Shown here one piece after another: positions 1 to 39,434 of a DNA stretch of 39,434 nucleotides; positions within the stretch are counted from its first letter, which is position 1, and every line of letters starts with the position of its first letter. The notes beneath the pieces were generated by a model. It was given only the letters and a program-made list of their open reading frames with translations, was not told the DNA's origin and did not search any database. A program made the position numbers and the translations under genes. The DNA is from Alphaproteobacteria bacterium (GTDB lineage Bacteria > Pseudomonadota > Alphaproteobacteria > UBA9219): positions 1 to 39,434 of the forward strand of contig JAFALY010000021.1 in assembly GCA_019233975.1 (NCBI GenBank), written 5' to 3'.

Positions 1-14
1 TAGAATCTATGACT

Positions 15-707
15 TTATAAGCCTTTAGGCAATGAAAGGGGCCAGGAGAACTTAAGCGTTACTCCCACCTGGGCCGGGTTTACCGCTAATGCGCAATCAG
101 CGGTCAGTGTAGTGGCGCTGGTTGTTGTGGGTGATGTGACAACCCCTGCGGCGCAGCCATTCCCACTGTCAACACACACACTGTAAAGGCCATCGGTCAA
201 CCACTCCTGAAACGTATTGCCAAACAGATTGACGCAAGCCTGTTGACTGAGATTCGAAAGATCAAACGAGATCAAGTTGACGATGGTGCCGACCCCCATC
301 ACGCAATTATCCTGAATTTCAATACGCGGCGTAATCTGACCATACGGCCCGGCAATGACGGTATTACCGCCTATAACCTGACGCATGGGTTGCGTGGCAA
401 GGTTAGCCGCTATCATATAGTTGGTCAGATCTGCGACATAGCTGTTATGTGCGCAGGTCAGCGAGCCGCCGGGCGCAAACTGCGCAATAAAAGCCTGCGG
501 TGTCGTATCATTAAAACTGCGCGTACTGTCGATCAATGTGCGCAGAGTGTTCATTTCATCATTGGAATCCGTCTGCTCATGCACCTTGCCAAAGACCGCC
601 CATAGCCCGCCCAGTACAATGGCCATCACCAGCATGACGGCGGACAGTTCCGTCAGGCTGAAACCTGCACGATAATAACGGTTCTTTATAGAAGGGGGGG
701 TGTGCAT
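15..707 (-). CDS. Type IV prepilin-like protein
   Basis: The 230-aa protein starts with a short basic leader ending in Gly15, followed by FSLTE and a hydrophobic helix (about residues 16-38). This is the class III (prepilin peptidase) signal, with cleavage expected between Gly15 and Phe16 and the conserved Glu at +5 (residue 20). The rest is a secreted domain with six cysteines, two of them close together in a CVDSGNGC stretch, which may form disulfides. The overall look is that of a minor pilin or PilS-type type IV pilin, probably assembled in the inner membrane. No other pilus gene lies in the window, so the assembly partner is unknown. It is divergent from the flagellar operon. Prepilin status is well supported; the exact subfamily is an inference. 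Confidence 0.75.
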   Translation of the reverse strand: MHTPPSIKNRYYRAGFSLTELSAVMLVMAIVLGGLWAVFGKVHEQTDSNDEMNTLRTLIDSTRSFNDTTPQAFIAQFAPGGSLTCAHNSYVADLTNYMIAANLATQPMRQVIGGNTVIAGPYGQITPRIEIQDNCVMGVGTIVNLISFDLSNLSQQACVNLFGNTFQEWLTDGLYSVCVDSGNGCAAGVVTSPTTTSATTLTADCALAVNPAQVGVTLKFSWPLSLPKGL

Positions 708-878
708 AGGGGGATTCCTTTTAGGCTAGAGCCATGCTGGCGGGTAAGTTTTAATAATTCGTGTCTGCAGTTTTGTCGGCCATTTTCCGCACGAAAAAGG
801 CAAAAGATGCCGTTCAGGATAGAGGCCCATCAAACTACATATACATCTAACTATATGAAATATAACAATATTAATTTT

Positions 879-896
879 TGGCATGGGCCGTGCATT
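879..896 (+). promoter_or_regulatory. Putative sigma-54 promoter of the flgF operon
   Basis: The sequence TGGCATGGGCCGTGCATT has GG at 880-881 and GC at 892-893, the exact GG-N10-GC spacing of -24/-12 promoters, and it lies about 55 bases before the flgF start. Flagellar middle/late operons of alphaproteobacteria such as Caulobacter are commonly sigma-54 dependent. The AT-rich stretch before it (about 838-878) could suit IHF or DNA bending. The match is seen directly; activity is inferred. Confidence 0.65.
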
Positions 897-948
897 ACCT
901 CCTGTGGGAACAACCCTTTGAGACAAGGGATGATGTAGGGAGCGTAGG

Positions 949-1686
949 ATGCAACTAGCAGATGTTGTCCTTCTATCAGGTGAGTCGGCCAGCCAAAGAG
1001 CTATGGACGTCGTCGCCAACAATATCGCGAATATGAACACAACAGGGTTCAAGCGTGAGTCGGTTGCCTTTGCCTCGCACATGAACAAGGCGGGCGACAT
1101 ATCTTTCGCGACCGAGCGCGGCGCCTATCGCGACTTCTCAAACGGCCCGATTGAGAAAACGAATAATCAGCTCGACATCGCCATCAAGGGTGAAGGCTTT
1201 TTGGAAGTGCAGATGCCGGACGGCAGCACACGCTACACGCGTGACGGTGCGTTGACACTTAACAACACCGGGCAGTTGGTGACCTCAGGCGGCAACCCCA
1301 TATTGGCGCAGGGCGGACAACCGCTGACGCTGCCAAACACCATTTCAGAGCTCAACATCTCAGCCGACGGTCAGATATCGGCGAAAACCGACCCGACCAG
1401 CAAGGATCTGGCGCTTTTGGGTAAAATCGAACTGGTCAAATTTGAAAATCCGCAGGCGTTGCAAGCGACCGGCGAAAATCTTTATTCGACCAGCCAGGCA
1501 TCGGAGCCGGCCACGGATTACATGATCGTTCAGGGCGCGCTGGAACATTCGAATGTCGAGCCCATCGTGGAAATGACCAAAATGATTGAGGTATCGCGCA
1601 CCTATGAGCGCACCAGCAACCTGATCGGTGACGACAACACACGCAACACCGATGCGCTGGACAAATTATCGAAAACGACGGCTTAG
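949..1686 (+). CDS. flgF: Flagellar proximal rod protein FlgF
   Basis: This 245-aa protein is a rod component of the flagellar basal body, exported by the flagellar type III system and polymerised in the periplasm. It has the N-terminal rod signature (VVANNIANMNTTGFKRE, about residues 22-38), the central FlgF/FlgG region (GEGFLEVQMPDGSTRYTRDG) and the C-terminal heptad segment ending near MIEVSRTYERTSNLI. Length and motif order fit FlgF, and the longer paralogue FlgG follows 17 bases downstream, as in alphaproteobacterial flgF-flgG-flgA-flgH operons. The ATG is preceded by a purine-rich GGGAGCGTAGG. It is the first gene behind the putative sigma-54 promoter. Confidence 0.95.
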   Translation: MQLADVVLLSGESASQRAMDVVANNIANMNTTGFKRESVAFASHMNKAGDISFATERGAYRDFSNGPIEKTNNQLDIAIKGEGFLEVQMPDGSTRYTRDGALTLNNTGQLVTSGGNPILAQGGQPLTLPNTISELNISADGQISAKTDPTSKDLALLGKIELVKFENPQALQATGENLYSTSQASEPATDYMIVQGALEHSNVEPIVEMTKMIEVSRTYERTSNLIGDDNTRNTDALDKLSKTTA

Positions 1687-1703
1687 GATAAGGGAGACGT
1701 AAC

Positions 1704-2492
1704 ATGAGAGCACTAAGTATCGGCGCCACCGGCATGGAAGCCCAACAGCTGAATGTCGAAGTCATCGCCAATAACATCGCCAACCTGTCTACAACCGGCT
1801 TTAAGCGCTCGCGCGCTGAGTTTCAGGACTTGCTCTATCAAAACCTGCGCAGCGTCGGTTCTGCTTCATCCGACACGGGCACTGTTGTGCCGTCTGGTTT
1901 GCAAGTTGGTCTGGGTGTCCGCCCCGCCGCGACGTACCGCATCAATTCGCAAGGCACGTTGAACACAACCAACAACCCGCTGGACGTCGCCGTCAACGGG
2001 CTGGGTTTCTTTCAGGTTCAGATGCCGGATGGCACAACCGCCTATACCCGCGCCGGTTCGTTCCAGCTGAATTCTTCGGGCCAGTTGGTTACTGCGGATG
2101 GTTATACCATTTTGCCGAGCGTAACGGTCCCCTCAACGGCAACCGCCATCACCATCAACTCCAGTGGTCAGGTTCTCGCATCGGTTGCCGGTCAGACAGC
2201 GCAGACAACATTGGGGCAGTTGCAATTGGCCAATTTCGTCAATCCGGCAGGTCTGGAAAGCATCGGCAACAACATCCTGAAGGAAACGACCGCATCGGGC
2301 ACGCCGACAACGGGCAACCCCAATACAACCAATTTCGGCACATTGGTGCAGGGTTCGCTGGAACAGTCGAACGTCGACATCGTCTCGGAAATCACCGACA
2401 TGATCACGGCCCAGCGCGCCTATGAAATGAATTCGAAAGTAATCAATACAGCCGACCAGATGTTGAACACAACCAACCAGATGAAGGCCTAA
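1704..2492 (+). CDS. flgG: Flagellar distal rod protein FlgG
   Basis: This 262-aa protein is the distal rod subunit that links the proximal rod to the hook. It opens with MRALSIGATGMEAQQLNVE followed by VIANNIANLSTTGFKRSRAE, the conserved FlgG start, including the stretch that distinguishes FlgG from other rod proteins. The centre carries NGLGFFQVQMPDGTTAYTRAG and the C-terminus EITDMITAQRAYEMNSKVI, the helix that packs in the rod core. The usual family length is about 260 residues. It is the second gene of the operon, and flgA starts 1 base after its stop codon. Confidence 0.97.
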   Translation: MRALSIGATGMEAQQLNVEVIANNIANLSTTGFKRSRAEFQDLLYQNLRSVGSASSDTGTVVPSGLQVGLGVRPAATYRINSQGTLNTTNNPLDVAVNGLGFFQVQMPDGTTAYTRAGSFQLNSSGQLVTADGYTILPSVTVPSTATAITINSSGQVLASVAGQTAQTTLGQLQLANFVNPAGLESIGNNILKETTASGTPTTGNPNTTNFGTLVQGSLEQSNVDIVSEITDMITAQRAYEMNSKVINTADQMLNTTNQMKA

Positions 2493-2493
2493 C

Positions 2494-3480
2494 ATGATGA
2501 CAGCTCCGCGCCGCTTCGCCTTTGCTTTGTGGATGGTCTGCGCTAGCGCACTCGGGTCACCGACCCCGTGCCTGGCCAACACGGTCGTCACGTTGCATCA
2601 GGACGCGGAGTTGCAGGGCGGTACGGTCAGGCTGAGCGATTTGTTCGTGGGCGTTCCCCCGATCATTGATCGTGATATCGCGCAGGCGCCCCCGCCGGGA
2701 CAGCAAGCCACCTATGACGCGCAGGTTTTGTCAAAGCTCGCCGGCAATTACCGTCTGGACTGGCAGGCGGAAAACATTACCGACCATGTGACGTTGACCA
2801 GCGCCGCCACACGCATTGTGACGGATGACATCCGCGCCGCTTTGGTCCGCAAGGCCAAGGATGCAGGCGTACACGGCGAAATCGAAGTGCAGTTTGATGG
2901 CCACGCCCCGGAACTGATCCTGCCGCCGACACAGCGCCCTGATTTCTCTCTGGCCAATTTTGACTATGACCCCGTCAGCAAGCGTTTCCGCTGCGAAGTC
3001 GCGACCGCGCTAAGCCGTAACGCCCTGCCCATCAGCGGCCACTTTGCCGTCAAACGTCGCGTGCCCGTTCTGGCACACCATATGGAAGCCGGAACAGTTG
3101 TCGCGAACAATGACGTCGACTGGATCGACGTTTCAGAAGAACGCCTCGTGGGTAATGTCATTACGGACAGCGACCAGCTGGTCGGTCATGAATTGCGCCG
3201 CCCCGTTAATGACGGCGATATCGTTCATGTCAGTGACGTTATCCCGCCACGCCTCGTAACACGCGGTACGATCGTTACCATGAAGATTGAAACGCCCATG
3301 ATGGTCATCACGTCGCAAGGGCGTAGCCTGCAGGACGGCGCGATGGGCGACACGGTTCGTGTCGTCAATACACAAAGCAACCGCACGATTGAAGGCACTG
3401 TCACCGGACAAGGTACGGTGACCATTCAAACAGCGCAGCATCTGGCCATGGCGACAACGCCAGCCGAAGCGGCGCGGTAA
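2494..3480 (+). CDS. flgA: Flagellar P-ring assembly chaperone FlgA
   Basis: The 328-aa protein has an N-terminal Sec signal peptide (about residues 1-29, ending near CLAN) and a C-terminal SAF/ChapFlgA region. The SAF domain shows as KRRVPVLAHHMEAGTVVANND, followed by two FlgA-type strands with LVGHELRRPVNDGDIV and SQGRSLQDGAMGDTVRVVN. FlgA is a periplasmic chaperone for the P-ring protein FlgI. It starts 1 base after the flgG stop, so it is very likely co-transcribed and translationally coupled. At 328 residues it is longer than enterobacterial FlgA (about 220), as is usual in alphaproteobacteria. Confidence 0.93.
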   Translation: MMTAPRRFAFALWMVCASALGSPTPCLANTVVTLHQDAELQGGTVRLSDLFVGVPPIIDRDIAQAPPPGQQATYDAQVLSKLAGNYRLDWQAENITDHVTLTSAATRIVTDDIRAALVRKAKDAGVHGEIEVQFDGHAPELILPPTQRPDFSLANFDYDPVSKRFRCEVATALSRNALPISGHFAVKRRVPVLAHHMEAGTVVANNDVDWIDVSEERLVGNVITDSDQLVGHELRRPVNDGDIVHVSDVIPPRLVTRGTIVTMKIETPMMVITSQGRSLQDGAMGDTVRVVNTQSNRTIEGTVTGQGTVTIQTAQHLAMATTPAEAAR

Positions 3481-3501
3481 GGGACAGGAAAAGGGGGCGT
3501 C

Positions 3502-4275
3502 ATGACAATGATTAAATCACCGGCATCCAGAAAAAGTTTTCTGCGCGCCTGCCTGTTGACGACAACGCTGATTTCCTTGTCCGCCTGCAACGCATGGGAT
3601 CGCATGACAAGCGTAGGAGACAATCCCAAACTGGCGCCGATTGAAGACCCAACCCATAGCAATGGGTATGTCCCTGTCAAAATGCCGATGCCGCCGCCAT
3701 CGCTGGCCAGCAGTGAGCCGAATTCATTATGGCATACGGGTGCACGCGCTTTCTTCCGTGACCAGCGTGCAAGCCGCGTTGGCGATATTCTGACGGTCAT
3801 CGTGACCATCAGCGACTCGGCCAGCGTATCGAACGAAACCAAGCGCTCGCGCAACAATGCCGACACCGCAAGCGCCGCCAACCTATTGGGTTTTGAAAGC
3901 CATCTGAAGGATTTTCTGCCAAAGACCGTTGAACCGTCCAGTCTTTTGAACACCGCCAGCACGACCAGCAATGACGGCGCAGGCAGCATCGCGCGTTCGG
4001 AACAGATTGACCTGCGCGTGGCAGCGACCATCATTCAGGTTCTACCGAATGGCAATCTGGTCGTTCAGGGCAAGCAGCAGGTTGGCATTAATTATGATGT
4101 GCGCGAACTGACCATCACGGGCGTGATACGGCCGCAGGATATTTCATCCTCCAACACCATATCGTATGACCAGGTTGCCGAAGCGCGTATCGTCTATGGC
4201 GGTCGCGGCATTATTCAGGATGTGCAGCAGCCCCGTTATGGCGAGCAGTTCCTGGATATCGTGATGCCGTTCTAA
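3502..4275 (+). CDS. flgH: Flagellar L-ring lipoprotein FlgH
   Basis: This 257-aa protein is the outer-membrane L-ring subunit that acts as a bushing for the rod. It has a basic N-terminus, a hydrophobic stretch and a lipobox LSAC near residues 26-29, so it should be lipidated at that cysteine. FlgH hallmarks are present: FFRDQRASRVGDILTVIV, VLPNGNLVVQGKQQVGIN and the C-terminal ELTITGVIRPQDISSSNT. A GGGAC/AAAGGGGG purine stretch precedes the ATG. It is the last flagellar gene of the run; flgI is not adjacent. Its stop overlaps the stop codon of the convergent gene downstream, leaving no room for a terminator. Confidence 0.95.
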   Translation: MTMIKSPASRKSFLRACLLTTTLISLSACNAWDRMTSVGDNPKLAPIEDPTHSNGYVPVKMPMPPPSLASSEPNSLWHTGARAFFRDQRASRVGDILTVIVTISDSASVSNETKRSRNNADTASAANLLGFESHLKDFLPKTVEPSSLLNTASTTSNDGAGSIARSEQIDLRVAATIIQVLPNGNLVVQGKQQVGINYDVRELTITGVIRPQDISSSNTISYDQVAEARIVYGGRGIIQDVQQPRYGEQFLDIVMPF

Positions 4276-5153
4276 ACCAACGCAAGGTCGAGGCGCGCAG
4301 CAGCCCTGCGCGCAGCATCTGCCGGAACTGGTTTGGGTTCACTGTGATCCAGCGCATGAAACGCAGCCGCCGTTACAACCTCAGGCGGCAAGGTCGCGTC
4401 AAGATTGGTCGTATTTTCCGGAAACAGTTCCTGCAGGGTTTCAATCGTTTTGCGGATCGTGCCTTCGTAGAAGGCATAGCTGTGACGCACGGCATCCGCG
4501 CTATCATCACTGCGGTTGCGCCGCGCCGTGCGGGCCACGAGTTCTTCCACATCCTCAACATGCATATGGAACAAATGCAAAAACGGCATACCGGCATCAC
4601 GCATCAGGTTCAAGATAAAGGGCGCTTCATCCGGACGGCGCGGGGTGCCATCCAATATAACCGGCACGCTGTCCAGATCCGGGATGGATCTCATGTGCGC
4701 GCTGAAAATGCTGTTAAGCCAAACGGAAGGCAGATAAACGCGCCGCTCCATGCAAAAGACGAACCATTCAAACTGTGTAGTCGTTTGCGTGTCAACCGTT
4801 TCTGGCGGCACGCCACGCCGTTCGGCCAGAAAATCCCTGAGTACTTCGGCCTTTTGCTCCATCAATTCAGGTACAAGCGGGTCAACCAGCGGATGCGATA
4901 AAATGCGCACATCACTGTTAATGTTATGCAGTTTCTGGAAGGTAGCGGCATAGGTGGGATCGCTCTCCACACGCGCCAACGCCTGACGCAACACATCACC
5001 GGATGAGATGCAGCGTTCTGGCGGTAATCCATAGCGCTTCATGATTTCTGTCGCGAGCGTTCCCTTGCCCGCACCGGCGGGGCCCGCGACAAAAATAACC
5101 CCCGGCCCCAAAACGGGCGGTTGTGCGCCTTCTGTGGCCGCAGATGCGGTCAT
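4272..5153 (-). CDS. Adenylate-kinase-like nucleoside monophosphate kinase (atypical)
   Basis: The 293-aa protein carries the P-loop GPAGAGKGT (residues 24-32), then ISSGDVLRQAL, like the ISTGDMLR of adenylate kinases. Later it has ILDGTPRRPDEA (compare LDGFPRT in Adk) and an Arg-rich ARRNRSDDSADAVRHSYAFYEGT, like the catalytic RxDD region after the lid. Between the NMP-binding start and the LDG motif there is an insertion of roughly 70-80 residues, and the lid appears reduced to almost nothing. It is clearly in the Adk/P-loop NMP kinase family, but the substrate cannot be read off, and it is unlikely to be the housekeeping adk. The ATG has AGGGAT about 7 bases upstream. Confidence 0.75.
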   Translation of the reverse strand: MTASAATEGAQPPVLGPGVIFVAGPAGAGKGTLATEIMKRYGLPPERCISSGDVLRQALARVESDPTYAATFQKLHNINSDVRILSHPLVDPLVPELMEQKAEVLRDFLAERRGVPPETVDTQTTTQFEWFVFCMERRVYLPSVWLNSIFSAHMRSIPDLDSVPVILDGTPRRPDEAPFILNLMRDAGMPFLHLFHMHVEDVEELVARTARRNRSDDSADAVRHSYAFYEGTIRKTIETLQELFPENTTNLDATLPPEVVTAAAFHALDHSEPKPVPADAARRAAARLDLALV

Positions 5154-5177
5154 AAAAAGATCCCTGAAATAGGCATT

Positions 5178-5212
5178 AAAAAACTGCCCGACTATAAACC
5201 AGCCGGGCAGTT
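5178..5212 (-). terminator. Rho-independent terminator after dksA
   Basis: A 9-bp perfect stem (5182-5190 with 5204-5212, AACTGCCCG/CGGGCAGTT) is followed on the minus strand by a run of six T. It lies about 40 bases after the dksA stop and before the adk-like gene, so it should end the dksA transcript and separate the two genes. Confidence 0.85.
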
Positions 5213-5252
5213 AAAAGAAAGTCGTTAATAGTTGCGCCGCGTTTACGCGGGC

Positions 5253-5681
5253 TTATTCGCGTTCGTCACGCTGCGTACGCTCTTTGCGTTCATGGCGTTC
5301 CTGCGCTTCGACCGACAGGGTGGCGACAGGACGGGCTTCCAGACGGCGCACGCCGATGGGTTCGCCGGTTTCTTCGCAATAACCATATTCGCCACGACGA
5401 ATGCGTTCCAGTGCTTCGTCGATTTTGCCGATCAGCTTGCGCTGACGGTCACGCGTGCGGAATTCCAGCGCCACTTCGGTTTCGATCGAGGCGCGGTCGG
5501 CAATATCGGGCTCCTGCATGCCACCTTCGTCCTGCAGGTCCTGGATCAGATCATCGGCTTCTTTGATAATTTCGGACTTCCATTGAAGCAGTTTGTTGCG
5601 GAAATATTCCAGCATAACGGCGTTCATATATTCTTCTTTTTCCGTCGGCTTGTAATTCGAAGGAACGGTAACGACAGACAT
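5253..5681 (-). CDS. dksA: RNA polymerase-binding transcription factor DksA
   Basis: The 142-aa protein binds in the RNA polymerase secondary channel and works with ppGpp to reset transcription. A long coiled coil covers about residues 20-97; its tip has EPDIADRASIE, with Asp59 and Asp62 matching the two essential tip aspartates. The C-terminal zinc-finger region reads YGYCEETGEPIG then RRLEARPVATLSVEAQERHE. Only one of the four zinc cysteines (Cys102) remains, as is common in alphaproteobacterial DksA. A strong GGGAGAG ribosome-binding site precedes the ATG. It lies 33 bases after argE in the same direction and has its own terminator. Confidence 0.93.
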   Translation of the reverse strand: MSVVTVPSNYKPTEKEEYMNAVMLEYFRNKLLQWKSEIIKEADDLIQDLQDEGGMQEPDIADRASIETEVALEFRTRDRQRKLIGKIDEALERIRRGEYGYCEETGEPIGVRRLEARPVATLSVEAQERHERKERTQRDERE

Positions 5682-5714
5682 TAATCTCTCCCTTTTCCTT
5701 AATGGGGGCTCCGG

Positions 5715-6902
5715 TCAGGCCGGAACGGCGGTGCCGGAGGATAGAAGAACTTTGGTCAAAAGGTCAATGCAGCTATTCAGCTGGGATTTATCAACAAATT
5801 CATTGGCTTTGTGGGCAACATCGATATCACCCGGACCGCAAATGACGACGGCGCCGCCCAGTTTCTGGTAAAATCCGGCTTCTGTTCCGAATGAAACCGC
5901 GATGGTTTCGGGGCGGCCGGTGACTGCGGCAATCCTGTCACGCCCCGGGTTATCTGCCGTCGGCATCAAGGGTGGGATATTAAAGCAAGTGCAGGTTCGC
6001 AACCCCGCCTGCGGCGCGAAGGCCTTGAACCTGTCCGCCATGCAGGCCAGGGCGCGGGCATCAATGTCGGCCACGATCTGATCACTGTTGTCGCCGGGGT
6101 GGGCGCGGGTTTGCCACAATAGTTCAAAGCCGGGGGCGATTATGTTTTCAGCCGGTTGCCCGGCCACAATCTGCGCCAGATTCAGCGTGGTGTAGGGTGG
6201 GTCGAACCGCGATGGCACATAAGGATTGTCGCGCTTCTTCTGCGCAACATCGCGCAGGATAGTCATAAAATCGTGCCCAAGTTCGATGGCGTTCAGGCCA
6301 AGATCCGGCTTGCCGGAATGTGCTTCTACACCGGTGATATAGGTCTTGTATCCTGCAACGCCCTTGTGTGAATCAACGATCTCCAACCCTGTCGGCTCAC
6401 CGACCCACGACCATGCGGGCGCAATGCCGCGCTCAGCCAAAACGGCCGACAAGCGCGCAGCCCCTTCCATGGTGACTTCTTCGTCATAGGTGAAGGCCAG
6501 ATGAATGGGTTGCGGCAGACGATCCGCTGCCGCAACAAAGCGCGGCACGAGTGCAAGGATACAGGCAATAAAGCCCTTCATGTCACAGGCGCCGCGCGCA
6601 TAAAATTTATCGTCTTTTTCAGTCAGGGTGAACGGGTCGGTCAGCCAGTTCTGGCCATCGACCGGTACAACGTCACTGTGCCCCGCCAGCATAACGCCGC
6701 CTTTGGTACCGTGGCCAATGGTCGCGAACAGGCAGGCCTTGCCCTCTTCATCACCCGGTAAAATTTCAGACTCGACGCCGCAACTCTGCAAATAATCGCG
6801 GATAAAATCGATGCAGGGCCGGTTGGGGTTGCGCGAAGTCGTATCGAACGCAACCAACTGCCTCAGCAGATCAATGGCTTTATCATAAATCGGGTCAGAC
6901 AT
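5715..6902 (-). CDS. argE: Acetylornithine deacetylase ArgE
   Basis: The 395-aa protein is an M20-family metallohydrolase that would remove the acetyl group from N-acetylornithine in arginine synthesis. Metal and catalytic motifs are visible: AGHSDVVP (His75, Asp77), YARGACDMKG (Asp107), TYDEEVTMEG (Glu141/Glu142), GEPTGLEIVDSHKG and a late VAHKANEFV histidine. The dimerisation domain begins near EAHSGKPDLGLNAI. The length and the GEPT-GLE pattern fit the proteobacterial ArgE subgroup rather than DapE. Its start overlaps the end of the WD40 gene by 8 bases, so it is likely co-transcribed with it. A related M20 deacylase remains possible. Confidence 0.88.
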   Translation of the reverse strand: MSDPIYDKAIDLLRQLVAFDTTSRNPNRPCIDFIRDYLQSCGVESEILPGDEEGKACLFATIGHGTKGGVMLAGHSDVVPVDGQNWLTDPFTLTEKDDKFYARGACDMKGFIACILALVPRFVAAADRLPQPIHLAFTYDEEVTMEGAARLSAVLAERGIAPAWSWVGEPTGLEIVDSHKGVAGYKTYITGVEAHSGKPDLGLNAIELGHDFMTILRDVAQKKRDNPYVPSRFDPPYTTLNLAQIVAGQPAENIIAPGFELLWQTRAHPGDNSDQIVADIDARALACMADRFKAFAPQAGLRTCTCFNIPPLMPTADNPGRDRIAAVTGRPETIAVSFGTEAGFYQKLGGAVVICGPGDIDVAHKANEFVDKSQLNSCIDLLTKVLLSSGTAVPA

Positions 6903-7980
6903 GCATCACGGCCTTTCGCACACTGTCTATAGTGAACAAAAGAAACGCGCCGTTTTCAAGCCCTGCGAACAGACAATCACCCGCCTTATTCCATAACAGG
7001 GCAGTCACACCCGCCTTTTCCTTTGCGGATGATGGCTGCGGCGGGTGGATCATCATCTCCATCCGACCATCCAGCGGTGCCAGAATGATCATGCCGTTTT
7101 CATAACCGGCAGCGACCATTTCGTCTTTTGGATGCGCCGCGACGCGCGAAACCAGATTACCGCCGGCAAGCCCGCCGTCCGGACCACTAAGCGTCAAAGG
7201 TTGCTTGCCCCATGGCCCGCCGCCAAAGAAGGGCCAGCAAATGACCTGATCCGCGCCGGACGTCACCAGATACCGCCCGCGCGCCGTATATTCCATGGAA
7301 TGGGTTTTGCCGGCATAACCCTGCATCCGCATTTCCTGCAGATCAGCCAGCCGCCAGCCATGCAATGCGCTTTCCTGCATCGCGGTCATGACGATTTTAC
7401 CGTCCGGACTCCAGACCACGCCCAGATGAGACCCCTTCCATTCCAGAACGGTTGGTTCGTTATCCTTGGCGTTCACCCACCACAGAGTCAGGCCGTTATA
7501 GTGGCTGGTGGCCAGTCGCTTACCGTTTGGACTGAAAGCCATGCCGCCGATACTGCTGGGCAGAGTTTTGGTATTGCCAACCTGTTCCCCTTCGGCGTTT
7601 AAAATGATGCATTGCTTGCCAAAACTATAGGCGCGATATCCGCTTTCGGATGTTGCGACATTATCAATCCAACGCCCCTTTTGTTCTGCCAACAAAGTGG
7701 GGGTTGCCACCACGGGGTCGATCAGAAAAACACGGCCATCATCACCACCCGAAATAAAACCCTGCGGATCGGCATCAGGTTGCAGCGACAGCGATACACC
7801 GCTTTTGTCGTTATGCAGGTCGAGGGCGCGTGGTGTTTCAGTGTCCGCATGCGCTGGTAAAAGCTGCGCCGTACCGTCCGCCAACGTGGCGGCAAGCCAG
7901 CTGCCCGAACGGTTGATAGCAGCGGCGATAACGGGCGACGGGAATTTCCATTGCCGCGCGATGGCGGAGTGTGACGGCAT
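6895..7980 (-). CDS. WD40 repeat beta-propeller protein
   Basis: This 361-aa protein has no signal peptide and consists of WD40-like repeats, such as INRSGSWLAATLADGTAQLL, MAFSPNGKRLATSHYNGLTLWW, VVWSPDGKIVMTAMQESALHGW and EYTARGRYLVTSGADQVICW. About seven such units can be counted, enough for one closed propeller. It probably acts as a cytoplasmic binding scaffold; no enzymatic motif is visible. It sits between a HAD phosphatase (1-base overlap) and argE (8-base overlap) in a run headed by a CobW GTPase. WD40 genes next to CobW-family GTPases recur in alphaproteobacteria, so a role in metal handling is a reasonable inference but not shown. Confidence 0.82.
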   Translation of the reverse strand: MPSHSAIARQWKFPSPVIAAAINRSGSWLAATLADGTAQLLPAHADTETPRALDLHNDKSGVSLSLQPDADPQGFISGGDDGRVFLIDPVVATPTLLAEQKGRWIDNVATSESGYRAYSFGKQCIILNAEGEQVGNTKTLPSSIGGMAFSPNGKRLATSHYNGLTLWWVNAKDNEPTVLEWKGSHLGVVWSPDGKIVMTAMQESALHGWRLADLQEMRMQGYAGKTHSMEYTARGRYLVTSGADQVICWPFFGGGPWGKQPLTLSGPDGGLAGGNLVSRVAAHPKDEMVAAGYENGMIILAPLDGRMEMMIHPPQPSSAKEKAGVTALLWNKAGDCLFAGLENGAFLLFTIDSVRKAVMHV

Positions 7981-8672
7981 TACGCCCCCTCTTTCAACAA
8001 ATGCGGCAAGCGCGTTCTGATGGCCGCGTGAATGTCGGGCATGGTTTCAAATACTGCCACAGCGCCAGCATCACGCAGCATATCGCCATGCGTGTCATCG
8101 CAATGTTTGCCGCCAACAAAACCCCAGACGGTCATGTCCGCTGCCACGCCAGCCTTGACGCCGTTCGCGCTGTCTTCGATCACAAGACAATGTTCGGGCA
8201 GCGTGCCGATTTGCCGCGCCGCATGCAGATAAACATCGGGCGCGGGCTTACCGTTCGGCTGATCAAACCCGCTATAGATATGCGGCGTGAAGTGGTTCCA
8301 GAATCCGGTCGGCTTAAGCGTCAATTGCAACCGCTCCATCGGACTGCCTGAGGCAACGGCCTTTGGCACCGCCAGACTTTCAACCAATGTCTGCGCATGC
8401 GGAATGGTTTCCAGATGGTTTTCCAACTGCCAACGACGGCGTTCGCGGTAGGCCTGCATCATGGTGGGCGTCACAGGCACACCGATCAGATTACAAACCG
8501 ATTCAATCAAAGGCGGCGCCGTGCCGTGAAACTGGTTGGCGATTTCCGCCTCAACATGTACACCCATGGGCGTCAGCACATGCATCAGCGCGTCATAGAC
8601 CTGATACTCACTGTCCAGCAGCACGCCGTCGCAGTCAAAAATAACAGCCTTCGGATGCAAATCAGCCGTCAT
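7980..8672 (-). CDS. HAD-superfamily phosphatase (beta-phosphoglucomutase-like)
   Basis: The 230-aa protein has HAD motif I FDCDGVLLDSE near the N-terminus, a helical cap domain (about residues 20-85), motif II ASGS, and motifs III/IV in GKPAPDVYLHAARQ and VIEDSANGVKAG. This is the subfamily of beta-phosphoglucomutases and small sugar-phosphate phosphatases such as YieH. The ATG at 8672 overlaps the upstream cobW stop as ATGA, which favours it over an in-frame GTG three codons earlier. The substrate is not predictable. Its position suggests co-expression with the CobW GTPase and the WD40 protein. Confidence 0.85.
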   Translation of the reverse strand: MTADLHPKAVIFDCDGVLLDSEYQVYDALMHVLTPMGVHVEAEIANQFHGTAPPLIESVCNLIGVPVTPTMMQAYRERRRWQLENHLETIPHAQTLVESLAVPKAVASGSPMERLQLTLKPTGFWNHFTPHIYSGFDQPNGKPAPDVYLHAARQIGTLPEHCLVIEDSANGVKAGVAADMTVWGFVGGKHCDDTHGDMLRDAGAVAVFETMPDIHAAIRTRLPHLLKEGA

Positions 8673-9748
8673 GCGCGGCACGCTTCAAACCCCTCACGCA
8701 GCGCATCGCGATCCAGATCGCGACCAATAAACACCAGTTTGCTTTGGCGCGTGGCACCTTCGGGCCAGTCGGCCAGCGCACTGCCTTCCATCATCATATG
8801 CACGCCCTGAATGGCCAGACGTTTATTCTGACCATAGACATCCAGAATGCCCTTATAGCGCAGCAGATCCTGCCCTTTGTTCGCGCGCAAATCGGCCATC
8901 CAGTTTTCAAACTTCGTCAGATGGATCGGCTGATCGAGCGTCAGCGACAGACTGCCGATCGTGTCATCATGTTGATGGTCATGATGGTCGTGATGATGAT
9001 CCGGATGGTCACAATCAGCGGCGCAATCACTATGGTCGTGGTCGTGATGGTGATGCCCGTGTTCATACCCATGGTCATGATCGTGGTCATGATGATGGTG
9101 CGTGCCGGCTTTCAGAAAATCCGGTTCATGCGCCAGAATATGGTCCAGATCAAAACTACCGAGACCGAGCACCTGGTTCAGCGGCACCTGGCACCGTTCG
9201 GTGCGGACCAGTTTGGCAAAGCGGTTGATGCCGCGGATGGCGGCTTCGACCTGTTTCAGCTCTTCAGCGCTGACCAGATCGGTTTTGTTCAGCAGGATCA
9301 CATCCGCAAACGCGATTTGTTCGCGTGCTTCTTTGGAATCCTTCAGGCGCAGCGGCAGATGCTTGGCGTCCACAACGGTGACGATGCTGTCCAGCTTGGA
9401 CCGCGCGGCCACATCCGGGTCGGCAAAGAATGTCTGCGCCACCGGGCCCGGGTCGGCCAGACCAGTTGTTTCAATCAGAATGCCATCGAACCCGCCCGCA
9501 CGGCGCATCAACCCGCCCAGCACGCGGATCAGGTCCCCGCGCACGGTACAGCAAAGGCAGCCGTTATTCATTTCAAAGATTTCTTCGTCCGCGCCGACGA
9601 TCAGGTCGTTATCGATTCCGACCTCGCCGAACTCATTGACGATGACCGCATATTTCTTGCCATGCGGTTCGGACAGGATACGGTTCAAAAGCGTGGTCTT
9701 TCCAGCGCCCAGATAGCCGGTTAATACGGTGACGGGATACGTCTTCAT
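8669..9748 (-). CDS. CobW/COG0523-family GTPase, putative metallochaperone
   Basis: The 359-aa protein is a G3E P-loop GTPase. It has Walker A GYLGAGKTT (residues 11-19), the metal-binding CLCC motif (64-67), a switch region ETTGLADP and the guanine-specificity NKTD (154-157). The CobW C-terminal domain starts around residue 265. Between them is a histidine/aspartate-rich stretch (about 217-260) with more than 20 His, a likely zinc or other transition-metal binding region. Family members deliver or insert metals (Zn, Co, Fe). The genes behind it (HAD, WD40, argE) overlap end to end. ArgE-type enzymes need zinc, so zinc is a plausible cargo, but no Zur box was convincingly seen. Confidence 0.9.
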   Translation of the reverse strand: MKTYPVTVLTGYLGAGKTTLLNRILSEPHGKKYAVIVNEFGEVGIDNDLIVGADEEIFEMNNGCLCCTVRGDLIRVLGGLMRRAGGFDGILIETTGLADPGPVAQTFFADPDVAARSKLDSIVTVVDAKHLPLRLKDSKEAREQIAFADVILLNKTDLVSAEELKQVEAAIRGINRFAKLVRTERCQVPLNQVLGLGSFDLDHILAHEPDFLKAGTHHHHDHDHDHGYEHGHHHHDHDHSDCAADCDHPDHHHDHHDHQHDDTIGSLSLTLDQPIHLTKFENWMADLRANKGQDLLRYKGILDVYGQNKRLAIQGVHMMMEGSALADWPEGATRQSKLVFIGRDLDRDALREGFEACRA

Positions 9749-9841
9749 GCCAACCCCTTAAAAGATATAGAAATATTAGATGCCGTTTTGAACATTACAT
9801 TTCAAGCCCTGCCTCTGACATGTTGTTGCTTTTTTAACGCT

Positions 9842-9853
9842 AAAACGCGTTTT
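9842..9853. repeat. 12-bp perfect palindrome in the cobW/STAS intergenic region
   Basis: AAAACGCGTTTT is a perfect palindrome about 95 bases upstream of cobW and 100 bases upstream of the STAS gene, between their divergent starts. It could be an operator half or chance; only one copy was seen. Confidence 0.35.
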
Positions 9854-9876
9854 GGATGCAACTATTTCTGTTTGAA

Positions 9877-9905
9877 TTGCTTACATTAACGAGTTGGAGG
9901 ATAAT
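9877..9905 (+). promoter_or_regulatory. Putative sigma-70 promoter of the STAS gene
   Basis: TTGCTT (9877-9882) and GATAAT (9900-9905) are separated by 17 bases, about 50 bases before the STAS start codon. Transcription would begin near 9912. This is a fair housekeeping-type match. Confidence 0.5.
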
Positions 9906-9953
9906 GGGCAAACCAGTTCACTCTAACCGGAAACTTAACCCAAGAGGTGTGCA

Positions 9954-10301
9954 ATGCCCGTTATTTACACCGACCAATGGAAGCTTTCGGAACCCGGCAT
10001 TATGGAATTGACCGGTCGCCTCGACTCGGACGCCGGTGTTGAACTGGAAGAAAGCGTTATTCTCTGCATCCAAAGCGGTATGCGTGATCTGGTTCTGGAT
10101 TGCGCCGATCTGGACACCGTAACGGGTGCCGGAACGCAGTCGTTGCTGCGCATCGCGCGCGAAATGCAGCAGGCGGGCGGCAAGCTGGCGGTTTGCAACC
10201 TGAACGGCGATGTACGCGCCATGTTCGAACTGTGCAGCCTGGATAAATTCATCCCGTCCTATGAAGACCAGATGGCGGCCCGTATCGCCATGGCCGCCTG
10301 A
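9954..10301 (+). CDS. STAS-domain protein (anti-sigma-antagonist-like)
   Basis: The 115-aa protein is a single STAS domain: MELTGRLDSDAGVELEESV, then GMRDLVLDCADLDTVTGAG, then a helix, GGKLAVCNLNGDVRAMFEL and a final amphipathic helix. STAS proteins such as SpoIIAA/RsbV bind anti-sigma kinases or act in chemoreceptor and sulphate-transport complexes. The usual phosphorylated serine motif (DSSG) is replaced by TGAG (residues 57-60), so normal Ser phosphorylation at that site is not possible. It is monocistronic, with AGAGGT about 6 bases before the ATG. No partner kinase or phosphatase lies in the window, so its pathway is unknown. Confidence 0.85.
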   Translation: MPVIYTDQWKLSEPGIMELTGRLDSDAGVELEESVILCIQSGMRDLVLDCADLDTVTGAGTQSLLRIAREMQQAGGKLAVCNLNGDVRAMFELCSLDKFIPSYEDQMAARIAMAA

Positions 10302-10334
10302 AAAAGCGGCGTTAATTATCGAAAACATCAACTG

Positions 10335-10363
10335 TTGCACAGGCGGAAAGTGTCGCCTATAGT
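10335..10363 (+). promoter_or_regulatory. Sigma-70 promoter of tRNA-Pro
   Basis: TTGCAC (10335-10340) and TATAGT (10358-10363) are spaced 17 bases apart. They are followed by a GC-rich discriminator (GCGCC), typical of stable-RNA promoters. Transcription would start near 10370, about 43 bases before the tRNA. Confidence 0.75.
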
Positions 10364-10412
10364 GCGCCTCCCCATAGGCGGGGCGGGTTTTAACCTGTTC
10401 GCCTGTTCCGGT

Positions 10413-10489
10413 CGGGATGTAGCGCAGCCTGGTAGCGCATCAGTCTGGGGGACTGGGGGTCGCAAGTTCGAATCTTGTCATCCCGACCA
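10413..10489 (+). tRNA. tRNA-Pro, anticodon GGG
   Basis: The 77-nt cloverleaf is complete. The acceptor stem CGGGATG (10413-10419) pairs with CATCCCG (10479-10485), and CCA is encoded (10487-10489). The D arm is GCGC/GCGC with a GG-containing loop. The anticodon loop CTGGGGG (10445-10451) has GGG at 10447-10449. The T arm carries TTCGAAT. The first pair C1-G72 and discriminator A73 are the usual bacterial proline identity elements. A run of six T (10491-10496) follows and may help termination. Confidence 0.96.
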
Positions 10490-10528
10490 TTTTTTCACAT
10501 CGCATAGAATGAGCGGCAGGCGGCCAGC

Positions 10529-10828
10529 TTACATTAACGCGGCGCGTAGCGGGCGGATGCAAATACTGTCCAGGAACCTGAGCACGTCCTGAATCTGCGC
10601 CCCAGTCAGGGTGTGGATGCCGTTGCGGCATTTGAATTCGGTTTCGATCATCGCGCAAACAAAAGAAAACGGGATATTGTTGGTTGTCGCCACACAATCG
10701 ATGGCCCGCATCAGCGAAGTCAGCGCTTCCTCTGGCGAGCGGCCACTGACATTCAGAGGGGCGAATACATTGTTTTGTTTCTGTGAATAGGAACTGAAAT
10801 CAATAACCTTGATATTACCATCACCCAT
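10529..10828 (-). CDS. Hypothetical 99-aa protein
   Basis: This small soluble protein begins MGDGNIKVIDFSSYSQKQ and continues with a mostly helical C-terminal part (SPEEALTSLMRAIDCVA and LTGAQIQDVLRFLDSICIRP). It has four cysteines but no CxxC pair. It has an excellent ribosome-binding site (AAGGAG, 6 bases before the ATG), which is the main reason to believe it is translated. It ends about 40 bases after the tRNA gene on the opposite strand. I do not recognise the family. Confidence 0.65.
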   Translation of the reverse strand: MGDGNIKVIDFSSYSQKQNNVFAPLNVSGRSPEEALTSLMRAIDCVATTNNIPFSFVCAMIETEFKCRNGIHTLTGAQIQDVLRFLDSICIRPLRAALM

Positions 10829-10998
10829 ACCGCGCTCCTTTGGTGCTAAAACCGAAAGCTGGCGTTCAGATCAGAACAGGGGTGATTATACCCGTATGCA
10901 GTTTACTTGCGCCGCGGAATATCTGTTTGAAAGTAAAATTTCGGGGTTGCATGGCGCAGAATCCACCCTGCCCACGCAGGCGGCATGGCAATGTTGGC

Positions 10999-11694
10999 TC
11001 AGCCCTTATCCAACAAAGCGCTGTTCGGGTTGATAAGCGGCGTCGCCTTTTCCCACATTGACTTGAACTGCAACCGGTACGTATCGGCAATCGCCTTCGA
11101 TTGAACAACGATCATTCTGCCTTCTTTATTAGCCAGAATATCGAACACGGCAAATTTGTTGCCATAGACGTAGAACGGCACGCAATCGACATAGCTTCTT
11201 GGTAAATAGCGATATTCTATAATCGGAGAATTCATGTGGTGTTGGTCTTCGGTCAAAATACATTTTATGCGTATAATATTCTGTACAATCATCATACGAT
11301 CAATGTGCGATTGACGATGAGAGCCCAAAAATTGAATAAACTTCCTTCTCATCTCCATCGACCATACCTGCACAATTTCCCCGCCGTGCTGGATGCCGGT
11401 ATGATAAACATCATCTTGAAATTTCCGTGCGCCGTCTTCTCCTTCATAAATTGTGATGTCGTGCGAACGTTCCCGGACACCATTGCCATCCATAAATTCC
11501 AGACCGGCCAATTCGAATACGTCGCGGATTTTGTCATTCGTGCTGTCACGCGGCGAAATGTGGCCGCTTTCTATCTTGCGGATGGTGGTGATTGAAAGGT
11601 CTGTTTTTGCGGCCAGTTCTTCCTGCGACCAATCCAGAATGGCGCGGGCGGCCCGTATTTGCGGTGCATTGATATAGGTTTTATTGCCTGCCAT
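10999..11694 (-). CDS. XRE-family transcriptional regulator with C-terminal sensor-like domain
   Basis: Residues 10-65 of this 231-aa protein form a Cro/C1 helix-turn-helix (QIRAARAILDWSQEELAAK, then TDLSITTIRKIESGHISP). The C-terminal two thirds (about 80-225) ends in FYVYGNKFAVFDILANKEG, IVVQSKAIADTYRLQFKSMW. That pattern resembles the phospholipase-D-like effector domain found behind some HTH domains (TrmB-type), without clear catalytic HKD motifs. It probably represses or activates a neighbouring gene; target and ligand are unknown. Codon use and base composition are visibly more AT-rich than the flanking genes, suggesting recent acquisition. The ribosome-binding site before the ATG is weak. 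Confidence 0.82.
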   Translation of the reverse strand: MAGNKTYINAPQIRAARAILDWSQEELAAKTDLSITTIRKIESGHISPRDSTNDKIRDVFELAGLEFMDGNGVRERSHDITIYEGEDGARKFQDDVYHTGIQHGGEIVQVWSMEMRRKFIQFLGSHRQSHIDRMMIVQNIIRIKCILTEDQHHMNSPIIEYRYLPRSYVDCVPFYVYGNKFAVFDILANKEGRMIVVQSKAIADTYRLQFKSMWEKATPLINPNSALLDKG

Positions 11695-11930
11695 AGAACA
11701 AACCCAACCTCACAAAGCAGGTGGCCAGAGTAACGCGCACTCCGTAAAACCACAATATGCATGGCCAATAAAACGGTCATGGAAAGAGTAATGACAGGCA
11801 TACAAAAGCATTACTTATTGTGAAAACCGTGAAAATCGGCATTTTCAGTGGTTATTTCCGCCACATACTCTGCTTTGTTTGCACCCTAAATCCCCGCAGA
11901 ATGTGCGCGCAATATTCAGGGGAGGCCTTC

Positions 11931-12284
11931 ATGGTGCAGCAAGTCCTGAAAGTGTATGAACAAACATCGTTGCAATATGGCGCGGCGGAAACGTTAACCG
12001 CCGAGCACCCGCACAGGCCCGAGCCACACAAACAGCCCAGTTGCCGCATGTACCATGACCCGGACGAAGGTCTGGATGTGCCGGAATATCCGCCGCAGAA
12101 ATGGGCCCACCTGCCCATGGCCGAGCAGATTGCCGAGGCGATTGTCGATTGCATGAACAAAACCGGACAGTGTTGGATTATCGATATCCGCGCCATGGGT
12201 TTTTCATTAAACGACATTGCGCGTTATTGGCCGGACGCCTGCGCCATGGCCGAACGCAAACGACCGCGACAGATCGCCTTCTGA
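11931..12284 (+). CDS. Hypothetical 117-aa protein
   Basis: The protein starts MVQQVLKVYEQTSLQYGA, has a Pro/His-rich middle (HPHRPEPHKQP) and a C-terminal half with MAEQIAEAIVDCMNKTG and GFSLNDIARYWPDA. The latter looks like a short helix-turn-helix-like element, but this is only a resemblance. The start at 11931 is chosen because GGGGAGG (11919-11925) lies 5 bases upstream; longer in-frame starts lack such a site. It is divergent from the XRE regulator, with 236 bases between the starts, so it is a candidate target of that regulator. I do not recognise the family. Confidence 0.62.
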   Translation: MVQQVLKVYEQTSLQYGAAETLTAEHPHRPEPHKQPSCRMYHDPDEGLDVPEYPPQKWAHLPMAEQIAEAIVDCMNKTGQCWIIDIRAMGFSLNDIARYWPDACAMAERKRPRQIAF

Positions 12285-12297
12285 CCGCGACCGCCGC

Positions 12298-13239
12298 CTA
12301 ACCCTGTCCCGGCGCCATCGCACAAGCGGGTGGCAGGGGCTGTGTCGGCTGCATGAATTTCTTTAGGCATGCGCGAACGGCATTCAGGATTTCATCACCA
12401 CGCGTGGCATTGACCTGCATATCGCTTTTATCAAACTGTGGCGGAACGCCTGCGGCAATATCGTACCAATGCATGTTGAAAAACTGAACAAGGCCGGACA
12501 TCTGTTGCTGCGCCTCACGCGAAGCCTGCAGCCCCGTTTCGGAATCCTCGGCCGTTATAACCAGTTTTGCACCCGTTATCGCGGCGGTGGCCATATAAGC
12601 ATCCGGTGCGGGCTTGGATTGCAAAACCCAGTGCCCGCCTGCAGGTATGGGCTCCGGCGGTGAGAAAATCTCCCGCCTCATCAGGTCATTCAAATAATGC
12701 GGGTCAAGCGCCTGCAGATCCTGCGGTGACAACACACCATCCGGGATACCATCACAGGGCGTCAAATAAGGCAGTATACCCGCAGTGCCAAGTTTATGTC
12801 GCGCGCGGGGACTGCCTGAATTGGTCACAGCAACAACACGAATGCCAAGGGCGTTGAGAAGTTGCAATGCCTCAATCACACCGTCGCGTGCGACATAGTC
12901 GATTTTCATACATTCCGCCGTGTAATCGGCCTCGAAAATTTCACGGCTGCCCGTGTAGCCTTTGGATTGAAACAATTCATGAATGGCCTGCATGCCCTTA
13001 CCGCGAATTTCATCAACCGAAACGGGAACTTGCACGCCAGCCGCCCGTATCATCGCTTGCAGGCCAATTTCTTCTGAATCAATCAGTGTGCCGTCAATGT
13101 CAAAGGCGACGACAATATCGCGCGGATCAAACTGCTCGTGTAACAGGACCGCGCCTACGGATGTAGCGCAACACTCAAATTGCTGGGTATCGACCATAAT
13201 AATGCCAATAAAATAAACACCCTTTATAAAGAACCGCAT
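12298..13239 (-). CDS. HAD-superfamily hydrolase
   Basis: The 313-aa protein shows HAD motif I as VAFDIDGTLIDSEE (near residues 43-56), a helical cap, motif II VAVTNSGSPRARHKL and motif III/IV KPAPDAYMATAA ... ITAEDSETGLQASREAQ. This is the phosphoglycolate phosphatase/beta-PGM-like group (type I cap), but with an unusual N-terminal stretch and a longer middle (about residues 175-215). A later ATG at 13197 would give 299 residues. The first ATG is kept because AGG lies 7 bases upstream of it, whereas the second has no visible site. The substrate is unknown. Confidence 0.78.
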   Translation of the reverse strand: MRFFIKGVYFIGIIMVDTQQFECCATSVGAVLLHEQFDPRDIVVAFDIDGTLIDSEEIGLQAMIRAAGVQVPVSVDEIRGKGMQAIHELFQSKGYTGSREIFEADYTAECMKIDYVARDGVIEALQLLNALGIRVVAVTNSGSPRARHKLGTAGILPYLTPCDGIPDGVLSPQDLQALDPHYLNDLMRREIFSPPEPIPAGGHWVLQSKPAPDAYMATAAITGAKLVITAEDSETGLQASREAQQQMSGLVQFFNMHWYDIAAGVPPQFDKSDMQVNATRGDEILNAVRACLKKFMQPTQPLPPACAMAPGQG

Positions 13240-13321
13240 AGCACGACCTGTGACAGTAAAACAATTGTTGCATGCGATATTCCCCCTTGCCCCCGTTACG
13301 CGGCGGCGTTAACCCTTAGCC

Positions 13322-14233
13322 ATGAATATCTTCACCGATATTAATCCTGCGGCATGGATTGACCGCAACATGCCGGACAGTTGGCGTCCCTATGCGCGGC
13401 TGATGCGCCTTGACCGGCCTATCGGCACGTGGCTGTTGCTTCTGCCTTGCTGGTGGAGTTTGGCGCTGGTGGAGGGTGCACCCTGGCTATCCGGCCTTTT
13501 CTATGCGCTTCTGTTCGCCATCGGTGCCCTCATCATGCGGGGTGCGGGGTGTGTCGTGAACGATATTTACGACCGCAACATAGACAAGATGGTAGAGCGT
13601 ACAAGCATCCGCCCTTTGGCGAGCGGTGAGGTGACGTTATGGCAAGCACTGGTTTTTCTGGCGGTGCTGTTGCTGATCGGGCTCGGCATCCTTTTCTGCT
13701 TTAACAAGACAACGCTTTATACCGCTATTATCTCGCTCGCGCTGGTTTTCACCTATCCATTGATGAAGCGCATCACGTGGTGGCCGCAATTATTTCTGGG
13801 CTTCACGTTTAACTGGGGCGCGTTGTTGGGGTGGGCTGCCCTGACGGGCAGCATCGGCATGGCGACGATCCCGCTGTATCTGGGGGGTGTTGTCTGGACA
13901 TTGGCCTACGACACGCTTTATGCCCACCAGGATAAACGTGATGATCTGGCGGTCGGTGTTAAATCAACCGCACTGCTGTTCGGCGACAAATCGCGCCCCA
14001 TCATCGCGTTGTTTTACATTGCGGCGCTGGGTTTCTTTGCGCTGGCTGGTTTGGCCGCGCAAATGCACGGCCTGTTTTACAAAGGCCTGGTCATCGCCGG
14101 GTTACAGGCCGCGTGGCATCTGGCGCTGTGGCGCATGGATGATCCTGCTGATTGCCTGAAGCGGTTCAAAGCCAGTCGCGATTTTGGCCTGATTATCCTT
14201 GCCGCCATTTTGTTGGGGCATTGGCCGGTTTGA
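13322..14233 (+). CDS. ubiA: 4-hydroxybenzoate polyprenyltransferase UbiA
   Basis: The 303-aa integral membrane protein would prenylate 4-hydroxybenzoate, the first membrane step of ubiquinone synthesis. It has the first Asp-rich prenyl-diphosphate motif NDIYDRNIDKMVERT with RPLASGEV after it, the second motif YDTLYAHQDKRDDLAVGVKS, and about eight to nine hydrophobic helices. LMRLDRPIGTWLLLLPCWW is the typical UbiA start. No clear ribosome-binding site precedes the ATG. A methyltransferase gene begins 1 base after its stop. It is divergent from the HAD gene. Confidence 0.94.
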   Translation: MNIFTDINPAAWIDRNMPDSWRPYARLMRLDRPIGTWLLLLPCWWSLALVEGAPWLSGLFYALLFAIGALIMRGAGCVVNDIYDRNIDKMVERTSIRPLASGEVTLWQALVFLAVLLLIGLGILFCFNKTTLYTAIISLALVFTYPLMKRITWWPQLFLGFTFNWGALLGWAALTGSIGMATIPLYLGGVVWTLAYDTLYAHQDKRDDLAVGVKSTALLFGDKSRPIIALFYIAALGFFALAGLAAQMHGLFYKGLVIAGLQAAWHLALWRMDDPADCLKRFKASRDFGLIILAAILLGHWPV

Positions 14234-14234
14234 T

Positions 14235-14912
14235 ATGACGGATACAAATGCCCTGCCGGTTGATTTCGCGCGGTTTGTCGAAGAGCGCACAGCGATAGCC
14301 TCACCGCCCTTGTTGCCGGAAATCAAACTGCATCTGGCCAATGAAGTGCCGGATTTATGGAAGGCAACGGAACTGGCGTTAAACAGCACCCATGTCCCGC
14401 CGCCATACTGGGCTTTTGCCTGGCCGGGCGGGCAGGCGGTCGCGCGTTACATTCTGGATCATCCTGAATGGGTGCGCGGCAAACGCGTTCTGGACATGGC
14501 GTCGGGTTCGGGTATGTGCGCGATCGCCGCGATGAAAGCGGGCGCCAAAAAAGTGACGGCGGTTGATATTGACCTGATCGCGCTGGCCGCCATGGAAAAA
14601 AATGCGCGGCTGAATGATGTATCCATCACCATACGCAGCGGTATCGACATCCACAAAGCGCCATGGTGGACCGATGTCATCATTGCAGGCGATGTCTGTT
14701 ACGAACAGCCGATGGCCACGCATATGATCCACTGGCTACGCCTGTGCTGTGAAAAAGGCATAACCGTTCTGCTGGGTGATCCGGGGCGGATATATGTGCC
14801 GCAGGATGGGCTGAAGCGCCTGCAGGATTACAAAGTTCCTGCCTTGCGTGAAATAGAAGACAGCGACGTACGGGCCGCCGCTGTCTATCAACTCTTTATA
14901 CCAAAGGGATAA
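14235..14912 (+). CDS. Class I SAM-dependent methyltransferase (ETFB lysine methyltransferase-like)
   Basis: The 225-aa protein has the SAM-binding motif VLDMASGSGMCAIAAMKAGA, acidic motif II VTAVDIDLIALAAMEKNARLN and a post-I IIAGDVCYEQPMA. PPYWAFAWPGGQAVARYIL in the N-terminal part is characteristic of the METTL20/ETFB-lysine and related protein methyltransferases. The ATG one base after the ubiA stop is chosen; an earlier in-frame start would lie inside ubiA. It is probably co-transcribed with ubiA and is convergent with sciP, leaving only a 4-base gap. The electron-transfer-flavoprotein target is a family-based inference. Confidence 0.85.
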   Translation: MTDTNALPVDFARFVEERTAIASPPLLPEIKLHLANEVPDLWKATELALNSTHVPPPYWAFAWPGGQAVARYILDHPEWVRGKRVLDMASGSGMCAIAAMKAGAKKVTAVDIDLIALAAMEKNARLNDVSITIRSGIDIHKAPWWTDVIIAGDVCYEQPMATHMIHWLRLCCEKGITVLLGDPGRIYVPQDGLKRLQDYKVPALREIEDSDVRAAAVYQLFIPKG

Positions 14913-14916
14913 TCGG

Positions 14917-15273
14917 TTATTCCGCCGCTTGCATGCGGTGGTCTTCCTGCCCATGCGGCAGGCGGTATTCCTGCGTACGGGTTGCGCGCAGACCGCGCAC
15001 GCCATAGGTGTCGAGCAAGGACATCCACGACTTGAATTCCTCTTCCGACAAACGATAGCGTTCGCAAGCCGATTCAAAAGTCAGCACGCCGTTGCGGACA
15101 GCGGCGACAACCTGCGCCTTGCGACGCATGACCCAGCGTTGCGTGTCGGGCGGCGGCAATTTGTCAAGTTCGCGTTGGCGGTCAGCTTCCGAAATACGGA
15201 CAATTTTGACCTGCTCGCCGCGCTGCGCGAAGGCTGGCTTTTGTGTTTGCGGATGCGGCATGGCATGCATCAT
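14917..15273 (-). CDS. sciP: CtrA inhibitor SciP (DUF1153)
   Basis: This 118-aa protein contains the highly conserved DUF1153 block DTQRWVMRRKAQVVAAVRNG, then LTFESACERYRLSEEEFKSW and GVRGLRATRTQEYR, a helix-turn-helix-like fold. In Caulobacter, SciP represses CtrA-activated genes late in the cell cycle. The start at 15273 (ATG ATG) is chosen because GAGGAG lies 7 bases upstream; a longer frame to 15327 has no such site. It is about 25 residues longer at the N-terminus than Caulobacter SciP. A CtrA-type half-site lies upstream. The family is restricted to alphaproteobacteria. Confidence 0.92.
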   Translation of the reverse strand: MMHAMPHPQTQKPAFAQRGEQVKIVRISEADRQRELDKLPPPDTQRWVMRRKAQVVAAVRNGVLTFESACERYRLSEEEFKSWMSLLDTYGVRGLRATRTQEYRLPHGQEDHRMQAAE

Positions 15274-15344
15274 GGCAATACTCCTCAAGGAAACCGTCTG
15301 TGAAATGTGGACTGATCTTAATCCCAAGCCGATTAAAATAAGGC

Positions 15345-15391
15345 TAACCGTTATGGTTAATTTGTAGCAAAAGTGTTAAAGAAAGTGTCAA
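15345..15391 (-). promoter_or_regulatory. sciP promoter region with CtrA-like half-site
   Basis: On the minus strand a perfect TTGACA -35 (15391-15386) is followed 17-18 bases later by a weak -10 (GCTACA/CTACAA). Just downstream is TTAACCAT (15360-15353), the form of half-site reported for CtrA in Caulobacter. It lies within an inverted repeat TAACC-N5-GGTTA (15345-15359). The location about 80 bases before the sciP start fits a regulated promoter; binding by CtrA is inferred. Confidence 0.55.
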
Positions 15392-15437
15392 TTTAACAAT
15401 GTATTAGAGGCAATTTAGCGTAAATTTCCGCGACGCG

Positions 15438-15493
15438 GAAAAAGCCCGCAGAATCAATCACAAATGCTTGTGCCACAAGCGTTATTGATTCGC
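15438..15493 (-). terminator. Rho-independent terminator after the nuclease-fold gene
   Basis: On the minus strand GAATCAAT/ATTGATTC (15451-15458 with 15484-15491) forms an 8-bp outer stem. An inner 7-bp stem (15466-15472 with 15474-15480) lies within it, and GCGGGCTTTTT follows. It begins about 15 bases after the stop codon of the gene at 15509. A second inverted repeat (15425-15432 with 15434-15441, TTTCCGCG/CGCGGAAA) lies directly behind. Confidence 0.75.
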
Positions 15494-15508
15494 AGTGCCT
15501 GTACTGAA

Positions 15509-16258
15509 TCAGGGCAAAATCTTGATCTGCGCCGGGTTTGTGACGGTTATCATCGGCCCATTGTCGCGTATAACCCACCCGCGAACACGAATATTTTTTT
15601 GGGTATAATCTTCTTCGGGGTCAAGGCCGGCATGGCGGAAATCGCGCAAATCATGTGCGGCGATTTCTATCGTAAAGTCCGTATGCCAGTCTTCGCCGAA
15701 GTTCAGATATACCTTGTTCTTCACACGCTGCGCCTTCAATACCTTGCCGGTCACGAAAACAAACCGCCCGTCATGCGCCAGAACAGTATCTGGCTGATCC
15801 GCTGGCAAATCGGCATAATCATTGCCCGCCTGCCAGAGACCGCGTGAAGCCTTGCGTGCCTCGCTTTCTATTTTCAAAAGCGCGCGCAGATCCGGCACAT
15901 CCCCCACAGGCGGCCAGACAAAGGCAAGCCCATCCTGCACCAATGTTCTTTCAGGTTGTGCGACGTGCCCCGCACCATCGCGCCAGCCATAGACCATCCA
16001 ACGTCCGTAACGATCCGGCGAGCCCGTCGGTATAATGGACGGATGCGTCGCGTCGATTATCTTTTGTAGTGCGGTTTGCGCCGCCGCCTGCTGCGCGTCC
16101 GGCACAAACAAACCAGTCAACACACCCTGCGAACCATCTGCCAGTTTCAGCACCGTGCCGGAAAGCGCCTGTTGCACCTCAAGGGGGTTAGATGCCCGGG
16201 CGGGCGGGGACACCGCAAAGATGACCAGAAACAGGCAAAGGATAACGACAAAACGCAT
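15509..16258 (-). CDS. Secreted thermonuclease-fold (SNase-like) protein, probably non-catalytic
   Basis: The 249-aa protein has a Sec signal peptide (about residues 1-22, ending ARAS) followed by a staphylococcal-nuclease-like OB domain (SGTVLKLADGSQGVLTGLFVPD, then PDRYGRWMVYGW, LVQDGLAFVWP, and EARKASRGLW). In the nuclease family the active site has an Arg, Asp and Glu around the first loop plus a second Arg. Here only the RYGR arginine and an Asp in place of the Glu (Asp54) are apparent, so hydrolysis is doubtful. A second OB-like part follows (GRFVFVTGKVLKAQRVKNKVYLNFGEDW). It is probably periplasmic, binding nucleic acid or protein. It is divergent from ccmD. Confidence 0.75.
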   Translation of the reverse strand: MRFVVILCLFLVIFAVSPPARASNPLEVQQALSGTVLKLADGSQGVLTGLFVPDAQQAAAQTALQKIIDATHPSIIPTGSPDRYGRWMVYGWRDGAGHVAQPERTLVQDGLAFVWPPVGDVPDLRALLKIESEARKASRGLWQAGNDYADLPADQPDTVLAHDGRFVFVTGKVLKAQRVKNKVYLNFGEDWHTDFTIEIAAHDLRDFRHAGLDPEEDYTQKNIRVRGWVIRDNGPMITVTNPAQIKILP

Positions 16259-16349
16259 GACGTGGTGGGGTTAAAGCCGGAACGGGACGAAACAGGTCTA
16301 CATCAAAATTCATGTTTTCCAAAGGCGCGTTTCGTTCTATGTCATAAGC

Positions 16350-16490
16350 ATGAACTGGTTATCCAATCCGCATGCCGATTATGTTCTGGCCGCCTATGCC
16401 ATCGCCGCGCTGGCCCTCACGGGCCTGTGGCTGACCATACGCATCGGCCTGTCGCGGTTGCGGCGCCGGGACCCTGCGCAAAAACAATAG
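16350..16490 (+). CDS. ccmD: Heme exporter accessory protein CcmD
   Basis: This 46-aa gene encodes a short N-terminal segment (MNWLSNPHADYVLAAYAIAA), one transmembrane helix to about residue 32 and a basic tail (RIGLSRLRRRDPAQKQ). Length, single helix, the HADYVLAAY start and the basic C-terminus fit CcmD, which joins the CcmABC heme-export complex and helps release holo-CcmE. Its stop is 7 bases before the ccmE start. The ribosome-binding site is poor. ccmA, ccmB and ccmC are not upstream; the neighbour there is the divergent nuclease-fold gene. Confidence 0.85.
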   Translation: MNWLSNPHADYVLAAYAIAALALTGLWLTIRIGLSRLRRRDPAQKQ

Positions 16491-16497
16491 GGCCATC

Positions 16498-16974
16498 ATG
16501 AAACCGCTGAGCAAAAAACAGGCGCGGCTTTACGGATTGCTGCTTTTTCTGGCGGGGCTGGCGACAGCGACGACTTTGGTCCTGAACGCGCTGGGCAGTA
16601 ATATATCCTATTTCCGCACGCCGACCGAAGTTGTCACGGGCGTCATTCCTGAAAAACAAAATGGTCGCGGCTTTCGTCTAGGTGGTCTGGTTGAAAAAGG
16701 CAGCCTGAGCCATGAAGGCACGCGCATACGTTTTCGCGTTACCGATATGAAGAACAGCCTGATGGTCACCTATGACGGCACAGTACCGGACCTGTTCCGC
16801 GAAGGGCAAGGCGTGGTGGCCGAGGGCAGGATCAACGCCAGTGGCGTTTTTGAAGCGACACAGTTGCTGGCCAAGCATGATGAGAAATATCAGCCGCCAG
16901 AAGTCACCAAGGCCCTGCGCGACGCCGGTCATCCGGATGCGGTAGCACCAGCAGAAAGCACCACCAAACCATGA
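16498..16974 (+). CDS. ccmE: Cytochrome c maturation heme chaperone CcmE
   Basis: The 158-aa protein has one N-terminal membrane anchor (about residues 11-32) and a periplasmic OB domain (VEKGSLSHEGTRIRFRVTD, then GVVAEGRINASGVFEATQ). The heme-binding motif LAKHDEKY has the covalent heme histidine at 127 and the axial tyrosine at 131. CcmE carries heme from the CcmABCD complex to CcmF/H. It is overlapped at its stop by ccmF (ATGA), so the two are translationally coupled. Confidence 0.96.
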   Translation: MKPLSKKQARLYGLLLFLAGLATATTLVLNALGSNISYFRTPTEVVTGVIPEKQNGRGFRLGGLVEKGSLSHEGTRIRFRVTDMKNSLMVTYDGTVPDLFREGQGVVAEGRINASGVFEATQLLAKHDEKYQPPEVTKALRDAGHPDAVAPAESTTKP

Positions 16975-18890
16975 TGCCGGAACTGGGCCTCTATTGCATT
17001 ATCCTAGCCGTTCTTGTCAGCCTGTTGCAGTCCCTTTTGCCGTTACGCGGCGCGGCACGACATGACAGCGGGTTTATACAAGCCGGACGCCGTCTTGCCT
17101 ATGCGCAATTCGGTCTGGTTACCGCCGCCTTTTTGACCCTGATGTATTGCCATGTGACCGATGATTTCAGTGTGATGAATGTGGCGCTGAACAGCCACAC
17201 GACCAAGCCGCTGATTTATAAAATCTCCGGCACATGGGCGAGCCATGAAGGGTCGATGCTGCTGTGGGTCTTTATCCTCAGCCTGTGTGGCGCGCTGATG
17301 GCGCGTGGCATCACCAGAGACGTGACAGACATACACAGCCTGATCCGCGCCCGCGCCGTCGGCGTTCAAGGTTTGATGGGTTTCGGATTTCTGTGCTTTA
17401 TCCTGTTCACATCCAACCCATTTGCGCGCGTTTGGCCTGCCCCTGAAAACGGGCATGACATGAATCCGCTGTTACAGGATCCCGGCCTCGCCTTCCATCC
17501 GCCGTTTCTCTATATCGGTTATGTCGGTTTTTCTGCGGCCTTTGCGCTGGCCGCAGCGCTGCTTCTGACCCGCGAGGCCAAAGCAGAAGATCTACGTCTG
17601 CTGCGCCCGTGGGTTCTGGCGGCGTGGAGCAGTTTGACCTTCGGCATCGCCATGGGATCTTGGTGGGCCTATTACGAATTGGGTTGGGGCGGTTACTGGT
17701 TTTGGGATCCGGTTGAAAACGCGGCGCTGATGCCGTGGTTGGCGGGTACCGCCCTTGTGCATTCGCTGACCGCCGCATTCCGGCGCGGCGCCCTGATGCG
17801 CTGGACCATTTTACTGTCCATCCTGTGTTTCAGCCTCAGCCTGCTGGGCACATTTCTGGTGCGGTCGGGCGTTCTGACCTCTGTCCACAGCTTTGCAGTC
17901 GATCCCGCACGCGGCGTCTTTATTTTGTCCCTGCTGGCACTCGCCGTCTGTGGTGCCCTAACGCTTTACGGCATGCGCGCGGACAAACTGCCCGAAAGCA
18001 ATCTGTTCAGCCCATTAAGCCGCGAAGGCGCTATGCTAGCCAACAATCTGTTTCTGTGTACCGCCTGCGCAACCTTGATCACCGGCACGCTGTATCCGCT
18101 TTTGCTGAACGTCATAACGGGTGGCATTATTTCAGTCGGCGCTCCTTATTTTAACTCAACCGTTTTACCGTTGCTGATCCCCGTTGCCGCTTTGATGGTC
18201 ATCGGCCCCTTTCTGGACTGGACGGAACAAAGGCCGGGACAATTGCTGCGCATCCTGATGCCGTCGCTTACGCTGGCGGGTGCCACCATACTGCTGACAC
18301 TCTATGTGCAAGGGTTTCATTCCGTATTTGGTTTGGTTGGCTTTGGCCTTGGTATCTGGCTTTTGGCGGGCACGGCGCAGGATGGGCTGCGGTTTAAGGC
18401 CAACCTGATGCCGCAACTACCGCGCCTGCTGGCGCATGGCGGATTGGCCCTATCCATTTTGGGCATGGCGGGTTCGTGTTTCAGCACAGAACAAAACCTG
18501 TCGATGCAGGTGGGTGATCGCGCCATGGCGGGGGCGTACCGCCTGTCCTTCCTGTCAACACAGGATGCCGAGGGCGATAATTACAGCGCCACGCGCGGCC
18601 TGTTTCAAATTGAGAAAGATGACCAACCCATAGCCACCATGCAGCCGGAGCAGCGCCTTTACACCATTCAGGGCATGCCTCTGTCGCATGTCGCGATCGA
18701 CACGACGGCAATGGGCGATTTGTATCTGGCGCTGGGCGAGGCCGAACGCGATGACGCCGGACATATACGCTACGCCGTCCGGTTTCATGTTAACCCGCTG
18801 ACCGTTTGGATATGGATTGGCGGCGCCGTTATGGCGGCAGGTGGCCTGTCGGGTGTCGGTCAGCATTTAAGACGCAGCAGAACGAAATAG
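16971..18890 (+). CDS. ccmF: Cytochrome c heme lyase subunit CcmF
   Basis: The 639-aa membrane protein has about 14-15 predicted helices and the WWD domain in GSWWAYYELGWGGYWFWDPV, with ENAALMPWLAGTALVHS after it. YKISGTWASHEGSMLLWVF and LGTFLVRSGVLTSVHSFA are further family blocks. CcmF transfers heme from holo-CcmE to apocytochromes with CcmH. The first ATG overlaps the ccmE stop; a second ATG follows directly and either could be used. ccmG and ccmH, which usually follow, are absent here; a prolyl aminopeptidase follows after 58 bases, so the rest of system I must lie elsewhere. Confidence 0.96.
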   Translation: MMPELGLYCIILAVLVSLLQSLLPLRGAARHDSGFIQAGRRLAYAQFGLVTAAFLTLMYCHVTDDFSVMNVALNSHTTKPLIYKISGTWASHEGSMLLWVFILSLCGALMARGITRDVTDIHSLIRARAVGVQGLMGFGFLCFILFTSNPFARVWPAPENGHDMNPLLQDPGLAFHPPFLYIGYVGFSAAFALAAALLLTREAKAEDLRLLRPWVLAAWSSLTFGIAMGSWWAYYELGWGGYWFWDPVENAALMPWLAGTALVHSLTAAFRRGALMRWTILLSILCFSLSLLGTFLVRSGVLTSVHSFAVDPARGVFILSLLALAVCGALTLYGMRADKLPESNLFSPLSREGAMLANNLFLCTACATLITGTLYPLLLNVITGGIISVGAPYFNSTVLPLLIPVAALMVIGPFLDWTEQRPGQLLRILMPSLTLAGATILLTLYVQGFHSVFGLVGFGLGIWLLAGTAQDGLRFKANLMPQLPRLLAHGGLALSILGMAGSCFSTEQNLSMQVGDRAMAGAYRLSFLSTQDAEGDNYSATRGLFQIEKDDQPIATMQPEQRLYTIQGMPLSHVAIDTTAMGDLYLALGEAERDDAGHIRYAVRFHVNPLTVWIWIGGAVMAAGGLSGVGQHLRRSRTK

Positions 18891-18948
18891 GTTGCCGCCT
18901 CTGTAACGGCTTGCGACAATCACCCCCTGAACACTGGGGTGGCTGATA

Positions 18949-20076
18949 ATGACACAGGTTGAACAGAAGCCGAGCGGCGTTGGTCCCGAAGACTGGTTTT
19001 ATCCTCCCTCTACCCCCTATCGTGACGGCTATCTGCCTTTGTCGAATGACCTGCCGGGGGCACCCGCGACACCCGACGCGCCACAACATCAAATGTACTA
19101 CGCGTTGCATGGCAACCCGGAAGGCGAGCCTGTTTTCTTTATCCATGGCGGCCCCGGTGGTGCCTGTACCGATATACTCGCGCGCTTTTTCGACCTCAGG
19201 CGCTATCATGTCATTTTGTTCGATCAGCGCGGCTGCGGCAAAAGCCGTCCGACGGTGGCAGAGGCCGGACCCAAAATCGGTTTGTCAAATAACACGACGC
19301 CGCATCTTGTACAGGATATCGATGTGCTGCGCCGCCATTTGGGATACAAAAAAATCCATGTATTCGGGGGCAGTTGGGGCAGCACATTGTCCCTGTCCTA
19401 TGCCATTGCGCACCCGGATTGTGTGCAGAGCCTGATTTTGCGCGGCATCTTTCTGGTCGGCAAAGCGGACCTGGATTACATGTATCAGGGCAATGCGGCG
19501 ACCTATCACCTGAACCCGAAGGCCATTACCGAACCCGGCACCTATCTGGTGTATCCGGAAGCGTGGAAGACCTATGTAGAATTTATCCCCGTTGAAAAGC
19601 GCGGAGCGATGGTGGCGGCATACAAAGAAATCTTTGATATGGAGCCGAAAACGGAGGCCGAGCGTACCTTGCAATTGAACGCTGCGCGCGCCTGGTCGGT
19701 CTGGGAAGGGTCGATCAGTTACCTGACGCCGGACCTGCAAGCCATAGCACGATTTGGCGAAGCAACCTTTGCCCTCTGCTTTGCGCAGATCGAGGCACAT
19801 TATTTCGTCAACAATGCCTTTATGCCTGAAGGGTACTTGCTGAAGAACGCCGGTAAGATAGCCCACATACCCGTGCATATTGTCCATGGGCGTCACGACC
19901 ATGTGTGCCCACTGATGCAGGCCGAACAACTGGTTGCGGCCCTGCGTGCAGCGGGGGCGGAACCGGCAAGCTATATCATCACAACCGCCGGGCACGGCCC
20001 GCTGGAACGCGAGACCTATCGTGCGCTGGCAACCATTATGCGTGATTTACCGCCCTTGACGGATTTCAAGGCTTAA
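18949..20076 (+). CDS. pip: Prolyl aminopeptidase (proline iminopeptidase)
   Basis: The 375-aa alpha/beta hydrolase of peptidase family S33 removes N-terminal proline from peptides. Visible motifs are the oxyanion-hole HGGPGG (near residue 66), FDQRGCGKS, the nucleophile elbow GGSWGSTLSLSYA (Ser142), the acid in HGRHDHVCP and the base in TAGHGP. It carries an N-terminal extension of about 45 residues compared with typical Pip (about 315-330 aa). GGGGTGG lies about 6 bases before the ATG. It is cytoplasmic (no signal peptide) and convergent with ispE, overlapping its 3' end by 11 bases. Confidence 0.9.
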   Translation: MTQVEQKPSGVGPEDWFYPPSTPYRDGYLPLSNDLPGAPATPDAPQHQMYYALHGNPEGEPVFFIHGGPGGACTDILARFFDLRRYHVILFDQRGCGKSRPTVAEAGPKIGLSNNTTPHLVQDIDVLRRHLGYKKIHVFGGSWGSTLSLSYAIAHPDCVQSLILRGIFLVGKADLDYMYQGNAATYHLNPKAITEPGTYLVYPEAWKTYVEFIPVEKRGAMVAAYKEIFDMEPKTEAERTLQLNAARAWSVWEGSISYLTPDLQAIARFGEATFALCFAQIEAHYFVNNAFMPEGYLLKNAGKIAHIPVHIVHGRHDHVCPLMQAEQLVAALRAAGAEPASYIITTAGHGPLERETYRALATIMRDLPPLTDFKA

Positions 20077-20935
20077 GCGGCAACGTACTGGCGGCAATCC
20101 ACCAATGAGGATAGCTCTGCTTCAGCTGCGCCGCAGCCAATTGCGCAGCAGCTTCGTCCGGATAAAGGCCAAAGCACGTCGCCCCGCTGCCCGACATGCG
20201 CGACAGAAGGCAATTGGGTGTGGCAGCCAGCGTATCGATGACAGGGCCGATTTCAGGCAGCAACAAAAGCGCAGGCGCGTATAAATCATTGGTGCGTGCA
20301 CGAAGCGCGGCGATAAATTCTGCGGCATTCGCCGGTGCTTTGTCCAATTGCGCGGCGGGCGTAAAGGCATAGCCGCCTTCACGAAATGTTTTATAAACGG
20401 CGGGCGTCGGCACCGGTTTGTTTGGGTTTGCCAAAACAACGCCCATCTGCGGCAGGGCACAGGCAGACTCAGTCCCCCCCGCAGTCATATAGTTATTTTC
20501 AATCTTCAGGCAAACAGGCACATCCTGCCCCTGCGCAGCGGCGGCCTGTTGCACACGCGGGTCATCGGGATGCAGGCCCCAATGTTGCGCGAGCGCACGG
20601 AGCGCGGCGGCGGCATCACTGGACCCGCCACCAATACCGGACGCAACCGGCAGATTCTTCACAAGCGTCAGCCGTACGTTCAATAACTGTCCCGTCAAGT
20701 CAGCCAACGCACGTGCAGCGCGGACAACCAGATTATTCTCCGGGTCTTCGTTTGACAAAACCGCAGCCAGCGGTCCCTCGACATGAAAGGAAAAAACATC
20801 GGCCGGTTCCAGCCGCACCAAATCACCAACGCCGGTAAAGGCGACCAGACTGTCAAGGTTGTGATACCCATCCGCGCGGCGGCCGGTCACATGCAGGTAA
20901 AGGTTGATTTTGGCAGGCGCAAAAACAGTCAACAT
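20066..20935 (-). CDS. ispE: 4-diphosphocytidyl-2-C-methyl-D-erythritol kinase IspE
   Basis: The 289-aa GHMP kinase phosphorylates CDP-methylerythritol in the MEP isoprenoid pathway. It starts MLTVFAPAKINLYLHV with the catalytic-site lysine in APAKINL, then RRADGYHNLDSLV, the ATP loop LPVASGIGGGSSDAAAAL and a late SRMSGSGATCFGL. The start at 20935 is chosen by family alignment. Earlier in-frame starts at 20968 and 21004 would add residues not seen in the family, although the 21004 start has AAGG just upstream. It is divergent from the ymdB-thrC pair and convergent with pip. Confidence 0.94.
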   Translation of the reverse strand: MLTVFAPAKINLYLHVTGRRADGYHNLDSLVAFTGVGDLVRLEPADVFSFHVEGPLAAVLSNEDPENNLVVRAARALADLTGQLLNVRLTLVKNLPVASGIGGGSSDAAAALRALAQHWGLHPDDPRVQQAAAAQGQDVPVCLKIENNYMTAGGTESACALPQMGVVLANPNKPVPTPAVYKTFREGGYAFTPAAQLDKAPANAAEFIAALRARTNDLYAPALLLLPEIGPVIDTLAATPNCLLSRMSGSGATCFGLYPDEAAAQLAAAQLKQSYPHWWIAASTLPLKP

Positions 20936-21048
20936 GGATAGGTCGGATACAGTGAAACTGGGCCGCATGTTGCCATTGAAGCAGGGCAAAGGAAAGCCTA
21001 ACATGGACCTTGTTTGGCGGGCTTTGTCCCTTTTTTGATCGGGTTATC

Positions 21049-21861
21049 ATGCGGATTTTGTTCTTTGGCGATATTGTGGGCCGCAGCGGGCGTGAGGCGA
21101 TGGTCAAGCACCTGCCCGCGCTGAAACAAAAACTGCAGCCTGACGTCATCATCGCGAACGCGGAAAACGCCGCGGGCGGTTATGGCTTGACGCTTAAAAT
21201 CGCCGAAGAATTTCTGGGCCTCGGTATTCATTGCCTGACAACCGGCAACCATGTCTGGGACCAGCGCGAATTGATCAACGCCATCGGCACCGAGCCGCGC
21301 ATTCTGCGCCCTGCCAATTACACAGACGGCACGCCGGGCCGCGGACATTTGCTGCATGCACTGCCAGATGGGCGGAAAATCCTGATTATGCACAGCCTTG
21401 GCCGTTTGTTTATGGACCCGTTTGTCGATGACCCGTTTGCCGCCATGGACAAAATGACCGCCAGCCACAAACTGGGCCAAGCGGTGCAAGCGATCTTTGT
21501 CGATTTTCATGCCGAAGCGACGTCTGAGAAAATGGCGATGGGCCAGTATCTGGACGGGCGCGTTTCGGCGGTTGTCGGTTCGCACACCCATGTGCCATCA
21601 GCGGATGCCATGCTTCTGGCCAAAGGCACAGCCTACCAGACCGATGCCGGTATGTGCGGCGATTATGATAGCGTCATCGGCATGAAAAAAGAATTGTCCG
21701 TCTGGCGCTTCACCAAAAAAATTCCCGGCGAGCGCATGATGCCCGCCGAAGGCGACGCGACATTATGCGGTTGCCTTATCATCACCAGCGATGCAACCGG
21801 TCTGGCGCAGGAAATCATGCCTATACGCATCGGCGGCAGATTACGTGAGGCGTTGCCATGA
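21049..21861 (+). CDS. YmdB-family metallophosphoesterase
   Basis: The 270-aa protein belongs to the TIGR00282/YmdB family, whose Bacillus member is a cyclic-nucleotide phosphodiesterase. Metal ligands are visible: GDIVGRSG (Asp8), ANAENAAGGYG, TGNHVWDQ, VDFHAEATSEK and GSHTHVPSAD. The length matches the family. The start is the ATG at MRILFFGDIV, consistent with the family, although its ribosome-binding site is weak. The gene overlaps thrC as ATGA, so both are probably co-translated. The biological substrate here is not known. Confidence 0.92.
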   Translation: MRILFFGDIVGRSGREAMVKHLPALKQKLQPDVIIANAENAAGGYGLTLKIAEEFLGLGIHCLTTGNHVWDQRELINAIGTEPRILRPANYTDGTPGRGHLLHALPDGRKILIMHSLGRLFMDPFVDDPFAAMDKMTASHKLGQAVQAIFVDFHAEATSEKMAMGQYLDGRVSAVVGSHTHVPSADAMLLAKGTAYQTDAGMCGDYDSVIGMKKELSVWRFTKKIPGERMMPAEGDATLCGCLIITSDATGLAQEIMPIRIGGRLREALP

Positions 21862-23282
21862 CAGGCCACGCGCCGCTTTATATCAGCACGCGTGGAAAGG
21901 CGCCAAAGCTTGACCTGCGCGGCGTGACAATGGCGGGACTGGCCAATGATGGCGGCCTGTATGTACCCGAAGAATGGCCTGCATTGTGGGCAGACGCATC
22001 CTATGATGCGCTGTTGCCTTTGCAGGGCATGCCTTATCTGGCGGTGGCGGAGCAAGTCCTGCACCCTTTTACACAGGACACATTACCTGCCGACACGCTG
22101 CGCGACTTGTTGAATAAAGCCTATGGCGTTTTCAACCATCCGGATATTACACCCCTGACGCAAATGGATGACCGCCTGTGGTTGCTGGAACTCTTTCACG
22201 GGCCAACTCTGGCTTTTAAGGATGTCGCCCTGCAGTTTCTGGGGCAGCTACTGGGACATTTCTTGCGTGAAAAGCGCGAGCGATTGACTGTTATCGGCGC
22301 GACATCGGGCGATACGGGGTCTGCCGCCATGGAAGCCCTAGCGGGGCAGCCGGATATCGACGTGTTTATCCTTTATCCCGCGCGGGGGCCGAGCGATATA
22401 CAGCGCAAGCAGATGACTTGCGTTCAGGCTCCGCAAGTGCATGCGATCGCCATCGACGGCAGCTTTGATGATTGTCAGGCCATCGTCAAAGGCTTGTTCG
22501 AACAACAAAGCCTGCGTGATGAACTGCGTCTGACCGCCGTTAATTCCATCAACTGGCTGCGCATTCTGGCGCAGATGGCCTATTACGTCGCGGCCGCCAG
22601 TCGCTTTGCCCCGCGCCCCGTGAGTTTTGTCGTGCCCACCGGTAATTTCGGCAATATCTACGCCGCCTACGCCGCGCAGGCCTGCGGCATGCCGGTCTCC
22701 AAACTGGCGGTTGCCAGTAACCCGAATGACATTCTGACGCGCTTCCTTGCCTCCGGCGACATGCAAACCGCACCGGTTCATCCGTCACTAAGCCCCAGCA
22801 TGGATATCCAGATCAGCAGCAATTTTGAAAGACTGCTGTTCGACCTGTGCGACCGTCGCGGGGCTGAGGTTATGCTGCATATGCAGGATTTGAAACAATG
22901 GGGTCAATTCCATCTGTCACCGCTGCAACTGGCGATGGCCCGGCAATTATTCACGGCGGCGCGCGCGGATGACGCGGAAACGCTGGCCTGTATGGGTGAT
23001 ATCTACAAACGCCACGGCATTATTCTGGATCCGCACAGCGCGGTTGGCGTATCGGCAGCGCAAAAGCTGACACAAGAACTACCGGAGCCGGTTATATGCC
23101 TTGGCTGCGCGCACCCCGCTAAATTCCCGGATACGGTGCAACGCGCCACAGGTGTGCATGTTGCCTTGCCCGAATTTTTGCGGGCAAAACTGGCACAACC
23201 GGAACGGCTGAACCAACTGGCTGCGAATGGCGATGATGTGCTGGCCTTTATACGCAGGCACCGGCAGCGGGATAGTCTTTGA
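21858..23282 (+). CDS. thrC: Threonine synthase ThrC
   Basis: The 474-aa PLP enzyme converts phosphohomoserine to threonine. The N-terminal part has RGVTMAGLANDGGLYVPEEW, typical of class I bacterial ThrC. The PLP lysine lies in FHGPTLAFKDVALQF, and GATSGDTGSAAMEAL and VPTGNFGNIYAAYAAQ bind the phosphate and cofactor. The length matches the roughly 460-480-residue class. The gene is coupled to ymdB upstream by an ATGA overlap and to the GNAT gene downstream. Location near the cox operon is known in other alphaproteobacteria. Confidence 0.96.
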   Translation: MTGHAPLYISTRGKAPKLDLRGVTMAGLANDGGLYVPEEWPALWADASYDALLPLQGMPYLAVAEQVLHPFTQDTLPADTLRDLLNKAYGVFNHPDITPLTQMDDRLWLLELFHGPTLAFKDVALQFLGQLLGHFLREKRERLTVIGATSGDTGSAAMEALAGQPDIDVFILYPARGPSDIQRKQMTCVQAPQVHAIAIDGSFDDCQAIVKGLFEQQSLRDELRLTAVNSINWLRILAQMAYYVAAASRFAPRPVSFVVPTGNFGNIYAAYAAQACGMPVSKLAVASNPNDILTRFLASGDMQTAPVHPSLSPSMDIQISSNFERLLFDLCDRRGAEVMLHMQDLKQWGQFHLSPLQLAMARQLFTAARADDAETLACMGDIYKRHGIILDPHSAVGVSAAQKLTQELPEPVICLGCAHPAKFPDTVQRATGVHVALPEFLRAKLAQPERLNQLAANGDDVLAFIRRHRQRDSL

Positions 23283-23290
23283 GGGCGTCC

Positions 23291-23974
23291 ATGTTCCTGA
23301 TCAACCGATGGATAAAAAAACCAGCGCACCCCTACCCCAGACCGCGTATCAATACACGACTTGTGGGGCAACGCGTCATTGTGCGGGCGGTCGAACGCAG
23401 TGACTGGGCAGAATGGCGTGAATTACGTGAAATCAGCCGCGCGTTTTTAACGCCATGGGAACCGCGCTGGCCCAACAACGCCCTCACCCACCATTATTTC
23501 AGCAGCCTGCTGCGCCGTTATGGCCGCGAGTGGCAGCTGGCCAATGGTTATCATTTCCACATTTTCCTGCACCCCACAGATAATGGCAGAAAACACGCGC
23601 GGCATGCCGTGGGGCCATTGGTCGGCGGTGTAACGCTGAGTGCGCTGGAGCGCGGCATTGCGCAAAAGGCGACGCTTGGTTACTGGATGGGACACCCCTA
23701 TGCCGGGCAAGGCCTGATGACCGAGGCCGGGCAACTGGTCATCGATTTCGCGCGTGATGCGTTGCGACTGCACCGGCTGGATGCGTGCTGCCTGCCGCAT
23801 AACGATATCAGTTGTGCGCTGTTACGGCGGTTGGGGTTTGCACAAGAAGGTCTGGCGGCGTCCTATCTCAGGATTGACGGCGCGTGGGAGGATCATCTTT
23901 TGTGGGGGATGACTTTGGATTCTTTGGCACAAAGCGCCGCACATTCCCCGGCGCCTCTGCATCCGGCGGGGTAG
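23291..23974 (+). CDS. RimJ/RimL-type GNAT acetyltransferase
   Basis: The 227-aa protein has the acetyl-CoA-binding signature LGYWMGHPYAGQGLMTEAG, followed by LRLHRLDACCLPHNDISCALLRRLGF and YLRIDGAWEDHLLWGMT, the standard order of RimJ/RimL N-terminal acetyltransferases. The ATG at 23291 is chosen because GAGG lies 6 bases upstream, just behind the thrC stop; a TTG at 23279 inside the thrC end is less likely. The catalytic fold ends around 23905, and the last 20-25 residues are a low-complexity tail. Its 3' end overlaps the convergent SURF1 gene by 107 bases. The target protein is unknown; RimJ acts on ribosomal protein S5 in E. coli. Confidence 0.88.
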   Translation: MFLINRWIKKPAHPYPRPRINTRLVGQRVIVRAVERSDWAEWRELREISRAFLTPWEPRWPNNALTHHYFSSLLRRYGREWQLANGYHFHIFLHPTDNGRKHARHAVGPLVGGVTLSALERGIAQKATLGYWMGHPYAGQGLMTEAGQLVIDFARDALRLHRLDACCLPHNDISCALLRRLGFAQEGLAASYLRIDGAWEDHLLWGMTLDSLAQSAAHSPAPLHPAG

Positions 23975-24686
23975 GCAGTTTTTCCCAGCTTGAAACCAGA
24001 AACACGAACAAAGCGATAAAGGCCAGCCCGTACCATGTCATGGCATAACCGAAATGGTTGTTGGGCAGGTCAAACCTTGTCTGACCGCCGACCGGCAACC
24101 CGCCGGGGTTTGGTGTGTCATCCAGCTCCACAATAAACGGCAAAAAGCCGGGAATGTTGTTTTCACGCGCCATGGCATCCAGATCAACACCGCGCCACAC
24201 ACCGGACAGTTGGTCATGCCCGTGCATCAGCCATGTTTTTTGCGGCAAGCGCAGCGTGCCATGAATGCGCACCATGCCCTGCACCTGTCCCTGCAGACGG
24301 GTCAGCGGGTCCTTGTTCTTGTAAGGAATCCAGCCGCGGTTCACCAGCACCCAGCGGCCATCTTCCATCAGCATCGGCGTCAGGACGTCATAACCACCTT
24401 CGCCCGCCTTACTGATAGCGGTCATATACATTTCATTGTCGTGATTGAACCGGCCGGATGCCGCCACGCGCATATAGTCGATGTCGTTGCCGATGCGCAA
24501 AACCGACAGGTCAGTATAGGGTTGTACAGTACGTTCAGCAATCAACTGCAGCAGATCGGTTTTTTCCTGCAGGCGCTGCATCTGCCATGCGCCCAGAAAG
24601 CCACACAACACGACAAAGAAGATGGTCAGGAGGAGGCGCAGCCAGTGTAAGCTGAACTGCCCGCCCAGAATGCGGAAGGAGATCAT
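23868..24686 (-). CDS. SURF1 family cytochrome oxidase assembly protein
   Basis: The 272-aa protein has two membrane helices (about residues 13-33 and 218-240) around a periplasmic domain, the layout of SURF1/Shy1, which helps insert heme a into subunit I. Family blocks are LGAWQMQRLQEKTDLL, WVLVNRGWIPYKNKDP and the late AMTWYGLAFIALFVFLVSSW. The C-terminal tail of about 35 residues is polar and is encoded antisense to the end of the GNAT gene. It is the last gene of the cox operon, 26 bases after ctaE. Confidence 0.92.
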   Translation of the reverse strand: MISFRILGGQFSLHWLRLLLTIFFVVLCGFLGAWQMQRLQEKTDLLQLIAERTVQPYTDLSVLRIGNDIDYMRVAASGRFNHDNEMYMTAISKAGEGGYDVLTPMLMEDGRWVLVNRGWIPYKNKDPLTRLQGQVQGMVRIHGTLRLPQKTWLMHGHDQLSGVWRGVDLDAMARENNIPGFLPFIVELDDTPNPGGLPVGGQTRFDLPNNHFGYAMTWYGLAFIALFVFLVSSWEKLPTPPDAEAPGNVRRFVPKNPKSSPTKDDPPTRRQS

Positions 24687-24712
24687 ATCATCGCCTCCCT
24701 AGGCCACGTCGA

Positions 24713-25570
24713 TCAGGGCGCCGGATTGGGTGACGCGCCGTACCAATAGATGGAGATGAACAGGAACAGCCAAACAACGTCAACGAAGTGCCAGTACCAT
24801 GCCGCCGCTTCAAGACCGAAATGGCTGGTGGCTGTAAAGTGTCCAGCGCGGGCGCGGAAATAGCAGACCGCGAGGAAGATGGTGCCGATGATGACATGCA
24901 GGCCGTGGAAGCCTGTCGCCATAAAGAAGGTCGCGCCATACATGCCGCTTTTGATCGAGAACAGCGCATGATGATATTCAAAGAATTGGCAGACCGAGAA
25001 GCTCATGCCCAACAGAACCGTATAGCCCAACGCGCGAACCATATCCTTCTGGTTGCCTGCCTGGGCCGCATGGTGCGCCCATGTCACTGTCGTACCCGAC
25101 AGCAGCAGGATCAACGTCATGATAAACGGCATGTCGAAAGGATTAAAGGTTTTGATGTTAGCCGGTGGCCAGATGCCGCCCAAAGCCTCAGGCGGATAAA
25201 GCGCCGCGCTGTAATAGGCCCAGAAGAACGCCGCGAAGAACATGACTTCCGATGCGATAAACAACGCCATGCCATAACGCAGGCCGATTTTCACGAGCGG
25301 CGAGTGCGCCTTCTCAACCGAAGATTCACGCACAATGTCGCGCCACCATAAAAACATAACGGTCAGAACAGCAGCGAGGCCGATGAGCGGCCAACAAGCG
25401 CCAAGGTCAACACCCGCGATCGTTCCCTTATGCATGAACAGGACGGTACCACCCGTCAGCAAACCTGCCGCCAACGCGCCGAATAACGGCCACGGCGAAG
25501 GACGCACCAGATGCCAGGGCTGGGGAATACCGCTATCAACATAATGGGCTGTTTTATGTTCTTGGCTCAT
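24713..25570 (-). CDS. ctaE: Cytochrome c oxidase subunit III (CtaE/CoxC)
   Basis: The 285-aa membrane protein has about seven helices. It has HLVRPSPWPLFGALAAGLL at the N-terminus, RYGMALFIASEVMFFAAFFW, TVTWAHHAAQAGN and GFHGLHVIIGTIFL, all hallmark blocks of heme-copper oxidase subunit III. The length is typical for alphaproteobacteria. It stabilises the catalytic core and supports proton uptake. It follows ctaG after a 21-base gap in the cox operon. Confidence 0.96.
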   Translation of the reverse strand: MSQEHKTAHYVDSGIPQPWHLVRPSPWPLFGALAAGLLTGGTVLFMHKGTIAGVDLGACWPLIGLAAVLTVMFLWWRDIVRESSVEKAHSPLVKIGLRYGMALFIASEVMFFAAFFWAYYSAALYPPEALGGIWPPANIKTFNPFDMPFIMTLILLLSGTTVTWAHHAAQAGNQKDMVRALGYTVLLGMSFSVCQFFEYHHALFSIKSGMYGATFFMATGFHGLHVIIGTIFLAVCYFRARAGHFTATSHFGLEAAAWYWHFVDVVWLFLFISIYWYGASPNPAP

Positions 25571-25591
25571 GTTTTTCTCGCTCGATCAACA

Positions 25592-26191
25592 TCAGGGGTT
25601 GGGTGTCTTGGGGGCAATGACGGCAGTGATTTGTTTTGCGTCACCCGTTGTAGCCTGCTTTTTCGCTAAAAAGAAGGTGTAAGATAAAGTGATGTGCTGC
25701 ACATCATTGTCATTGGGATCGTCGGCCATCGACGGATCGACGAAGAAACGCACTGGCATTTCCACGCTTTCGCCACCCTTAAGCGTTTGTTGTGTAAAGC
25801 AAAAACACTGGATTTTGTCGAAATAGGACCCGACTTTGTCCGGCTGGACATTATAAGTCGCGTTGCCCGTCACAGTCTGGTTGGATTTATTGTGGGCACG
25901 ATAAGTGATGGTGACAGGTTCGCCGATACGCACAGTAACCGAATGTTGGGTCGGTTCAAAGCTCCAGGGAAGGGATGCGTCAACATTGGCGTCAAAATCA
26001 ACCGTAACGGTACGGTCCAGTATGCGCGCGGGCGCGGACGTTGCCGTTTGTGTCGTGCCGCCAAAGCCTGTCGCCCGGCAGAAAAGCGAATAGAGAGGCG
26101 CTGAGGCATAAGCAAGTCCGCACATCAGCAGTACAAAACCAACCAACGCCACCGCGATACGGTGGTTCCGGCTTTGGGGCATGCGGATCAT
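25592..26191 (-). CDS. ctaG: Cytochrome oxidase copper chaperone CtaG (Cox11)
   Basis: The 199-aa protein has one N-terminal membrane helix (about residues 11-31) and a periplasmic immunoglobulin-like copper-binding domain. The conserved CFCFTQQTL with the two copper cysteines is present, as is PARILDRTVTVDFDANVD near the start of the domain. Cox11 delivers copper to Cu-B of subunit I. Its ATG overlaps the stop of the small upstream ORF as ATGA, indicating translational coupling. Confidence 0.95.
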   Translation of the reverse strand: MIRMPQSRNHRIAVALVGFVLLMCGLAYASAPLYSLFCRATGFGGTTQTATSAPARILDRTVTVDFDANVDASLPWSFEPTQHSVTVRIGEPVTITYRAHNKSNQTVTGNATYNVQPDKVGSYFDKIQCFCFTQQTLKGGESVEMPVRFFVDPSMADDPNDNDVQHITLSYTFFLAKKQATTGDAKQITAVIAPKTPNP

Positions 26192-26337
26192 GGTGTCCCC
26201 GTTACTTTGATTTTTACCATCGTGATGGCATAGATCAAAACAACGACCGCCAGCAAAAATGCAAAGATGGCGCGGTTCCGCGCGGCGCGCTGCTTCTTAA
26301 AGGCTTCGTCGTCAAGGTTTGGCGGTTGTATTGTCAT
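26188..26337 (-). CDS. Small 49-aa membrane protein of the cox operon (CoxF-like)
   Basis: The reading frame encodes MTIQPPNLDDEAFKKQRAAR, then a single hydrophobic helix (FAFLLAVVVLIYAITMVKI, about residues 25-43) and a short tail. It overlaps both neighbours by 4 bases (ATGA with ctaB upstream and with ctaG downstream), which supports real translation. Small one-helix proteins of this type lie between ctaB and ctaG in many alphaproteobacterial cox operons and are thought to help oxidase assembly; the exact role is not established. Sequence similarity was judged by eye only. Confidence 0.8.
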   Translation of the reverse strand: MTIQPPNLDDEAFKKQRAARNRAIFAFLLAVVVLIYAITMVKIKVTGTP

Positions 26338-27287
26338 GACAACCATCCAGCAAAGAAGGGGCGCAGCCAGACATCAACCATCATAAGGCCGAACAATGCC
26401 GCCAGATACAGGATGGAATAGCCAAACATCTGACGTGCGGATTTGTCCGTCGTGTCACGCAATACGCGCACGGCACAGAAAACAAAGCCAAGTCCCAACA
26501 CACTGGCGCCCAACGCATAAAGCAGGCCCGCCGCCTGCATCCAGTACGGGGCCAGCGTCAGCGGCAGCAGAATCAGCGTATAAACCAGCATTTCCCATTT
26601 GGTCCGGCGGGCGCCCTTCACAACCGGCATCATCGGCACACCGGCGCGGGCGTAGTCGTCGCTGCGATAGAGCGCCAGCGCCCAGAAATGCGGCGGCGTC
26701 CAGAAAAAGATAATCATGAATAGAACCAGCGCATGCCAACCGACATGGCCCGTCGCGGCGGCTTCGGCGATCATCGGCGGGAACGCGCCTGCGGCACCAC
26801 CGATAACGATGTTCTGCGGCGTGCGGCGCTTCAGACCCATGGTATAAACCAAAACATAGAATAATGCGGCAAACGCCAGTAATCCGGCCGCCAGCCAACC
26901 GATGGCCAGCGCCATGATAACGGTCGCGGCAAAGATCATGCAGCCGCCAAATTCCAGTGCAACATCGGGATCCATCACGCCGCGGGGAATGGGGCGGCGT
27001 TGCGTACGTGTCATCACAGCGTCAATGTCGCGGTCGTACCACATGTTGATGGCGGCAGCGCCGCCCGCGGACAACGCGATACATAGCAACGTCACAAAGG
27101 ACAGAAGCGGGTGCATATCAACCGGCGCGGTAACAATGCCAACCAGCCCGGAGAAAACCACCAGCGACATCACGCGCGGCTTCAGCAGCTGAATATAATC
27201 ACGCAGGGTAGCCAAGGCGGGCGCGCCATGTCTGTATGCATCGTGTCCGGGTGCCGCATCCGGTATCAGTCCCGATGTGCTGGACAT
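26334..27287 (-). CDS. ctaB: Protoheme IX farnesyltransferase (heme O synthase) CtaB
   Basis: The 317-aa UbiA-superfamily membrane enzyme adds the farnesyl chain to heme b to make heme o, the precursor of heme a. The first Asp motif is NMWYDRDIDAVMTRTQRRPI, and the second lies around RSDDYARAGVPMMPVVKG. About nine helices are predicted. The ATG at 27287 is chosen for the GAGGCGG site 4-5 bases upstream; a TTG seven codons earlier is less likely. It lies between ctaD and the small cox ORF. Confidence 0.95.
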   Translation of the reverse strand: MSSTSGLIPDAAPGHDAYRHGAPALATLRDYIQLLKPRVMSLVVFSGLVGIVTAPVDMHPLLSFVTLLCIALSAGGAAAINMWYDRDIDAVMTRTQRRPIPRGVMDPDVALEFGGCMIFAATVIMALAIGWLAAGLLAFAALFYVLVYTMGLKRRTPQNIVIGGAAGAFPPMIAEAAATGHVGWHALVLFMIIFFWTPPHFWALALYRSDDYARAGVPMMPVVKGARRTKWEMLVYTLILLPLTLAPYWMQAAGLLYALGASVLGLGFVFCAVRVLRDTTDKSARQMFGYSILYLAALFGLMMVDVWLRPFFAGWLS

Positions 27288-27317
27288 AGGATCCGCCTCT
27301 TTCACCAAACCTGCCGC

Positions 27318-28946
<1,629 letters not shown>

Positions 28947-29891
28947 TTATTTCTCGATCGACGCCAGTTGCGGCGCGTTCAAATAAATCCCCGTGGCGGC
29001 GGCGCTCTTCTTGTTTTGCGTCCATGCGGCAAACTTGTCCGGCGAAACGCCTTCAATCACGATCGGCATATAGCCGTGGCCATTGCCGCAGATCATCGAG
29101 CATTGGCCATAGAACAAACCTTCGTGATCCAGCTTGATCCAGAGTTCCGACACATGGCCCGGCACCGACATGCGGTTGACCGCAACCGCCGGCACGTACC
29201 ATGAATGTTCAACATCGCTGCCTGCGACCAGAACGCGCACCATCTTGCCGACCGGCAGGACGACGCGATTGTCGACCTCAAGCAGGCGCAGCGGCTTGTT
29301 CTTGATCAGCCAGCCGGTTTGCGCATCGGCAACCAGCTTGGCCGCATCTTCGTCTGTCACAGTTGATGAATCCCAAATGGCGTGGCTGTCGAAAGAAATG
29401 CCGTTGTTATCAGGGTATTCGTAGCTCCAGTACCATTGGTGGCCTGTTACCTTCAGCGTCAGGTCAACCTGCCCCGAAGCGCGGTCGCTGTAGTACAACA
29501 GCGGCATGGAATACACGAAAAACAGAACAGCCAGAATAAGGGCCGGAACAAGCGTCCAGATCACTTCCAGCTTCACGTTATGGGCAACGGCGCTGGGAAC
29601 AGGATTAGCCTTCTTGTTATAGCGCGCCACAACATAGATAAGCAGCACGAGCACAAAGGCGCTGATAACGGTGATCAGCACCAATAGAACATCGTGGAAT
29701 TTGGCAACATAATCAGCCACCGGCGAGGCGGGGGCCTGCAAACCAATGCCCCAGGCGGCAGGAACGCCATCGGCAAAAGCCGTACCTGAAATACCCAAAA
29801 GAACCAGCATGGTGGCCATCAGCGCCAAACCAAAGCGCGGCAACGCCGCAATGCGCCGCATAAGGGGCGCAAAACCTGAATGATTGTACAC
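28947..29891 (-). CDS. ctaC: Cytochrome c oxidase subunit II (CtaC/CoxB)
   Basis: This 314-aa protein carries the Cu-A electron-entry site. It has a signal sequence, two helices and a periplasmic cupredoxin domain with WYWSYEYPD and the Cu-A motif CSMICGNGHGYM (Cys264, Cys268, His272, Met275). The usual Glu between the cysteines is Met266. A GTG start at 29891 is preferred because GGAG sits 7 bases upstream; a TTG at 29918 and an ATG at 29861 have no such site. It heads the cox operon behind a putative sigma-70 promoter. Confidence 0.94.
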   Translation of the reverse strand: MYNHSGFAPLMRRIAALPRFGLALMATMLVLLGISGTAFADGVPAAWGIGLQAPASPVADYVAKFHDVLLVLITVISAFVLVLLIYVVARYNKKANPVPSAVAHNVKLEVIWTLVPALILAVLFFVYSMPLLYYSDRASGQVDLTLKVTGHQWYWSYEYPDNNGISFDSHAIWDSSTVTDEDAAKLVADAQTGWLIKNKPLRLLEVDNRVVLPVGKMVRVLVAGSDVEHSWYVPAVAVNRMSVPGHVSELWIKLDHEGLFYGQCSMICGNGHGYMPIVIEGVSPDKFAAWTQNKKSAAATGIYLNAPQLASIEK

Positions 29892-29935
29892 AGTTAAACT
29901 CCGGTGATAGTCAGCCAAAAGTCAGGCGATCGCCT

Positions 29936-29964
29936 TATATATACCTATTAATGGCTGGAAGCAA
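29936..29964 (-). promoter_or_regulatory. Putative sigma-70 promoter of the cox operon
   Basis: On the minus strand TTGCTT (29964-29959) and TATATA (29941-29936) are spaced 17 bases apart, about 45 bases before the ctaC start. The surroundings are AT-rich up to about 30005. No operator was recognised. Confidence 0.45.
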
Positions 29965-30059
29965 ATCGGCATAATATTAATATATTTCAATTACTTATAT
30001 TTCTTATCTGCTTTGCTCAGGGGTTGCGGTGCGGGATAAAACAGGGCATACAAGCGGGC

Positions 30060-30464
30060 ATGCGCATCAAGGTAATCAAGGGACCAGCCCCTACGGGCGA
30101 TAAAGGCAGAACCCTTCGTCTGGAATGGGTTGTTGCCGCTTTTGCACTTGGCGCCAGCTTTATACTTAGCCCAGCCGGTATTAGTCTTTCAGCCTGCGCT
30201 GCACATTGTCTGGTTGCCGCAGCCGCCGTGGGCGGGCTGTGGCTGGGTGGCCATGTCGGTAAAGCAATGGGTGGGATGGCAGGCAAAATGGCAGGGTCCA
30301 ACAAAGCTATGGATACAGATCACGCCGATACTGTCTTAAAACTATGGACTTTAGCGGGGATTTTGGCCGGGGCGGCCCTGTTTACAGGCTTGGGGTTTGC
30401 AGCGGCAACCGGCTTCTTTCACACAGGCATGGCGCCGTGGCTCGTGCCACGCGCCACCCCCTGA
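30060..30464 (+). CDS. Hypothetical small membrane protein (134 aa)
   Basis: The protein has a basic N-terminus (MRIKVIKGPAPTGDKGR), then about three hydrophobic helices rich in Ala and Gly, with a Gly/Met-rich linker (GGHVGKAMGGMAGKMAGS) between the second and third. A TTG start at 30024 would add 12 residues, but AGGGG directly abuts it; the ATG at 30060 is preferred without strong support. It is divergent from ctaC and precedes alaC. I do not recognise the family. Its Gly/Ala-rich style resembles the small ORFs at 32.7-33.5 kb. Confidence 0.55.
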   Translation: MRIKVIKGPAPTGDKGRTLRLEWVVAAFALGASFILSPAGISLSACAAHCLVAAAAVGGLWLGGHVGKAMGGMAGKMAGSNKAMDTDHADTVLKLWTLAGILAGAALFTGLGFAAATGFFHTGMAPWLVPRATP

Positions 30465-30571
30465 CGCACAACAGCTTGACTTTTATTACCATTCAGCGAC
30501 GATGGGGATGCCTGCGACGCATCGTGGGCACGTCGCTTGGACGGTTCCAGGCGCTGACGATGAGGTAGACG

Positions 30572-31777
30572 ATGGCCGAACAGGCTGATTTTGCGCGTTT
30601 ATCGCGCCTTCCCCCTTACATCTTTGCCATCACGACTGATATGAAAATGGCGGCCCGCCGCCGTGGCGAAGATATTATCGATTTCGGCATGGGTAACCCG
30701 GACGGCCCCACGCCGCCGCACATTGTGCAAAAATTGGTAGAGGTGGCCCAGCGCCCCGACACGCATGGCTATTCTGCATCCAAGGGGATACCCCGCCTGC
30801 GCCGCGCCATCGCCAAATGGTATGAACGACGTTTCAACGTCGCCATCGATCCTGAAAAGGAAGCCATCGTCACCATCGGCTCCAAAGAAGGCATTGCGCA
30901 TCTGATGACCGCAACGCTGGACCGCGGCGACAGCGTTCTGGTCCCGAACCCCAGTTACCCGATCCATATCTATGGCCCCGTCATTGCCGGTGCTGATGTG
31001 CTGCAGGTACCCCTGATCCCGGGCGTTGATTTTTTTGCCGAGCTGGAACGCAGCATTCGCGCACGCATTCCAAAACCGAAGATGCTGATCCTCAATTTTC
31101 CAGCCAACCCGACCGCGCAATGTGTCGAGCTGGATTTCTTCGAACGCATCGTGGCGTTGGCGCGGCAATACGGCATCTATGTCGTGCATGATCTGGCTTA
31201 TGCCGATATCTGCTTTGACGGCTGGCAATGCCCCAGCATTCTACAGGTACCGGGCGCCAAAGACGTCGCTGTCGAATTTTTTACGATGAGCAAAAGCTAT
31301 AACATGGCGGGCTGGCGCGTTGGCTTTATGGTCGGCAATGCGCATCTGGTCAACGCCCTGGCGCGCATCAAGGGCTACCACGACTATGGTACCTTCACGC
31401 CCATTCAGGTGGCAGCGATTGCGGCGCTGGAAGGCCCCGATGATTGCGTCAAACAGATTTGCGCCACCTATCAGGCGCGGCGCGATGTTCTGGTGAAGGG
31501 GCTGCATGATTGCGGCTGGATGGTCGAGAAACCCAAGGCGACCATGTATATCTGGGCCAAAATCCCCGAACCCTATGCCGCGTTGGGGTCGTTGGAATTC
31601 GCCAAGAAATTGCTGACGGATGCCAAGGTTTCAGTATCGCCCGGCATTGGCTTTGGCGAATTCGGCGACGATCATGTGCGCTTCTCGCTGATCGAAAACG
31701 AAGCGCGCACGCGCCAGGCGATACGCGGTATCCGCGACATGTTCCGGAAAGACGGCTTGATAAAGAGCGGCGCATGA
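30572..31777 (+). CDS. alaC: Alanine/LL-diaminopimelate-type aminotransferase AlaC
   Basis: The 401-aa fold-type I PLP aminotransferase has [19 protein letters not shown] at the N-terminus, [33 protein letters not shown] and the PLP-lysine motif [13 protein letters not shown]. These blocks match the AlaC/YfdZ group, which makes alanine from pyruvate and glutamate; in alphaproteobacteria it is often annotated as an LL-DAP aminotransferase. GAGGTAG lies just before the ATG. Its stop overlaps murI as ATGA, linking alanine supply with D-glutamate supply for cell-wall precursors. The precise substrate is not certain. Confidence 0.9.
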
Positions 31778-32613
31778 CCCCGGTCCATTTCGAAGACGGC
31801 CGCGCGCCTATCGGCGTGTTCGACTCCGGCATGGGGGGGCTGACGGTTCTGGCCGCCCTGCAAAATGCCTTGCCCCATGAAGACTTCATTTATCTGGGCG
31901 ACACAGCCCGCCTGCCCTATGGCACCAAAAGCGCCACAGCGGTTCAGCAATACACGCTGGAGGCCGCGCGGTTTATGGAAAGACAGGGTGTCAAGCTGAT
32001 GGTTATCGCCTGTAATACGGCGACGGCGCAGGCTCTGCACAGCACACGCGCCGCTCTGCCCGACATACCGTGTCTTGGCGTGATCGAGCCCGGCGCGCAG
32101 GCTGCGACACACCACCTGCCAGACCCGATGGGCAACGATGTCATATGCGTCTGGGCCACCGAGGGCACAGCGCGTTCCGGCATTTACGAGTCCGCCATTC
32201 ATGCGCGCAGACCAAACGCGCGCGTGGTCATGCAACCCTGTAACCTGCTGGTCGCGCTGACCGAAGAAGGTTGGACGCGCGGCAAGGAAGCCGATGCTGT
32301 TTTAAGTCGTTACCTGTCGGAACTACCCGCCGGATGCGGCACGCTGGTGCTGGGCTGCACGCATTTTCCGCTATTGGCCCCGGCCCTGCGGCACCTGCTG
32401 CCCAAAGGCATCACCCTTATTGACAGCGCTGCCGCTACGGCAGAAGCCGTAAAAGGCTTTTTGGGACAAACGGATAGGCAAAAGAAAGGATCGCGGGCCG
32501 GACAAACTACCTTTTATGTCACCGACGCGCCCGAACGTTTTGACAGGCTTTCAGCCGGATTTTTAGGCCAGAAAATCCGCACACGCGCCGCGTGTATTGG
32601 GATCGGGTGTTAG
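31774..32613 (+). CDS. murI: Glutamate racemase MurI
   Basis: The 279-aa protein interconverts L- and D-glutamate for peptidoglycan. It has [27 protein letters not shown] and the two catalytic cysteines in [10 protein letters not shown] (Cys80) and LGCTHFPLL (Cys195). The start overlaps the alaC stop as ATGA, which fixes it over longer in-frame alternatives inside alaC. A terminator follows directly. Confidence 0.96.
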
Positions 32614-32615
32614 CA

Positions 32616-32640
32616 AAAAACAGGGCATTTTTCTGTTTTT
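32616..32640 (+). terminator. Rho-independent terminator after murI
   Basis: AAAAACAG (32616-32623) pairs with CTGTTTTT (32633-32640), an 8-bp stem that ends in T residues directly behind the murI stop. The stem is AT-rich, so it may be moderate in strength. Confidence 0.6.
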
Positions 32641-32697
32641 AGTTTCATTCTTTTTAAGTAGGGTCTGCCCAGTTTCATGGGTATTTGGGGTTAGAAA

Positions 32698-32931
32698 ATG
32701 AGCGCTAGTTTTAAAATTGCCGGATTGGTTATCGCAGGCCTTGGCGCCGCAATTTGTATTGGCGGCGCGATTGTTGGCATTGGCGGCCTCCTTGGGGCTT
32801 TTAGCATTGTACCGGGAATGGCGGCTACATCCGGCGGCGGAATAGTTACCGCTTGCCTCGGTTTATTAATGGCCTGCGCTGGTGGCGGTGCCGGGTTAGT
32901 TGGCAAAACGATGATGCATCTTGCCGCATAA
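32698..32931 (+). CDS. Small Gly/Ala-rich membrane protein (77 aa)
   Basis: The protein MSASFKIAGLVIAGLGAAIC... contains two hydrophobic helices (about residues 7-40 and 46-70) and nearly no charged residues apart from two lysines. The helices carry many GxxxG-like spacings, as in channel-forming or lipid-interacting peptides. A GGGGTT site lies about 6 bases before the ATG. It is flanked by terminators on both sides, so it is probably its own transcription unit. The base composition is more AT-rich than murI or the phosphomannomutase. No family is recognised. Confidence 0.6.
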   Translation: MSASFKIAGLVIAGLGAAICIGGAIVGIGGLLGAFSIVPGMAATSGGGIVTACLGLLMACAGGGAGLVGKTMMHLAA

Positions 32932-32953
32932 AAACTAAGTTTTCTTTTTACCT

Positions 32954-32981
32954 CCCGCACCTGCGAAACAGGGGGCTTTTC
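32954..32981 (+). terminator. Possible terminator after the 77-aa gene
   Basis: CCC (32954-32956) and CCTG (32960-32963), with a 3-base bulge between them, pair with CAGGGGG (32969-32975) around a 5-base loop; CTTTTCT follows. It starts about 20 bases after the stop codon. Confidence 0.5.
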
Positions 32982-33007
32982 TAACCCTTTATTTGCGCGC
33001 TAGCCTT

Positions 33008-33034
33008 ACCGAATATTTTAACATTCTATTCGGT
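33008..33034. promoter_or_regulatory. Inverted repeat overlapping the ribosome-binding region of the 69-aa gene
   Basis: ACCGAATA (33008-33015) and TATTCGGT (33027-33034) form a perfect 8-bp dyad around 11 bases. The right arm runs into GGTGAGG, the likely ribosome-binding site of the gene starting at 33043. It could be an operator or an RNA hairpin limiting translation. Only one copy was found. Confidence 0.5.
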
Positions 33035-33042
33035 GAGGCATT

Positions 33043-33252
33043 ATGGAACGAAGCTCAAATATAAACGCTATGGGATGGGCAACGGCTGCCGCGGCCTTGT
33101 TTCTTGTCGGTTGTGGCATATACACGCTGGGTCTCTCTCTTTTTGTGACACACACATTGGCACAAGCTGCGATAGGCTACGGGTTGATAGCTGGTGGCGT
33201 AAGCTTACCTTTTCTCATTAAGGGCTTTCGTAGTGGTCCAAGTGCGGGATAA
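33043..33252 (+). CDS. Small membrane protein (69 aa)
   Basis: The protein has a polar start (MERSSNINAMG), two hydrophobic helices (about residues 10-34 and 38-60) and a short basic C-terminus (KGFRSGPSAG). GGTGAGG lies 5-6 bases before the ATG and overlaps an inverted repeat. Similar in size and style to the 77-aa neighbour but not obviously homologous by eye. No family is recognised. Confidence 0.55.
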   Translation: MERSSNINAMGWATAAAALFLVGCGIYTLGLSLFVTHTLAQAAIGYGLIAGGVSLPFLIKGFRSGPSAG

Positions 33253-33351
33253 AGGCCGAACCATTTAACATCCCAAATTCAATAACTTGATAAGCGATGC
33301 GGCGATCGTTTTGTCGCGATGATATTGGCACAAGCATGCAACTATTTTTAA

Positions 33352-33537
33352 AGGCCACTGATCCTACTAGATAGCCCGATATATTCATTTGTTGCGTTGG
33401 GTGTGGGTATTGGCGTTTCATTGGCCGCCGTTGCCGCACCAGTAAGTCTAGCGGCATTCTTTGGTACGCTGGTCGGCATGGCGCGCCGCGGCAATAATGG
33501 CGGCCCGAAGCCGCAGGACCCCGCCGCGGTCTTTTGA
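33352..33537 (+). pseudogene. Possible remnant of a small membrane-protein gene
   Basis: A frame without ATG is open from 33352 to a stop at 33535-33537. It encodes a hydrophobic segment (VGIGVSLAAVAAPVSLAAFF) followed by a polar tail (GMARRGNNGGPKPQDPAAVF). This looks like another member of the local small membrane-protein set. Only GTG at 33403 or TTG at 33397 could start it in frame, and neither has a clear ribosome-binding site. An ATG at 33336 is out of frame by one base and soon meets a stop, as a frameshift would produce. The remaining bases of the 400-base gap (33253-33351 and 33538-33571) hold nothing I can name. Confidence 0.4.
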
Positions 33538-33571
33538 CTAAGTTTCGCCGCAAATTGTTGGCATAAACAAT

Positions 33572-33601
33572 AGGGGGGTGTAAAACCCCCCTTAGTATTT
33601 T
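33572..33601 (+). terminator. Rho-independent terminator before the phosphomannomutase gene
   Basis: GGGGGG (33573-33578) and CCCCCC (33586-33591) form a strong 6-bp G/C stem with an extra A-T pair around a 7-base loop, followed by TTAGTATTTT. It lies about 35 bases after the remnant's stop codon, suggesting the remnant was once a transcribed gene. Confidence 0.75.
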
Positions 33602-33652
33602 GAACAGGTTCGCGGCAGGAAACGCTGCGGGCACCCCCAGCAAAGGTTTGCC

Positions 33653-35101
33653 ATGCCCCATATTTTTAACCCCACCATTATCCGTGAATATGACATCCGC
33701 GGCACCGTCGGCAAAAACCTGACGCCAATGGATGCGTATCATCTGGGTCTGGCATTCGGCAGCAAGGTCGCGCGCGCTACATTGGCGGCCGACCCGGCCA
33801 AAGCGCCGGCAGGCAGCCGCCCCAACCACGTTATGGTGGGTTTTGACGGCCGTACCCATTCGCCGCAATTTGAAGAGGCGTTGCTGGAAGGGTTGCTGGA
33901 AACCGGCATGTCCGTGGACCGCATCGGCCTTGGCCCCTCGCCCATGTTGTATTTCTCGGTCTTTCATCATCAGGCTTCCGCCGGGATTATGGTCACAGGG
34001 TCGCACAACCCGCCAGACCAGAACGGTTTTAAAATGCTGATGGGTAAGCATCTGCCGGGCGGCGGCCCCGTCTATGGCGAAGCGATCAAGGAAATTGCCG
34101 CCATCGCCAAAGCAGGCGATTATGTGCCCAAGGCAAGAGGCAGCGCTGCGAAGATAGATGTGTCGGCGCATTATCTGGAACGCCTGTTGCGTGACGCCGA
34201 TATTCCGCGCGACATGAAGATTGTGTGGGATTGCGGCAATGGCGCAGGCGGCGACATCGTCAAGCGCCTGACCAAGGAATTGCCGGGCAAGCATATTCTT
34301 TTGTTCGCCGACATCGACGGACGTTTTCCGAACCATCACCCCGACCCCACTGTCGCGGCCAACCTGAAAGATCTGCAGCAGGCGGTCGCGGACAACAAGG
34401 CGGATTTCGGCGTCGGGTTTGACGGCGACGCGGACCGCATTGGCGCCGTGGACAGTCAGGGCCGCATTGTGGCGGGCGACCAGTTGCTGGCCATCTATGC
34501 CGAAGAAGTTCTAAAGACACATCCCGGCGCCGCCATCATCGCGGACGTTAAAGCGTCACAGATCATGTTCGACCGCGTCCGCGCGCTGGGCGGCAACCCC
34601 ATCATGTGGAAGGTCGGCCATTCGCTGATTAAATCCAAAATGACGGAAACCAACGCGCCGCTGGCCGCGGAAATGTCGGGCCATGTTTTCTTTGCCGATA
34701 AGTATTACGGTTTTGATGACGCCATTTATGCGGCGGTGCGTCTGCTGTCGCAGGTGGCGCGTTCCGGCAAGTCATTGGATGATTTCCGCGACGCCCTGCC
34801 CACCGTCGTCAACACGCCCGAAATACGTTTTGCGGTTCCCGAAGAACGCAAATTCGCGATTGTCGATGAGATCCGCGACCGCCTGAAAAAAGCGGGTGCC
34901 AGCATGATCGACATCGACGGCGTACGCGTCATGACACCCCAAGGTTGGTGGTTGTTGCGCGCGTCGAACACGCAGGCGGCACTCAGCGCCCGCGTCGAGG
35001 CGAAAAGCGAAGCCGCCCTGCCCCCGCTGCGCCAACAACTGGCCGACCAGCTGGCGCAAAGCGGTGTCACACTGCCCGAAGGCGATGGCGACGGGCATTA
35101 A
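33653..35101 (+). CDS. Phosphomannomutase/phosphoglucomutase
   Basis: The 482-aa alpha-D-phosphohexomutase has the N-terminal [10 protein letters not shown], the catalytic phosphoserine loop [12 protein letters not shown] (Ser117), the Mg loop [10 protein letters not shown], the sugar-binding [10 protein letters not shown] and the phosphate-binding [15 protein letters not shown]. The set matches AlgC/ManB-type enzymes that interconvert mannose-6-P/mannose-1-P or the glucose phosphates, feeding polysaccharide and LPS precursors. It is a single gene with a terminator upstream and a regulator gene about 100 bases downstream. Mannose versus glucose preference cannot be judged here. Confidence 0.93.
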
Positions 35102-35203
35102 ACCACGCTCATCCCCGCATCTTCACTGAAAATTAACTGCGCAGGCGACAGAATTGGCCGAATCTGTTCAAAAAACTCGTCCATACCGGATGGGGAGGTC
35201 CTC

Positions 35204-35659
35204 TTGCGTCACGCTTATCATGAAGCCGTTCTGTTAGTAGAACGCGTCCACCGTCATTACCTGGAAGTCATCAAGACTGAACTGGACCGGCGTGGCATTC
35301 AGGACATTAATAACGTACAGGCTCTGATTTTATATAATATCGGCCGCGATGAAATGACGGTCGGTGAATTGACGGCGCGCGGTTACTACCTCGGCTCCAA
35401 CGTTTCCTATAATGTCAAGAAGATGGTCGAAAACGACTATCTGGTTCAGGAACGATCGCCGCATGACCGCCGTTCGGTGCGCGTCAAGCTGTCGGAAAAG
35501 GGTTTGACCCTGCACAAGCAACTGGAAGCCAATATGGAAAAGCAGGTCGCGGGCCTGCCCACCAGCGGCCTGACCCAGGACGAATTGCAACGCGCCAGCG
35601 AAGTTCTGAAAAAACTGGAACGTTACTGGACGACGCTCGTCAGCTACGGCGGCAACTGA
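35204..35659 (+). CDS. LdtR-like MarR-family winged-helix regulator
   Basis: The 151-aa protein begins MRHAYHEAVLLVERVHRHYL and has the winged helix EMTVGELTARGYYLGSNVSY, NVKKMVENDYLVQERSPHD, followed by RRSVRVKLSEKG. The GYYLGSNVSYNVKKMVE block is typical of the alphaproteobacterial LdtR group, whose Liberibacter member controls an L,D-transpeptidase gene and stress tolerance. The start is TTG at 35204, chosen because GGGGAGG (35192-35198) lies 5 bases upstream and no ATG fits. No ldt gene lies beside it. A C-terminal helix (ASEVLKKLERYWTTLV) is likely for dimerisation. Confidence 0.88.
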   Translation: MRHAYHEAVLLVERVHRHYLEVIKTELDRRGIQDINNVQALILYNIGRDEMTVGELTARGYYLGSNVSYNVKKMVENDYLVQERSPHDRRSVRVKLSEKGLTLHKQLEANMEKQVAGLPTSGLTQDELQRASEVLKKLERYWTTLVSYGGN

Positions 35660-35680
35660 GCGCCACCGCTTTACAAGGCA

Positions 35681-36433
35681 TCACGACGCCAGTTTTTCCC
35701 ATTCGGCGGCGTCGATGGCGTGGTTGCCATACACGTTCTGCACATCGTCGTTGTCTTCCAGCACATCGATAAGCTTCACGAGTGCAGCGGCGGGTTCGCC
35801 CGTCACCGGCGTTTCAATATTCGCGCGCCATATCAGCTTGGCGCTTTCCGTGTCGCCGAATTGTTTTTCGAGCGCATCACGCACGGCACCGAAATCTTCG
35901 ACCGTTGTCGTGACGACATGCAGCACATCGTCGGATTCAACGTTATCGCCGCCTGCATTGATAACCGCCTCCAGCATGGCGTCAGCCGTCGCCACCTTGG
36001 CCGGAAACACAATCTCACCGCAGCGCGTGAACATGAACGCAACTGAACCGCTTTCACCCATTGCCCCGCCGTTTTTGGAAAAGGCCGTGCGCAGTTCGGA
36101 CGCCGTGCGGTTGCGGTTGTCGGTCAAGGCTTCGACGATCAGCGCAATACCGCCCGGTCCATAGCCTTCGTAACGCACTTCTTCGTAATTCGCGCCGTCG
36201 GTGGCGCCCGGCTGTGCCGCCGCAATGGCGCGGTCGATACGGTCACGCGGCATGTTGTTTTTACGCGCTTCGATGATGGCGGCGCGCAAACGCGGGTTGG
36301 AAGCAGGGTCAGGCAGGCCGCTTTTTGCCGCGACCATAATTTCGCGGCCAAGTTTGTTGAACAGTTTCGAACGCTTCGCGTCCGACTTGCCCTTTTGATA
36401 CATGACGTTTTTGGCGTGGGAATGTCCGGCCAT
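35681..36433 (-). CDS. yebC: YebC/PmpR-family transcription/translation regulator
   Basis: The 250-aa protein starts [20 protein letters not shown], close to the family's MAGHSKW start. It continues with [14 protein letters not shown]-like blocks ([17 protein letters not shown]), [40 protein letters not shown] and [15 protein letters not shown]. YebC proteins act as DNA-binding regulators or, in other members, relieve ribosome stalling at proline-rich stretches; which applies here is not known. It lies 11 bases after ychF in the same direction. Confidence 0.95.
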
Positions 36434-36444
36434 GATGCACCTGC

Positions 36445-37551
36445 CTACACGTTAAACTTAAAATGGAAAACGTCACCGTCGGCAACGGTATATTCTTTGC
36501 CTTCCTGACGCAATTTGCCGGCTTCACGGGCACCGCTTTCGCCCTTACAGGTGACATAGTCGCCGAACGCAATGGTTTCGGCGCGAATAAAGCCGCGTTC
36601 AAAGTCACTGTGAATGGCGCCTGCGGCCTCGGGCGCAGCAGCACCACGACGCACGGTCCAGGCGCGTGCTTCCTTCGGCCCCACCGTGAAAAAGGTCAGC
36701 AGGTTCAGGCAGCGATAACCGGCACGGATAATGCGGTTCAGGCCCGGTTCTTCCAGACCCAGGGCGGACAGAAATTCTTTCTTTTCCTCAGCGCTTTCCA
36801 GCACGGCCACTTCGGCTTCAATCGCAGCGGCGATGATGACGCTTTCCGTACCTTCGGCTTTGGCCTTGGCCGCCACTTTGGCCGACAGCGCATTGCCTGT
36901 GGCTGCTTCGCCTTCGGCAACATTCGCGACATACAGAACAGGCTTTGCCGTCACCAGTTGCAGCAGACGTAGTTGCTTCAGCCCCTCGGCATCCAACGTC
37001 GGGATAAGCGTACGCGCGGGCTTGCCCGCCTGCAGGGCTGCGATAGCCGGTTCCATAACCGTTAGTAGCTCCTGCGATTCCTTATCGCCCGCCTTGGCTT
37101 TCTTCTGCGTATTGGCCAGACGCTTTTCAAGGCTGTCGAGGTCCGCCAGCATCAATTCCGTTTCAACCGTTTCCGCGTCACGGATGGGGTCAACCGAACC
37201 TTCGACGTGCGTGATGTCACCGTCTTCAAAACAACGCAACACGTGAATGATGGCGTCCACTTCGCGGATATGTGCCAGGAACTGGTTGCCCAGCCCTTCG
37301 CCCTTGGCGGCACCACGCACCAGACCGGCGATGTCGACAAACTCCAGCTGTGTCGGGATGATTTTTGCCGAAGACGCAATAGCAGCCAATTGATCCAACC
37401 GTTCATCCGGAACAGACACACGGCCAACGTTCGGTTCAATGGTACAGAATGGGTAATTCGCCGCCTGCGCCGCAGCCGTAGCCGTCAGCGCGTTGAACAA
37501 GGTCGATTTGCCGACATTCGGCAACCCCACAATACCGCAATTGAAACCCAT
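36445..37551 (-). CDS. ychF: Ribosome-binding ATPase YchF (OLA1/Obg-like)
   Basis: The 368-aa P-loop protein has Walker [10 protein letters not shown] (residues 9-17), [20 protein letters not shown] as G3, an NxxE-type motif (VANVAEGE) in place of the guanine-specific NKxD, which gives ATP preference, and a C-terminal TGS domain (ending in [16 protein letters not shown]). It associates with the ribosome and stress responses. It follows pth by 2 bases in a pth-ychF arrangement common in alphaproteobacteria. Confidence 0.97.
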
Positions 37552-37553
37552 TT

Positions 37554-38165
37554 TTATTCCTTCTGATTTTGATCTTTTGCTACAATCGGTTGCGGCACAG
37601 CCCGCGTCACGCGGGCAACATAGTCGTTTACGCGCCCTTCCAGCAAGCTTTCAAACGATGTGACCAAAGCGTCCACGAGCGGCCCCTGCCAGGCCTGATC
37701 CGCCTTGGCAAAACTGCTGAGGACATAGTTGCTGACCCCATCGCCCTTAACCCCCGGATGACCAATACCGATGCGCACGCGCCAGTAATCTTTGCCGATA
37801 TGGGCATCCAGCGATTTCAAGCCGTTATGACCGGCGGCTCCGCCGCCCTGCTTCACGCGCACCTGTCCCGGTGGCAGGTCCAGTTCATCATGAAACACGA
37901 TAACCTGATCAGGCGACAGTTTATGAAAACGCAGCGCCTCACCCACCGCTTCGCCGGACAGGTTCATGTAGGTCTCGGGCTTCATCAGCATCAGCGGTGG
38001 TGTCACAACGGCGGCCGTCTGCGCCTTGAATTGACGCTTCCAGCCCATAACACGATAGCGCGCGGCAAGCTCATCCAGCACCATAAAGCCGATATTATGC
38101 CGTGTGTTGGCATATTCAGGTCCGGGGTTGCCAAGACCGACGATGAGATGAGTAAAAGCGGGCAT
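37554..38165 (-). CDS. pth: Peptidyl-tRNA hydrolase Pth
   Basis: The 203-aa enzyme frees tRNA from peptidyl-tRNA that drops off ribosomes. HLIVGLGNPGPEYANTRHNIG has the conserved Asn and catalytic His. It continues with LMKPETYMNLSGEAV, VFHDELDLPPG (catalytic Asp) and GGGAAGHNGLKSLDAHIG. The ribosome-binding site is weak. rplY, usually just upstream, is separated here by 371 bases holding a small opposite-strand ORF. Confidence 0.97.
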   Translation of the reverse strand: MPAFTHLIVGLGNPGPEYANTRHNIGFMVLDELAARYRVMGWKRQFKAQTAAVVTPPLMLMKPETYMNLSGEAVGEALRFHKLSPDQVIVFHDELDLPPGQVRVKQGGGAAGHNGLKSLDAHIGKDYWRVRIGIGHPGVKGDGVSNYVLSSFAKADQAWQGPLVDALVTSFESLLEGRVNDYVARVTRAVPQPIVAKDQNQKE

Positions 38166-38222
38166 AAGTTAATGATCAGGGTGATGAGGGGTGTACCGCC
38201 GCAACTATAGCTCTACGCCGGA

Positions 38223-38251
38223 TTGTTTATAAGGCATTTTTCGGATATGGA
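38223..38251 (+). promoter_or_regulatory. Possible promoter of the 55-aa ORF
   Basis: TTGTTT (38223-38228) and TATGGA (38246-38251) are spaced 17 bases apart, about 50 bases before the start codon. The match is weak to moderate. Confidence 0.35.
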
Positions 38252-38299
38252 TGTCGACACGTATATTAGTATCATTTTTATTTTAAACTGGGGGGCATC

Positions 38300-38467
38300 A
38301 TGAACGGAAATAATGACGGCGGCAGCGATTTGTCAGAAGCCCAAGAGTTATTGCGCCAGGCGGGAATCAATCTAGGTGAGGAAGAAGATACCGTAGGCGA
38401 GTATCTGACTCGTGAACAAATAGAAGAAGCCAAGATTGATGGCCGCCTGATGTGGCTGCACCGTTGA
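38300..38467 (+). CDS. Hypothetical 55-aa acidic protein
   Basis: The frame encodes MNGNNDGGSDLSEAQELLRQ, then AGINLGEEEDTVGEYL and TREQIEEAKIDGRLMWLHR. It is acidic and probably helical in its second half. A GGGGGG run lies about 5 bases before the ATG, and a 13-bp hairpin follows the stop. It is transcribed opposite to its neighbours pth and rplY. No family is recognised. Confidence 0.5.
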   Translation: MNGNNDGGSDLSEAQELLRQAGINLGEEEDTVGEYLTREQIEEAKIDGRLMWLHR

Positions 38468-38492
38468 GATCTGTTAAGGCATAAAACAGGAA

Positions 38493-38523
38493 CGGGATTT
38501 AGGAAAACAATTCCTAAATCCCG
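38493..38523. terminator. Perfect 13-bp hairpin between the 55-aa ORF and rplY
   Basis: CGGGATTTAGGAA (38493-38505) pairs fully with TTCCTAAATCCCG (38511-38523) around a 5-base loop. It lies between the convergent ends of the 55-aa ORF and rplY and could stop transcription from both sides. On the minus strand it is followed by TTCCTGTTTTAT, a broken T-tract; on the plus strand there is none. Confidence 0.65.
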
Positions 38524-38536
38524 AATACCTGATGAC

Positions 38537-39235
38537 TTACTTCTTGGCTTCAGCCTTCTTGGCATCCGCAGCGGGCGCCTTCTTGGCATCAGCGGCTGCA
38601 GGGGCCGCAGCAGCAGTGGCAGCAGCGGCCGGTGCAGCAGCAGCGGCAGCGGCGTCAGCAGCTTCCGAACGTACGGCCGACGGCACCGCGATGGTCGCGA
38701 TGGTAAAGTCGGTTTCATGCGTGGTGAGCTTGACTTCCTTCGGCAACTGAATGGCGCCGATATGGACCGCTTCGTTGATCTGTAGACCTTCCAGGCTGAC
38801 TTCAAACTTTTCAGGGATGGAGTCGGGCGAGCAAGACACCTCGATCGTGTGATGCACGATGTTCAGCGTACCGCCGCGCTTGATACCCGGCGACTTGTCC
38901 TGGTTTGTGAAGACAACGGGGACGTCAACGCGCACGCGTGTCGATGCAGAAACGCGCAGAAAGTCGACATGCAACGGACGATCCGTCACAGGGTCGAACT
39001 GCACGTCACGCGGCAGAACGCGATGCTTCTGACCATCCACATCCAGATCGAACACGTGGGTCAAAAAGCCCGGACGTTCCAGATAGCGGGTCAAAACGCG
39101 GTCTTCGATTGCAACTTTTACGGGGTCTTTTTTATCGCCATAAATTACGGCAGGCACAAAGCCTTCACGGCGCACGGCACGGGCAGTCCCCTTGTTTTCC
39201 CGTCCCACAGCCGCGAGTGTCGTCACTTGCGTCAT
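38537..39235 (-). CDS. rplY: 50S ribosomal protein L25 (Ctc type)
   Basis: The 232-aa protein has the 5S-rRNA-binding L25 domain (ARAVRREGFVPAVIYGDKKD, then LPRDVQFDPVTDRPLHVDFL) and the beta domain of long Ctc-type L25 (VRVDVPVVFTNQDKSPGIKR and EKFEVSLEGLQINEAVHIG). It ends in an Ala/Lys-rich tail of about 45 residues. The ATG at 39235 is chosen to match the family start, with GGAG 6 bases upstream. An ATG four codons earlier (39247) has AAGGA at the same spacing and is equally possible. Confidence 0.94.
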   Translation of the reverse strand: MTQVTTLAAVGRENKGTARAVRREGFVPAVIYGDKKDPVKVAIEDRVLTRYLERPGFLTHVFDLDVDGQKHRVLPRDVQFDPVTDRPLHVDFLRVSASTRVRVDVPVVFTNQDKSPGIKRGGTLNIVHHTIEVSCSPDSIPEKFEVSLEGLQINEAVHIGAIQLPKEVKLTTHETDFTIATIAVPSAVRSEAADAAAAAAAPAAAATAAAAPAAADAKKAPAADAKKAEAKK

Positions 39236-39367
39236 GGTTTTCTCCATTGTTAGTCCTTCGCAAAAACAGCGCCGACCACAGGCATGAAACACATTTCAAT
39301 GCCGGGTCCACAGCCACTCGTGAAAAGGAGAGCTATACCAACCTCCAGGGGTGTTGGCTTGCGCGAG

Positions 39368-39396
39368 GGTGTACCAAAGCCCCCCGTCGATAGCAA
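39368..39396 (-). promoter_or_regulatory. Possible promoter of rplY
   Basis: On the minus strand TTGCTA (39396-39391) and TACACC (39373-39368) are 17 bases apart, with a GC-rich spacer. The start codon lies about 120-130 bases downstream, leaving a fairly long leader. The match is weak. Confidence 0.3.
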
Positions 39397-39434
39397 GCAC
39401 CAAAGTTATCCACAGGCATACATTCTTAATGAGG

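Follow-up and report, generated by a model that had tools for sequence, protein, structure and literature searches.

The DNA analysed here (39,434 nucleotides, referred to over its whole length as the window) contains a standard A1 cytochrome c oxidase operon, in which coxB is the first gene and is followed by coxA, ctaB, ctaG/cox11, coxC and surf1 (Table 1). The genome to which it belongs comprises 1.88 Mb in 41 contigs and, as read from its open reading frames, also harbours a bc1 complex and a cbb3 operon (a Rieske match and a second heme-copper subunit I), so that the oxidase has an electron-donor chain. Cytochrome bd subunit I had no match in this genome. In the window's family, an aa3 oxidase is missing from most members, and cytochrome bd occurs in 16 of 24.

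Table 1. Genes and Mg-site features of the aa3 oxidase operon, in positions of the window
Feature	Position	Strand	Remarks
coxB, cytochrome c oxidase subunit II	28947..29918	-	TIGR02866 above cut-off, PF00116, PF02790; start TTG, alternative in-frame GTG at 29889-29891
First CuA His, H238	29205-29207	-	
Asn248 (AAC)	29175..29177	-	Place of bovine Lys171
Met250 (ATG)	29169..29171	-	Place of bovine Asp173
CuA loop C273-x3-C277-x3-H281-x2-M284	29067..29102	-	
Met275 (ATG; 266 from GTG)	29094..29096	-	Place of the Mg ligand Glu198 (bovine) / Glu218 (P. denitrificans)
coxA, subunit I	27318..28934	-	TIGR02891 (CtaD/CoxA), 711 bits versus curated cut-off 671
CoxA His389-Asp390	27765..27770	-	Retained; part of the Mg site contributed by subunit I; His389 27768-27770, Asp390 27765-27767
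ctaB, heme o synthase	26334..27308	-	TIGR01473
ctaG/cox11, CuB assembly	25592..26191	-	PF04442, NF003465
coxC, subunit III	24713..25570	-	PF00510
surf1	23868..24686	-	PF02104

Read directly from the coxB open reading frame, the CuA loop is GQCSMICGNGHGYMPI, which corresponds to C273-S-M275-I-C277-G-N-G-H281-G-Y-M284 when numbered from the TTG start. The CuA ligand set is complete (His, Cys, Cys, His and Met together with the backbone carbonyl). Met275, located between the two Cu-ligating Cys, takes the place of Glu198 in the bovine enzyme, Glu254 in Rhodobacter sphaeroides and Glu218 in Paracoccus denitrificans, a placement that is unambiguous when CoxB is aligned with chain B of P. denitrificans 1AR1. 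To turn GAA or GAG into this ATG requires at least two base changes. The original prediction had pointed to this Met (as residue 266, counted from the alternative GTG), to the retention of His389 and Asp390 in subunit I and to an enzyme that otherwise seemed intact, and all of this is borne out: both subunit I residues are found in CoxA, the CuA residues are complete, and the heme/CuB, D-channel and K-channel residues are present, including the equivalents of Glu242, Tyr244, Lys319 and Arg438 in the alignment columns. The prediction had further described a Mg site short of one ligand. The Glu is indeed gone, but three subunit II residues of the Mg site and its water cluster have changed together.

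An AlphaFold model of CoxB alone, that is without subunit I, matches COX II structures (TM 0.87 normalised by bovine 1occ_B) at a mean pLDDT of 77, with values above 90 for most of the periplasmic domain and of 70-79 for blocks at and near the CuA loop; it thus bears on the fold of CoxB and not on the metal site. Compared with Paracoccus CoxB, the CoxB proteins of the window's order carry very roughly 20-30 extra residues (IWDSS...GWLI) before the LLEVDN strand, at 29300-29420 of the window.

The defining features that were tested place the enzyme in the A1 family, from which only its Mg site sets it apart. It shares subunits I-III, the CuA ligands, the heme/CuB and D- and K-channel markers and the assembly genes with the A1 aa3 oxidases of bovine mitochondria, P. 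denitrificans and R. sphaeroides, but lacks the subunit II side of their Mg site (Glu198 to Met, Asp173 to Met, Lys171 to Asn). The bo3 and aa3-600 quinol oxidases have an A-type fold without CuA and without a CuA loop bearing Glu198. The window's enzyme, in contrast, has the full CuA site and falls well short of both the CyoA cut-off (45.5 versus 266 bits) and the QoxA cut-off (51 versus 241 bits), and assignment as a quinol oxidase was rejected. Glu198 in subunit II is a usual A1 feature that is absent here. We did not take it as defining, because it is missing in about one-sixth of the motif-bearing alphaproteobacterial genomes, and the "conserved Glu" of the original prediction is accordingly not universal in A1 oxidases.

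In the bovine oxidase, the carboxylate of Glu198 is a ligand of Mg2+, and the backbone carbonyl of the same residue goes to CuA (PMC10194837, PMC10598403); this carbonyl is what the residue at the Glu198 position contributes as CuA ligand (PMC6696091, PMC10598403). The water cluster at the Mg site involves H368, D369, R438 and R439 of subunit I and D173, S197 and E198 of subunit II (PMC12901375). Mainly from bovine structures, Mg2+ and Glu198 have been proposed to store pumped protons and to time their release (PMC10194837, PMC10598403), and according to a review the mature A1 oxidase contains tightly bound Mg (PMC9145763). Thermus thermophilus ba3, which has N377, N150 and Q151 for D369, S197 and E198, lacks Mg2+ at this place, and its water cluster persists though the ion is absent (PMC12901375).

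The frequency of such replacements was determined in 385 genomes drawn evenly from the Alphaproteobacteria, of which 291 carry the CuA motif. At the Glu198 position, 48 of these 291 have a non-Glu residue (called when the codon does not start with G), namely 42 Gln, 4 Lys, 1 Asn and 1 Met. Glu198 prevails without being universal, and Met is very rare at this position: the single Met among the 385 genomes is the window's own, which excludes Met as a common variant. We also looked for a larger number of ordinary CoxB proteins that combine Met with a normal Mg site, an outcome that the original prediction had named as speaking against it, and found Met to be nearly unique. Leu at this position occurs as well (CTLICG in Nitrospirillum). 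In the phylum outside the class, the non-Glu pattern was found in 0 of 213 genomes, where the denominator comprises all scanned genomes and not motif carriers.

Where Glu is missing, the rest of the Mg site is usually altered too. This is evident from 204 distinct CoxB sequences (186 with their own CoxA), which divide into 127 Glu types and 77 non-Glu types. Asp173 is kept in all 127 Glu types and Lys171 in 123 of them; the non-Glu types have lost Asp173 in 61 cases (16 of 77 keep it) and Lys171 in 66 (11 of 77 keep it). On the subunit I side, the other acid of the Mg site, Asp369, is retained as Asp or Glu in all of the 111 scored Glu types, and 46 of the 72 scored non-Glu types carry Asn at this position. 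A first data set of 194 sequences, which contained six exceptions keeping Asp173 instead of the 16 found after Gln types from 6-7 Mb genomes and Lys and Asn types keeping Asp173 had been added, overstated the coupling. Two rankings refer to this first set only: by mutual information, D369 shows the strongest association with Glu loss of all CoxI columns, and among 497 variable columns of both subunits (Glu198 left out) K171, D173, S197 and L199 rank 1-4 and D369 ranks eighth.

Because shared ancestry inflates raw counts, independent pairs were counted on a tree built without the tested Mg-site columns, which shows at least 16 changes at the Glu198 position and yields 10 independent pairs on supported branches. 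Across these 10 pairs, Lys171 changes together with Glu198 in 7.8 cases and against it in 0.3 (p ~0.008), with corresponding values of 7.1 versus 0 for Asp173 (p ~0.016) and 6.5 versus 0 for Ser197 (p ~0.03). For Asp369 the values are 5.4 versus 0.5 (median p ~0.125), and its association on this larger tree is only suggestive. The neighbouring Arg178 is not associated (1.2 versus 1.4). A tree from CoxI only gives the same directions with six supported pairs, which are too few for significance. The package of changes is not obligatory, since some non-Glu enzymes keep Asp173 (the 16 of 77) or Asp369.

The Met version itself is not confined to the window. CSMICG is present in three further genomes, two of the same family and one (L032) an uncultured "Rhodospirillaceae" MAG from a separate collection, and all three share with the window the sequence N-R-M upstream of this motif, so that Asn-x-Met stands in place of bovine Lys171-x-Asp173 in all four Met types. 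CSMICG could thus be confirmed as a clade trait, as the original prediction had considered: the four species have both CSMICG and N-x-M, and their clade (SH-aLRT 100) is nested in an order with Glu, Gln, Leu and Met at the Glu198 position. Among the four, CoxB is 55-67% identical and CoxI 80-86%, and the subunit I His-Asp and both Arg are kept throughout. Screening all alignable CoxI and CoxII columns for residues that are identical in the four and present in less than 4% of the others (~180 relatives) leaves five: K171 to N, D173 to M, E198 to M and two Thr in CoxA. At three more positions the four differ from the others, although not uniformly. As three of the five clade-specific residues lie at the Mg site, the Met clade is set apart largely by this site.

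The other non-Glu enzymes provide points of comparison. The commonest class (32 enzymes, Q-x-Y, fully scored) combines Asn-Gln in subunit II with His-Asn in subunit I. These Gln types (CNQICG with HN, for example in Elstera litoralis and Roseococcus) resemble the window in that Glu198, Asp173 and Lys171 are all replaced, but they carry Gln, Tyr and Gln instead of Met, Met and Asn and, in addition, Asn for Asp369 in subunit I. T. thermophilus ba3 is, like the window's enzyme, a CuA oxidase with a non-Glu residue at the position of the CuA carbonyl, and is without Mg2+ in its water cluster (PMC12901375); it differs as a B-family enzyme with Gln in subunit II, Asn in subunit I and Glu126 at the Asp173 position, where the window has Met, Asp and Met, respectively. 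The ba3 pattern (S197N and E198Q in subunit II, D369N in subunit I) is therefore not that of the window, which has S, M and D, but fits the class with CNQICG and HN. The recurrence, in A1 enzymes, of the residues of an oxidase whose structure is known to be Mg-free provides the strongest indirect evidence for Mg loss, and this evidence concerns the Gln class. The Leu types (CTLICG), which come from the named strains Nitrospirillum amazonense, N. viridazoti and N. iridis, share with the window a hydrophobic residue for Glu198 and the retained subunit I His-Asp; they differ from it by Leu in place of Glu198, His at Asp173 and Gln at Lys171. Judged by their residues, the Met and Leu classes, which retain the subunit I Asp, and the Lys class, which retains Asp or Glu there, seem to have responded to the same loss in different ways. 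In the Lys class, the side chain of the Lys may stand in for the positive charge of Mg2+, and the acid kept in subunit I perhaps pairs with this new Lys.

Given the residues that are kept and those that are replaced, we consider it likely that the window encodes a functional, proton-pumping A1 (mitochondria-like) aa3 oxidase that works without Mg2+, and that changes in subunit II have taken apart the site of this redox-inactive ion between subunits I and II. CuA, with its complete ligands, would assemble and accept electrons, and it should tolerate Met because residue 275 gives only its backbone carbonyl, independent of the side chain. Because the side chains that secure the ion and its water network in other aa3 oxidases, those of Glu198 and the adjacent Asp173 and Lys171, have become Met, Met and Asn, Mg2+ is probably unbound in the Met clade or bound weakly, at most by His389-Asp390 and water. 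Met275, Met250 and Asn248 would fill the space and pack against subunit I, so that neutral and thioether packing may hold the interface. By analogy to ba3, protons could exit by way of the water cluster, the pair of conserved Arg and the heme propionates without a Mg carboxylate, and preservation of pumping is assumed from the intact D-channel residues. The connection that the original prediction drew between the substitution and the Mg site with its proton-exit region appears to be right.

Among the alternatives, the one that fares best, although we regard it as rather unlikely, is that the Met clade merely swapped the subunit II ligand and that a weakened Mg2+ site is still present on His389-Asp390 and extra waters. 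As His-Asp and both Arg are kept in four of four Met types, while most Gln types have replaced the Asp by Asn, Mg or Mn could still bind there, more weakly and with water supplying more of the ligands; however, Asp173 and Lys171 are replaced as well, which a mere ligand swap does not need, and from general chemistry Met does not bind Mg2+. A site for a soft metal, in which Cu(I) or a different thiophilic metal is held beside CuA by Met275, Met250 and His389, would account for the occurrence of two Met and one His where other oxidases have their Mg site and for the invariance of both Met in the clade. We nevertheless deem it improbable, and packing is the simpler reading because in the related Leu types this space is occupied without any thioether. 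Still less credible is a decaying oxidase, in which relaxed selection in a lineage losing its aa3 enzyme would render the substitutions meaningless. Most genomes of the family indeed lack this oxidase, but the genes are full-length, the operon is intact, all catalytic residues are kept, and four Met types with such similar CoxI proteins carry the same three substitutions. Finally, a sequencing or assembly error at the Met codon was rejected as very unlikely, because at least two base changes would be required and the same CSMICG and N-R-M are found in the three other genomes.

Beyond the window, the replacements suggest that the Met clade, with its putatively Mg-free oxidase, is one of several parallel losses of the Mg site in Alphaproteobacteria, the commonest route being Gln in subunit II with Asn in subunit I. 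With somewhat more reserve, we lean towards the view that evolution can dispense with the A1 Mg2+ site and that its residues have been lost together, as a linked set, about a dozen times in this class by different chemical routes, namely neutral Gln/Asn as in ba3, Lys combined with a subunit I that retains Asp or Glu, and the hydrophobic residues Met or Leu, among which the window's clade would be the rarest. A lone Met would be a minor curiosity; it is the coupled and repeated loss that makes the case worth following, as the Mg site has apparently been removed on many occasions from A1 enzymes whose catalytic residues are all retained. We found no description of a natural loss of the Mg site in CuA-containing A1 oxidases in a literature search that covered little subscription literature, so that a prior mention is possible. 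Such enzymes, some of them in named strains (Nitrospirillum amazonense, Elstera litoralis), represent natural experiments on whether pumping, proton exit, the CuA potential or assembly depends on the ion. If they pump one proton per electron, models in which pumping requires the Mg/Glu198 cluster would not be generally valid. In addition, K171, D173, S197 and E198 of subunit II together with D369 of subunit I offer a fingerprint by which Mg-free oxidases may be recognised in genomes.

Several further variants of the site were observed. All Lys types inspected (L255, L256, L151, L176, L177 and L129, with CSKLCG, CSKICG, CNKICG and CAKICG) have an acid at CoxI position 369, which is Glu in two of them (LHETYY). 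The CSQLCG class (L250-L254 and L258-L263, from genomes G453, G457, G471, G517, G560 and G660) keeps K-x-D and HD; here Glu198 has changed to Gln alone, and the class is possibly a paralogous oxidase. Two Glu-type enzymes (L241 and L019) display another alteration of the same site, with Gln replacing the Mg-site His368 in CoxA (QD and QE). The bovine Arg439 interacts with Glu198 through water; its counterpart is His or Gln in the Gln-type CoxA sequences L165-L168, L188, L010, L011 and L158 and in no scored Glu type.
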